Shown here one piece after another: positions 1-64,000 of a stretch of 64,000 nucleotides of DNA; the first letter of the stretch is position 1, and every line of letters starts with the position of its first letter. Below the pieces are notes generated by a model, which saw nothing but the letters and a program-made list of their open reading frames with translations, was not told the DNA's origin and did no database searches. The DNA is taken from NCBI GenBank assembly GCA_900169235.1, contig FWCC01000248.1, forward strand, positions 18,497 through 82,496. The letters run 5' to 3'. The position numbers and the translations under genes are program-made. The DNA comes from Zarea fungicola. Taxonomy: Eukaryota > Ascomycota > Sordariomycetes > Hypocreales > Cordycipitaceae.

Positions 1-1002
1 CGGCACGACCACGTCGTCTACCAAGTCCTGTGAGACTGTTATGGGCTGCTCCCTCAGTGTGTCCGACTCCACCACCTTCGAAGTCGGCACGCAGACAGCT
101 GCGCCGATCGGTACCTGGCGCAAGGAGAGATGGGACACAGCCACCAGGGGAGTCGACTTCACCAACTCAGTCCTCGAAGCGGTATCATCCGAGCTGGCCC
201 GCCAAGAGGCCGCTGGCGACGGGACCACCCTCGAGGTCACGCAGGGCCCAACGGCAGGACCTACGTGCGGCGGTGCAAGCACCGCGTGCGGCGGCACCGT
301 CTGCTCCGGCTACTGGTGCACGCCAATGCCAAGGGGCCTCCCGCCGGGGTACCAGGACCCCAAGGACCCCAACTCTGGCGGCTACGAGGCGCCGACCAAG
401 ACCATTGGCACGAGCGAGCCCCCTACCGGACCCCCTACCGGATCGCCCACGACGCCGCTGGAGCGCGGGCCCATCAAGTGCTTCGACGAGAGCGACTTCC
501 CTGGCCACGCCGACCTCCAGTCGGGTGCCCAGGATGGCTTTTCGAAGCAGTTTAGCGGCCTGCGCTCGGGCAGCGACGACCTCATTGGCCCTGGCGACGC
601 GCCCGTCTACCACCGCTACACGGACGGCCATGGCGTCAATTACGACTACGAGTGCAGGTGGGTTGACGGATGCAAGACAACCAAGGACAAGATGAGCTTT
701 CAGTTCCCCATTGGCGGGGGCAGCTTGATTACTGCATACCTGCTAGTGAGAGAGGATTTTACAAAGTGTGAGTGACTCCCCTTCCATTTTACCTTTTTTA
801 TGTAAACAGATGAAGGAAACTGACCATACAACTAGGTAATAACGGCGGCGTCGGTGGCCAATGCCAAGTCGGATGTCTACTGTATACTTTCAAAGGCGGA
901 CTGGGAGATGCACCAGTTGATCCTTGTAAGAAGTTCGACTGCAGTACATGCGATTCAATAGGGGACCCACCGCAATGTCGAACGTGCTGTCACATTGGGT
1001 GA
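1..1002 (+). CDS. Class V (GH18) chitinase, C-terminal part, 5'-truncated by window edge
   Basis: Open from base 2 with no start codon visible, so this is the 3' end of a longer gene. Exon 2-767, intron 768-835 (GTGAGT...ACTAG), exon 836-1002 (stop TGA 1000-1002). The protein has a Thr/Ser/Cys-rich linker (TKSCETVMGCSLSVSD) and then the region CFDESDFPGHADL ... GPGDAPVYHRYTDGHGVNYDYE ... CNNGGVGGQCQVGC. That is the Cys-rich C-terminal domain seen behind GH18 catalytic domains in large secreted fungal chitinases (subgroup C, often labelled killer-toxin-alpha-like). The catalytic GH18 DxxDxDxE region lies upstream, outside the window. Expected role: extracellular chitin hydrolysis in mycoparasitism, insect or nematode attack, or wall remodelling. 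The family call comes from recall of C-terminal domain conservation, not from a search. Confidence 0.75.
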
Positions 1003-1221
1003 GGTGACGATGTAAATGGTTTTTGATATCAATATAGCCGAGCATAGTCTGTGAACAGTAGGGATTGTTTGCTGGTGCATTTACTATATGAACAGTATTT
1101 ACCAACTATAAAGAATGTACGGGTCTTCTTGGCTGATTTGTACATTTTTTTGTCGTGCCTTTTTAAGGCTTTTTGTATTGTTAGTGTCGCGGCCAAAAGT
1201 CAAGTCTTAGTCCATCCAGCC

Positions 1222-2616
1222 TTATAATCCTAGCAACAGTTTGACTTGTGCAACCAGTGGTCCAACTGGTTTGCCCAGCAGATCAAGAAGTGCGTCCAAC
1301 AGGAACTTTGGCAAAATTTCAAGCGCGGCGAGATCGAGAATAGACGAGAACACGGTCTTCCTGGAGCATCCACTCCTCTGGGCGCCGTTCATTGTCTGAA
1401 TAAGCCACTGAAGAGCCTTGGGCGCCGCCAAAATCGCCAAGCTTCCGTGGTCAGACTGCTGATCCCGTTGGTACTGGATTGTCGCACCGGCTGCACAGTA
1501 CTTGTCCACCAGAGCATCCGTCTCGGCTACAGGGCTGATTTCATCTCCTACAGACTTGTAAAGAAACATTGGAATTTTCGGCGTGTCGCCAAAACCCAGG
1601 GCGTTTTCGCTTATAATTTTCTTAGCAACGGGGTTTGTGTAGACCAGGTTGCGATCATCAAACATGCCAATAATGTCCTCATTTTGGAACTCGGCCGAGT
1701 CTGCGTCCAGGCACTGGCTGCGCACCGAGAAGAACTTGTCCCGATACTGGGGAAGGAGGTGCTGGTTGACGACGGGCACGAGCTCTGGGTACTGATTCAT
1801 GAGTCCCACCACACCGGTCGGGATCAGTCCCGCATGGGACTGTCCATTGATGGACGTCACGACGGTTGTGATGTTGGGCACTGATCCGCCCACGGCCGCA
1901 CCGGCAATGGCCAGCTCTGGGGCATACGAGGGCTGCAGCTCCGCCGCCCACATCGAGGCCAGACTTCCGCCAGAGTAACCCCACATGGCCACGGTCGGCT
2001 TCTTGCTTATGCCCGTAAAAGAGTTTGAGTTGATGGCGGCCCGAATGCCATCCAGGACGGCATGGCCCGCCAGCTTGTTGGCCAGGAATGCGGCGTTGGG
2101 GCCCAGAAAATCCGGCGCGATGACGACCCAGCCCTGCTCCAGGGCTCCCTCCACCAGGAGAAGCTCTGATTCCGTAGTCATGGTTCCCTTGTCGGGGCCC
2201 GTTGCGTGCGCAAACTGAAACGCATAAGAGGGCGCGCAGTTGATGTACGCAGCATCTTCCGCCACTTGGTACGAGAGAACCTTTGTCATGTCCGCATTGT
2301 GAGGCACAAGTACAGTGAGGACAGTTGCAGTGGCATTGCCAAGGCTGTCAGTGGTCCGATACAGAATCTGATATGTGGCATCAAGATTCAGCGGGTCGAA
2401 TCCAAAAGCGGCGATTTTGGCAGGAGGCGGGCGGTGCCGCAATATCGTGCCTGGTGCCACTTGCTCGAGACCGTCCGGGACAACATAGAATGGGTCGTCG
2501 CTTGGCTGCACGGTTGTGGCGCGATCGTAAAGAGGTGCGGGAATCGGCGGGGCAGCGGCGATGAGCGACGCCAGTGCCGTGGCAGTCACGAAAGCCTTGG
2601 TTAGAAATTGAACCAT
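1222..2616 (-). CDS. Secreted lipase, fungal secretory lipase (LIP) family
   Basis: Single-exon gene of 464 aa from ATG 2616. An in-frame ATG at 2703 would put 29 polar residues before the signal peptide, so the inner start is preferred because it places a hydrophobic signal peptide (about residues 1-21, ending AAAP) at the N terminus. It is an alpha/beta hydrolase of the secretory lipase family (type: Candida LIPs, C. antarctica lipase A). Visible catalytic elements are GYSGG with nucleophile Ser215, Asp358 in SVGDEISP and His390 in SDHGS. Length fits the family (about 450-470 aa). Role: extracellular hydrolysis of triacylglycerols or other esters. Three or more N-x-S/T sites suggest glycosylation. 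The neighbouring genes are also secreted hydrolases. Confidence 0.88.
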   Translation of the reverse strand: MVQFLTKAFVTATALASLIAAAPPIPAPLYDRATTVQPSDDPFYVVPDGLEQVAPGTILRHRPPPAKIAAFGFDPLNLDATYQILYRTTDSLGNATATVLTVLVPHNADMTKVLSYQVAEDAAYINCAPSYAFQFAHATGPDKGTMTTESELLLVEGALEQGWVVIAPDFLGPNAAFLANKLAGHAVLDGIRAAINSNSFTGISKKPTVAMWGYSGGSLASMWAAELQPSYAPELAIAGAAVGGSVPNITTVVTSINGQSHAGLIPTGVVGLMNQYPELVPVVNQHLLPQYRDKFFSVRSQCLDADSAEFQNEDIIGMFDDRNLVYTNPVAKKIISENALGFGDTPKIPMFLYKSVGDEISPVAETDALVDKYCAAGATIQYQRDQQSDHGSLAILAAPKALQWLIQTMNGAQRSGCSRKTVFSSILDLAALEILPKFLLDALLDLLGKPVGPLVAQVKLLLGL

Positions 2617-3342
2617 GATAAGCCGGGTGCCGTTTGGGTCTGGGGAGAAGCACAGGGGGTAAAAGGCAGCTGGGCTTTTCTCTGGCTTGGATCCGGACAG
2701 CACTCATCATCCTTGATCTGGGGCGAACCGACTTCAAATACTCTTCTCCTCCTGTCTGAGAATGGGCGGTTAGACGGTGGGCCATCACCGAGGTTTCATC
2801 GCGTAGGCAACTTTTACGGAAGCCAGCTGACTTTCCTTGCATACATAGCCTCATTTTTGGGGGGAACTTTAGTAGATGCCCCATTGTCTTTTGAGACGTA
2901 ACCAGCCATACGAGCAAACAAAGAAACAACCCGCGAGACAACGGGTGGGTCGGGAGGCTACAATGCCGAGAATTTGGATCGGCGGGGACGATGGATTTGT
3001 GGCTGATTCAGCTCGTGGAAGAGATGCATGGCGAGTTGTGCGGGGAACCAGATCGGGATTTTTCTAGCTCCCGGTAGCTGCATTGAAGTGAGTGTTCCCG
3101 AGGTATCTTTCGACATTGCTCTGGGTATGATTGGCTGCAGCGTATGGACATGCGTCTTCCTACAGTAAGAATGATTTACGTTCGCACAAGCCCATCACAT
3201 GGTAACTAGGTGCGGCTTTGTTGCGCAAGCAGTCGGAATAGCGCCGGCTCTCGAGTCATACAGAAATGCGAATGGCACATTGACGGTGCACAGGAAACTA
3301 CCTGAATTCGGTGCTAGCCAAATTGGGGTTTCAACTAACTAT
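2617..3342. other. Intergenic: lipase 5' region and tail of the lyase gene
   Basis: About 0.7 kb between the lipase start and the stop of the polysaccharide lyase gene, both on the minus strand. It should hold the lipase promoter and 5'UTR plus the 3'UTR/terminator region downstream of the lyase. Only short ORFs without recognisable protein character are present on either strand. Confidence 0.5.
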
Positions 3343-4098
3343 CTAGTTATGAACTACCTGAATGCTGGCAATGCGGACCTCAGAGCTTGCGCCAGTCTTG
3401 CCTTGGTTGTAGTTTCCCGCCTTGAAGTAGCAATCGGGTGACTCCCACTCAAAGGTGCTCAAGACAGTCTTCTTACCGTTGATGGAAATGCTAAGCACGT
3501 TGTTCGAATATGACATCTGGTATTTGAATTGCTGTCCCACAGGGACAGTGCCAAGCTTTGTAATCACCTGGTTGCCATCCTCGTTGGGCTTGACACCAAC
3601 AACAATCTCCCCCTTCTTGCTGTAGTACATCTCGGCCAATGGCTTGCTAGCATCGGCAGCGAAGACTTGGCCAATGGCGGTGCCGTGGCTACCATCATCG
3701 GCGGTAATGACGGTCATTGTCACGTCCAGAGTGTTGGTGCCCGTTGGAGGCCAAGCCGCATTTTGGCCATTGCTTTTGTTGACTTCGCGCAGTTCGGTGC
3801 GGCAGTGTGTGCTGCCAGACGTGGTGGCACAACCAGTGATGGACGGGTTGCCCGGCGCGGTGAGCACAATCTGACCAGTCGACTTGTCGGTAAAGAAAGT
3901 AGGGCCAGTATAACCGTTGCAACCTTGCAGCTGCTTGCTCTTGATAATATCAATACTGCCACTGCTGCCTGTAGGCAGTTGAAGGTTCCAGTAGGATAGG
4001 TCAAAGTTGCCGCCCGGAGCGCAGTTTGGGTTCGCCGCCAGTGTGGGAATGGAAGCAAGCAGCGCCACAGAGGCAAGCGTGCGAATAGCTGAGTTCAT
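3343..4098 (-). CDS. Secreted polysaccharide lyase, alginate-lyase-2 fold (PL7/PL20-like, possible glucuronan lyase)
   Basis: Single exon, 251 aa, with a signal peptide of about 21 residues (ALLASIPTLAANP). It carries the sequence landmarks of the concanavalin-like jelly-roll lyases of PL7 and related families: RTELRE, a Q-V-F triplet in IGQVFAAD where PL7 usually has Q-(I/V)-H, and the C-terminal block YFKAGNYNQ that holds the catalytic Tyr. Fungal members of this size are often PL20 glucuronan lyases, so glucuronan or another polyuronate is as likely a substrate as alginate. Role: beta-elimination of an extracellular uronic-acid polymer. The fold assignment is well supported; the substrate is inference. 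Confidence 0.82.
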   Translation of the reverse strand: MNSAIRTLASVALLASIPTLAANPNCAPGGNFDLSYWNLQLPTGSSGSIDIIKSKQLQGCNGYTGPTFFTDKSTGQIVLTAPGNPSITGCATTSGSTHCRTELREVNKSNGQNAAWPPTGTNTLDVTMTVITADDGSHGTAIGQVFAADASKPLAEMYYSKKGEIVVGVKPNEDGNQVITKLGTVPVGQQFKYQMSYSNNVLSISINGKKTVLSTFEWESPDCYFKAGNYNQGKTGASSEVRIASIQVVHN

Positions 4099-5362
4099 AA
4101 TGATTGAGTTGGAATAAATTTCTGATAAAAACTTGCTGATTTATAAAGTGAAATCACTCGAATTGTTAATCTTCTGCTTCACGGCAAGAGAGGGCAGTCC
4201 CTCGGCGGGTTTTATAGTTTGCTGGACGAGCAAAAGTTAAACCTAGCTTACACGTTTTCTCTCGGATTTTCGCCTGCGCAATGGGCAATGTTCACCACTG
4301 CTGGAGAATATAAATTAAAGTAACGTTGCCGAAAAGCAATCTAACCACGGCTATTTTACAAATGTGATGGTCGTCTGATCCGAATGATCAACTCCTGCTG
4401 CAGTTTTGCTGGTGCCAAGTATACCGAGATGCGCAGTTTAGGTGCAGGAGAATGCCTATTGGTGGAATTTCTTGATGGACGGCATTCACGCGACGACTTA
4501 TGTTGATCTCTTTATATGGTCAGGGTATTTAAGCTTAAAAGACTAAACAGCGGATGAATTTGCGTTAGAGTGCCAAGACGGCAATTCACTGTCGCTGCCA
4601 TAGGTCGAGTAGTTGGGATTTTGACAGCTAATCGGCACAGCAATGTTGAATTTTGTTCATCATGACACGGACGATTCTTGGGGTTGAGTAACAAGCGGGT
4701 TTGTGGCGCATTAATTTGAGGGCAGAGAGAGTCTTCCTCACATTACCAGGCTACTCCGCTGGTCAGCTGCGCTGTAACCAGTCAAACGATGGATGCAACA
4801 GTTTCGTCAATTCAACAAACCTCCTCTTATTATTGAGAGAGGGAAAGGCAGGCTTCGTGGGTTGGATCCAAGACGGAGTTGATATGGGTAGTGTTTCGGG
4901 TGATTGTTCACCGATGTAGACACGCATATGTATAGAATGAACAAAAACCAGCCTGTAGCGATCCAACGCGTGGCCGTCAGCTTTCAGCTTTGGCAATACT
5001 ATTCTGGCTGAGACAGTGGATTCGACCTATTTCGCCAGCGGTGTCTATACCCAATTACAAAATCTAGCGGCCGTCTCGGATTAAATTACTCCCTTTTTTG
5101 TTAAGATTTGACTAAATGGCTCTCAAGACTCGCTACTCCATATGTATGGCAATTTTACCAGATTCACCGTTTAATAGATTAAGTTAGTGCACTTGGTATC
5201 AACTAGGGTACGCCACCACCAGCTACCTACAACTGCTAAATTAATACGCCTTAATTATATTAATAAAAATATAAATAAATAGATAAAAACGAACTTTATA
5301 CATAAAGGAATTTACCTATATTATGTATTATATTATTATACCCTAAGCTAGGCTATGCCTAT
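4099..5362. other. Intergenic, no gene seen
   Basis: Promoter region of the lyase gene followed by about 1 kb without a credible coding region. From about 5050 to 5360 the sequence is strongly AT-rich with many TA steps, unlike the flanking genes, which suggests decayed repeat DNA. Confidence 0.5.
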
Positions 5363-5776
5363 TGTTACATGTAGGGGCCGCCGCTTGTTGCGGCCTCGAG
5401 GCCATAAATAACCGGCCTCAGGTCACTAGTGTTGCAAACGCAAAAAGGCTGAGGCGGCCCAGGAAGAGACTGGTGAGGGAGGTGAGCGGAGTGAGCAATA
5501 GCGATTCGATGAATATATTAACGAGCCGAAGGCCATAGCTAGTCTAGAGAGTTTAGATCNNTACTATTGAGAGCACAGTCTCTTGACGATACTTACTATT
5601 GCACTGTTCTATATAACCTGACTTGCTTCAGAGCATACCCCAACTGTGACTTACGTCGATTAAGCCATCGTTACAATTGGTTACGTGACCTCTCACTTTA
5701 GGCTTCTCGTAAGGCGCCCACGACCAAGTCTCCTTCCCGGGCCACGTTAGCCTTCCTGTATCATGCGTTCGTAACA
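5363..5776. mobile_element. Candidate solo LTR of a retrotransposon
   Basis: A 414-bp segment begins TGTTAC and ends GTAACA, a perfect 6-bp inverted terminal pair of the TG...CA type used by LTRs. It contains a TATA-like CTATATAAC around 5610, consistent with an LTR promoter, and it differs in composition from the AT-rich DNA next to it. Two ambiguous bases (NN at 5560-5561) lie inside, a sign that the assembler had trouble with a repeat here. The 5-bp flanks (CCTAT and CTGTA) do not match, so no target-site duplication supports the boundaries. No gag, pol or second LTR is visible nearby. Orientation unknown. Confidence 0.4.
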
Positions 5777-5913
5777 CTGTAAATGTTTGTTGCTAATAGG
5801 CCAAATATATAGGAAGAAAATCTGTTGAATTAGCAAATGTTAATTAAGGGCATCCTAGGTGGTATGGAACGTACTATGAATCCTTTGATGTATTAGAACT
5901 AATTTCCGTTTTG

Positions 5914-6790
5914 TTAGAGGCGCTTTTCCATCGCTTTATATGCCTCGCGTCGTCTCTTTTGCCAATCAGCCTCGGCGTGTCCATCATCTTCATTTTGGTT
6001 GTTTTCTGTCTGGGTTGCTCCATAGCCGGTAGAACAACTCTCAGGGTTAGCAGCCCTAGGCAATAGAGACTCGGTTTCTTGGATGTCTGACAACGAGTTC
6101 GAGCAAGTGAGCCAGGTGATAGCAGCCCAGGAGGCCAATACGGCAAGAATTGTGCAGCTTAAAATGCTCAATGACAGATCTGAAAGTTCGATAAAATCGG
6201 CAACTCCGGTGTGGTAGGCCGAGACGGTCGACCAAACAGTAATGACGGCTTCAAAAATATGAGCTAGCGCAATGGAACCCTAAAGCAGAAAGGCAGAGGG
6301 ACGCTCGATATCTATGAGACGACTTAGCTAAATACCAAAGATTAAAAAGTATAATAATTGATGAATAATGGCATACTCCCCGACGTTCTAGGCTCTGGTC
6401 ATGACGGCTTTGATGCCAATAATAGCAAGCTGCGCTGCATACGTTGCTTAAAATAAACTGAATGAGACCATGACGAGGTGTTTGCCAGGCCTTGTAGGCC
6501 TTTGCACAGTGTCATCCTTTATGTACTGAAGATAGAAGGTGTCAATTAGAGACGCAATGCCGGAGAAGACGAACACTGCTGCTGGGTAGAAGTAACAGAG
6601 CGTGGCTAGGCCTGAGACGGTTGCCACAGAACTGGCTATTGAGGCGGCACATTATGCACAAACTGACGGACGAAATGAAACCGTCGTTTATGAAGAGAAC
6701 AAGGAAGATGTTGCCCAAAAGGCAAAACTAGCACCATAGTCGACTCTAAGAAATGGTGGTAGGAAGCCAGAGATCTATAGAAAGGGAAGG
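5914..6790 (-). pseudogene. Decayed gene for a multi-spanning membrane protein
   Basis: Read on the minus strand, one frame gives long hydrophobic helices: ATLCYFYPAAVFVFSGIASL (about 6547-6603), HLVMVSFSLF (about 6451-6480), AIIHQLLYFLIF joined by a clean intron acceptor (TTCTGCTTTAG at about 6280-6290) to GSIALAHIFEAVITVWSTV, and ILSCTILAVLASWAAITWL. A polar tail ends at 5914. The frame is broken by TAA at 6448-6450 and TAG at 6388-6390, and upstream by a shift near 6640. Both stops are one C-to-T change away from CAA/CAG (Gln). The family was not recognised; it looks like a five- to seven-TM fungal integral membrane protein. No intact start is visible. Confidence 0.5.
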
Positions 6791-8171
6791 CACAGTAGCC
6801 GAGTCACAAATGAGTAGTAAAAACGAGCAAAGCTCGTGTTTTGCGGTGGCTGGCCCACCACCTATGCTATCCGTAATCCTCGGTCAAAATTTGACTCTCG
6901 CTAGGCAGTTACACAATTCTATTTACTGCTAAGCTTGTTCTTGAAAGTTACACCGCCGGGAGCTAATGATGGCTAAAACAACAGTGTCCACAGACTCAAG
7001 CCTGCCAGATATTCGATTAGTGATACACTGAGTATATATGTACTACTGTAAACTATTCTGTGGGCTCGAAGAAAGTAACCCAGTTAGGCGCCACAGTTTT
7101 GTTAACTCATGTGGGCCGCTGCATTGACAGTTCGCATCTGGTCATCAATCTGTACAAAAAAGTAATCACCACTTCCGGCTAAAGCGCTCTGTACCTCGCG
7201 TCGTTTTCGGAACAGAATCAAGGTCGGATGTGGGTATGGCTGGCAGAGAAAAGTGTGTGACGGTTCCATCAAAGTCTGGATGGCGCCGCCATATGTTAAA
7301 CTGGGTGCTAGCTTTGCTTGCGTAGCCGCTGTACAAGTCCGACAGTTAGTCCGCGGCGTGTTTTTTGCAGAGTTCAACGCACCGCCGCAACAACACTTGC
7401 AACTAGTTTGAGAACTGAGTCGTTTGCACGAGTTAATACAAAAGTAAGGAGCCATCCCCGCTCTAGGGATGACCGATCAGGGGGTAAGAGAGGTGCGGAG
7501 TAACTAAAACGTACATCGTCTTCGCAACGCACTTCCGCTACACACTGACAGGCCTCTTCACTCCTCCGCTCTTCGCAGCCCGAAACAACCGGTCATTTGT
7601 GGTTCCGCAGAAGTTCTACTAAGTCCGTACAGAGACAATGATACGAGACCTACCTGCCAAAGCTTTATCCAGCCCGATATTTTATCCAGTCACCCAACAC
7701 TAGCCTTCAGAGTCACGAAGCGGATCGGATGATCGACCTTGAGCCAGATGTAGCCGCACTACGCCTTTCGTCATTGCTGATTCTGTGCCAATAATGATTA
7801 ATTCAGAGTGCCAACAACTAGGCGTGGTGGAGGAGAGGCAGGGAGGGGCCGGGTTGCCTGACAGACGCTGGTAAAATGTTGTGTGTCAGATTCTTCCGTG
7901 TAGCAAGGTCTGTTAGCGAACCACATCATCATTCATCCTAGTGCATGTCCAGCGCAATTAGACACATAGATAAACTAGGCAATAGTAGATATTGACAGCT
8001 ATAGTAAGGTGCAAGAGAGAGCGGAGGAGCCAGGCGAGCATAACGAAAAAAAAAAAAACCTTTGAGACCCTACTTAATTGGCAGTGGCATCCGAGCCAAC
8101 CTCATTGCTATTACAAAGTATCCCATATTTAAATGGGATTGATGAAGGTGGCTCACCATGACTAGCTTCCA
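6791..8171. other. Gene-poor stretch, nothing recognised
   Basis: About 1.4 kb between the decayed membrane-protein gene and the cupin gene. A 117-codon minus-strand ORF at 7102-7455 is Cys-rich at its start but has no signal peptide, no recognisable domain and no supporting splice context. A 14-base A run lies near 8047. Terminator of the cupin gene is expected near 8100-8170. Confidence 0.4.
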
Positions 8172-8762
8172 CTATGTTGAAACTCTTTGTAAATTCTGCT
8201 CAACGGCTGCCTTGATCATGTCATCAGTGGCGTACTTGTCAATCAATTCCTGCTTCAACCTGCTATGCTTCTCCCCATCCTGACTCTTTATCATTTCAAT
8301 ATCGCTATTCATCAGAGGGTGAGAGTCGCTTAGATCTTCAAACACAGACAGAAAAAGTGCATTCTCTTCGTTAGCGCCGCTGCCAAATTCATGATAGTTT
8401 GCGTCGGCTTGGAGGCCACGCATGATCAGGGCGATGCGCTCAAAACCCAGAGCTGCCGGCTCGAAAGACGTCAAAACTCTGCAGCCATTGGGCCCCGCGA
8501 GAAACTTGTGTGCGGTGTAACGGGGAATTGTTGCTGTCTGCCCAACTTCCAACGCGTACTCCTCCATGGCTGCCGTGTCAAGCACCCCTTCTGGTGCAGT
8601 GATAACAGTCAAAGAACCGGATAGTAACTTGAAGCTTTCCGCGAATAAGGTGTGGTAATGCGGATAGGCGGTCGCTCCCGGGCCTAAGGTAGTGTCGAGA
8701 GCTGAGCGCTTTCCATTATTGAAAAGGCCGGTTTCAACCAAAGTAGGTATCTTATCCGTCAT
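8172..8762 (-). CDS. Cupin-domain protein (small single-domain beta-barrel)
   Basis: Single exon, 196 aa, ATG at 8762. The central part matches the cupin fold: motif 1 PHYHTLFAESFKLLSGSLTV supplies H-x-H and a Glu in the usual spacing for metal binding, and motif 2 is TIPRYTAHKFLAGPNG with a conserved Pro and His. The C-terminal about 60 residues are helical and charged. Cytosolic by absence of a signal peptide. Cupins range from dioxygenases to isomerases and non-enzymatic binding proteins, so no reaction is assigned. It sits alone between repeat-affected stretches and looks intact, about 4 kb from the RiPP locus, so membership in that locus cannot be excluded but is not shown. Confidence 0.75.
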   Translation of the reverse strand: MTDKIPTLVETGLFNNGKRSALDTTLGPGATAYPHYHTLFAESFKLLSGSLTVITAPEGVLDTAAMEEYALEVGQTATIPRYTAHKFLAGPNGCRVLTSFEPAALGFERIALIMRGLQADANYHEFGSGANEENALFLSVFEDLSDSHPLMNSDIEMIKSQDGEKHSRLKQELIDKYATDDMIKAAVEQNLQRVST

Positions 8763-10370
8763 TATCGATGCTTATATAGAGTGGAAGTAAGAGTGAACAC
8801 AGGTAAAAGATATAAGGATAGTATATAGGTATATAAAAGATACCTAAATTATATTTATATTACATTCGTCATGTAAGGATAGGATTACTAGTAAATTGTA
8901 TGGGAGGAATAAAGCCTTTATATAGACGATTAGAAGACTACAATTCTGATGACTTCTGAGAAAACAGCTTTCGGAGCCTTCCGAAGCTGACAAGCAGCTA
9001 GGAAGTTACTGGGGTAAAAAGGACGTAGTTTATAACCAATTAAAGCCCTCCTAGCAATATCTCAGAGAAAACTATTCTATCTTGACCTATAGAGACTACG
9101 CTAAGGCAAGTAGTCCTAACTATGGACCTATCATAGTAGTATTTACTCTCCACTACAAAGTCCACTATATTATAAGTACAGCAAATATATAGAAGGCAAT
9201 AGCCTAATTATAAAGCCAGTAGTTTGCAGGGTTTACCGTCGGTTTAAATGCCGCGTGCCCACTTGGAAGGCTGGGGTTGGGTCTTCAGTCACAGCTTTTA
9301 TAAATTGCGAGCATGGAAATACATGGAGTGGTAAACGGTTACGAAATGCTTTCCCCCATTACCATTCGCCGTACGTTCGTGCTATCAAGTGGCATCTCGA
9401 CTGTAGTATGTTGTCGGCCAAAGAACTTGTTGGAAATCAGATTCCTGATGATTGGTTTTAGAGTAGCTACGCCACCAACTCTGCGGTTATATTGGAAATT
9501 TGTGTTCGCCTGTGCTTACTGTCATGCATAGCCACCTGCTGATTTTAGCCAGCCGACACGTAGTGGGGTACTGAAGACAAACTCGAGCGATTTTTGCCTT
9601 TGAGCTAGTCAGCCTGAGTTGGATAGATAGGGAAGTCAGACCAACAGCGCTAGAGGAGTGTGGAACCATGGGTACGGAAATACTCGGCCGTTTTTTTACG
9701 TGGCGAAACCTTCCCGTGCCGGATTTCTTCCTGCAGGACTTTTACTAGAATCCATATAATGGTAATTAGGTGTTGCGCCAAAATGAGCACATGCATGAGG
9801 TCTTGGTAAAGTATACCTCGTGAGCTGATAGGCGTTGTTGCTTGCTAGCTGCACGCATTGGTAGGTACAAGAGGCTCAGCGCTTGTAGTTACAGCTAAGA
9901 TCGAGTTCCACCTTGGATCGCAGGCGCTCAGCGCTGAAGGCTATCTTGCGGGCAATAGACAACTCAGAATACGATTGAAGTCAGTGGCGACCCTCGATAC
10001 GTCACCGTGCCCTGACATGAGTCAACTCCATGTCAGTTCTCGGCCTTGAAGACCGCTACGAATCAAATTCAATTCAGCATTTAGTACTAGAATCGTTAAC
10101 CATTTAATTTACCATTTCATTACTTCTAGTGGCTACGTCGCATGCCTTACACGATGTTCAGCTGGGATGAAGCAAATCATACCAAAAATTGCACTTTTTC
10201 TTGTGATCCAGCGGACAGTACATAGAGGTGAATATCTATATATGAGGTGTAAAACTGATTTCGTACCAACCCAGTACTAGCAATGGTTACAACACTGCTA
10301 GCGAACAAGGAGTGTAGCAAAACCCAAGAGTAGAGCTGAGCAGCGTGATGCTCTTTGCTGGGGCGACTTC
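8763..10370. other. AT-rich, TA-rich intergenic DNA (decayed repeat candidate), no gene
   Basis: From about 8800 to 9230 the sequence is dense in TATA/ATAG/CTAT strings and has no long ORF, the look of DNA that lost CpA through repeat-induced point mutation. From 9250 to 10370 the composition returns to normal but only short, featureless ORFs occur. Promoter of the cupin gene lies at the left edge. Confidence 0.4.
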
Positions 10371-10935
10371 TTATAAATCAGCAGCCATCTTGGGGATTTG
10401 GTCAAGCATGTTGCGGTAGTTGTTCATCAGGTCTCCGCAGGTGAGGTCTCCGCAGGTGAAGTCTCCGCGATAGTTGTCGTTCAAGCGCATGCCGTATTTG
10501 CAGGATTTGTGCGCGCCACCAGGTCCGGCCGGCATTCCGGCTTTCTTCACAGCCACTCAGGACATCTGGTAATTGGTGTTCCACAAAAATGTGGCCCAGT
10601 AGTCGTTGGTGTATCTGCACTGGATAGACCAGGCCTTGCCACAAATGCCTTTGTGGGTTCGGCCGATATCAAACTGGTTAGAGAGATCGCAGATTCCGCC
10701 AACTTCAACATCACCCTCGCAGCCAGTCTCATCTTGCCGAGCATAGACACAGTCAGACACATCGCAGGCTTGAATACCAACATGGTGCAGTGACGGATCG
10801 ATTGATCCAGGTTGCGACAATGGCAGCGCTTGGCACACCAATTGGTGTCCGCTTCTCTAGAGCATCCGCGGGGCTACTCGAAGCGCTCAGAACTCCAAGA
10901 GCCGCGATAACAAATGTGGCAGTTTCAAGCTTCAT
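10371..10935 (-). pseudogene. Broken gene for a small secreted Cys-rich protein
   Basis: ATG at 10935 starts a good signal peptide (FVIAALGVLSASSSPADA) followed by a Kex2-like EKR. The frame then shifts by one near 10840. In the shifted frame a Cys-rich stretch follows (ACDVSDCVYARQDETGC, GICGKAWSIQCRY) up to a TGA at 10557-10559. Directly behind that stop the same frame stays open to TAA at 10371, with a near-perfect duplicated GDLTC/GDFTC motif at about 10440-10470. A short intron (donor GTGTGC, acceptor TTCAAG) could also repair the first break, but the internal TGA would remain. Family not recognised; general features are those of a secreted effector-like or antimicrobial protein. Confidence 0.45.
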
Positions 10936-11143
10936 TGTAGGTCTGATTTAGATGCTACATTTTGGAGAGTATGGTCAGCGTCCGTGTAAGGATGGTTTGA
11001 ACGTTAGGGATGAAGGGAGTGAAGCGACGTACGATTGTTGCATCTCGGAGTAGGAAAATGTAATTAGTTTGAAATTGAGTTGAGTGTTTGGATTGCGAGA
11101 TTACTGTAGGGTTTCAAGCGTAGGAAAACCTGGCCTATTTAAA

Positions 11144-12500
11144 CTAATAAGTCGTTCTCTGAGCGATTAGCAGCTTCAGGAGCGGTTCGGCCGACGAGCA
11201 CGCGACGTTACATCGATTTATCAGACTCCATTTTCTTGGGCTCGTGTATGCATAAAGCGCCACAATCTTTGGGAGAGTCGGGAAGCTGCACTTAAACACC
11301 TTTTGCGGCTGACTGATGCTTATTCCCTGGGGCTTTGCGTTCTCCGCTGCTGGAAGCGACCGTGTCCCAGAAGTCGCGGGCAAGTGCTCGACTGTCGTAG
11401 CTAGGATGGCTGGAGTCTGTAGATCTGGAGATGTGGCCGGCATGAGAGTTTCGCTAGCTAGGGGCGCCAGAGTAGCAACAATTTTCTCTGGGGACATGAA
11501 TGAACTAGCCGGAGTCTCGTCAGCCGAGCTCTCAGAAGAATAGACCATCATCATACTGTCGTCACCATCGTCGGGGTCAGGATTCCAAAGCATCAAGGAT
11601 GGCTCTTGTGATACAGCCGCTGCGGCGGATGACGTCTTCCCTGTAAACGTGACCACGGGTGCTATGCCATTCTGAATGATAGTCGCGTCAAATCTTTCCT
11701 GGTTCGGGCTCTGTGCGTCGCTCTGGCCGTGCAGATGCATCGAGTCATTCGATTTTTGAGATGTTGGACTGCAATCTGCCACACCGTTCGACGGATAAGA
11801 AATCAGATGGCGTACACGGTCGCTGCGCTACGCCACCACCATCCATCCGCAAATTCATCGTCCTTGCCGCACTGTGCTTGGGAATTGAAGATGCCTGTTG
11901 AGATGGACAGCCCTGAGAGGTCGGAGGTGAGGGCATAGACCCATGAAGGAGAGAAGGATTTGACTGAAAGAACAAGTTGTCTGGTCCGATGTGGCTTGTT
12001 TTGTGGCAGGGTGCCGTATGAACAGTGGGAGGTAGCACTAGCGACCGATGATGGCTTGGGGACAAGCCACGAAAAGCATCATGGTGACAGCCCACAGCTT
12101 GGGGGTATGAGTACCAACTTGGATATAGGCAATGTCTCTCCGGGTGAAAGCCAAACGGAAACTGCATAGGCAGTGGTATATGATGCTTATCTGATGTAGG
12201 CATGCTACCACAACAACTCATTTGAGTGTTTGGTGGGCGCCAACTATACACTGCACTGTGATCATGGGAGCTTGAGCAGTTCATATGACCGAGATGATGA
12301 GGTGATAACGATGACAATGCCAGCGCTTTCAGTTGCTCAACGTAAGAATTGTAAGCATTGGAGAATGCATAATGCTTTTTAGAGTAGGCTGCATTGTCCG
12401 TTGTTGCCATCCCGGCTCCGGCACCGGTGGAGGAGGTAAATGAAAATCCATTTACTTGGATCACCAGTAGTTTGGAATGTTCTACCGGCCAATCTTGCAT
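11144..12500 (-). pseudogene. Two overlapping low-complexity ORFs, possibly one frame-shifted gene
   Basis: ORF 11745-12500 (251 codons) is rich in His, Ser and Pro. ORF 11144-11782 (212 codons) lies in the next frame and overlaps its end; it is rich in Ser, Ala, Thr, Pro and Met with an acidic patch (DPDDGDD). Composition of both resembles disordered regions of fungal transcriptional regulators, and a one-base shift near 11785 would join them into about 430 residues. No zinc finger or other domain was recognised, and no splice pair was found that keeps both frames. Treat as a doubtful gene. Confidence 0.3.
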
Positions 12501-12920
12501 TGTAAGATCCTAGAATTGGAACCCAGCTAATCAATGGCTGAGATATCAAGTTGGGGGCCGACACCTAGGGCAACTCGCACCGCTCCTATCGGTGACGTGG
12601 CTCAACAGCCACAGACACGCTGGAGGCCTTAACGGACCGCTCTCAGCCTGATCTTAGTAAGGTGTCAAATCTCTGCACTGCCACCCCGCCGCTCCGCCCC
12701 CGCCGCCACCAGCATAAGAAAGACCACAGCCAGGGTGCATGTGCTGTACATGTGTATTGCCATTGCGCTCTTTATCGTAGGCAGAAATTGGCCAACGGCT
12801 GGGTTCAATCGAAGCTGTTTCGACTCGACATCTTCCTACTGTATGCGACATGATGATGGCTTGTTTGAGTTGACAAACTGGTATACTGACACTTTCATAT
12901 AAGCACCGGCAATAAATGAT

Positions 12921-13470
12921 ATAAAGCTGGACTATCATGACCAAGTCTTCAACAATACGTTGCTTCAGAGTAACATATACAGGCAGGATGCAGGGCCTGC
13001 TGTGGATGAAGCATGGCATCAACTTGGCGTGAATTGTCGGTATCCTTTACCGTTACCTCCAAAAGGTCAATCATGGCTAATTCACAGGCGAGATTCTTCT
13101 TTATAGGGAATAATATGACTATTAGCAGAGAACAAGGTCTCAAAACGAGCATTCCTCCCGGATCTGTTCGCGTCCAAGATGAGTACGGGGGCGGCTATAT
13201 GGGGATGCTGGAAGTATTTCATCAGCTGCATTGTTTGGTACGAATTGACGGAGGCTTTGACATTTTTCAGCGACCAAACTAACCCCATCATTTACATTCT
13301 AGAATCTGCTCCGGAAAGCTCTCGTATTCAACTATCAGTACTATCTCGACAAGGGCGAGGAGGAATTTTTTGACGGCGAAGCCATGGTCAAACTTCATGT
13401 CGGTGGCCGAGTACATCCCAGTCTGCTGGAGACATTTCCAGGACTCAGACAAGGCCCGCAGCGCCAGGCT
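12921..13470 (+). pseudogene. Remnant of a UstYa/DUF3328-family oxidase gene
   Basis: Three exon-like blocks carry the family's landmarks: 12921-13039 (NIYRQDAGPAVDEAWHQLGV), intron 13040-13128, 13129-13237 (GGGYMGMLEVFHQLHCL with the first HxxHC motif), intron 13238-13302, and from 13303 NLLRKALVFNYQYYLDKGEE. The second HxxHC block, expected around 13390-13430, is destroyed: pieces of it (EYIPVC, QSAGDIS) survive only in two different frames, so at least two indels have occurred. The N-terminal membrane anchor exon is not visible upstream. UstYa proteins are oxidases that build ether or C-C macrocycles in dikaritin RiPPs. Same strand as, and just upstream of, the GST-like gene. Confidence 0.65.
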
Positions 13471-13794
13471 GCAGATGCGCGGAGTGTTGCATGAGGCGAA
13501 AATCAGGCCTCCAACGCTGCATAGCAGAGAATTGTGAATGTAAGAGGAATGATGATGAGGCGGCAGTGGAGTCGCTGCAGCTGTGAGGGCAAGCCAGAGC
13601 CTGATTTCGTGTGTAGTGGACCGGAGAGGCGCACAGGACCGAGAACTTCCCCCGCTCTCGACACTGGACAAAGGAGACGCAAAATACTTCAAGCTTCTGG
13701 CATCATTGGCCAATTCACCTTTCCGTACTTGCAGTTCTTCGTCGCCAAGAACACGAACACGTGAGCATTTGACGACCCGGGGAGCTCGCGAAAC

Positions 13795-14843
13795 ATGGCT
13801 TCAGAGCAATTCAATACCGCCGCCGAGGGCCAACAGGCCACCGACGACTACTGCCTTTATATTTTCCCATTTTCAATCTATTCCATCATGGCGCGTGCAA
13901 CGCTAGCCTTTGGCCAAGCAGCAGCAGTCTCGGCTACAGCCAAGGCCTTGAGCGTCGGCTTGAAGCTGGTCAACCTCCACCGAGAAGAAAACATCTCGGA
14001 AACATACCTCATTAAAATCAGTGCCAAAGGCCAGGTACGCTTGATTTCCCAATCTCGTATACCCCAATATACGAGAGACTCTCTTGACAAAATCTAAACC
14101 GTCGCTCTAGGTCCCAGCTCTGACGGGTGGTGCTCTTTCGTCCCCTCTCACCGACAGCTTGGACATTTCCGTCTTCTTCTGCCAGCATTACCCAGGTCTT
14201 CTACCAGAGAAGCAGACACCCTTCATAAAACAGCTTCTACAGCAACTCCATCAGATCCAAATGCTTTCACTCTCTGTGCCGTCCAAGGAAGATCGCGCCG
14301 AGGGCGTGCCGTGTCCGACCGTTGACGCCCTGCTGGCCGGCACAGAAATCAGCCCGAAATACCGAGACGCTCTGCAAAACAAGCGAAAGTAGTAAGTTTT
14401 ACCGTAACACCATTTTCTGACACAATGCGCCGCTCATTTGTGAGAATGTACTGACCGTTGCTCTTCTCTTCCCTTTCTTTCGCCCTAGCCATAAAGAAAC
14501 GCAGGAAAACGCTCTAACCGACGACAATGTTCATTTGGCAGAGAATCAAGCTAAAGCTTTACTTGCCGAAGTTGACAAAATCATATCCACTGCTGCTGAC
14601 AAGGCAGGCGCACTGCCAGAATGGATCTTTGGCGAAGCCGTTGGCCCGACAGTTCTTGATGCTCACTGCACCGCTTTCATTGCCCGGCTCATGGACTGTG
14701 GAAGACATGATCTTGTACCCGATCGGCTTCAGAAGTATGCTTGTTCTGTCATGACTAGCCCGGGCTGGCAATCTGTAACCCACGGGCGCTCGACCATGTG
14801 GGACGTCTCTGTTGGGCATGTTCACCTCCTTAAGGACCTTTAG
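13795..14843 (+). CDS. Glutathione S-transferase-like protein, UstS-like
   Basis: Exons 13795-14034, 14111-14391 and 14489-14843 splice in phase to 291 aa. The N-terminal thioredoxin-like half shows LYIFPFSIYSIMARATLAFG, LKLVNLHREENISETYL and the cis-Pro turn GQVPALTGG that spans the first splice junction. A helical C-terminal half follows. This is the layout of cytosolic GSTs. A GST-like protein (UstS) is part of the ustiloxin cluster, and this gene lies between a UstYa remnant and the precursor gene, so a role in the same pathway is likely (conjugation, isomerisation or protection). The gene is convergent with the precursor gene; the stops are 179 bp apart. Confidence 0.78.
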
Positions 14844-15022
14844 CAGCATGCATTTCTTTTACTTCAGTAGCCTTCACATATTTCATGGATAGGGTAGTTA
14901 TGAAATTCACATGTTGAATTTAAGATGGTTAAATTTAGCTACTTCACATTTTCGTCTGTGATCAAACGAGCTGTTATTGTCTTGTCTTGTTGCTGACCCT
15001 GGCATAGCATGCCGCTGCCTAT

Positions 15023-15331
15023 TTACTCTTCATTTTCATGAACATCACGATCGGCCATATAGCTCTTGTACACGGAAGGGCGCTTCTCCTCGGGGACAGA
15101 TCGATCAGCCATATAACTCTTGTACACGGAGGAACGCTTCTCCTCTGGAACGGAACGATCAGCCATGTAGCTCTTATACACTGAAGAGCGCTCAGTCTAA
15201 TTTTATCAAGTCAGAATTCGTCATTTCGGTAGTTTATATCCTTGGCAGCACTGGAGAGCAAGACATACAAGCGGCAGAGCTAGTGCACTGCTCACGGCAA
15301 CGAGGCTAGCGACAACGGAGAAGACTTTCAT
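15023..15331 (-). CDS. Dikaritin-type RiPP precursor peptide with three core repeats
   Basis: Exon 1 is 15269-15331 and exon 2 is 15023-15196; the intron 15197-15268 (GTATGT...AAATTAG) is in phase 0. The product is 78 aa. Residues 1-19 are a classic signal peptide (MKVFSVVASLVAVSSALAL). The rest is three tandem units. Units 1 and 2 are identical, SSVYKSYMADRSVPEEKR, each ending in a Lys-Arg Kex2 site. Unit 3 starts PSVYKSYMADR and ends in an acidic tail DVHENEE. The ten residues SVYKSYMADR are invariant in all three. Signal peptide plus Kex2-bordered repeats with Tyr-containing cores beside a UstYa gene defines UstA-like precursors. The gene is divergent from the UstYa gene (335 bp shared upstream region). 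Cores with this sequence are not known to me. Confidence 0.85.
15070..15187 (-). repeat. 54-bp tandem repeat units encoding the RiPP cores
   Basis: Three direct repeats of about 54 bp in exon 2 of the precursor gene; the third is partial and diverges after the core. Units 1 and 2 differ at ten codons, all synonymous. Units 2 and 3 differ over the eleven core codons at three synonymous positions and one Ser/Pro change. Confidence 0.8.
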
Positions 15332-15666
15332 TTTGTTATGACGCGATTCTGCAACCCGGTGTTTTTGCAGTTTATTGCTTAACAATGTACAAAAGAAAAG
15401 CCAGCTTGCCAACTGCCGCATAAATATCCACAGAATTATAGCGGGAATAGCCTTGCCCGGCAGTCACCGAACGGCCTCCAGCGGCTGATTCTATCATCTA
15501 AGGCCACCAGCAAAGGCGCGAGCGTTCTGAACCTTTCACATTTGTATCCGTCCCAAAAGAAATTGCCCCAATGAGTTACCCTTTGTATTTTTTATTGATT
15601 TATTTCTTTTGTTTGAAGCCCTTCCAAGGGAAAAAGCATAGACTACTATTTACAGAGCAGACAGCG
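15332..15666. promoter_or_regulatory. Shared divergent upstream region of precursor and UstYa genes
   Basis: 335 bp separate the start codons of the precursor gene (minus) and the UstYa-like gene (plus). Divergent genes with a short common spacer are usually co-regulated, here plausibly by the Zn2Cys6 factor encoded at 17.8 kb. No binding site could be assigned with confidence. Confidence 0.4.
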
Positions 15667-16519
15667 ATGCCGGCCGAGGACAAGCCCATTGGTGGTCGTC
15701 TATGGCATGATGACCTGGAGAACCAAAGTCATGGCATGAATGAGTCGGATTACGAACCATTTCTCGCAAAGCAGGCAACACCGGTGGCAAACAAAAATTG
15801 GTGGGCGCGCAGTGCCTACTTCTACATACTGGATGTTTTCTTGATAGCTATCGCTATTCTTGCTTTCTTCTCTCGGCCAAGGCATCATCAACAACAAGGC
15901 GACGCCACAGGCTACGTGCCAGCCTTTGGAAGTCACCTTGTGGTTTTTGAGAACCATCCCGAGTTTATGTCCAATCACTCCTCTGAAGCTTCGTTGATAG
16001 AGGCTCGAGAGTCTTGGAAGACACTCGTTCCACGTAAGACACCCCAAAGAATACTTTCAAGCGATAAATGAAAGAAGTATTGATCAGCTAACGGATACTG
16101 CTCGCAGCGGGCCAGGGGTTCCTTGACATTTCGCCAAGCGCAGCTCAGCAGTTCAACTTTCCAAAGCTGATTGACTACACTTTGCCGGCAAAATCTAGCG
16201 TCACAGGCAAAGATCGACACGGGAAATCGCTAGGAACCTCCGTTGTTCACTCTCTGCATTGCTTGGTTTGTGCCCCGTCCCCCGAAGCCCCCAGACCGTT
16301 CGCTTTTGCTGATTGTCACTCGCCCAAATTCAGTATACCATCATGGCGGAATATGACTTGCTCGCCCAGGGACAAAAGCCGTACAGTCAGGGACATATGG
16401 ACCACTGCTTTGACTACATCAGGCAGGCCATCATGTGCGGCGGGGACATGGCTCTCGCTGGCGAGACATTTCCAGGAGGCAGTTCGCAGTTTGGTGTGGC
16501 GCATGTCTGTAAAGACTGA
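15667..16519 (+). CDS. UstYa/DUF3328-family oxidase of the RiPP locus, C-terminally truncated by a stop
   Basis: Exons 15667-16033, 16108-16265 and 16334-16519 splice in phase to 236 aa. An earlier ATG at 15571 is less likely because the start at 15667 gives the family's cytosolic tail followed by one membrane helix (YFYILDVFLIAIAILAFF). Both signature motifs are present: HSLHC at the end of exon 2 and HMDHCFDYIRQAIMC in exon 3. The reading frame ends at TGA 16517-16519 right after GVAHVCKD. Past that codon the frame continues for 29 more codons (DQIYEYLDKNRV ... FVPPT) to TAA 16607-16609, and this extension has the normal family tail. One G-to-A change of TGG would explain the stop. The catalytic motifs are upstream, so activity may survive. 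Role: oxidative cyclisation of the core peptide in the secretory pathway. Confidence 0.82.
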
Positions 16520-16609
16520 GATCAGATTTATGAGTATCTAGACAAGAACCGCGTGAGCACTGAGTGGCAGTTTGGAGATGCGCCGACACACTTTGTACCC
16601 CCGACATAA

Positions 16610-17799
16610 AAACAGGCTCAAACAGCACACAATCAGGTTCAACTATATACCAGTGGCTCGTTGAATAGGCCTCTTGAACCACTCTATTATACTTTGGCTC
16701 GTGAAGTCCAATGCAGATTGAATGATTCGAGTATCGAGAGTGCAGATACAGAAACAGCCGGCGCGCCCAGTTTGCCGAAACGGGCTGACAAAGTCGACAG
16801 AGTCGACTTCCTTATTTTTAACTGTGGTCCAGGCGAGACACACCGAACTGTTTTCAGCTTCGGCTATATAGTAAAAACGTTATTCCCTCAACTATTGCAG
16901 CTTAAATTTACCACTTGGGAGTAACTGCGCCCACCAAAATAACGACAGATGGCCCTGACAGCAGCGTGCAAGTAGCTGGCAACAAGTTGCAGTCGAGTAT
17001 ACGGTCAAGCAAAACTGTGAGTAGATGGAAACTTTTCAATAATGAACCGCAGGGCTGCAGTAGCTCGTGTTCCTCTTCGAATTTTTAAAGTCGGCTGCGT
17101 TGCTTTAAACCCCAGTTATATTCCGCCAGGCTGCGTGCGGTATCCTCAACACCATGTCAGCCACACTCCGAGACGGCATTTTGCCTTATAATGAGCCTTG
17201 CTGCATGGACGCCTTTCACAGGCTCCAATTGGATGATTGGACGTAGGCACATCCATGTATTGAGAGGCCACTGTCGCACGTCGATGGCGGTGGCTCTTGC
17301 CTCTGACGGCATGTAAGAGCCTCCGCAATTGATCCGCATGCGAGGCAGACCAGGAACGCTTAAGGAGATGGAGGTAGGAGATAACATCGGACATACCGCT
17401 TTTTCGTGGGAATAAGCAATGCATGTCTTGGCCGGCAGTCACGATATATTAGACTGACTACGCACGACCCATTTCAATGGTTGGTTAACTTGTTTTTATT
17501 TCCATTGGTCGAGACTCTAGCCAGCACAAGGCTGACTAAATCGCAGTCGTTGCCAAATGTAACGCGTGTAGTTGCGGCTGAGCAAGAATTAACACTGCCA
17601 CAAATTGACTTGCGCCATGGACTCGTAGTGGAAATAAAACTACGTCAGTGCCAACCAAGCTAATAAGTAAGTAACTGACTTGGTTCCTGTATCCCGCAAG
17701 TCACGGCGATCGAATATTTCTCCTTGGATAAAAGCTCTTCTTCGCGGATCTTGGCCGCGTTTCATCACTGAGAATTGTATGCTTTTTCTTCCACAGCAA
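16610..17799. other. Intergenic, no gene recognised
   Basis: About 1.2 kb between the UstYa-like gene and the C6 factor. It contains only short ORFs (longest about 98 codons at 17146-17442, minus) without signal peptide, domain or splice support. The right edge should carry the promoter of the Zn2Cys6 gene. Confidence 0.4.
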
Positions 17800-19506
17800 A
17801 TGCCAAGCGACGCTTCAAAGGCATGCTGGGAATGTGTTAAGAATCGTCGCGTATGCGACTTTTCCCGGCCGTTATGTGGCAAGTGCAAAATGCGAGGCAT
17901 CATCTGCCCAGGATATGGTCAGAAACCACTCAAATGGCTTCAGCCAGGCCAGACAGGATCAAAGGGTCGCCATGCAAACCGCGCGGCTGCATTGGTTGTT
18001 CCAGACAGAGAGCCGCATATGCTCTGTCGGAGTATACAGGCCCCAGGTATTGCGCCGCTAGAGGCCGCCGTGTATTGTAAGATCTTAACATTTTGAAATC
18101 CCCCCGCGGCATGTCTCTCAAGGGTGGCATATCCCTAATTTATCCATTTTAGATAACTCGGTGATTTGTCCAGATCTGGAGGCACTTGGAATTGCTAGCG
18201 AGCGCAGCCTGTTTTTCGTAAAACTGGACATGATAGCCAACATGCCGCAAGCTTTCATCGAAACCATGGCTTGCACCACACTGGGACATCGCCTCTTGCA
18301 ATATGAGCATGATGTTTCGTCAAAGGACTCGATGGTTATTGGTCATCGGCTGCAGCGACATCGTGGCAATGCCATAAGATGTCTCGCGGAATTGATAGCA
18401 AATCCGGCGTCTCAATACAAAGACAAGACCCTCGTCTCGACAATTACATTCCTCCTGTCAGAAGTAAGCCCTACATTCTCGCTATTCTCGTTGCCTTTTT
18501 TTTTCATCACTAAACGCCTAGCCAGATTCAACAATCCATCTCACCTACTTGGAGCGATCATAGCGACGGAGCCCACGTACTGATGAACGCACAAGGTGGC
18601 ATGAGGAAGGTTTTAACATCACGGCCACACATGCTTCATTTGTTTCGATATTTTATTATGCAAGTTGCCCTGTTACCGTTACGCAATCTGACGCTAATAT
18701 GATGAAACAGAATTGACATATTCGGAGCGGCAACTACGCCAAATCTATCTTTAGAAAGGACATGTCGCCAAATGGCCATCATTGACTTATTGGAACCAAT
18801 CTTCGGCAGCGGCCTTGCGACGTCTATACCTTGCGATCACAAATTGTTGCGGTTGCTAGTTCTTATCAATCACCAACGTGCACGTAACTTGGTCGAGTGC
18901 CAAGGAGCTGAAGATGCATTCAGCTCCATGTTGGAAATTTTAGATCAAATAACAGCCTTTTCCGTTACGGACTGGGTACGCGATGTGTCGATCGCCCAAA
19001 GAGAATACATCGAAGGTGGAATTGATTACGCAGGAGAGGCAGGAGGGCCGTGGAAGACATGGAACTGGACCCCTGTTGGAAATGCATATCAGGCCGCAAT
19101 TTCACTCTACTGCATTTATTCTCTCTCAAATGTTGACGAGGTTGCCAAAGAGGGGGACAAAATATCCTGTGCGCGCCTTTCGGAGATTCAGCTCCAGATT
19201 GAGTCATGTCGCAGTTCATTGCTCAGCAATTTGACGCAACTAGTCACCGACCCTGTTCCCCAGTTGCGGAAGCTGGTATTCTGGCCAGTCTTCATAGCGG
19301 GAATCATTAGCAAAGAAGATGAAGACGGTACTCGCAACTTTGTCAGAAGCGAACTGTTGTACATTAGTCGCGTTCTGGGCACGGCAGCGGCATTGGTGGC
19401 CCGCGACTTTCTGGATACCAAGTGGCAATCCATCGAGCCAGCAAACTCTCAGACCTGGAACAGTTGGGATCATCTGTTTGATCGACCGTACATTTTCGCA
19501 GTATGA
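17800..19506 (+). CDS. Zn2Cys6 transcription factor, likely regulator of the RiPP locus
   Basis: Exons 17800-18076, 18153-18463, 18526-18671 and 18711-19506 splice in phase to 509 aa; the last intron is only 39 bp but has GT, a GCTAAT branch-like site and CAG. Residues about 8-35 are a Zn2Cys6 binuclear cluster: CWECVKNRRVC, FSRPLCGKC, GIICPG give six Cys in CX2CX6CX5-8CX2CX6C spacing, with basic residues between. The remaining about 430 residues are helical and match the fungal-specific regulatory half of this superfamily (MNAQGGMRKVL, LLVLINHQRARNLVECQGA). Such factors are commonly cluster-specific activators; ustiloxin-type clusters include one (UstR). Its position at the edge of the locus supports that role. 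Confidence 0.8.
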
Positions 19507-19938
19507 CGACTTGGCCAAACTGTGATACTCTAGATCCATAATCAAGTACACCCACCTATAGACTTTTTCGAAAAAAAATATATATTACTGTCGATATTAC
19601 AACTTTCGATGGTAACAAAAGTATTCTTTTAGTACCCGTACCACCTGGAGTTGACGTAGGCTGTGCAGAAGTAAATCTGCCATGCACTATAGAAAGAAGT
19701 AAAGCCACACTTAGAACTACATTTGCCCGACTCTGGAATTACTTGACATAGTTTTGAGAGACAACCTAACAATCCAATCTTGCATTCTTCTGAATGTCGT
19801 TTAGGCTAGCAGGTCTATATGCTAAGTTTCAAGCGCTGTTCTGGTGTTCGCGCAGCATGTTCACTTTGGTCACAAGATGACTGAAAAAAAAAGGCATTTA
19901 AAAATTTGCATGGTCGCCCTCACTGAATACTATTGCCC
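19507..19938. other. Intergenic between two convergent genes
   Basis: 432 bp holding the 3' ends of the C6 factor gene (plus) and the effector-like gene (minus). AT-rich, with short A runs near 19575 and 19890 that fit polyadenylation regions. No ORF of note. Confidence 0.5.
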
Positions 19939-20817
19939 TTACTTGCTGAACAGCTTATCGAAAGAGGCCGAGTCCATCTGGCCTTGAAACGCACGACTAC
20001 CCGTTGTAGTCGTCATGCTACCAAACTTTTGATTCACACCCTGCTTTGCATTACCGACGATTCCTTGCATAGCAATCGATTGATTATCTGTATTCATGTC
20101 ACCAAACTTTTGCTCGGTTCGCTGAGCGCAAGTTGCCAACAGCGTCTTCTGGCAGACTTCGTGAAGGCTAATAGTCAGCCCTGCATCAAGGTCACCAGCA
20201 GTGCTCCGGTCATCAGTTGGCGATTCTGTCTCTCTGCTAGAAAGCTGGGCCCCCAAGTCCACCAAAGCTTGCTCCTGAGTAGCAAACTGGGTCTGCAGTC
20301 TCCCCATCTCCCCTGAGGTGCGACTGGAAACTATCCTATTGTTCTGTTAGAGACTTATCCATTTGAGCGAGACAAACACATACAATGTGATTGAAGAGAG
20401 TACCATGGTCATCGTTCTCTGGCATGCTGCTAGATCCGTGTTTAATTTTTTGATTCGTGGCTCGTTTAGTAGTATCAAAAATCTATCGCGCCTGCTAAAA
20501 TGTGATTCGGTCGAATGACTGCTGTAAGTTCTCAAAGCAGCCGCAAACTTTTGGAGAAACATATCCGTGCAGTCTAACGCCTTACGGAGTTCTATTGATT
20601 TAAGGATAGAGTCTATCGTCTCAGGAGCAGAGTTATCCTTAAGTGTTTCCGTGAGTGTGCCTATCGCTGTCTGTGCTTGGGAGACGAGGCTCTTGCTGTA
20701 AATTATAGAACTCGGCGCATCCTTGACACCATCAATGACGGTGTAAAGTGTTCTGGCGCTTTGCAATGCCGCAGTTGCCACCGCTATTACACTAGCAGTG
20801 ATACTGAGGGGATCCAT
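19939..20817 (-). CDS. HET-S-like effector candidate: helical N-terminal domain plus two amyloid-type pseudo-repeats
   Basis: Exons 20384-20817 and 19939-20335, intron 20336-20383, in phase, 276 aa. Residues about 1-150 (MDPLSITASVIAVATAALQS ... LNTDLAACQRTMTMVLSSITL) match the fungal N-terminal helical domain found on STAND proteins (Pfam 'Fungal N-terminal domain of STAND proteins', akin to HeLo/HELL-type bundles). The C terminus has two ungapped pseudo-repeats at about residues 220-240 and 247-267: QKFGDMNTDNQSIAMQG and QKFGSMTTTTGSRAFQG, each followed by four residues, with a 6-residue linker. Two 21-residue repeats at the C terminus is the architecture of HET-s-related amyloid motifs (HRAM). 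The divergent NLR gene begins with a matching single motif. Expected role: membrane-targeting cell-death executor. The helical-domain call is from family recall. Confidence 0.75.
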
Positions 20818-21030
20818 GGCTGGTCGAGCTATTTTGTCGTATTCCTAAACGCTCAATTGCAAAGGGCACTTGATGCTCGGCGCCTACACAACTAACCCCG
20901 CCCGGCACTCATGTTTCATGTCCTGCAGCTTCACGTGATATCCTGAGGCGTTCTCGTGAGGACTTCGATCCTGGCAGCCGCTGGGTCGCCGCCCACGATC
21001 CCAGTCCACATTCAAGATTTCATTGTAATA
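20818..21030. promoter_or_regulatory. Shared divergent upstream region of the effector/NLR pair
   Basis: 213 bp between the start codons of the two-repeat effector gene (minus) and the NLR gene (plus). A bidirectional promoter is implied. No specific element was identified. Confidence 0.4.
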
Positions 21031-23940
21031 ATGGAGAGGCCGAGCATTGAACAGCACTTTGGCGACGCCGAGATTTCTAGCGGCGGCTTTTTGTTCCAGG
21101 GCTACGTTAGTGGACCTCTTCATATCCACAGTAAGGCAATAGGTATCTCCTTTTACGCTACTAAAGTGCTCGTGAACTGACAGTAATGCAATGCAGACGA
21201 GACACAAGCAAAGCGTGCTCATGTGCAGCGGATAATTCCCTTCCCTCGAAACGAGAGTGCTGTAGATCGCAATCACTTCAATAGTCTCGACGAACTGCTT
21301 CCCCCATCCGATGTCTCTCAGAGTGCAGCTCTCTGGGGCCTTGGCGGCTCCGGGTACGTTTTCTTCGTACGATTTTAGACTGCATGTACTGACCACGAAT
21401 AAAGTAAAACGCAAATCGCCCTTGAGTATGCGTACCGGCGGGCCAGTGACCCTGCCTGCTCAGTCTTTTGGGTCCATGCAGACAACGAGACGGCCTTCTT
21501 ACAGGACTACAAGCTGATTGCGGATAGACTGAGCATCACGGGCTTGGACGGATCAGAGTTGATGATGTCCGTGCGCAGGCGAATCGAAGAAAATCCATGT
21601 TGGCTGCTCGTTCTTGACAATGCGGACGACCTAGCCGCATTCGGAGTAGGTCTGAGGCAGTCGGAAGCAGAACCAAAACAGAGTCTGTACGATTTTGTGC
21701 CACGAGGTCCTGGTGGAACACTGCTATGGACAAGCCGCGATAGGAGAATTGGCGGCAGCCTCGTCAGCACCAAACAGGCCATTAATGTCACTTGTATGAC
21801 AGACGGAGAAGCGAGGATGTTACTCGAAATGGTCATGGGTAAAGGGGTTGGTAAGGAATTGCAGACTGTGCTCGATCTTCTCATCGAGCTGGATTATCTT
21901 CCGCTTGCCGTCTCCCAAGCTGCTGCCTACATACGAAGGACGTCAACTTCAATCCCAAAATATCTACTAAAATTAAGGGAGAGAAAGCAAAGATGGGATG
22001 TACTCTTCAAGACAGAATTCGATCGACATCGTCGAAATCATGTGGCCAATGATGCTCTACGGACATGGGATATCTCGATTGAGCAGATAGGGCAGGAGAG
22101 CCGGATGGCCTATAATATTCTTCACATGCTCTCGTTTCTTGATAATCAGAACATCCCGGTTGAGCTTATTGCGAAGGGGGCAGAGTTGATGCGCAGTGCC
22201 GATGATTCTTTAAGCGTTGTCCCCACCTGCAGTACGCAAGAGCGGCCAGAGGAAGATAAAGATGCTGTGCGGACAGCGATTGTTCTTTTGCAGGACTTTT
22301 CCTTTCTACGTGTTCGAGCGTTAGATGGACTAGATGACGCCTATGAGATGCACAAGTTTGTGCAAGAGGCGACGCAATACAGCTTGAGCCAACCAGCAAG
22401 ACGGAAGGACGAAGAACATTTCTCAGGGGTAGCCCTCCGGGCTGTCGCAGATCTCTTCCCGGAGACAATACGAGAACATTGGCAGGAGTGCGAGAAATAT
22501 CTCGCACATGTGAAGAGTGCAGCTAAATGGGCCCCTCTTTGTGCTGGTGAAGTAGCGGCCGCGTCACTTTTGACAGTGGTGTCGAATTATCTTGGTGACC
22601 ATGGGAGGTGGCGAGAAAAGGAACCTGTGGATGAAACTGCCTATGAATATCGGGTACGAACTCTAGGTGTGCAGCATTCTGATACACTCGAGAGTATGGC
22701 GTTACTTGCAGGGACATACCATTCAAAGGGAAAGTATGACCTGGCAGAGAAGATGAAGTTGGATGTGCTTGCACGGCGACGCGAAGTTCTTGGAGACCAG
22801 CATCCCAACACGCTCGAGAGCGTAGCGTCACTTGCAGAGACGTACCATTCGCAGGTTAGATATGATGAAGCGGAGAAGATGCAAGTGGACATACTTGCAA
22901 GGCGGCGCGAACTTATTGGAGACCAGCACCCTGATACGATTACAAGCATGGCTTCATTAGCTACAACGTACTATAGCCAGGAGAGATATGTTATGGCAGA
23001 GAAGCTAGAGGAACATGTTATTCGATTGCGTTGTGATGTTCTTGGAAAGAAGCATCCTCAAACAATTGTCAGCATGGCTTCATTACCTATCACTCACTAC
23101 ATACAAGGGAAGTTTAAAAGTGCAGAAAAAATGCTAATGGATGTGCTTGAGCTACAGCGTGAGGTTCTTGGAGAAGGGCACATTTTTACAATCTCGAGTA
23201 TGGGATCCCTAGCTTCGACTTACTATGGCCAGGGCAGGTTTGACGAAGCAGAGAAGATGGCAGACAGTGTGCTTGCTCTACGGCGTAAAGCCCTAGGGGA
23301 GAAACATCCCCAAACTATAATGACTATGTCGTTATTGGGCAGAATCTATTATGCTCAGAAGAGATATGATATCGCAGAGAAAATGGTAGCAGATGCGCTT
23401 ACTCTACGGCAGGAAGTTCTACCAAAGAATCATTTTTATACAATCCGCGGCATGGAATACCTGGCCGCGATTCACCATACACAGGGGAGATATGACGAGG
23501 CGGAGAGGATGCAGGTAGATGTTTTACAACTCGACCGAGAAATCCTCGGACCGAAGAACCTTTGGACTATTAGAAGTACTGCATCACTGGCAAGAACATA
23601 CTCGAGCCTGGGGAGGTACGATGTGGCGGAAAAGATGCAGGCGGATGTGCTTGATCTCAAGCGCGAAGTTCTTGGGAACAAGCACCGTGAAACTACCTTT
23701 GCTATGCAGAATCTCGCCGTCACATGGTGGAATAGTCGCCAGCGACCTCGTGACGCAGTCTCATTAATGCGGGAATGTTATTACGTACAGCGCGAGGTTT
23801 TAGGGGAAGAGCACCCCACCACGAAGGTATCATTACAGACGTTGGCTCAATGGGGGAAGGCGGATAGGAACGCAGACTTCAGCATCAGCAGAGCATTCAC
23901 AAGTTTGGCTCACCATGTTAAGGCCAGGTTGCCCTGGTGA
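21031..23940 (+). CDS. STAND/NLR protein: N-terminal amyloid-type motif, NB-ARC domain, TPR repeats
   Basis: Proposed exons 21031-21130, 21197-21353 and 21405-23940 join in phase to 930 aa. The first splice (acceptor ATGCAG at 21191-21196) is the least certain part. Residues 8-24 are QHFGDAEISSGGFLFQG, aligning without gaps to the C-terminal repeats of the divergent neighbour. NB-ARC follows: GLGGSGKT (Walker A, split by intron 2), WLLVLDNADD (Walker B), TLLWTSRDRRIG and DYLPLAVSQAAAYI (GLPL-like). From about residue 510 to the end run nine to ten TPR units of 42 residues of the fungal HPxT...GRYDEAEKM...RREVLG type, as in kinesin-light-chain-like sensors. Expected role: ligand-gated NTPase switch in non-self recognition or programmed cell death. 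Confidence 0.85.
22660..23880 (+). repeat. 126-bp (42-aa) TPR repeat array
   Basis: Nine to ten tandem units starting at HSDTLES, HPNTLES, HPDTITS, HPQTIVS, HIFTISS, HPQTIMT, HFYTIRG, NLWTIRS, HRETTFA and HPTTKVS. The pattern A-x-x-Y-x-x-G-(K/R)-Y/F-(D)-x-A-E-K-M is conserved. Units have diverged at amino-acid level, so this is not a very recent expansion. Confidence 0.8.
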
Positions 23941-25007
23941 ATATAGTAGAATCAAGAGATGCTAGGAAGATGCTTCAGGGAGTTCAGAGACAGCCTCTTT
24001 TCTATATGCAAGGTGTGCAAAATAAAGTCAGCCTCCCATTGCTGCAATCTTGAACTTTTGTAAAGTTCCCACTGCATATCAGGCTAGTACTAGTACGCAA
24101 TGTTATGGCAGCCGGTATGGCTAGAATATGGGCAATTAAAAAAGTCTCTTAGGTCAGTCTTACACAAATCATAGTTACTTGCCTTCAACCAGTGCAGCCT
24201 CGGGGCTTTTTTTTTTTACCAAAAGTCTGTACTAGAGCTCGTATGAGGATGTGGGACAGCCGGGACATAGTGTATTAGATGAACCCTTAAAGAGGCAATC
24301 GACTGATCTCCCCGTTCCGAGATAATACTTCCTCAAACTTGCTGAAGGATGCCAGGACGGACGGCCCAATAGTCTTAAATCCAGTTTAGGGGAAGACTTT
24401 CCACAACTACAAGCAGGGTTTATTTCCTCCAACATATACGAGCAGCATGGTTATCGACTTTGAAGTACGAAAGGAACGTGCGGGTTTGACATGCTTTAGA
24501 GATGTCCCATCGAATCAGAAGCCAACGTTTTTGAATACATTCTAGAGACCAGAAACCTAAGATTCACCAAGAATGTCCGGCTTCACAATAAATCACCAGA
24601 ATCTAAGACAATAATGGCGAACCAGGTATGTTGATAGTTCTGCAACAGTGAAATTCTCCTACTTTTTCCGTTGTCTAGCACCTTTGCCTGGGGCGGCACC
24701 GACCTAGGAGTCGATTTGAAATCACTAATGTAAACAGTGGCAGGTCTCTATGTTCCTGATGACGTTCTAAATTTTACTTGAGTCTTATCAATCACGGTCT
24801 TTTGTATAAAAACGGCCAATTCTCATTTCCGGACTATGTATGTTGAAGGCCAGTTCTTCGTTGCTTTATTCACTTTATCGAAAGGCACTTGCTGAATTGG
24901 AATGTGGTTGAAACTTCCTTTAAGTGCAATAGACTGTGAATGAAATGTTGAATTTTGATTCACAATCAATGCAATGCATTCGCGCGATAACGGTTTGTAC
25001 CCTAGTC
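23941..25007. other. Intergenic, no gene seen
   Basis: About 1.07 kb between the stops of the NLR gene (plus) and THI5 (minus). Only short ORFs. A T run lies near 24210. Terminators of both genes are expected at the edges. Confidence 0.5.
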
Positions 25008-26203
25008 TCAGGCGGCAGCGGTGTTTTGAAGACGACGAAAACCACCGTTGCAGGCGACATCGCACTGAAGCTCAATCATGCGCTTCTGGTCGCCCATTGG
25101 GTCCTCCGAGGCCTCATCAAGCACCCATTCAAGGTGCTCGTTGGTGTAGTTGGGGACAAAATCAGCAGACAGGACGCCAAGTCGCTGGCCGTACTTGGTG
25201 ACCTTGGTCCAGTCCCGCTTCACATTCTGCAAGTCGCGAGAGAAGTAGGCGAAGCTTCGCTCAAAGATTTTGCGGTTGAGTTCCGTGCCCATGACCGGCT
25301 TAAAGTCGACGTATTCGGCCCAGGCCTTCTCAGGCTCACCCAGGACAAAGTCTGTAGCGCGCTTTACGGCGCGGAGGAAGGCGCGAACCTTGTCGGGGTT
25401 CTCGGCCAGAAATTTGTCGTTGGCAATGTAGAGAATAGAACAGAAGCAGCAGCAACCAAGCTGGGCAAGCTCATCGATGCGGAGCATCTGCACATCCGAC
25501 TTGGGGCGGCCCTGGCTGTCAAGCCACTCCTCAAGCTCGACCATCTGGACGTTCTCCAGGCCAATTCCGGCATCAATTTCGCCGTTCTTAATCGCCTTGG
25601 ATACATTCATGCCGCAGCGAACCGCAGTGTAGTCCTCTGGTGTGAGGCCGTAGTGGGAGGTGAGTTCATCGATCTGGATCTTGCCAAATTCACCGACATA
25701 GCCGATGCGCTTGCCTTTGAGGGATCGGAAGTCAGTCGTGATGCCAGAGTCCTTGAGATACACAACACCAGTAAAGGGTTCGTCGAGAAGACTTCCAATC
25801 GAGGTAACAGGGAAGTTGCGAGCTTTCGCCTTTGGGCCAGTTAGACAAAGAGTTCCAAAAACCGTAGTTGACTTGGAATAACGAACCGCGAGGGTATGAA
25901 TCATAGCCTTGAAACCCATGCTGACGTTACCAGAGCCAATAATTTCCGTGACATCCTGATCCAATTAGTTTCCTTCCAATACCGATCCACTCATCATTGA
26001 GAAAGGCTCACGCTGGGGTCGTTGGGCTCAAGGAGAGCGACCTTGATGCCTTCAGCAGCAAAGAATCCCTTGCTCTGTGCGAGGTACAAGGGTGCGTGGT
26101 AGGGCGTAGCATGCCTGGTTCAGAGTTAGTACCTCCATTCTGTTTTGCAAGGATCATCTGCTGCTGACCAGTTAGTCAAGAACGTAATCTTGTCAGTGGC
26201 CAT
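25008..26203 (-). CDS. THI5: Thiamine pyrimidine synthase (HMP-phosphate synthase), THI5/NMT1 family
   Basis: Exons 26169-26203, 26012-26114 and 25008-25955 splice in phase to 361 aa. The spliced N terminus [20 protein letters not shown] and the Cys-rich motif CCCFC are hallmarks of the fungal THI5/NMT1 family, a periplasmic-binding-protein fold. The enzyme makes the 4-amino-5-hydroxymethyl-2-methylpyrimidine phosphate half of thiamine from PLP and an active-site histidine in a single-turnover reaction (family knowledge). Length is close to yeast Thi5 (about 340 aa). Cytosolic. Transcript control is by the TPP riboswitch in the 5'UTR intron just upstream, so the gene should be shut off when thiamine is plentiful. 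Confidence 0.95.
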
Positions 26204-26224
26204 TTTGTAAGATCAAGCGATATG

Positions 26225-26425
26225 CTGCAACAGTTAGTGCCACGCAGAGCAGGGAATAGGGCGGATGTCAGATGCAGGTCCTTTCGCTGGTATTATCCAG
26301 ATCAAGTTCGCCGGTATTTCTCAGATCAATAGTCGCCCCGCATGGCGACTGAACGCTCTGAATGAGCGACGGTGCCCGTGCAGGACGAACAATTGAACAC
26401 CCGGTTGCAGTCCGAAATACGTTAC
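26225..26425 (-). promoter_or_regulatory. 5'UTR intron carrying the riboswitch, with upstream ORF start at 26462
   Basis: Donor GGTAACG at about 26425 and acceptor TTGCAG ending 26225, with branch-like CTAAC at 26233-26237. An upstream ATG at 26462 opens a 64-codon frame that runs through the donor and the riboswitch when the intron is retained. Known fungal THI genes use this design: with TPP bound, alternative or absent splicing keeps the uORF and blocks translation of the main ORF. Exact alternative sites are not resolved here. Confidence 0.75.
26278..26386 (-). ncRNA. TPP riboswitch (THI box) in the 5'UTR intron of THI5
   Basis: On the minus strand the conserved core reads CTGAGAAATACCGG, then GAACTTGATCTGG and ATAATACCAGCGAAAGG, the standard THI-box J2/3, P4/P5 and 3' elements. 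The 5' part has GCACGGGCACCG, and P1 closes by GTCCT (5') with AGGAC (3'). The segment between, with two hairpin-forming arms, is the variable P3. It lies inside a predicted 201-bp intron, as in other filamentous fungi where TPP controls splice choice. Confidence 0.93.
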
Positions 26426-26462
26426 CTCGATCCTTGGATAGCCCCATAGCGAGAGATTCCAT

Positions 26463-26838
26463 GTCTGCGCGAATCCTCTGGTCCGTACCGATAGATGGTT
26501 TTGCGGTTTAATTTGTCTTGTGGGTGGTGAATATGAAAGAGAAAGAATAGAAAGTCGCGCATCACATGGTGAGTAGCATTATATACCGCTAGCGTTATCG
26601 GGGCTCTTTACTTTTTTAAAGGCCAATGATATAAATCCATCAAAATACACACAGGCAATTGCTCCATTTATATCTTAATTCTCTACAGCAATTGGTCAAG
26701 TTAACAGGTCAACAGGTCCTTGAATCAAGGTGGATCAACCCCGCAAGGTCAATGAGCCTTTTATAAGCGGTACAATCTCTGGCACAAGCCAATCAGTAGA
26801 ACTCGGTACTGTGCGTCTTGCTATTGCCATTGTTACCC
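26463..26838. other. Intergenic: THI5 promoter and GH79 3' region
   Basis: 376 bp upstream of the THI5 5'UTR and downstream of the GH79 stop (both genes on minus). No ORF of note. Confidence 0.5.
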
Positions 26839-28640
26839 TTAGCTACAACTATTTGTGAAGGACAAGATGGCAGCCGACGAGTCGGGTAGTCCGACCGTAA
26901 CCTGACCGCCCTTAACTACAGCAGTCTCCCCAATCGTGACATTGTGAAGTCTGACTGGCTTACCAGCATCAAGCTCCCAGTTATAGCTCCAGCCGTCAAA
27001 GGTAATACCAGTTATCGCGTCGCTGCCGTTGGCCATCAGACGCTGCACTCGAACGAGTTGCCCATCAGCAACTTTCGAGCCCACATTGAAGGTGTAGGTC
27101 TTGTTTGGTCGCTCTGGAACTTGCGGAAGCGGGTCGAGACCAGCGCCATCGATGGTGGTATTATAGCTGTGCATGTTGATGACAAGGATTCGGCCGAGCT
27201 TCTGACTCTTCGTGAAATGAGCCGCATATGCAGCTTCGGCTTGGTCAGTGCCCAGTGGAATGTTAGACACACTAACAGGCTGAGCGACACTGTTGCGCAG
27301 CAAAGCTGCAACAGCAACGCTTCCGTAGTATGGTGCCTTTGTGCCCTTGGTCGCCAAGTCCGTATCAACTGGCTGCCATGCTTGGTACTATCCATGCAGT
27401 TAGTAAATACGAAATTATTTCGTCCCTTTAAATGGTTCTTTAACTCACGCGATAATTGGTGCCTTGGTGAAAGTGCACTCTCTTGAAACCGACCGAAGCA
27501 GAATACAGGTGGAAGTTGATGCCCCAAAGGGCTGCTCCAAAGCTGTTCGACAGCCCTGGGCGACCCTGGTTGTATAACGAGTTTGTTTCGCCAAAGATCA
27601 GAGGCGGCGCAGAGGCGTTGGCTGTCGATCCAAAAATTCCATTATACGACGTAACATGTGTATCGACTGATTTTTTGGTGACTCCAAAATTCATCAGTGT
27701 GCCCTGCAGAGTGACGCCAGGAGAAGTCGCGCCGCTTATGTAGCTATGCATTTGTTAGATTGACTAGTAAGGGAAGACACCGAATTGAGAACGTACTTGT
27801 GGGTAGAAAATAATTCTACATTGTTATCGGCATTCAAACCCGCCTGCCATGTTTTGGGCTCTGAGAAACGCCCCGCGAAGGACGGTGCCATGAACTTGGG
27901 TTCTGCCACGTTTGGACAGTGCTTCTTAACCTGCGATCGGATTTCTCTGGTACCATTCAGCCACTGCCAGACATAGGTACTTTCGTTGAACGTTGACGGC
28001 CTCACAGGTCCCTGGGCCGAGACACTAAATAAGTCCGGTTCGTTACCGTACTCCCAGGTGTAGAGCTTTCCATTGCCCAGTGTCTTGCAGACGAGCGGCG
28101 CAGTCTCAACCAAGGTCTCCCAACCGGTACTGCGGTTGCCACCCAGACCCAGATTCAATCCGTGCGAAAATTTGAACCCCGGCCACGTATTGTAAGATTC
28201 AAAGTATGCAGGTCCAATTTCGATGGTTGTCGGGTAGTCCGGGGAGCGACGGGGATCGACGGTGCCAATCAGCGCTTCTTTCTGGGAAGCGTTGTAAAGC
28301 GCATAGTCTTGAGTATTGCCTCCCACACGAATGTACGGATCGCTACCCATGATTGATCCGAGATTCTTGAGTAGGTTATAGGAGAACTCATTTGGCGAGG
28401 ATTTGTTTCCTTTATTGGCATGGTTAGCATCTAGTGACTTCGTATGTGATGTGCGGCGATTCAAGACGACAAACCTGCAAACTCTGGAAATGATGAAAAC
28501 TCAATTGAGTAGCTGACGAAGCCTTCCAATGGCTTACCAACCTTGTTCGGGGTGGTTGGTACATCATATGAAGCTGGCGATGCCACGGCAGCTCCAGACG
28601 CTAATAGCGCCTGTGCAAGCAGAAGAATAGTTTGGCCCAT
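26839..28640 (-). CDS. Secreted GH79 beta-glucuronidase
   Basis: Exons 28475-28640, 27797-28409, 27449-27743 and 26839-27387 splice in phase to 540 aa; the ATG at 28640 is chosen over 28700 because it starts the signal peptide (MGQTILLLAQALLASGAAVAS). The sequence follows fungal GH79 beta-glucuronidases: IRVGGNTQDYALY near the N terminus, the acid/base Glu in YTWEYGNEPDLF, the nucleophile Glu in PPLIFGETNSLYNQGRPGL, and a C-terminal beta domain ending in SSAAILSFTNSCS. Many N-glycosylation sequons are present. Role: release of terminal glucuronic acid (or 4-O-methyl form) from arabinogalactan proteins or other glycans, extracellular. The splice junctions STH|NYISG and FAG|NKSSPN restore typical family sequence. 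Confidence 0.92.
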
Positions 28641-30087
28641 GCTGTGCACTCTTGAAATGATACAATTGAAGATTACAACAATTGAATAAAACGAATGCAA
28701 CTCTAATTCATTCTAAAAACCTACAACGTCTTTTAAGCTGTTCCTGGGGAATTTAATTTGTACTCGTTTCGGCCCGAATTTACTTATTACTGCACTATAC
28801 ACCTGCGAGATGATTTATTTCCACCATTCATAAAGCAGGAGATTTTTGAACCCCGCATAAGCTGCTGACGACCTTCTGCTTTTGGGTGCTGTCGTTACTG
28901 ATCACTCCCCCTCAATCACGGTAATATGTCCATGGGTGCGGTCTTCTCAGCGCTCTCCTGCATGTTGGCTGTGTTTGATTGCTCAACGGGTACGAAGTGT
29001 AGGTCTGAGGCTGAAAAGCCTCTGTTGAACTCCCCATATCATGCGGGGGAAAATAGTGGCCGTCGCCTTTGCCTTCGGTCAAAACCCATGAGGTGATTCC
29101 ATCAATTGACGCGAACTTGGCAAAAGTATAGCAACTGAGGGTGGCCGCTGTATTCCAAAAAAGCAACCTTAGTTAGGCACATTCAAGATCAAAGCTGTCG
29201 TATGTTCGTTGCTGTCTCTTGATGCTCCTAGAAGTAAGCCATTGTGCGTGGAACTTGCTCACGAGACCGAGGCCAGACAAGTGACTGAATTCAGTCCATA
29301 ACTTGTACCGTAATAAGTATTTTGCTCATGATTTCGGGAGTGGAAAGAAAGATGTACGTCAAATTAACTCAAGTGGTGCACGTATTTCTCAAGCCCCTGT
29401 GCTTTGCCCATATTAGTAACGGCGCGGACAAATGCATCGGACAAAATGGGGCCACAGTGATTTGATCGAGACAAAAACTCCGTATCGTAAGCACTTTGTC
29501 ACATTAAACTTGGAAACCCCAAATCGCAACTCTAGCAGGGTAAAATTGAACAAGAATCAAACTTCCACGGATTCCGTGGCTATTGGCTCTCCACAATAAC
29601 TAAACCTTAAGGGCGAGCCAAGTGACATTCATCGGCGGGTTCCGGCCTCTCACTGCATCGCGACCGGCCGCCGTCTTGGGGGCTGATTCCAGGGCAGATC
29701 TGTTTCCTCACATATTCAAGACTGTTATATTTGGCGGCCGCTGCCGCCAAGAAACTGTTCATTCAGAAGACGGCCCAGATTACCGGACCTTGGCAGAGGC
29801 TTACCGAGAAATTATCGCCATGTGAGCGACTGGCCAACGAGCCATCAGCCACAGACATGCCGGTGGGCAGGCCGTTGTTCCAACTAAGTAATGCTCGCGA
29901 GCTGATGGTTGTAAATGGCTTGAGATCGCTCGTATAGTCAAGCAGCGCATCTTGATACCCCATGGGGGCGGAGCTCCCCGTGGGTCTCTCATTCTTATTG
30001 TCGGTTCATCGACATGTTAAAAAGGGGATGTCTTCTCCCAATAGACAATCAATTTCAATTGTGTCTCGCATTTGCAGCTCAATAGCC
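28641..30087. other. Intergenic between divergent GH79 and permease genes
   Basis: 1.45 kb shared upstream region. An 84-codon minus-strand ORF at 28912-29166 was considered and not accepted. The permease 5'UTR has CT-rich stretches near 29980-30060. Nothing else recognised. Confidence 0.4.
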
Positions 30088-31750
30088 ATGAATAAACTCC
30101 ACTCCGACGACATCGAGAAACGTGCAGGCGTTCTGCAGCCAACAAAGCAGGTCGACACCAGCTCTGGCGCCGAGTCCCACGATGAAACTGAAGTTATTCC
30201 CATGACTAAGCTTCAGACGGTTATGTCGAAGCTCAAGGTGGAAACAAGAGGTATCGAACGTGTTCCAGATGACGAAAGAACGGACACGTCGTACCTCAAC
30301 ATCGGGTCCATGGTATTTTCTCCCTCTGTTGACAAGGCGACAGCCGTCTGACCATGTGCAACTATCATAGTGGGTTGCCGCCAACATGGTGGTTCCCTCC
30401 TTCACCATCGGGGTGCTAGGGAAGCCACTATTTGGTGTTGGCTTTGTTGATTCTGTCCTGGTGATTATCTTTTTCAACCTGATTGGCAGCGCCACTGTCT
30501 GCTTCTTCTCCATGTTTGGCGCGGCCTTTGGTTTACGACAGATGACGCTGTCTCGCTTCTGGTTTGGCTGGTGGGGTGTCAAAATAAGTAAATACATGTC
30601 CAAGAAGTGTTTTATTAGTATCAAACTGGCTAACATGCATACAGTTGCCATCTTCAACATTCTGGCCAGTGTAGGTTGGGCGGCTGCCAACATCATTGTC
30701 GGCGCTCAGCTTATACACGCCGTGAACAACGACATTCCTGGCTATGCAGGTATCCTAATTATTGCGTTCTGTACACTTATTATTGTGTTCTTTGGATACA
30801 AGGTCGTACATGCCTATGAATTTTGGAGCTGGATGCCAACATTCGTCATCTTTCTCGTCGTCCTCGGTGTCTTTGCCCACTCAGGTGATTTTGTCAACAC
30901 CCCGATGAATAGTGGCAAGAGAGAACTGGGTGCAATCCTGTCGTACGGCTCTACAGTATTTGGTTTTGGTACAGGCTACACTCCGTTTGCTGCTGACTAC
31001 ACCGTGTATCAGCCAAGCAACCGACCGCGCCGAAACATCTTCCTCGCCACTTGGCTTGGTATATACCCTACTTTACTCTTCACCGAGATCCTTGGCGCTG
31101 CAGTTGTGACTGCCACTGCCCTGAATGGAGGCGACAATATCTATCAGCGTGGGTATGACGATGCCGGAATCGGTGGGCTATTGGGCGCCGTCTTGTTTGA
31201 GAAGCTCGGTGGGTTCGGGAAATTTTGTGTCGTGATTCTCGCTCTCTCCATCGTGGCCAATAACTGTCCAAACATTTACTCCGTCTCGCTAAATCTGATG
31301 GTTCTCGGTCGCTGGACACGGCATATCCCGCGCTTTCTTTGGTCGACTCTTGCAACTGCTGTCTACATTGCCATTGCTATTCCAGGATATGGGGCCTTTG
31401 AGTCTACTTTGGAGAATTTCATGAACTTGATTGCTTACTGGTTGGCAATCTACGAAGGCATCGTCCTTTCAGACCACTTCATCTTCAAACGTGGCTTTTC
31501 TGGCTACCGTCCTGAGGACTACGAAGACCGGACCAAACAGCCACTTGGAATTGCCGCGATTCTCGCCTTCTGTTTTGGTGTCATGGGCATGGTGCTGGGC
31601 ATGAGCCAATCATGGTGGGAAGGCCCGATCGCGAAGCATGCAGGTACGCCGCCATTCGGTGGCGACGTGGGGTTTGAGTGCGCCTTTGCTTTCGCGACTG
31701 TTTCATACATCATTATGCGCACAATCGAGCTCAAATATGTTGGACGTTGA
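30088..31750 (+). CDS. NCS1-family purine/cytosine permease
   Basis: Exons 30088-30312, 30371-30587 and 30645-31750 give 515 aa with about twelve membrane helices and a hydrophilic N-terminal tail of about 70 residues. Family landmarks: WVAANMVVPSFTIGVLG (helix 1), FGAAFGLRQMTLSRFWFGWWG, GTGYTPFAADYTVYQP, NCPNIYSVSLNLM and YEGIVLSDHFIFKRG. These match the Fcy2-type cytosine/purine transporters of the nucleobase:cation symporter-1 family (for example yeast Fcy2 and Aspergillus FcyB). Plasma membrane, H+ symport of cytosine, adenine, guanine or hypoxanthine, or a vitamin-type substrate. The second intron is 57 bp and open in frame, so intron retention would insert 19 residues without breaking the protein. 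Confidence 0.9.
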
Positions 31751-31918
31751 TAGCCTCCAACTCCAAACACTGCTACTTTGTAGGTTTGGCATTTCCGCAA
31801 ACCAGCCAAGTATCGGTGCTTGAGCAAGTCACACGTCTATGATAAATTTGTGTATTCCAAACTAGTATATATCTCAATTCAATCTACATGCTTCTTTCAG
31901 TTACATGTTTCGATAAAA

Positions 31919-34539
31919 CTAAGTGCTCTCACTCGACTTTGCTGCTTGCACGATCAGAACATCCGCTTCCACAAATTCTTCGACAATCTGCGAAGCGACA
32001 ACTCCGAGACATCGTCTGGTATCAGCAGCAGGTTTATGTCGCAGTTTTCCTTCGTCCAAATTATCATGTGCATGTCTTCCAACTACCACAAGATAGGATT
32101 GAGGGCCGCGTGACGACATTTCAAAGCTTGTCGATGCATGTTGAACCACGTCCTCCACTGTATTGAGACCATCCAGATGCTCAAGTTTGACCCTGTTGGC
32201 CATTTCATTGCTCATCTGATCCACAAAGCTGTCAATAAGGTTGCGCTGAGACGACGAAGCTCCATCATTGGCGACGCTAGCCTTCAAAATAGTGGCTGTC
32301 GCTTGGGAATCCTTGCACAGCTGCAGGACTAGACGTAGTGCGAAATCGTCATCAGCACCACCAAAGTAGGTCATGAAGATGTGATATTGCTGGCGAGTGA
32401 TGGCTGCAACTGGGAAGTCCTGCCTCATGATTCCAAAAGAATGCTGACGAGTCAGCTTTCCCTTTTCTTCGGCAGGACGCTCATTTGAGCCGTCCTGATC
32501 ACTTCTAGTGAAGAATACGGCGACGTTTTGCTCTCGGTTGTCGAGTATCGATGTCACGAAGGGTGTGTACGGCGAAACCAGCTTATCAGCTTGCGCAGAT
32601 GATGAGAGGATCTGTGAGTCTACAATACTTCCGGTCTCGCTCCAAGGTACGAGTAGCAGATTTGGCGCCATTGAAGCGGATCTTGTAAGAAGTGCTTGGG
32701 CGAAGCGGTGCTCGGGCATGATGGCAACTTCTCCGGACACTGCAAGGCGGCGAAGTTGACCCATTGTCTGAAACGTATTGACAATAGGGTCATGGCGGCT
32801 ATAATTATCAACTTGTGAAACAGTCATGACAGATGAGTCACGATCGGTGAGTTGAAGAAGTCTGAGACCGTGGATACGCAGCGGGGGGGTGCCAGCCGAC
32901 TCAGGTCTATTGTTTCCTTTCTCCAAAGACTCATCTCCAAAGAGTGACAGAAGTCGCAAGAGTCGTGGCATTGTGTCCAGTCGCAAGTAAACAAGAACCC
33001 GGCTCACATTCTGTGTTTGGGCTTTATCCTGTGCCACAGTGTCGCTTGGTGTGAGTGGTGCGCCGGTGTCCCAGTCAATCTCTCCACGTCGCCAAAGCTC
33101 AATCTTCTTTTGGTACCAAGGCGGATAGAGCCAAGATACCAGAGGGGTCGTGGAAAATGTTGTCAAGAGTGCCATGACAACGAATATCGTGAAAGTTCTG
33201 GTGCTGAGGATGTGTGCTTGAAGTCCGATGTTCTATGTATATGAGTCAGTACAGGGGATGCAGAAAAGCCAACGTTGTCGCCAAAACATACCAAAACGAT
33301 GAGTTCCACCAAACCCTTACAACTCATCAAAACTCCAATTGTGAATGATTCTCTCCAAACCAGGCCGTTTGCTCGTGCAGCGAAAGAGGCGCCGACTATC
33401 TTCGTTACGAAAGCCACAATCGTTGTGGCGAAGACGTAGCCCCAGGCTAGGCCACTGTTTAACAAGCCAAGATTTGTGTTTAGGCCTGACAAGGTGAAGT
33501 ATAGCGGTAAAAGCAGTGCACCGATCAAATCTTCCATCTTCTCGGTGACCTTGATGTTGAAACGTTCCTCGCGGGGGATGATGAGACCAACCATGAAGCC
33601 ACCAAAAATGGGATGCACTCCAATAATTCCAGTAAAGAAGGCTGATGCCAGAGCCAAAAGCGTAATGAGTGAAATGATCCCCTGGGAGGGGCCATTTTGC
33701 AGGCTTTCTGTGCGACGAAGCAGCCAGTACAGAGCAGGCTTAACCAAGAAGAGGAGAAATAGAAGGAAGCCAACACAACAGAGGAGAATGTAAAGTGCCG
33801 TCAGCCCGCCGTGCGAATTTACCAGTGTAACGCAGAGCGCAAGCAATATCCAACCTACAACATCATTGGCAACTCCAGCTGATAGAGTAATCACACCCAC
33901 TGAATTATCCAGGAGTTTGAGCTCTGACAGAATTCGGCAAAGAACAGGAAAGGCTGTGATGGAAATTGCAATTCCAATAAAGAGCATGTATGTGCTGAAG
34001 CTGATTGGAGTAACTTCCGGGTCATTCCGAAACGCATGGTAAATGCCCCATGCTAAGCCGCAGCCGACGGCAAACGGCAAAGCCAGTCCAGCAAAGGCAA
34101 CCGACGTTGCAACTCGCCAATTCGATAGAAGAAAGCCGACATCCGTCTCCATTCCAATGAGGAAAAGGTAGAGGATCAAGCCAAGGTTTGCAACCAGGGT
34201 GAGATTGGGGATTGATGCGGCGGGGAATATTGCGTCCCGGAATCCAGGTATGCGACCCATAACAGACGGTCCAAGAACAATGCCTCCAATAACCTCCGCA
34301 ATGACGCGTGGCTGGCGGAGCTTGGACAACGGCCAGTGCAGTATATGGCACACAATGACAATTAGGCCCGCCTAGGGAAAAAGAAGCAATCAGCAGTCCG
34401 TCCAGAAACCAAAGGTACGATGGCTTTAACTAACCTGAATGATGAACATCGTAATGGGATCCTTTGGGTTGTATTTCGAGGGATTGAGCCCTTCGAATAC
34501 ACCGCCTTGCGGCGCCGCGCGAGTTCCATTGCTCGACAT
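31919..34539 (-). CDS. KHA1: CPA2-type K+(Na+)/H+ antiporter, Kha1-like
   Basis: Exons 34435-34539, 33292-34371 and 31919-33232 splice in phase to 832 aa. The N-terminal half is a Na_H_Exchanger domain of about twelve helices: QPRVIAEVIGGIVLGPSVMG, LFLIGMETD, SITAFPVLCRILSE, SAGVANDVVGWILLAL (with the Asp of the ion site) and GVHPIFGGFMVGLIIPRE. The C-terminal about 400 residues are cytosolic and soluble, as in yeast Kha1 and plant CHX proteins. Role: monovalent cation/proton exchange in an endomembrane compartment, pH and K+ homeostasis. The first exon (35 codons, ending MFIIQ) is supported by the AG|GCGGGCCTAATTGTC junction. Confidence 0.9.
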
Positions 34540-36291
34540 TTTGCGACTGTTTCTGTAGGCAGCTATCTCACGGCTTCGGTGCCGAGAGGTTGGGTTGACT
34601 CTCTAACCCGTGCTAGGAGTCTGCTATTTCTAACAACTTTCCAACAATGAGCCAAGAAAGGGGATGATGAAGGTGGAAATTGATTCAAGATGAAAGGGTA
34701 TTGCGGCAGAAACTCCTCATCAATGTGGCGTTAATCGTGGCTCAAGAGCGGAGTAGGCTGTGAAGCTGGGCTCGTCGATCGTTGGTTGGTTCTACCAGTA
34801 TGGTCGGACTCATGTCCCACTTGCGTGGGTTTCTGTGTAAGCGAGTGATGCTTTGTTGTTGGGGACAGCACCACAGCCAGTGAATAAGTCGGCAGTTGAT
34901 TTCTCTTTCTTCTAGCTGTTATATGTCGCTTGGACACGACAGATCTATATGCCTTGGGGCCTTGGTAAGTCTTGTATTACAACCGTTGGTGGCCTTGCTT
35001 GTAGAATGGACACACACGGTGAGCTTGTTGTGAGAATTGTGGCGTACCCCTATGATAACTGACGTGTGACCGAAAGGTCTTGGCGCCAACCTTTTTTGTC
35101 AACCTTTGTCATGACTAGCCATTTGATGGAAGGCTAAATATAGGCAACGAAGGATTGAGCTCTTCTACCATGTGAAGAATCTTGACAACGAAGAGAAACA
35201 ACTGCCTCCATAACTATTGCTGCTGGCATAGTATTGATGAATACAGAGCTCTTTTGCTACTGCTAATTCTTCTCTTTGTTGTACGAGGGAGAAGTGTTGC
35301 ATTTTCCAATCTCTAGGGTAACTAGCACGAGGAAATTGAGGCGTTTCCCCCAGTACATAAGACAAAACTGGCAAGCTACTTGGCTAGCCGGTCCAGGTCT
35401 AGCAGCCAATAACGACGCGGACACGGAGGACTCCGCAATCAGCAGGAAACATGTGCCTCTCAGCTCCTGGTCTCAGGCGGGAGCAGCTGGTTTGTTTCAT
35501 GGCTCAATTGGATGTTATCGTTATCCGGGTGGCGCTGCGCGTGATTGATGTTGATCTGACGCCACGCCAGCTCATTCACGGTAGGGCGGTAGCTTAGTAC
35601 TTATCATCGCGATTTAAATTCACAGATTCTTATGGAGTACATTGTTTGGACTTGGGTATCAAGTGTGCTAATTATTTGCCCAAGGTCGGAGAAGCCGTCG
35701 TTGCAACTCAACGATCCGCAGTCGAGACTTTGCACGACACGTAAAGAACGCTAGCACCCTCTTCAAACACTGGCCGGCGCGCCTCGTTGCCTGTTTGCTA
35801 AGGCAGCAAGGCCACGGGCCTAGGCCAACTACATATTAGTTGCAAAGTAGTCAGCTGCACGAGACTGCAGCCTTTGGTCTCGACTCTGGACCTACGGCAC
35901 TTGTCTAGTTACACAGGAAACTGTCGCAGAAAGAGTGTAAATTCCTCGGCCTTATTAATTGCTCTCGGCAAAGAGCGGCGTGGTATCATGACTTTTAGCC
36001 AGTAAAGTACTGAGAGCTATATCGTAGCGAGAGCAGTTGTTGTGGAGGTACGACACTTGAAATCAGCCGAGGCAAGTAAGAATACAAAGCACATACCACG
36101 CAGGGAAATTTTTGGAAATTTTTGCTTCTCGCCACTGAAGACTCTGCGTTTTTATATACATAAATACATTCTTACGAAATGAGGCCTCAACGGGGCCGCG
36201 ACGGTCATGTACGGATAAAATACTCCGTACTCCGTACTACATACTCCGTATGCATTAATTGAAGAGTCTCGCTGGGTGGACATAAAAATAG
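34540..36291. other. Long intergenic region, no gene seen
   Basis: Promoter of the antiporter gene, then about 1.5 kb of short ORFs only. A small tandem array of the octamer ACTCCGTA occurs at about 36218-36251. Confidence 0.4.
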
Positions 36292-36414
36292 CTACAGTGG
36301 GTGGCAAGAAGTATNNNNNNNNNNNNNNNNNNNNNNNNNNNNNNNNNNNNNNNNNNNNNNNNNNNNNNNNNNNNNNNNNNNNNNNNNNNNNNTACTTACT
36401 GCCACCCACTGTAG
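36292..36414. mobile_element. Candidate DNA transposon/MITE ends flanking an assembly gap
   Basis: Left arm 36292-36314 begins CTACAGTGGGTGGCA. Right arm 36393-36414 is its inverted complement, ending TGCCACCCACTGTAG; the next seven bases also pair with few mismatches. Both arms are bordered by TA, the target of Tc1/mariner-type elements (TA|CAGTGG...CCACTG|TA). Between them lie 78 N (36315-36392). The gap size may be arbitrary, so the element's length and content are unknown. Confidence 0.5.
36315..36392. other. Assembly gap (run of N)
   Basis: 78 consecutive N; a second, 2-base ambiguity is at 5560-5561. Confidence 1.
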
Positions 36415-39261
36415 AAGCACATGGCAAGCGGCGCAGTGATTAGCCATAATTGGGTTGCATCGCTACCCTAAAAACCCACTGTGGCATGTTGCATAACATG
36501 GTGACACGTCGCAGGTACGGAGAAGGCGAGGATATTTGCGAGGTGAGCACTAGCTGTGGCCTCATCTCGACTACTGGTAGATTACTACTCAAATTTTTTG
36601 CTACTGACAAAACAGAATAGCCATGACTAGGAAGCTAGGCGATCTAGAAAGGAAGGAAAAAAAAAATCTTTCTGCCACGCGACTGTTGGGTCCGTTCCTG
36701 GATCATGGCCCACGCCAGAATTAATAGCATAACTGGGGCTCAGGTGACTAGACCGGGGAACCATTTCTGTAGTGGAGATTTACTACGAAAAGTTTTTGTG
36801 TACCAGGGATGTTTAATAGGCAGTATGTGGTAAGTAGACATTGACTGTAAAGAGTGAGCCGATGAGCCTTGGCACCTATCGGCTTGCACACCAATAGGCA
36901 ATCCGTTAGGGAAATACGAGCTCCGATGGTGACACTGCAGGTGACAGCGGCAAGAGCCTCATTCAGGCATTCAATATATTTAGCCATTGAACGAAGTCCA
37001 TTGGACTGAAGATTAGGCTAAATTGCAGGCAGAAGAGCATGGTTGGGTGGCCGACCTCGGCGAGTCAGTAATGATTGGTCCCGTGTCCGTCAGGAAGCAG
37101 AAGAAGCGACGTGAGGCCGAAGGATGACATTATGGCGTGAGCATTGTCGCCAGTGGCCAAACTGCGGCGGATTTGATTTGGCATGCAGGATATGCTTGTC
37201 CCCGGCCGACATCCGTGTTACGGCGTACATACATACAGCAAGAAGTCGCCCCAACTCGGTCAATTAATGCGCCTCTCAGCCATTTGCCATGCGGGCAGCG
37301 CAGCTGGGTGAATATGACCGAAAATAGTCCCATTTGGAACTAACGCCGCCGAGTAAAAACTCTGTCTAGCAGACTGGTGCTCGTTGGGGAACTGGAGACC
37401 ATTGGTTATTTTAGTGGGCAGAGAGGACGGGTTCTGGCCCGAGACGAGGCTGCTGCATGTTTTGATTCCTGCGCTAGCTGAATTGTAATTTACACACCCC
37501 CTCCTTCTGTCACTGGTTCACGATGCGCTCCGTCCACGGGGTCGCCGTGCGAAAAAGGTTTGTCGTCGTTGCGGTTGTAATCCTTTGCGCTGGTGGTGAC
37601 ATTGAAACCGGAAGCCAAGCGACAATAGACGACAGCCGGCTTCAAGGGAGGCAACATTGTTATTGTTTACTTCAGATTCGGATCTGCGACCTTTTGCGTC
37701 AACAGACAATGGTGATGAGAAAGCGCTAAGCTGACCAGCATTCCTGTCAGCACCCGTCACAAGATGAACTGCAACTAGCGCCACGTATAGACTTAGATGC
37801 GTGGGGTATTTTATTAACAGGCTACTTGAGCAAAACATACACTGATGAGGCAAGAGCCGAGAATTCTGTTAGCAAGGTACGAGCGAACCTAGAGAGTTTC
37901 TCCAGACCGCGGCGCATTCTTACACGCTGGGGAGACTGGCAAAATCGCAGTGGCGTCGTCTGCTGAGGCGAGTAATGATTGGGCCCCCGAAAAGCCAAAA
38001 CGAGCCGTGTCTCCAGTCAGGCCCCTCTTTCATCACAGCATGTCCCAGTCATTGGCAAAACTCTAAGGAGTAAATATGAAAACAGCTGAATCGGGGGACA
38101 GTCCCTGGGCAACCGGGCGCCGAATACCAGATGCGCGGCGCAAGGCTGGGGCCGCAACGATGCATATTGCAATTGGTATGGATGCTCTATATTCGCAAAA
38201 TGCTGGTGGCCACTGGACCAGAATGTAATGTGTGAGATGCCGGGACCGGCGAATCCTGCGAGCAACGGTAATATTACATGTTTAATTGGTAACAAACCAC
38301 CTATTCCTCTGTTCGCTAGTTAGCTGCAGCACCCAGACAAAGAAGGAAATTAACACCACGCCGGCCCTACTCGGCGCTTCTCAGAGGCATCCCCTCAATC
38401 CCCAGCACAGAGTGGCTCCGGGGACATGTAGGGGGCCCCGGAGTGGGCGTAGGAGAAGTTGAGGGGATGCTCGGGGGAAGCTTCCTGGGGCTTTCATTAA
38501 GAGTCTCTGCTAGAGCCTGAATGCCATCGGCCCTTCTCTGCAGCCTCGATGGGGCCAGCCCTCTTTGCCTATTGTTTCCACGGCGGAATCCCCACATGGA
38601 GCCGCCACCACCAAGTACATGCAACCCTTTTGGAATACTCCTTGTTCTCTGGTGTCTCCAGCCTGTTGGCGTGGACGAGATTGGTACAGGATACCTTTGG
38701 TGCAAACCCATCTTCCCCAGACGCGAGTCCGTATTCACTGACTCTTCACGCTATTGCATCCATACTGTTCGAACGAAGGAACACCCACACCCACCACTTC
38801 CCTCAGCTCTTCACTTCAAACTCTGCAAGCGGCCCCAAGCTTGACGCTATGTCCACGCCCACCCACCCCCCACCTTGTTTTGCTGCAATTACAATTTGGT
38901 TCGCCTCGAGCTTCAACCAATCTGGCTTCATACCTTGTCCAAAATCTGCCAACGGCGACACCCCACCCCCTGTTGCCCGGCTCCTCCAAGTAAGCCATGC
39001 CCGTCAAACCGCCGAAGTGTGTTTGGGGTCGCCCCAATTAGCTTTTTCCCCCATTCAGGTAGTAAGCTCCATTGGGGAATAGGAAAAAGTCTAGACGGGC
39101 ACATGAGAGCGTCGGCAGCAGTATAAGATCCTCGTCCTCCCACCCTTCTTCTCAGAGTGTCTTACTCCTTTGTTGTCTGTGTCTCACGAGTCCACTCCAT
39201 TGTTCAATCATCACCAGAATAGACAATCCACTGTCCTGTTGGCAGGCAACTCACCTCGACA
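36415..39261. other. Long intergenic region and promoter of the sugar transporter
   Basis: 2.8 kb with only short ORFs that lack domain or splice support. The last about 600 bp are pyrimidine-rich on the plus strand with long C/T tracts and a TATAAG at about 39121, as expected for the promoter and 5'UTR of a strongly expressed fungal gene. Confidence 0.45.
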
Positions 39262-41007
39262 ATGAATGACGACAGAAAAGGCTCCCTTAGGGAGACTAGG
39301 GAGACTCGCGAAGACCTCCACCTCGCAGCGGCCCAAGATGTAGAGCACATTGAGGCTCCCGTCACCTGGAAGGCTTACCTGCTCTGCGCCTTTGCCTCCT
39401 TTGGTGGTATCTTCTTCGGTTACGACTCTGGTTACATCAATGGTGTCAACAACTCGCCCATCTTCTACAAGGCCGTTGAAGGCGCCAGCGCTACTGCTCT
39501 CAGCGACCCTCACTCGTCCCTGATCGTGTCTATTCTCTCTTGCGGTACCTTCTTCGGTGCCATCATTGCTGGTGACGTTGCCGACTGGATCGGCCGCAAG
39601 TGGACTGTCATTATTGGATGTGTCATTTACGCTATTGGTTGCGCTATTCAGATGGTTACTGCTCCTGCTCACGCTCTTGGTCCCATTGTCGCTGGTCGTC
39701 TCATTGCTGGCGTTGGTGTCGGTTTCGAGTCTGCCATTGTCATTCTTTACATGTCGGAAATTGTAAGTGAAATCTCATGCTATACCGCGCCAAGCATCCA
39801 CTAACTAGTATGCCAGTGCCCCCGCAAGGTTCGTGGTGCTCTCGTTGCTGGCTACCAGTTCTGCATCACCATCGGTATCATGTTGGCTTCCATTGTCGTC
39901 AACTACACCTCTAAGCGCACCGATGAGAGCTCTTACCGCATCCCCATCGGCATCCAGTTCCCCTGGGCTGTCATTCTCGGTGGCGGTCTTCTATTCCTCC
40001 CCGATTCGCCCAGATACTTTGTCAAGAAGGGCAGAATTCAGGATGCCGTTTCCGCCATTGCCAGACTTCGTGGTCAGCCCGAGAGCTCCGAGTACGTCCA
40101 GAGCGAAGTCACTGAGATTGTTGCCAACGAGGAGTACGAGCGTGCTCTTATCCCCTCCACCACCTGGTTCGGCAGCTGGGCCAACTGCTTCAAGGGTAGC
40201 CTCTGGTCTGGCAAGTCCAACCTGCGCCGCACGATTCTCGGTACTTCTCTTCAGATGATGCAGCAGTGGACTGGTGTCAACTTCATCTTCTACTTCTCCT
40301 CCACTTTCCTCCAGTCGACTGGTGCCGTCAAGAACGTCTTCCTGACTTCCATGATCTTCACCATCATTAACGTGCTTTCTACTCCGATCTCTTTCTACAC
40401 GGTTGAGAAGTTCGGACGCCGCACAATTCTGATCATTGGTGCTGCTGGTATGCTTGTCTGCCAGTTCGTCGTCGCTATTGTTGGTGTCAGCGCTGGCTTC
40501 GACCACACCCACCCCGCTCCCACTCCTGAGAACCCCAATGCCACCAAGCCCAACAACATTGGCGCCGTCAACGCCCAGATTGCCTTCATCGCCATCTTCA
40601 TCTTCTTCTTCGCCTCTACCTGGGGCCCTGGTGCTTGGGTTGTCATTGGTGAAATCTTCCCTCTGCCCATCCGCTCCCGTGGTGTTGGTCTGTCCACTGC
40701 CTCCAACTGGCTGTGGAATACCATCATTGCCGTCATCACCCCCTACATGGTTGGCACTACCAAGGGTAACCTCAAGTCCAAGGTCTTCTTCATTTGGGGA
40801 GGTCTTTGCACTTGCGCTTTCGTCTACAGCTACTTCCTCGTGCCCGAGACCAAGGGTCTGTCGCTCGAGCAGGTTGACAAGATGATGGAGGAGACCACTC
40901 CTCGCACTTCTGCCAAGTGGAGACCCACTACCACCTTTGCTGCTCAGAGAGCTGGTGGCGAGAAGCACATTGTTGAGGATGCTGAGCGCACTTCTTCCGC
41001 TGTTTAA
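39262..41007 (+). CDS. MFS monosaccharide (hexose) transporter
   Basis: Exons 39262-39762 and 39817-41007, in phase, 563 aa, twelve membrane helices with cytosolic tails. Sugar-porter signatures: GYDSGYINGVNNSP, DWIGRKWT, GRLIAGVGVGFESAIVILYMSEI|CPRKVRGALVAGYQF (spliced across the intron), FLPDSPRYFVKKG, LQMMQQWTGVNFIFYF, VEKFGRRTIL and LVPETKGLSLEQVDKMMEE. It resembles the high-affinity glucose transporters of Neurospora and Trichoderma (Hgt/Rgt type). Plasma membrane proton/sugar symport. Codon use is strongly skewed to C- and T-ending codons, unlike neighbours, which indicates high expression. Confidence 0.93.
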
Positions 41008-41612
41008 AATGAGCGCACCAGTGCGTTGTTTTGGACTGATGGCTTGATGTAGATGTTTTCATGCAGTCAGATGGATATACATACCCCTAGTAAAGAGTCG
41101 ATTGATGTTATATACGATGAGAGATAATTTTGTTCTTACAAGCTTTTTAATACCACTTTGTTGACTCCATTCTTGACATCTATTTTGTGTGATGTACGGC
41201 ATCGTGTGCGCAACCTCCGTAGACGCATAGTCATTGGCGCAACCAAGGAATGGGGATAGTTTCATCCTATGAGTCTTAAGATTCCGCCATGAAATGCGGA
41301 TTGCGCCATGTAAGTGGGGGGTGAGAGACAGCATTGTTGCGGCCCTTCCCTCACACCAAGTTTTCCTCCTAGTGTTGTTACCTGCCTGGAACAGAAATTG
41401 ATTAAGTGCCACTCTAACTAATTTGAGACGCCCCTCCAAGTCGATAAAAACCTGTAAGAGAGTAACTACTACGCTCTGGGCTTGGCCCGTCTTGCCCCGT
41501 CTTGCCAGGTATCCATTGCAGTACATTGCATTACATTGCATTGCATTGCTTCAATAGACCGCAACTCCTCTTACTTTGTCGGGCAAATAACATTCAACAG
41601 TTGGAGACTGCC
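41008..41612. other. Intergenic; short CATTGC-type repeats in the ARA2 leader
   Basis: 605 bp between the transporter stop and the next start. At about 41513-41550 the leader has four to five imperfect copies of ACATTGC/CATTGC. No gene seen. Confidence 0.5.
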
Positions 41613-42779
41613 ATGGCTGTCCCTGCGGCGCTGTCTCAGCCCTTGTCGGAGGTGCTGCCACCGCTGATCCTAGGCACCGCCACGTTTAACCACCAATATC
41701 ATCCTGACCCGGCGCAGATGCCCTACGCCGAAATCGTCCGTCGCGCAATCCAACACAACATTGCTGCCTTTGATACTTCGCCCTACTACGGCCCCTCCGA
41801 GATTCTTTTGGGCGATGCGCTCCGGCGCATAGAGCCTGCGCCGCCGCGCGACTCGTACTTTCTCATTACAAAGGCTGGCCGCATCGCCGGCGACGAATTC
41901 GACTACTCCCCCGCCTGGGTACGATATAGTGTATTTCGCAGTCTCGAACGTCTAGGAACCGATCGCCTCGATCTTGTATACATGCACGATGTTGAGTTTG
42001 TCTCTCCGGCCGAAGTTCTTGGCGCTGTTGTTGAATTGCGACGCCTCCGCGACCAAGGCGTAATCCGCTACATCGGAATCAGCGGATACCCCGTAGACAC
42101 GCTGGCTTCGCTGGCCGAGATGATCCTGCAGGAGACAGCCGAGCCTGTGGATGCTGTACTGTCCTACGGAAACTTTTGTCTGCAGAACACGCAGCTGGGG
42201 CGACAGGAGGTTCTGGAGCGCTTTGTCTCGGCTGGCGTCGAATGTGTGCTGAATGCAAGCATGCTTAACATGGGCCTGTTGACGACAGAAGGCGTTAACA
42301 ACCTGCCCATGTCTGCCTGGCACCCAGCACCACCTGAACTGCGCCAAGCTTGCCATGGCCTGTCACGGATTGCATCGCAGGCCAACAAGCGTGTCGAGGA
42401 AGTGGCCATCCGGTGGTCTCTACGCAACTGGATGGTCCAGGGCTCCAGACTGGGCACAAAGGCATTCAAGCCTAGCGCAAGCAGTGGCTTGCCAACTCGC
42501 ATTGGCGCAAGCGTTATGGGTGTGTCAGCCATAGAGCAGCTGGAGGAGACCTTGCAGCTGTGGGAGAGTGTTGCTAGTGGGCAGGATCAAGATGCGACGT
42601 CAGCCTTGGTCGAGCAGCACATGTGGCCGAGTCTTGGCAAATGGAAAGACTACACATGGGTGAGTGGCGGGCCATCATTCAAGAATACACGCGAGGCTAT
42701 GGGCGTCGTTCCCAATGACAACATTGCGAGACGTTGCGGCCTCGTTGGCAGCCATAGGCAGGACGATGCCAAGCTATAG
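41613..42779 (+). CDS. ARA2: Aldo/keto reductase, D-arabinose 1-dehydrogenase (NAD+) type
   Basis: Single exon, 388 aa. ATG 41613 (MAVPAALSQPLSEVLPPLILGTATFN) is preferred over 41502 because homologous sequence starts there and the upstream codons derive from a CATTGC repeat leader. AKR features: ILGTATFNHQY, FDTSPYYGPSE with catalytic Asp and Tyr, the Lys in FLITKAGRI, YMHDVEFV with the His, and IRYIGISGYPV. This set fits the Ara2/L-galactose dehydrogenase branch, which oxidises D-arabinose on the way to erythroascorbate. Cytosolic. The C terminus is longer than in yeast Ara2 by some tens of residues. Confidence 0.85.
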   Translation: MAVPAALSQPLSEVLPPLILGTATFNHQYHPDPAQMPYAEIVRRAIQHNIAAFDTSPYYGPSEILLGDALRRIEPAPPRDSYFLITKAGRIAGDEFDYSPAWVRYSVFRSLERLGTDRLDLVYMHDVEFVSPAEVLGAVVELRRLRDQGVIRYIGISGYPVDTLASLAEMILQETAEPVDAVLSYGNFCLQNTQLGRQEVLERFVSAGVECVLNASMLNMGLLTTEGVNNLPMSAWHPAPPELRQACHGLSRIASQANKRVEEVAIRWSLRNWMVQGSRLGTKAFKPSASSGLPTRIGASVMGVSAIEQLEETLQLWESVASGQDQDATSALVEQHMWPSLGKWKDYTWVSGGPSFKNTREAMGVVPNDNIARRCGLVGSHRQDDAKL

Positions 42780-43012
42780 ATTGCCATAATAATTACATAG
42801 AAACGTATATAGACTTTAGAAATATAGATACCATTGAATATGAAACTGATACAATCAATGGACTTCTGCATGGCGGCTGCCAGACCGTTTGTCTACTGTT
42901 CAACTTGAAGCTGCACGTGATCTCGCGATGACCGTTTTGGAGGACGAACCACCATCGACAAACGTCGCGTTGTGCTCCCACATTGTCGCCAGTCGAGGGC
43001 AATTGCATTGAC

Positions 43013-44420
43013 ATGGCTGGTGGACGTAAATCAAAAGGTCCTGCACCGCCCCCGAAGCCGCAAAAGACGTTTGTCCTGGACAATGGCGCGTACACGTTGA
43101 AGGCTGGCTTCGTCCACGATGGCCAGATCGGCCAGCCACGAGTTATCCCAAACTGCGTTGCCCGCGATCGGACTCGAAAAATCTACGTCGCCTCGGAGCT
43201 GGAAAAATGCAAAGACTATGGCGAAATTCAGTTCAGGCGACCGGTAGAAAAGGGCTTCATCGTCAACTGGGAGGTGCAGTCTGAGATTTGGGACTACGAG
43301 TTTTTTGGAGCCAAGGCGCCACTACGCTGCGACCCGGGAGAGACGCGACTTGTGCTTTCTGAGCCCCCGAATGGGCTACCTGTGCTGCAGTCCAACTGTG
43401 ACCAGATTGTGTTTGAGGAATATGGCTTCGAGAGCTACTACCGCGGTGTTGGTACGTGTTGTGACGACAGGCCGACGGGCTGTCGTTCCATCCACACAGC
43501 TGACACATTTTCTAGGTCCGACATTTAATGCCTACCATGACGTGCAATCTTTATTTCGAACGCCTCTCGATGTGGCCACGGCTGCCAATATTCCTGCCGA
43601 AATTCTTCTCGTCGTCGACTCCGGATATTCCCACACGACAGTCACACCTGTGTTCCGAGGCCGACCGCTGCAGTCGGCCGTGCGCCGATTGGACATTGGA
43701 GGAAAACTGCTGACCAATTACATGGCACGGCAGATATCACTGCGGCACTTTGATGTCAGGAATGAACCTCAAATAGTCAATGAGATGAAGGAGCTGGCAT
43801 GCTTCGTCTCGCTGGACTTTAAGGGCGACCTGGAGAAGTCATGGAAAGGCACCCGCGGCCAGAAACGACCAGAATATGTGTCAGGCGCAGGGATCGCCAA
43901 GGAGTACATTCTTCCCGACTTTCACAAACGGCTCAAAGGCGCGGTACGCGAATACGATCCCGCGAATCACACAAAGGCGCAGAAGCTGGCTGCGGTGCAG
44001 GCGGACGAGGATATTCTCACGCTACGTAATGAGCGGTTTATTGTACCGGAGATTCTATTCAACCCCTCTGATATTGGAATGCGGCAGCCTGGCATCGCCG
44101 AGCTTATCCATCAGTCGTTGCAAGATCTGCCTGTCGGCTTATGGCCAGGTTTGCTCGCCAACATGGTTGTGGTGGGAGGAAATACCCTGTTTGACGGCTT
44201 CATTCAAAGATTACAGAAAGAAGTTGTCCAGCGTGTCCCGGACGACTGCGTGGTTCGCGTTGCGCGACCTGCAGACCCTGTGACGAGTACATGGAGCGGC
44301 GCGGCCAATCTGGCGAGCCATGCGGACATTGAAAAGCTGGCAGTGACGAAGCAACAATACGAGGAGCATGGCCAAGCGTGGATGGCCCGTCGATTCTTGA
44401 CGGGGCCCGATGCCGTATGA
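43013..44420 (+). CDS. ARP6: Actin-related protein 6, SWR1-complex subunit
   Basis: Exons 43013-43451 and 43516-44420, in phase (RGVG|PTFNAYHDV), 447 aa. Actin fold is clear: FVLDNGAYTLKAGF (phosphate 1), VVDSGYSHTTVTPVF (phosphate 2) and NMVVVGGNTLFDGFIQRL (adenosine loop), with TSTWSGAANLA near the C terminus. These match the Arp6 branch, a nuclear subunit of the SWR1 complex that exchanges H2A.Z into nucleosomes. Length is near yeast Arp6 (438 aa). An ATG at 42983 in frame would add ten residues; the inner start is closer to the family. Confidence 0.93.
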
Positions 44421-45128
44421 GAGGTCGTATCATTATACTGATGAACACATCAAACTGTCACGCCCAGCCCACACTATTGGACGGACAGCAGTATCAAACG
44501 GATGGGATACCGCAATAGCGCATTGCGACGGTTGAGATGCCCGAAATTGACTGCCAAAGCCGTACCACTGGCTGCGCCGATATGCGACTGCCCAACTTGG
44601 GAGAAGCCGGGACTTGCGCCATCTAATCAATATTCTGCGCTATAATCACCTACACCGGCGCCAAGAAGATTTGGCACAACTCTAAAGAAGGAGTTGGGTT
44701 GAATGATAGGCTCGTGCATAAACGTGCGAGATACGGACGACATTTCTTAAATGAGATGGGATTTTGCTAAAAATAATAATAATAATGCTACCTGTTGGTC
44801 TCAAGGCTCCTCGAAGTGCTTCGCTAAAGTTATACCCTCAAAATTCAATCTAGATGCACTTTTATATCCCCATCCAGTCCTTATGCGGTCCATCGGAGGC
44901 TACTTCATCGATGCTACGTGAACGCCGCACTGATCTTCGGGCCAAACCCGTCAAAATCCAGCTCTTCGGCGTATGTGGTCCAAGTGGCGTATGTCACGTA
45001 GCATGCATAGCGGCGGCGGGCAGTTGTCCAGTCCCTTTGTTTTGGCCATTCTGCGTCCACGAGAAACGCACCCTGTATGTCTAGTTAGTATGCGTGAAGT
45101 TCATTGTTTTGAATGTACCATTTTGGGG
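44421..45128. other. Intergenic between convergent ARP6 and F-box genes
   Basis: About 0.7 kb with an AAT trinucleotide run near 44774. Only short ORFs; terminators of both genes expected. Confidence 0.5.
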
Positions 45129-46882
45129 TCACATCTTACAATCGCACTACGGAAAAGTTAGCCTTGGCGTGCTTGATCTTGAGACTCTGAGCGGGACTTA
45201 CAAATTCGGCCGACGAGCCCTCATTGTGGACTGTGCAGTACCCTGCGCAGCATTTTTTGCATACTCGCTGAGTTTTGTTGATGCAATCTTCGCACTGGAA
45301 AGAGTTAGTTTTCTGCAGTAGAGCCAAAAGTCGACGAATGGAAAACTCACGCTGTTGCCGCATTCCCAGCAGCTTTTGCTCACTCGATTCTGTGAAGCCG
45401 AATTAGTTAAATGATCCAACATGTCTGCGTATTGAGTGCGGACCGCGCAAGGCATCAGCTGTGACAAATGATTTCATGTATTCGCACAGTTGAACTTGCA
45501 GGCACAAGGCCACCGCGTCATGTCACACTCGATGCGTCTGCTGGAGCAGGCGCTATGGGAGCCGCGCACGCTTTGCATAAATGTACCTTTATTTTGGGCG
45601 TCGGTTCTTCGGACGTCATGTCTTCCGCCATCCAGTTGAACTGGTCGCCGTCGTCCATGATGACCACGGCAGGCTCCTGCTGAGCGCCGCCCTGGCCGGG
45701 CAGCTGGTAGCAGGACTCGCACCACCACTTGTTGCAACACTGGCAGTACCGCTCCCTGATGCACTCCGCGCACCGGGGCACGAAGCTTCCAGCAGTCGAG
45801 GTCGGCGTCGTGGCCGCCCTAAGCGAGGACGACATGATGGGCAGCGGCGAGAGCAGCGGCAGATGCACCGCCGTGCGCGATGTCGGGGTGATCATTCCCT
45901 CCGGCGCGGCACCGCATCCCTCGCATCCAGAGAGGGAGTGCGTTGCAACGGCAGGTCCTTGGTCCGCGAGGATGCTCGAGGCCCCAGCGACTGGGCTGGT
46001 GCGGTGTCGCGGACCCTGGCAGAGCACCGCGTCAAAGGCGATGCGGCCGTTGCAGGCCTGCAGGCAGTTTGCCCACTCTTCAGGCACAGGGCGCTTCAGC
46101 TGCTTTCCCTTGATGTCCCACCAAGGATCGCTGGTCTGGGCCTGCTCCTGGCCCTGGGTGATCACCTTTGTCGAGGACGCGACCTCGCTGGGGCCAAACA
46201 GATACAGCCCCTTTAGGCGCGGGCTGCCATCGCGGCTGGGACGACAGGCATACTGAAGTGCGCCGCGGAGTTTACCGTGGTTGAGATGTTTCACGTCACG
46301 AATTGAGAGCAGTCTCACGCTAAATTTAGAATCTGTGAGAATGTCATGGCAGAGATCCGACGTCACCGAGAGTCCGTCGAGTACAAGAGTCTGCACATCT
46401 TGAAGGAAATTTCGCCGTTGCAAGGTCGTAAACAATCCTCGTAATGGTCCTGCGTAAAAACTACCCCGTTGAGATGCTTGTGTTAGCAGCCTCTTTTTTT
46501 CTTGGTGCAAGTGAAGCACACACTGTAAGGGATACAGTAGCAGCGACGGAACCTCTCGTCCACGGGCAGGTACTTACTCTTCTTCAGTCAAGTTTTCATC
46601 AACTTGAGTATTTCTCCAAGTCTTTCCACCATGGTCAATGGCACCGAGGTCAGTGTGAGCTAGCTTGGTGGACTTCAAATCCAGATGGCGATATACGCCA
46701 GGAGTATGCGCAATGGTGTCTCGGAAGAGTCGGTTTGTCGCCGCGAGCTTTGCAATGCCAGAAGGTGGTAAATACGGGACAATGTGTGCTAACACGAGCG
46801 TGTTGTGGAATAAATCCAGAAGATGTGTGGCAGATCTCTTAAATCCTTCGCGTTCAGTGCTGATGATGTTGGCTTCGCTCAT
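45129..46882 (-). CDS. F-box protein with C-terminal Cys-rich (zinc-binding) region
   Basis: Exons 46578-46882, 45587-46460, 45351-45389, 45202-45294 and 45129-45146 sum to 442 aa in phase. Residues about 20-65 are an F-box-like segment (LVLAHIVPYLPPSGIAKLAATNRLFRDTI). The middle has a leucine-rich, LRR-like part (VQTLVLDGLSVTSDLCHDIL). The last third is rich in Cys pairs: CAECIRERYCQCCNKWWCESC, SCWECGNS|CEDC and RVCKKCCAGYC, probably coordinating zinc. The 39-nt third exon and 18-nt last exon are inferred from phase and Cys spacing and are the weakest parts. Role: substrate receptor of an SCF ubiquitin ligase; substrate unknown. Confidence 0.75.
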
Positions 46883-49517
46883 GTCAGGCTGTCTTGGTCT
46901 ATGTCGAGGTCCAGTCAATCAATCTCCAAGTATGGCCAGTGCAAACCAGCTATGGAAGAAGAAAATGTAGCTGAAGAATGAAAAAGGCTGAAACCGGTTC
47001 AGAATAATAATAACAACAAAGATTCAAATAATAGATGAGAGGAATCAGAGAGCTGTTAAAGGCGGTGTTTGCTCCGTCAAAGCTGAAGGACTGGTCCGTG
47101 GGGCCGGGCCGTCATGTATTATTCACTCGATCCCAAAGTATATGGAAGAAAGGATGCAGAGGTCTATCAGTGATGGTGGGCGCTGACTGCCAAGATGTCG
47201 TAATGAACAAAATAGAAAACCAAGGCCCTTGCTAGCAGGCTTTCTGGGTGAGACAGTTTCAAAATTGCATTCCGCCTACGACAAAACGCACCGCAGGGAG
47301 GAGGGCCAGCACTATTTGGCCAAACTACACATTTGCTGGTCCGAGTACCACACACGCGTAATACCAAGCAAGGCGGGCGGCCGGGGTTGGATGCGAGATG
47401 AGCAGCGGGCGAAGTGGCTGCCACCCATCATGGGGTGGGCTGTATTACCAGTACAGGTAGCACGGGTGTGGTAGTTGGACTCTGTACGGTGGCCCGCTCT
47501 CATCATTTTGGGGAAGGGGTTGAGTAGAGCTAAAACCAATTAATGAAATGGGCAAGGATAACTTTGATGGCGAACTACAGTGTAATCTTTAACCAGACGG
47601 GGGGACCAAAATGGACCAAAATGGCGTTGCCAACTGGGCTATGCTCTACGCTAGGTGGTTAAATAATTGGTGAATGTCCAGCCACAGGATGTAGATTAGT
47701 GCCATCTGCTTTGCTACCTGACCGCATCTATGCTGGAACAGCAACTAGTCTACTGCAAGTGTGTGACTTGCCACCACCCATCCAACAGCTTGCTGCGCTG
47801 TTTCTGGAGAGCGGTACCGGACGAGGCGGCAAGTAGCCTCCGCAGTTACAGGCGGCTTTCCCCAAAGCGTACTTCCGGGAGTCTTCAACCACGTAGCAGT
47901 GATAAGACGTGATGCCTTATCGGCAGACTGATGCCGGCATGCTTAGTGGACGTAATGTACAGGACGTTTTTGTCTGTCGGCCAACGAATTTCTGTCCTCA
48001 ACCGACCGCCTCACTCTCAACGGAAGGCGCAGCTGCAACTGATCCTTGAATGACGTGTAGTAATCATGTATGTGCAATGCAGAGTAATATCGAGTCGCGC
48101 ATACATACAGTGACTCAGCGCCTTCATCATAGCGCAGTGTTTGGTACATGATTCTTGGGCCAGTGCTGTTACAGTTGCATTACGTTTTGGCGGGGAGCAG
48201 CACGTTCCAGTAAGACAGCGGATTACGCTTATCTCTCCGTCACATCTGAGTAGTAACAAGTTTACGTTGTCTCTAGGGGGACCCCCACACACCAGAGCCT
48301 GGAGCGCCTCCGGCCTTACTGAACATCAGACCACCACGGGTGCTGCGGGAGTACTGAAATACTCCTAGTGGCTAATATGCAAAGGTACTACTGTAAGGTG
48401 TTAGTGGACGCCTCGCCCAGTCCAGAGAGGTGTCCTCAACAAGAGTGAGTTTTGCTGCAAATCAAGGCAAAGAATCAACAGACTCGACTTTTCTGACATG
48501 AGCTTGGCAAGACTCGGTGTCATGACTGCCAAAGTCAAGATCTCACTCCCGGATCCACCCAGACCAGGAAGGAGATGAGAGAGATGAGCCATGGTCCCAG
48601 ACCACTGCGCTAGCTGCGAATAGTCTTGAGAGGTTGAGACCCTGTAAACCTCACCAACCAAGATGCTTGCCGTACAGAGTCGATCATTCTGTAATAGCGG
48701 CCCTCGTATTACTACAAGCTTGCGATCGCCAGTGTATGCAAGTATCTGGTCTAATGGCATGAGCAAATGTGCAGTTCTTGGTCGATGCAGCGTCACTTTA
48801 ACCCCAAGATCTCCCCATCTTTCGCTCGTACTCGTGTTCCATACCTTAGCAGCGCCAGATTTAACAGAGGACCCCTTTTTCATCCGGGATGTAAAAGTGG
48901 AAGCCGGGGCTTGTTGGGCGCCACTATAAATTCACATTTATACCGACTCTGGCTGCATCTACACGAAGTACTGAGCTGCCGAATGTCGAAGGGTTTCATA
49001 CTAGCAATGCAAAATGCTACAGCGGCTGCAAATAGACTTTGCGACTTTGGGCTGTCTCATCTCAGAAACCTGGTCGACAGCGCACACCAATCACAACACA
49101 CCATCCTTATCAATGATGATAATGTTTAATCAAAATCCTGTCTCACTTCTGATGACAAAATGACAAGGTCAAATTAAAGACAAAACCGCATCTTCACGGT
49201 GCTGGCATCACCCAAGATGATAAGATCTTGGTTCTCAAAATGGGCAACCTGAGGCACGTGATGCATTAGTGGGGGAGTGCAAATGACCGAATCAACTGGT
49301 GGCAAAGTGTCGAAGGTCCAAGAATCTGCTGACGCAGCAGATGGTGCCTCGAGATGGAAGCTTCGTGACCAGACCTGATTTGTTATATCTACCAATATAT
49401 TCGGTGGAAGATGTACTGCTCATCATAACCCGTACAAATCAACCCAGAATAGCTTGGCCGATGTACCCTCCAGTCGCGTGAAACAAACAGCCTTCATAGA
49501 AGCTGGGTTCGGCCAGT
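46883..49517. other. Long intergenic region, no accepted gene
   Basis: 2.6 kb between the divergent F-box and UFD1-domain genes. The longest ORF (160 codons at 48401-48883, minus) lacks any recognisable feature and splice context. The rest is short ORFs; promoters at both edges. Confidence 0.4.
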
Positions 49518-51722
49518 ATGGACGAGCTCCCGGCGTTAAAATGGAACGGCAGCTTCACCATTCTTGCACTAGATGCAGCCAGTAACAATAATCTCGATGG
49601 CGACAAAATCATCCTGCCGCAGTCTGCGCTTGAGCAGATGCTGTCGGCATCGGCATCAGCAGCCCTCATTGGCGGCCATTATACGTCGCCATCGTCACAG
49701 CTCCCCAATCCATTGACATTTCGCGTCGTAAATCCGGCCAACCATAATGTCGTCTATGCAGGTATTCGCGAGTTCTCTGCCCCAGAGGGGACAGTCCTGT
49801 TGAGCCCGTATCTGCTCAACGCACTGGGTTTGGATCCAGACCACGCTGTGGCCGACAAGACGTCAGCCGCAGCCCAGCAAAATGGCTCTTCACAAGTTCA
49901 GCTTGAAATTCACGCCTCGACATTGCCAAAAGCAACATATGCACGGCTAAGACCACTAGAGGCGGGGTACAACCCGGATGATTGGCGACCACTTCTGGAA
50001 AGGCAATTGCAGCGCAGTTTCACGTCGCTCACCAAGAATGCAACAATACGCGTACATGGCGTGCGCGGGGAAGTCTTTCAACTCTTGGTCGACAAGTTAT
50101 CTCCTGACGTGGATGGTGTTTGCGTGGTGGATACTGACATTGAGGTTGATATCGAAGCGTTGGATGAGGAGCAGGCGCGAGAAACGCTACGCAGGGTCAT
50201 CAACAAGGATCGCCAAGCCAATGGCCACGGCGCAGCCCAAGTTGGCTCAATAGACATATGGAAGCCAGTGTCTGGTGAGGTTACCCTTGGTTACTATGTC
50301 GACTATACCCTCCCATCGTGGAACCGATCGCAGCCTCTGCAAATCACCCTCTCCGATATGTCGGATCCGGAAGCTTTGGACGTGTTTGTGACGCCAAAAT
50401 CAAATTATCAGCGAGCCGTGCCCAGGAGTACGGAGCACGTCTTCAGTACCCTCGGCTTAGACGCGCAGCTCAAAACCAAAACAATACTTATCTCGCCAAC
50501 AAACGTTGAAGTTGAAAAGGCGGAAAGCATTCAAATCTCGGTCTACGCCTACCCAGATCCCAGTGCGACCAGTTCACCTCATCAAAAACAGTATGCTCTT
50601 CGTGCTCAAATTGCGCCCGAAGACTCTAGAGGCAGCGGTGAAGTCAACGCGGGGAAGAGTGAAGAACATGGCGAAAATGAAACTCAGTGTTCAAATTGCT
50701 CACAGTGGGTTCCAAAGCAGAGCGTTGTCCTGCACGAAAACTTCTGTCGGCGCAACAATGTCATTTGCCCCCTCTGCAAGTCCGTGTTCCGCAAGGATTC
50801 AGAGGAATGGAATGCGCATTGGCACTGCGCGCATGACGCGGCGCACGGCGACTCGCAGTATGCACGCCACAAGCACGACGACATCTTTCATGGGAATTGG
50901 GCGTGTCCCAGTTGTGAATTTGCGACAAATTCCTTGTCTGATTTGGCCCGGCATAGAAGTACGGTGTGCCCAGGAAAGATTATACTATGCCAATTCTGCC
51001 ATCTTGAAGTCCCACAGGAAGGCGATGCGCTCAATCCGGCCCCGGAAGTGGTGCTCTCAGGGTTAACTGCACACGAATTGGCGGATGGTGCGCGAACGAC
51101 GGAATGCCATCTCTGCGACAAGATTGTCAAGCTGAGAGACATGCAAACGCATCTGAAGCACCACGAGCTAGATAAAGTTGGCAAGGCAAAGCCGCCCATC
51201 TGTCGCAATGTCAACTGCGGACGAACCTTGTACGGGGTTGGCAGTCGGGGACTGGTGCGACAGGGACCGGGCGCAGACGGGCAGCAGGGTGGCGATGTAG
51301 GTCTCTGCTCGATCTGCTTCGGACCGCTATACGTGAGCATGCATGACCCAGAAGGAAAGGCTCTTCGACGCCGAATTGAGAGACGCTATCTTGCACAGCT
51401 GATGAGCGGGTGCCGGAAGGGTCAGTGCAAGAACGAGTGGTGCAAGACTGGTCGGGCCAATACGGGTTTGGAGGCAAAGGGCGCGTCGGCGCAGGCAGCG
51501 ATGCCACTTGTCAAGCCACTGGTTGCAGTGTGCTTGGAACCGGATACGCCAATGTATTTTTGTGTTGATGAAATGAGCCAGACCGGGCGTGCGCTGGCAG
51601 AGATGATTTCTAGCGAGGGCGTTTGGGAAATTGAATGGTGCATTGCGGCAGCAGAGGCGGAAAAGGCAAATGGCGATAGAATGCGAGAGTGGCTTCAGGC
51701 ATGGGCACCTCGCAGAATTTAA
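49518..51722 (+). CDS. UFD1-domain protein with zinc fingers and C-terminal CxxxxC zinc module
   Basis: Single exon, 734 aa. The N-terminal about 190 residues follow the Ufd1 double-psi barrel (DKIILPQSALEQML, PLTFRVVNP, EFSAPEGTVLLSPYLLNALGL, LPKATYARLRPLEAGY). The middle has TRAF/C2H2-like zinc fingers: CSNCSQWVPKQSVVLHENFC, CPLCKSVF with WHCAH, CPSCEF and CHLCDKIVKLRDMQTHLKHH. The C terminus has LMSGCRKGQCKNEWCKTG, which resembles the zinc module at the N terminus of UBE3A-type ligases (AZUL). It is much larger than yeast Ufd1 (361 aa), so it is a filamentous-fungal paralogue, not the core Cdc48 cofactor. Likely role in ubiquitin-dependent proteolysis. Confidence 0.85.
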   Translation: MDELPALKWNGSFTILALDAASNNNLDGDKIILPQSALEQMLSASASAALIGGHYTSPSSQLPNPLTFRVVNPANHNVVYAGIREFSAPEGTVLLSPYLLNALGLDPDHAVADKTSAAAQQNGSSQVQLEIHASTLPKATYARLRPLEAGYNPDDWRPLLERQLQRSFTSLTKNATIRVHGVRGEVFQLLVDKLSPDVDGVCVVDTDIEVDIEALDEEQARETLRRVINKDRQANGHGAAQVGSIDIWKPVSGEVTLGYYVDYTLPSWNRSQPLQITLSDMSDPEALDVFVTPKSNYQRAVPRSTEHVFSTLGLDAQLKTKTILISPTNVEVEKAESIQISVYAYPDPSATSSPHQKQYALRAQIAPEDSRGSGEVNAGKSEEHGENETQCSNCSQWVPKQSVVLHENFCRRNNVICPLCKSVFRKDSEEWNAHWHCAHDAAHGDSQYARHKHDDIFHGNWACPSCEFATNSLSDLARHRSTVCPGKIILCQFCHLEVPQEGDALNPAPEVVLSGLTAHELADGARTTECHLCDKIVKLRDMQTHLKHHELDKVGKAKPPICRNVNCGRTLYGVGSRGLVRQGPGADGQQGGDVGLCSICFGPLYVSMHDPEGKALRRRIERRYLAQLMSGCRKGQCKNEWCKTGRANTGLEAKGASAQAAMPLVKPLVAVCLEPDTPMYFCVDEMSQTGRALAEMISSEGVWEIEWCIAAAEAEKANGDRMREWLQAWAPRRI

Positions 51723-52223
51723 TAGCATTTAGATTACGAAGCGATGTATGATGGGCAGTTTCTGCTGCAACTTCAGGATAACCAAGGTCGAGGACTTACA
51801 CTTGAGGTGCGCAACTCGCGGGTTTTCTCCATGCCTTACAGTAAAGAAACATAATTTACATTAAAATAGCGCCCCATCGTACAATACCAGCAAAACACAA
51901 TTCGAAATAATAGTCCTGCGACGTTTGGTGCTGATGTGATGTTTATATGTAGGGTAGGAAGAGCAACGAAATCCTATGCTTTTGACGCGTCGCTGTCGTT
52001 GCTTGTTTTCTTTCTCGTCTTCCCGTAACGCCATTTGTGTTAAGCTTTCTTGTCTTTTTATATGTCTCCTGTTAAGCTACTGGTTCATTTGACGAAAATC
52101 TGGCAGGTTAGAGGATGGCTGAATTCACGCCATCCACTGAGGTAAATTCCACGGCAACTAACCAACATGCAGCAAGATACGGAACCAAGAAAAATGTAAA
52201 ATTACTGTTTAAAAAAAAAAACA
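51723..52223. other. Intergenic between convergent genes
   Basis: 501 bp with the 3' regions of the UFD1-domain gene (plus) and the MACPF gene (minus), including an A run at about 52206-52221. No ORF of note. Confidence 0.5.
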
Positions 52224-55200
52224 CTACTTCTTGAGGAAAAATAGCGACTCGTAATGCTTGAGCCGCGCTTCCCCTGCTTGGAGCCTCTTAATTACATCGT
52301 CGTTGACATCAATGGCGTCAGGTGCCTTTGTGACCGCGTCCTCCTTCAGGTCCCTGAGCAGATGATCGCCCACGTCGCCGCGACCATCGTTGCCGACGAC
52401 ATCAACCCGGAACCGTACATCCTGCAGGCCAAAAACGCTCAGGTCCGTCGCCGTGCGCCCCTGGCTGAGGGCCTGCGCAGCCGCCGCCATGCCCGGCGCC
52501 GTCTTGATGGCGGCCCTCTGCGGCGCGTTGTTGACGGCCGGCGGATCGTCCGTCAGCATCATCGTGTTGGCCACGGCGGCCGCCGCACCACCGGCCGGCT
52601 TCGCGAGGGGCTCGAACCGCGGCCAGGGCAGCTTCATGTACAGGACCCTGCCCTTCATGTCGTCGGGGAGCTGGAGGCGGCGGCGGCCAAAGACGTCCTG
52701 CGCAAAGTCGCGGAAGCCGGCCGTCTGGTTCTGCGCGGCCCAGGCAAAGTAGATGTCGTCGCCCTCCCTGATGTGCTCGCCGCGAGACCTGGCGCCGTGC
52801 TTGAGGATGCGCCAGTAGTGGCGCTCAGGCGCGTCGGACAGGCCGGGGAGGAACACCGACTGCTGGTTGCGGAAGACGACGAGCGACAGCGGTGCCTCTG
52901 GGGCCGTGCTGGCTGCTGCGTTCGCGGTGACGGCTGGCTTGGGGATCGGTACGGTAGATAGGCAGACCAAGACACCGTGGACAAGCTATCCAGAGAATTA
53001 GTCGGGTTAACTAGGTTAAATGGAATTGCCCAAATCAAAATGATGAGGTGGATTAAAAATCTTACGGCATCGTTGAATGGTGCGCTCACTTTCCAGAGCG
53101 AGTTTGTATATGCCTGGCTGTATTGAGAGCCATATGCCGAATCGCCTACAAGATTTGAAGAGTAACCCAAAAGGACCGGGGCCCGGTAACTGTGGTTTGA
53201 AGGTCAGCAAAGAGCTCGAATTTCTTCAAATTTTTTTTGAACAATTAACTTACCTCTGAGGGCTGAAGAGCGGCTTTGCGTCAATAATGTCGCATTGAGC
53301 AAGAACATTGTTCGAGAGGGTCAACTCATTCTTCACGGGTCGGACATCGGCGCCGGTACTGTGACCCAAATAATAAATTGGATCACCGGAAGCATCGTAG
53401 CTCTCCGTCTTCTTGACATAGGACAGAGAAAGCTGACTCGTCGGAGCTGTCAACTTGAATCGGAGATTGATCTCGCGAGATGGGGGCAGCTCAATGTACT
53501 TGGAGAGGGTAGGGACTGCCTGCATGAACCAGTGTCGCACTTGGCCATAGCCAGGAATGGCGGAAATGGCATCCGAGAGTGAAGACAATGAGTCGCGCTA
53601 TTTCATCATGTCAGTCAATCAACGCGGTTACGTGTAATCCCTTGCCCGTAACTTACATCAATGATTCTCCAAGTGCGGTAGTCCGCAACAGTTGAGGACC
53701 ATTTATCGGGGCTGTTCAATGTCAGTCCAGTCGCTATAGAGAAGCTACTGCAAGACGAAAAAGTAAGGCAAACAAAAGCAGCAACTCACCTGGCTGCAAG
53801 AATGGTGTCTCCTCCCACCGCCTCAAACACGTGCGTCTCGTCCTTCTTGATATCTGCGGCATTCTGTGTCTTTTGCTTCCCATTCTCATTTGTGTGCTTC
53901 ACACCGACACCGACAAAGGGTGTTGTTACCTGAACACCCACAGACACCTTGAATGCATCCTTTTGCTCTTGCTCCGACTTGTTTGTCGTTTCCGTCATGA
54001 TGGATTGCGATTGCAGGCGGCCACCGACAGTCACGCGCTGGCACCAGAGCTGGCCAAAGTCTTGGTTCAACTTGCGGAGATCAGCAATGTTCTTGTTCTT
54101 GCGGATCCTCTCCAGAGCGGCTTTGAGCTCGGGAGTAGGCTCCAGGTCATTGGGATGAAGGAAGATGTCGGCTCGAGGAAGCTGCATCGGGCGCATTCAT
54201 TAGCAACGCCGCCATCACACCAGACGGACTATTATTTGTTTTGACTGACTAGAAACTTGGCAATCATGGTCTTCTTGTACGTGTTGGTTGTGACCTTTTT
54301 GCTGTATGATTGCTCTTTGGAATAACCAGCACTCACAGTAGCCGCGAAGCCTCCGTAGCCCCCTGACCTGTTTCCTCGGTCAGACTTTGTGTTATCAAGT
54401 AGAGAGAAAAGTAAAATTGGTCATGTGAGAGTTACTAGATTGTGGAATTGGGTGACTCACAATGATCCTTCCGTGGAATGGTTGCTAAAGTCATTCTGGG
54501 CCATGCTCGTCTCAAACTCATGACTGCTGACGGTAATTTCAATTTTGGAGTCGTCATTCACCTGGAAGCTTGGCAAGACCGTATACACAGCCTTGCCGGC
54601 CTCGGCCCGTGGAACATAATGTGCCAGTGCCGGATTCGAAGCGAGTTGATCAAACGTGGGACCAGCAGGCTTGGCCGTTTGGGGTTCTTGGGCGGCGGCA
54701 GGTGTGGTTGCCGGCTCTGTTGTCTCGGCATCTGTGGCCTGTATAGGCGCTTGCGTATCTTCTATTGTTTGTTAATACCTCTAGGGATATGTAAGAGATC
54801 ACAGAAGTCATCATACCCTCCTTGCTGGCGTCTGCGGCCGGATCACTCGACTGCGCCGTCTGAGCAGCATCCGTTGCCTGCTGTGCGGCGTCAAGTGTCA
54901 CCGTCTGTGCCTGTGCTGGTGCCTGTGCTGGTGCCTGAGAGGTTACTGCCTTGGGCCCTGTCCATTTATCGGACAACTTTCCCTTCATTTCAGTCCTGGA
55001 GCTCCAGTTTCCGACTTTGGCTCTAGTGGTGTCCATGTCGGCTTCAGTAATTTGAGGCAAAACTGGAAGCTTTGCAACTGGCGCTGTTTCTATAAAATCT
55101 GGGATAGCATGAGTCTCGTCGTCTGAGAGCTTCGGTCGCAGTTGGAATGCTGCCATCAACTGTCAGCTCTCATTCATCCAAGTTAATTAGATTGATGCGC

Positions 55201-56961
55201 ATTCATTATCTTACCTGGCTTTGGAGCGCGAATAATCTTATTCTTTTCGCGATCAACAATCCATCCGTACATGGCGCCGCAGTTGCGTAAGACCTCGGCC
55301 CATTGCAAATCGGTGAGGTACGCTGCATCCCTGGACGAGGTCAGCCATACTTGCATGCACTGGTAACTGCTATCTATTGAAAGATTTGACCTACAATGAA
55401 TAGTTGTTCCCAGCGGCTCCAATTGAGCCCTTGAGAGAAGTAAGATCTTGCCAGGTTCGTTCTTTACTTTGAAACGCGTCTGCAGTTTTCCCTTGGCTGA
55501 ATTTGTCCTGAACCAAGTGTCAGCATCAATTTCTTGCATCATGGAATTTGTCTGTAGGCATACAGCTCCGATCTTTGTGTCCTCGGCCGTAAGCTTGCCG
55601 TGAAGGAGGTCGATAGTGGGTTTGAGAGGTTCATTCTTTGGATGAGCCAGCTTGTAGTACACTTGAACCGAAGGCAGATCCGCTGTTGTGTCGCTCACAG
55701 TTTCCTATGCGTTTCCATGACTCTCAATTAGCAAAATTTTCTCGTAAATTGACATTGATAGATTTCAATGCTGATAAGGCTAAACATACCTCAAGTTGCA
55801 GGTACTCGGAGAACGTCATGCTCTCGTCGACAACCGTTTCGCCAGATTTTGTACAAAATTGGTGAGTTTTTGACGCCAGCGACCTTTAAATTCGTCAGAC
55901 TCTTGAATTTTAAAGTTAATCTACAATGATATGGGTGGGAAGACTCACATCTTGGTGCACGTTGCAAGCTTCTTGCGTAGCCCCGCCAAAGTCATTGAGC
56001 TGGCAGTATTTGTCTCAAGCTTGCTCGAATGCAGGTTGCCGCGGCTTGAAGCGCCAGACTCACCCGCAGCCTCGCCAGCAGACCACTCAAAAACCTTGAT
56101 GGCAAACTTATCGAGAGCCAACGTCTTTGCCGTCGTAGCAGCCTTGACGATCGGCTTGGGCGTGAGGTAGAGGATGCCTTTATGAAGGACAGACTCATGC
56201 TCAACTTCAACCGCCTCCTCGCCATGCTTTGCAGGCTTGGCAGGCTTATGTTTGGCGTTGAAGTCAACATCATCAAAGGACTGGTGAAGGTAGTCTTCAA
56301 GAATCAGTGAGCTTTCCGCTGGAGCTAGATCCTTGAAACAAAAAGTATCCAGCTCATCGCTACAGACGGGTTAGACTGGAACATGTTCATCTTTTGCAGG
56401 AATGCGAGACTGACATTGATTTGACCTTTGGCCTGATTTGCTCAAGAGAAAATGTGCGCACTCTGAATCAGAACGTTAGACATTGTGATGAATAGGCAAC
56501 GCGAAAAAATGGTATCAAGTCATACTCAGTCATCTTCAGGGTCGCAAGGGCCACATCTTTCTGCTTCTCGTCTGCCGAATTGGCTAGTCTGATGACCTTG
56601 AGGACATCTGAAAGCTTGTTCTTCGGCACAAGAGCTTCCTGTAGAATGTTAGCGACATGTCAATACACTTTTAATGTTTTAGTTTTTAAATTTTGCATAC
56701 ATCGACTTTCTTCTCATTGGATTTGGGCTCCTCGCTCTGTTTTGACTCAGCATCATTCTTTGGCTTTGATGCAGGATCTTCTTTCAGCTCTGGCTGGGGG
56801 TAATTTTTCTTCGAAGACTTCAATTCAGTCGATTGATTCAGAGATGAGTCCTTGGGAACTGGGTCTTCTTTCTTAAGGGGCTCTGAAGCGAGCGATTTGG
56901 AGCGAGCGATTGGCTTTGTGCCAGAAGCATCCTGTACAGACTCGGCTCCTTTTCCCGGCAT
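52224..56961 (-). CDS. Large multi-exon protein with a MACPF (perforin-like) domain
   Basis: ATG 56961 starts a model of about 14 exons whose junctions all keep phase, about 1,290 aa. No signal peptide. Residues about 1-100 are charged and low-complexity; two ubiquitin-sized globular blocks follow (for example around 55183-55698), then an Ala/Gln/Pro-rich linker (54830-54940). The MACPF domain spans about 53250-54700: the exon 53790-54181 has the signature pattern F-G-x-x-W-x6-G-G (FGQLWCQRVTVGG) and, further on, VGGDTILA...DKW. Glycine-rich helix-strand patches flank it (SGGYGGFAATVSAGYS). The C-terminal about 250 residues (52224-52980) form a separate domain. Role: potential membrane pore formation in defence, competition or development. 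Divergent from the gene at 58216. Confidence 0.8.
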
Positions 56962-58215
56962 GATGAGGCCCTGAGCAATCTGAAAAGAGGAAATAGCAAT
57001 AAATGGGAAATATAGAGCAATGGAACGCCCTGAATGACCTGTTGACTTGATGTCAAGTCCAACATACAAAAGGTATAGGAATATGTAGAAGGGAAACTGC
57101 AATGATGGGAAAAGCTGCTTCTTAGAGGATCACTGGCTTCTCGGACAAAGTTCAAGTAAATATTACGAAAATTATAACACAGCTCTCCAAACTAGGTCTT
57201 AAATGGAGGCCTGAGATTCTAGATGCATGGCAGCAATGCTCGGATTCAGAATCCCGACGCGTCTAGACCCCCCGGATACGAGAGTGGAACAGTCCGAGCA
57301 ATCAATAATTTCTGAGTTAATTGAGTCGACTACATCAACAAGGATGCACATGATTTTACAGAAATCAATAGTCTCGATATTTAATCAGCTGAGCAGCTTC
57401 TGCAGGAGTATTAAGAACGAAGTATTGAATATTGAGAAAAACTATTTGACCGTTTAGGACATATCATGATGATACCGTTGCCAATGGCTGAGCAGGATGA
57501 CTTTGTAGACTAATTTCAGCTCAAGCCCAAGACTGTCTATCGATGTGGATGGTCTCCATCGTGCTCGTGCTCAACGGGGTTGTTGGTTGCGGTATCCCCG
57601 GCCTTGGTGGACCGGCCCGACCCAGCCTCGCCGCGCCGGTGGAGCGGTGGCTAACATCTCCACGAGCTGAGCGTCCACCACCATGGAGGAGTTCGGCACT
57701 TGCAAAAACGTGGCGGATCCAATAAACGACTCATTAGCGCCCATTGGCATTTCTGCCACTATTGGAGCCAGGGGACGACTCAGGCTAGAACGAACGCATC
57801 GTTCCCGCGCTTCTTGATCTTGGTAGAGCGTAGTCCCGCTTTCAGCTGGCGGATGAGTCGCCGGTGGGATCCATAGACCATGGTCAACGGTGGCCTGGAA
57901 CAATCCGGAGTCTTTCGCGCGACTATCCCTGTGCAGCCAGCCAGAATGGTGAGCGGCCAGTTGAGGCGGATTCAGGGGCTGAGTTGCCCTCGGGAGACTA
58001 TCGACATGTATCTGCTTCCACAAGACTGTCTACATGTATACTCTCGGCCCCCAGAGACTCATGCCTGGACTGCCATCGGTTGACTAGATACCACTTATAG
58101 TCGGTCAGAGCAGCACAACACATCTTGCACTTCATTTACTCCAGTATCTTCCATACAGTTCAACCACTGTGGTTTTCTTCTCTGACTGATAACTTTTGCA
58201 CATTTCGTCGCCAGC
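56962..58215. promoter_or_regulatory. Shared upstream region of the divergent MACPF pair
   Basis: 1.25 kb between the two start codons. Only short, featureless ORFs. CT-rich leader at about 58110-58210 for the plus-strand gene. Confidence 0.35.
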
Positions 58216-61056
58216 ATGACTTTGAGACTCGCTCCGTACAATGACGCGATGCGCCTGGGTCAAGGATTCAATTCCTACACCCACGAACTATGCATTGATC
58301 AGGCCGTCAATGTCAAGCAACGCAGCAGCTCAGATCCAAAGGCCCAGACATCGCAGGTATGTGGAAACACACAATCAGCTCCAATGAGTTTATGTTTGCA
58401 AATTCTTACAAAGGACTCATAGGTTGTGTCCTACTCGGCCAGATTCGTGGAAAAATTGAGCGATGTTGTCGAGTCGATGAATGTTTCCTACAGCTCAGCA
58501 ATCAAAAAGGGAACCATTGAGATTAGCGGCAACACGAGCACGGTCGATGAGACCACCTTTAAATCGTCGCATTTGAATGCGGTTGTGGCCGTCAAGGTAG
58601 GATTACGGATGTATTTGGCCCATTAAAGCGTGGAGACTGATGAAGAGTCCAGGTTGTGAATCAAACCATTTCCACTGAGGATGAATGCGAATTCCAGGAG
58701 CTTGAGAACAATGAGGCAGTCACTTTTGCTCGCTTTAACGAGATTTATGGCGACTCGTACATTTCCGGTAGGTACATTGCGTGTATTTTCTTCTTCCTCT
58801 TCTTCTTCCTCCTCTTCTTATTCTTCTACTTTTTTTTTATAACAGATTGTACCCGTGAAGAAGAACTGCACTGACTGTGATGACAGGTTTCATCGAGGGA
58901 GGCGACTTTACCGGCATCGTGTCTGTTAAAGTCATGGATGGCAAGGACGTGAAAAGCACCGTCGACGCGTGAGTTGAGCCCCGAGCCCTCTAGAATGTAC
59001 CTGAGTGCTAACAAAAATGGATATAGCATCAAGGCGGGACTAAATATGAACAGCAAAAGCGAGGTTGACGACTTTGTGCTAGGCCCGTCCGACGGTTCAG
59101 CCCGATCCAGCGTGGGGGCCGCCCTCAAGGACACCGAGACCACCATATCCATCAGCTGGATTGGCGGCGCTCAGATCAAGGAGCCAAGCCGCGCGTGGGA
59201 TGTCGACTCCATGTACGAGGCGGCGGCTGCCTTTCCGGCTGCCGTGTCCAAGTGTCCCCAGCGCACCTGGGCCATCCTGACGCCGTACAAGGCCAACCGG
59301 TCATTTGTCAAGTGGAGCACCGGAGGACCTGTCAAGACGCTGCAGTATGATTTGATTGCGAGCTACACAGCCGAGCTGTTTGATAGTTTCATGGACTATA
59401 AGCTGCTTCTCAAAGACGTCCAGAACATCATCAGCAATCGCAAGGACTATCGCCAGCGGGTTGGCGTCGTCGATGCCATCGATACGAACCTGAGGACGCT
59501 CTTGAGCGTTCGCGGGGCGCTGAGAGACGAGCAGACCAAAATTGTCGAAGCTGTAAGTTGGGATTGGCAAAGTTTCATGATGATTCAAGTTTTACTGACT
59601 GCGTTTTGCGACAGATTGGTGTTTTGAGCAAGGACCCGTCGGTGCTCAAGCGACAGGGTGCCTGGTCTACAAAGAATAGGGCTCCCCTTGTCAAGCAAAT
59701 TATTGAAAAGACTCTGGGAAATGCAGCAGGCTGGAAGCCTAATGCATTGGACAGTCCGGCTGTATCTGTTCAAGATTCGAGTCAAGTCGGAGAAGGCAAC
59801 TTCTCTGCCTCTGGTTTTCGAATTTCGTCAGGGGCGGCAATTACTCTGCCTCCGGTTTCCGATACCGAATCACTGGCTGTCGGTACAGCTGAGGGTGGTA
59901 ATTCAGTGGAGGAAGCTAATGATCAGAAGGGTGACAGCGACGATGGTATTCTTGTTGGTGGCGAGAATACAGCGAGTGATGCCGCAACGCCAGTGACTGC
60001 TCTACCTCCCGCTGCAATTCCTGAGGCACAGGTACAGAGTGTAGAAGAATCGTCTACTACCAAGGTAAGCTCAAAAATGAAGAATAAAGCCCCTCGTTAG
60101 AAGCGAGTGCTAATAATATGCCCAGGTCCAGGAGTCTCAGGCTGCGGCATCCACCCCCGACAAGCCCGCGATTGAATTCAACTTTGAGACTCTGATGCCT
60201 CCGGAGGTGTGGGAAGACTTGTTGCCTGTAAGTCTGCATGAATTCCAGCTATATAATGAAATCGACAGGATGTTGACTTGCCACTTAGGAGCGCATTGAG
60301 CCCTTGGGCTATAGCCAGGTTTCGCAGCCCTCATTCATGCCCCAAGCGTCCGTCCTTGGAGGCCTTTTGAATCCGCTCATGCCGCCCCCTGACGGTTCAT
60401 CTGGGCCGGGCGTCGTTGTTTCGCAATCCTACGATGCCATGCAGCGCGAGCTAGAGGCATTCCGCAAAGAAAAGCTTGCGGCCGAAAAAGTCGCGGCCGA
60501 CGCCGAGGCGGCTCGCGAGAAGCAGGCGCGAGAGTTTGCGACGCTCAACGCACAGTTTGCGCAGTTCAAGGTCGACTCTGAAAGGACGCAATCGTCACAG
60601 GCCTCGCAAATCAGCGAAAAGATTGTCATGATTGAGGCCAAGGAGGCCGAGATTCAGCGCCACAAGGCGGCGCACTCGCAGGCCCTCACGGAGCGCGACC
60701 AAGCCTGGGCGAGCGACTCGCAGAAGCAGCACGAGATTGACACGCTCAAGGAGTGTGCCCTCGATGGGCTTACTTCGAAGAAGATTACCGTGGTCTCGAT
60801 TACGTATGGTGGCAAAGTCTTTTACGACCTGGGTGCGCAGAGCGATTCGTACAACCTGGTGCCCAAGATTGAGCAGATGATTGAGTCGGGCGGTGGCTTC
60901 GTGGTCAGCGACGGGTGGTTTGGGTATGATCCCAATCCGGGGATCGTCAAGTTTGCGACAATCACGTACCGCTTCAATATCCCTGGATACGGGAGGCGAA
61001 TTAGAACTTTTGTTAAGAAGCAGCACGACTTTGGCAATTTCGACCCCATCAGTTAG
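58216..61056 (+). CDS. Coiled-coil protein, possible partner of the MACPF protein
   Basis: Exons 58216-58356, 58423-58596, 58653-58767, 58887-58968, 59027-59552, 59615-60064, 60126-60227 and 60289-61056 sum to 785 aa, all in phase. No signal peptide. The N-terminal about 320 residues alternate strand-rich blocks (RLGQGFNSYTHEL, HLNAVVAVKVVNQT, TTISISWIGGAQIK, AAAFPAAVSKCPQRTWAILT) and resemble the MACPF-like N terminus of stonustoxin-type pore proteins; this is a weak, pattern-level call. A helical block follows, then an acidic Ser/Ala-rich linker (59770-60060), a long coiled coil (about 60420-60760) and a compact C-terminal domain (VVSITYGGKVFYDLG ... GWFGYDPNPGIVKF). Function unknown; the divergent MACPF neighbour suggests a joint role. 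Confidence 0.72.
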
Positions 61057-62185
61057 TATTTTGGGAGTTCCGTGGAATGTTTCCTAGTTTAGCCATCTAT
61101 CTATAGTATCGCTAATATCTTTGCTTTCTCTCGTGGAATGCGCAACATGGCCACATGTGGCTGCTATTGATGAAAGTGCGTGACCTTAACAAGACGTGTT
61201 ATTTTCTAAATTAGGAGTTGACCCGAGATTATTGCATTAAATGCCTTGTTAAGCTATTGTAGCCATGAGTGTAAGATAACAGGGTTCAACAGACATGACA
61301 TGGCTGATACGGCCTCAGTAGTTGTCTGTATGATGGCAAACACATCCTTGATTCAGCTGAAAGTCAGCTCGTTCATCTATACAGACAAGAGCTGCTATAA
61401 TTCGCCGGCATGAGTCTAGAATCTAATTTGCGTCGGAATAGACACTGTTCATGATTCAAGATCCACGGCCTAGAGCATGATGTCTCCAAGTGCCGTGTCT
61501 TGGGCAAGGAAAGGGGACGTTTTTGGTTCCACATGAACATGGGTCGTAAAGAACTATTGAAACAATTGTTCAATATTCCGCTTTGACAATTTCTGTCCAG
61601 GTGGTTGCTCTGTGGCTGGCTGTCTACCTGGCTTGCTCCATCAGCATGGGTTTGTAGGAAACTATCGAAAGAAGGGCGCGGTCCTATTCCATTATTAGAT
61701 GTCATATCCCGAGAGCTGGTTCAAATGGCTAGCTGGAAGCCCGTTTGCTCGAGTCAGCCGATGATCGTTTTATGTGCAGCTGTGCACTAGTTCCCGAAGC
61801 GTGCCGTCCCCTGCTAGTCGCAGGACCGGCGGCGCGGAGGTGAATTGCCATGGTTCTTTACGCCACCCCGCAGGACCCTGGTTGAGCTGGCTGATTATTG
61901 TTTTTGTTGGCTGATTTGTGGTTCTAGATGCAGCAAACTCTTTTGGATTCAAAGTATTGCATGGTACAGCGGCGGACTGGGCCGTTGTCCCAAGGTGGCT
62001 CTCGCCAGGTCTGAAGTGTATAAATGGGAGCCGGTCCGCCGTGATTTAGTTTTCTTGACATCTCGACACAAGACACTGAAAACCTGAGCAAGTACTTGTT
62101 TGCTCTACTCTTGACTATCATTTCTACGCATTCGTACACATTCCTACATATCTACACATATCAACACCCTTCAACACCTTGCACA
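61057..62185. other. Intergenic, no gene seen
   Basis: 1.13 kb with short ORFs only. The right edge should hold the promoter of the small gene at 62186; a TATA-like TATAAATG occurs at about 62019. Confidence 0.4.
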
Positions 62186-62578
62186 ATGCAATCAATCAAC
62201 TTCACCAAGACCATTGTTGTCATTGCGCATGGGGATTCGAGACCGGGCGCATTCTCCAACCCCCACATCAAAATCATTACAAAGTCTGAGCAGCCACTGA
62301 GCTTTGCGGATGCAAAGCTGTACTTGGGGGGAACCAACTTTCCCACGTATGCGTCGTCGTCGCTGGGCAGCTACGACAAGCTCAGCGACGCGGATTGCAG
62401 AGCCATCCTGGGCAAGGTTCCGGGACCCGGACCGGGTCTGGTGGACACGGGGATGACGGTGCCGGTTCGGGGGTATCCGGTGTATGTACTCCGGGGGCGG
62501 GACGATGTCTCTTTTGCTGAGATGGGAGTGCTGTCTGGACGGATGAAGGCCAATTTCGTGCTGCTTGCTTGCCGATGA
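62186..62578 (+). CDS. Small uncharacterised protein (130 aa)
   Basis: Single exon; ATG 62186 follows an A/C-rich leader typical of fungal 5'UTRs (CACAATGC context). The frame is also open to an ATG at 62096, but the upstream codons read like UTR. The protein has no signal peptide or membrane helix. Parts such as TIVVIAHGDSRPGAFSNPHI, PVRGYPVYVLRGRDDVSFAEMGVLSG show a mix of strands with Gly/Pro turns and a GPGPGLVDTG patch. GC-rich third positions within the frame support coding. Family not recognised. Confidence 0.5.
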   Translation: MQSINFTKTIVVIAHGDSRPGAFSNPHIKIITKSEQPLSFADAKLYLGGTNFPTYASSSLGSYDKLSDADCRAILGKVPGPGPGLVDTGMTVPVRGYPVYVLRGRDDVSFAEMGVLSGRMKANFVLLACR

Positions 62579-64000
62579 GGTTTGCGTCGTCTGCAGTGAG
62601 AGGTGCCAAGGTTGTGATGGGATAACATGAAGATGAAGATGAAAAATGAAACATGCAACATGGAACAGGGAACAAGGTGATATGGCGGGGGACTGAATTG
62701 GCACATTGAGATGCAAGTTGACAGGCAGGAAAGGACCAGATAGCAATGCTACTATTATTATTTTATTTTGCGACTTTGGTACTGTAAAGTTGAAAGTGAG
62801 CCACGAATGTTTGTTTGCAAGAGCAGAGACTTTAACTGTGTCTGTGTTGGATCTTTTGTCTGGATTATAAGTTGACTGGCTAATTGAAAAAAGGTAAAAA
62901 AACAATAACAACAATAATAATAATAATTAAGAAATAAAGTAGAGGAAATTTCTGGTTAAACAGGATTGCATTACTGTTGAACCACTCATGGGCTAGTCAG
63001 ATTGCGCCGGTAACTGGGAAGTGGACACCAACAGCAGAGTAGAACCATGAGGCACGGTAGGTAGGTAGGCACCGTTGTTGGACAAGTGTTGAAATGGAAA
63101 ATTCAGGCAGCTGGGGTCGGGTAAAAGATGGGTGGGACGCAAATTAATGCGGAATTAGGGTTTACATGCTTGGGAGGCTAGCTGGTAGTTGATGAGGTGA
63201 TTGAGGCTATTCCCAACTGTGGGCAACCAATTGGCTTTGGAGTAGGTTTGATTAGGTGGGTGCTTGTGCAGAGAGGGCCGGCTTGGTAGACCTGGCGCAT
63301 GTACTGGCTCAGGCTCAGCGGGGGTTAAACCTTGTAAGCCAATCACTGAGTTTAAAAGTAATGCTTATCAATGGAAATGTATGCGTTGTAAATTCTTTGG
63401 AAGATGAAGTGAATGCTTTCTACTGTCAAGTCTAGAGGTCTCGTAGTGCGTACTCTTGGTACTGCAGCATACAAAGCTGCTATTCTATATACAGGTACCT
63501 AGTGACAAGCTTTGTAGCGACAAGCTGATGAGCCCTCGGCGTACCTGAGCCTGAGGCCTCTTTTGCTGGGAGCGGGGCGTCTGCTGCTGCTTCTCCGCAC
63601 TCTGCACAGGGACAGCTTTACACTTGTACCACAACTACCTGCCAATGCCACCTCCACAAGTACTCGATACATACTCTGCATTCGCTGTCCAACCCATTGC
63701 CCTATTACCTCCATTCACCTCACCCTCAACCTCACCCAGCTACCATGGTTGCATAGCTAATAATTACTGAAATTCCTCCAGCCTCGGAATAAACCCCGCG
63801 CCAACCACCAAAACCCCGTCAACCCCCAGCTTATTTGTAAAAGGCGGAGAAGTTGATGGGTGGGGGTTAAATTGGTTAAATTGGCAAATTGGTCACCACT
63901 TTGACCAGGCTCTCAGTGACCTAATAGGCTGGATAGCTCCCAAACGGCCTTTTGTTGCAGTGAGCGACTCATGGCTTCTTGTTGCGCGGGGTGTGATTAT
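62579..64000. other. Intergenic to window end, no gene seen
   Basis: 1.4 kb. An AAT/AAC repeat run occurs at about 62900-62930. Remaining ORFs are short and unsupported. Confidence 0.4.

What the first reader, a model, noticed from the sequence alone, without database searches (positions are those of the whole stretch)
12921..19506. Compact dikaritin-type RiPP locus with an unfamiliar core (SVYKSYMADR)
Seen: a 78-aa precursor with signal peptide and three Kex2-bordered repeats, a divergent UstYa-family gene with both HxxHC motifs, a GST-like gene, a second UstYa remnant and a Zn2Cys6 regulator, all within 6.6 kb. Known: UstYa oxidases cyclise Tyr-containing cores of UstA-type precursors in ustiloxin, phomopsin, asperipin and epichloecyclin pathways. 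Inference: the locus makes, or once made, a cyclic peptide from a core containing two Tyr (VYKSYM). No tyrosinase, P450, methyltransferase or peptidase gene is visible here, so the pathway would be minimal or split. The core does not match any dikaritin core I can recall.
Basis: partly seen in the sequence, partly recalled or inferred. Interest (0 to 1): 0.92.

Follow-up and report, generated by a model that had tools for sequence, protein, structure and literature searches.

The report
Fungal repeat-peptide precursor beside truncated cyclase
A fungal genome encodes a 78-residue, predicted secreted protein built from three near-identical repeats that lies head to head with a gene of the copper-oxidase family that likely ties such peptides into rings, so it is probably one more fungal ribosomal cyclic peptide of a known kind, although the enzyme gene carries an early stop and a second copy is a remnant.

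Summary
A two-exon minus-strand gene (15331..15023) encodes 78 aa with a signal-like start and three SVYKSYMADR repeats. Repeats 1 and 2 differ by 10 synonymous and no amino-acid changes, as a selected peptide would. The one homologue found is a two-repeat hypothetical protein of Akanthomyces lecanii. Head to head, 335 bp away, lies a UstYa/DUF3328 gene with both HxxHC motifs. In this genome 6 of 16 other UstYa neighbourhoods read hold Lys-Arg-separated repeat arrays, and 0 of 7 control regions do, so the pairing is a recurrent, known kind. Corrections: there are two Lys-Arg sites only; an in-frame stop removes from the two-motif UstYa gene a tail kept by the 4 relatives and 10 genomic copies compared; only position ties the GST-like gene to the pathway; and no protein named Akanthomyces came up for the UstYa or GST-like gene, though A. 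lecanii keeps the precursor. Best reading: a small, asperipin-like UstYa RiPP locus with a new core, probably decaying; cyclisation is inferred, not shown. Moderate to low interest.

The parts
15023..15331 (-). Kex2-type repeat precursor, 78 aa; exon 1 15269-15331, exon 2 15023-15196 (GT-AG intron 15197-15268); signal-like N-terminus, three SVYKSYMADR repeats, two KR sites
   Evidence: homologue P0001
15332..15666 (.). 335-bp interval between the divergent starts of precursor and UstYa-B
   Evidence: no supported shared motif
15667..16519 (+). UstYa-B (DUF3328): exons 15667-16032, 16108-16264, 16334-16519; 236 aa, one hydrophobic transmembrane-like stretch (residues 50-68), HSLHC and HMDHC motifs; ends at an in-frame TGA before the conserved C-terminal tail
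16520..16608 (+). open, relative-like continuation of the UstYa-B frame behind the stop, up to TAA
12903..13240 (+). UstYa-A remnant: two pieces matching UstYa profile 54-90 and 94-137, first HxxHC only; the frame downstream (13303-13488) matches no family
13795..14843 (+). GST-like protein, 291 aa, three exons, apparently intact; tied to the locus by position only
17800..19506 (+). Zn2Cys6 / Fungal_trans_2 regulator, 505 aa, four exons (last intron GC-AG)

Best explanation
This is likely a small UstYa-type RiPP locus whose 78-aa repeat precursor would be cut by the Kex2 protease into a peptide around SSVYKSYMADRSVPEE, whose tyrosines the neighbouring copper-oxidase-family UstYa-B protein is predicted to cross-link into a ring, and the locus is probably decaying because that enzyme gene stops early. 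Shown: the precursor frame and repeats, the synonymous-only divergence of two repeats, the head-to-head UstYa gene with both HxxHC motifs, the in-frame stop, the remnant second UstYa, and KR-separated repeat arrays beside several other UstYa genes of this genome. Inferred: secretion, Kex2 cutting at the two KR sites, oxidation at Tyr, regulation by the Zn2Cys6 protein, and loss or weakening of activity through the missing tail. The closest working model is asperipin-2a, whose cluster holds one UstYa homologue and no tyrosinase.
For: Precursor model and selection pattern; independent annotation of the same protein in A. lecanii with one repeat fewer; UstYa-B over the Pfam cut-off, 64.1 bits against 25; KR-separated arrays at 6 of 16 other UstYa neighbourhoods read against 0 of 7 control regions and 0 of 20 further loci; survey in which 1758 of 7878 Kex2 repeat proteins have a DUF3328 gene among the 15 closest, at an average distance of 3.09 genes, and 65.6% of their repeats contain Tyr against 38.2% without one (PMC7329392, abstract, part of Results, sections 7 and 9); DUF3328 enzymes as copper enzymes in which the HxxHC pair is essential (PMC12435403, abstract and passages); asperipin cluster of four genes with one UstYa homologue and core FYYTGY (PMC6514808, passages).
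Against: UstYa-B lacks a tail present in 4 of 4 relatives aligned and in 10 of the 10 other UstYa genes of this genome whose end could be read, so the enzyme may be dead. A. lecanii has the precursor, yet the searches with UstYa-B and the GST-like protein returned 5 proteins (one of them the window itself, one unnamed at 33%) and 31 proteins (9 unnamed, at most 48% identical), none named Akanthomyces; this argues against a conserved pair, though a gene missed by that annotation would not show. 10 of the 16 UstYa neighbourhoods read had no array in the 3-8 kb seen. No tyrosinase on this contig, and no P450 or methyltransferase in the frames scanned. No transcripts and no compound.
Confidence: 0.6

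Rival explanations
1. The precursor yields a linear secreted peptide (hormone, pheromone-like signal or small effector) by Kex2 cutting alone, and the UstYa genes beside it belong to something else or are relics.
For: Most Kex2 repeat proteins have no DUF3328 neighbour (6120 of 7878; PMC7329392, section 7); A. lecanii keeps the precursor while no protein named Akanthomyces came up for UstYa-B or the GST-like protein; both UstYa copies are damaged.
Against: UstYa-B starts 335 bp away head to head; 35 UstYa neighbourhoods in 43.1 Mb put an arbitrary gene within 5 kb of one only about 1% of the time (grouping and estimate by hand); two Tyr in the core; 6 of 16 other UstYa neighbourhoods read here hold repeat arrays.
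Confidence: 0.25
2. A dead locus: it once made a cyclic peptide and now makes none, the precursor being the last intact part of the pathway proper.
For: UstYa-A remnant and stop in UstYa-B.
Against: Precursor, GST-like and regulator frames are intact, repeats look selected, no second lesion was seen in the UstYa-B exons or the frame behind the stop, and both motifs and the cysteines at 210 and 234 remain. Some 34 other UstYa neighbourhoods could supply a substitute enzyme (grouped by hand).
Confidence: 0.12
3. Not a peptide precursor: a chance tandem repeat in an open frame.
For: Only one homologue found.
Against: Synonymous-only divergence of repeats 1 and 2; signal-like N-terminus identical at 19 of 21 positions with A. 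lecanii.
Confidence: 0.03

Closest known systems
Asperipin-2a locus (aprA, aprY, aprR, aprT), Aspergillus flavus
   Same: small cluster, one UstYa homologue with a Tyr-rich core, no tyrosinase listed (PMC6514808, passages)
   Different: core FYYTGY against YKSYM; no aprR or aprT counterpart recognised beside the precursor; UstYa-B truncated; GST-like and Zn2Cys6 genes instead
Ustiloxin and phomopsin loci (dikaritins sensu stricto)
   Same: signal peptide, KR-separated repeats, UstYa family, zinc-finger regulator (PMC6514808, passages)
   Different: no tyrosinase on this contig, no methyltransferase or S41 peptidase recognised; no YxIx core; at most one motif-complete UstYa gene
Epichloecyclins (GigA)
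   Same: repeat precursor with Kex2 sites and a ring through Tyr described (PMC9233826, passages)
   Different: different cyclic product (Ile to Tyr in nonapeptides); GigA sequence was not compared here
Kex2-processed repeat proteins (KEPs) as surveyed in 1461 fungal strains
   Same: fits the general description; a DUF3328 gene next door as for 22% of KEPs (PMC7329392)
   Different: core not in the text of any held paper; whether it is in that survey's supplementary tables could not be looked up (no look-ups allowed)
Akanthomyces lecanii RCEF 1005 LEL_10201 (P0001)
   Same: signal 19 of 21 identical, first repeat unit SSVYKSYMADRSVPEEKR identical
   Different: two repeats instead of three; annotated only as hypothetical; neighbours unknown

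Membership tests
Kex2-processed repeat protein (KEP) | ER signal peptide | tested here: inconclusive
   hydrophobic N-terminus MKVFSVVASLVAVSSALALPL, mean hydropathy 1.9 over residues 2-21; no signal-peptide program on hand
Kex2-processed repeat protein (KEP) | repeats separated by Kex2 sites | tested here: met
   three repeats, two KR between them
Dikaritin, five-gene definition (Ding et al., as told in PMC12048977, passages) | precursor with leader and repeated cores | tested here: met
Dikaritin, five-gene definition (as above) | tyrosinase gene in the cluster | tested here: not met
   none of the 9 tyrosinase matches of the genome is on this contig
Dikaritin, five-gene definition (as above) | multiple DUF3328 proteins | tested here: inconclusive
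   one motif-complete but truncated gene and one remnant
Dikaritin, five-gene definition (as above) | methyltransferase | tested here: inconclusive
   none among 31 window frames and 2 spliced proteins scanned; this is part of the window's frames, and introns or short frames could hide one
Dikaritin, five-gene definition (as above) | transporter or peptidase in the cluster | tested here: inconclusive
   nearest transporter frame recognised is a purine/cytosine permease at 30371, 11 kb past the regulator; no peptidase over its cut-off in the same scans
Dikaritin, later definition (DUF3328 as class-defining enzyme; two HxxHC motifs as marker, as told in PMC12048977) | DUF3328 protein with two HxxHC | tested here: met
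   HSLHC and HMDHC, 64.1 bits; but the C-terminal tail is cut
Dikaritin, later definition (as above) | side-chain macrocycle in the product | not testable with these tools
   needs LC-MS
UstYa (PF11807) | profile match over the curated cut-off | tested here: met
   64.1 bits against 25, profile 7-209 of 220
UstYa (PF11807) | conserved C-terminal tail (seen here, not a published definition) | tested here: not met
   cut by the stop; present in 4 of 4 relatives and 10 of 10 readable copies; relative P0003 reaches profile position 220

The most novel reading that the evidence does not exclude
A naturally short UstYa copper oxidase without the usual C-terminal tail still cross-links the two tyrosines of a YKSYM core, giving a single-enzyme fungal macrocyclase system with a new ring (Tyr to Tyr, i to i+3), perhaps with the GST-like protein as a tailoring partner.
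Probability: 0.07. Interest if true: 0.6.

Novelty: new member of a known kind. Interest (0 to 1): 0.35.

Why it matters
It adds a core (SVYKSYMADR) that I found in no held paper to the catalogue of UstYa-linked fungal peptides and gives exact masses to look for. With a precursor kept in another species while the enzyme beside it is cut, it could show how such loci are lost, or whether the peptide has a use without its ring. Six of the 16 other UstYa neighbourhoods read in this genome also hold repeat arrays, so it is one of several of its kind.

Tried and rejected
Shared regulator site: CCGGCAGTCAC occurs in both the precursor/UstYa-B interval and upstream of the regulator, but 104 of 1000 shuffled pairs share an 11-mer or longer and the genome holds 17 copies against 29 of the reversed control word; rejected.

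GST-like gene as a RiPP tailoring gene: its four clear other loci in the genome (C348, C208, C297, C196; a fifth weak match on C131 at E 0.04 was dropped) have no listed UstYa match within 50 kb, L035 around one of them has no repeat array, and no held paper contains UstYa, glutathione S-transferase and precursor peptide together; kept as a neighbour only.

Fold of UstYa: the model of relative P0003 has mean pLDDT 47.5, too poor to place the tail; no solved structure matches UstYa-B by sequence at E of 10 or better. A short intron that would skip the UstYa-B stop can be drawn by eye, but it would drop a conserved cysteine; not computed, and RNA-seq would have to tell. The species of the window was not identified. 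A paper search for LEL_10201 found nothing; one on Akanthomyces, Lecanicillium, RiPP and gene clusters found 20 papers (15 listed), of which I looked at passages of one (PMC13123250), and these do not mention this locus. PMC6339444 (abstract, passages), PMC7099791 (abstract) and PMC12186524 (two passages) gave background only.
Full report
What is there. The window is G000:C360:18497-82496 of a 43.1-Mb assembly in 456 contigs. Between 12.9 and 19.5 kb lie, in order: a UstYa remnant (+), a GST-like gene (+), the repeat precursor (-), a UstYa gene (+) and a Zn2Cys6 regulator (+). The precursor has two exons (15331..15269 and 15196..15023). Of the acceptors tried only the one at 15197 gives the full 78-aa frame MKVFSVVASLVAVSSALALPL-TER-SSVYKSYMADRSVPEEKR-SSVYKSYMADRSVPEEKR-PSVYKSYMADRDVHENEE; one other gives a near-identical 76-aa frame and the rest shorter or unrelated ones.

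Is it real. Repeats 1 and 2 differ at 10 nucleotides, all synonymous; the first 11 codons of repeat 3 differ from the others by 3 to 4 synonymous changes and one amino acid, Ser to Pro just after the KR. About a quarter of random changes would be synonymous. So the peptide sequence was kept while the DNA drifted, which a chance repeat or a fresh duplication would not give; gene conversion would have levelled the synonymous sites too. Among 5.8 billion proteins one homologue came up at E of 1 or better (of 15 candidates): P0001, A. lecanii RCEF 1005 LEL_10201, 60 aa with two repeats, the same signal (19 of 21) and an identical first unit. It reads on across the same exon junction, which supports the splice model as an independent annotation, not as a transcript.

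The enzyme beside it. UstYa-B starts 335 bp from the precursor start, head to head. Its 236 aa hold one transmembrane-like stretch and the HSLHC and HMDHC motifs; Pfam UstYa 64.1 bits against a cut-off of 25. Of 5 hits one is the window itself; the others are from Dendryphion nanum (50%), Trichodelitschia bisporula (53%), Tricladium varicosporioides (45%) and an unnamed source (33%). All 4 continue past the point where UstYa-B stops, as do 10 of 10 other UstYa genes of this genome in which the second motif and what follows could be read in one frame; other loci gave no such reading, and L039, L041 and L046, where only the first motif showed in that form, were left out. Behind the stop the window frame stays open and relative-like for 29 codons. 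So the gene is cut once, in its conserved tail. The copper ligands known from the family (HxxHC pair essential in CctR, PMC12435403, abstract and passages) and two further cysteines (210 and 234) are still there. Whether the short protein works is open. UstYa-A is only pieces: profile positions 54-90 (under the cut-off) and 94-137, no second motif.

Is the pairing meaningful. One search lists 55 UstYa exon matches, which I group by hand into 35 neighbourhoods including this one. I read 16 of the other 34 (18 loci, 93.7 kb; 3-8 kb each) with a script for KR-separated repeats: 6 of 16 have an array and 10 have none in the stretch seen. The six are L005 and L038 (three similar units in a row), L040 (ten) and L003, L041 and L045 (two in a row by the script). 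A signal-like start was visible in L038 only; the others were not modelled. Of 7 control regions (49 kb: L035 by a GST-like paralogue, L036 left of the window, and L047-L051 chosen on contigs with UstYa genes but away from them) none has an array, nor do 20 further loci fetched for other reasons (63 kb, some overlapping). The script also flagged a TPR gene and one chance frame elsewhere in the window, and two off-frame readings in L038, which I dropped on sight. The published survey gives 1758 of 7878 KEPs with a DUF3328 gene nearby (PMC7329392). So a precursor beside UstYa is what this genome, and fungi at large, commonly do: a known kind.

Evidence against a working five-gene cluster. The search takes only proteins of 0.55 to 1.75 times the query's length, so a badly modelled or unannotated gene would be missed. 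The GST-like protein's relatives are in Pestalotiopsis (56%), Diaporthe, Trichoderma, Aspergillus and others; it belongs to a broad family whose fold is GST (relative P0007, pLDDT 87.8; best match 2v6k, probability 1.00, TM 0.56 by query length, rmsd 7.7), and its four other clear loci here are not near listed UstYa matches. No tyrosinase match lies on this contig. Family scans of 31 window frames and 2 spliced proteins (part of the 114 frames of 110 aa or more, plus short pieces) show a lipase, an alginate lyase, a weak cupin, a PigL-type N-terminus, a TPR protein, a GH79 C-terminal domain, a permease, a Na/H exchanger, a sugar transporter, an aldo/keto reductase, an actin-like and a UFD1-like protein, but no P450 or methyltransferase.

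Mechanism. By analogy with ustiloxin, phomopsin and asperipin, the precursor would enter the ER, be cut at KR in the Golgi and trimmed, giving SSVYKSYMADRSVPEE cleanly from the middle repeat and flanked versions from the first and last. UstYa-B, predicted to be lumenal and copper-dependent like its family, would oxidise Tyr side chains. The asperipin cluster has one UstYa homologue and no tyrosinase (PMC6514808, passages). None of these steps was tested here.

Verdict. Observation confirmed with corrections; interpretation partly supported; new member of a known kind with an unreported core and signs of decay.

Noticed in passing
L038 (G000:C157:116873-123872), minus strand near 4911: Precursor-like array with signal-like start and HKYSVSAKEADA units between KR sites, beside a UstYa gene and a short tyrosinase match at the contig end: a better candidate for a classical dikaritin cluster than the one in the window.
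   Followed up: partly
L040 (G000:C163:49501-56500), plus strand near 5831: About ten repeats of AENAAANPDYIAYGAKR type near a UstYa gene.
   Followed up: no
L003 (C230), L005 (C167), L041 (C191), L045 (C85): Further KR-separated repeat arrays (units such as TVKQNGDILYNNGAGWG, EFLNILDKKDEDDKWSTTGNAERNV, YTPVKYFGEAARRDE, KFGDISTLIETSY) beside UstYa genes.
   Followed up: no
G000:C43:18-25 kb: UstYa match at 18.5 kb and the genome's best tyrosinase match at 24.6 kb; no repeat array found in 14501-22500 (L037).
   Followed up: partly
window 5200-5500 and 8800-9300: AT-rich stretches near a two-base assembly gap at about 5560, perhaps decayed repeats, left of the locus.
   Followed up: no
window 18660-18710: The regulator was read as one frame with a GC-AG intron.
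   Followed up: no
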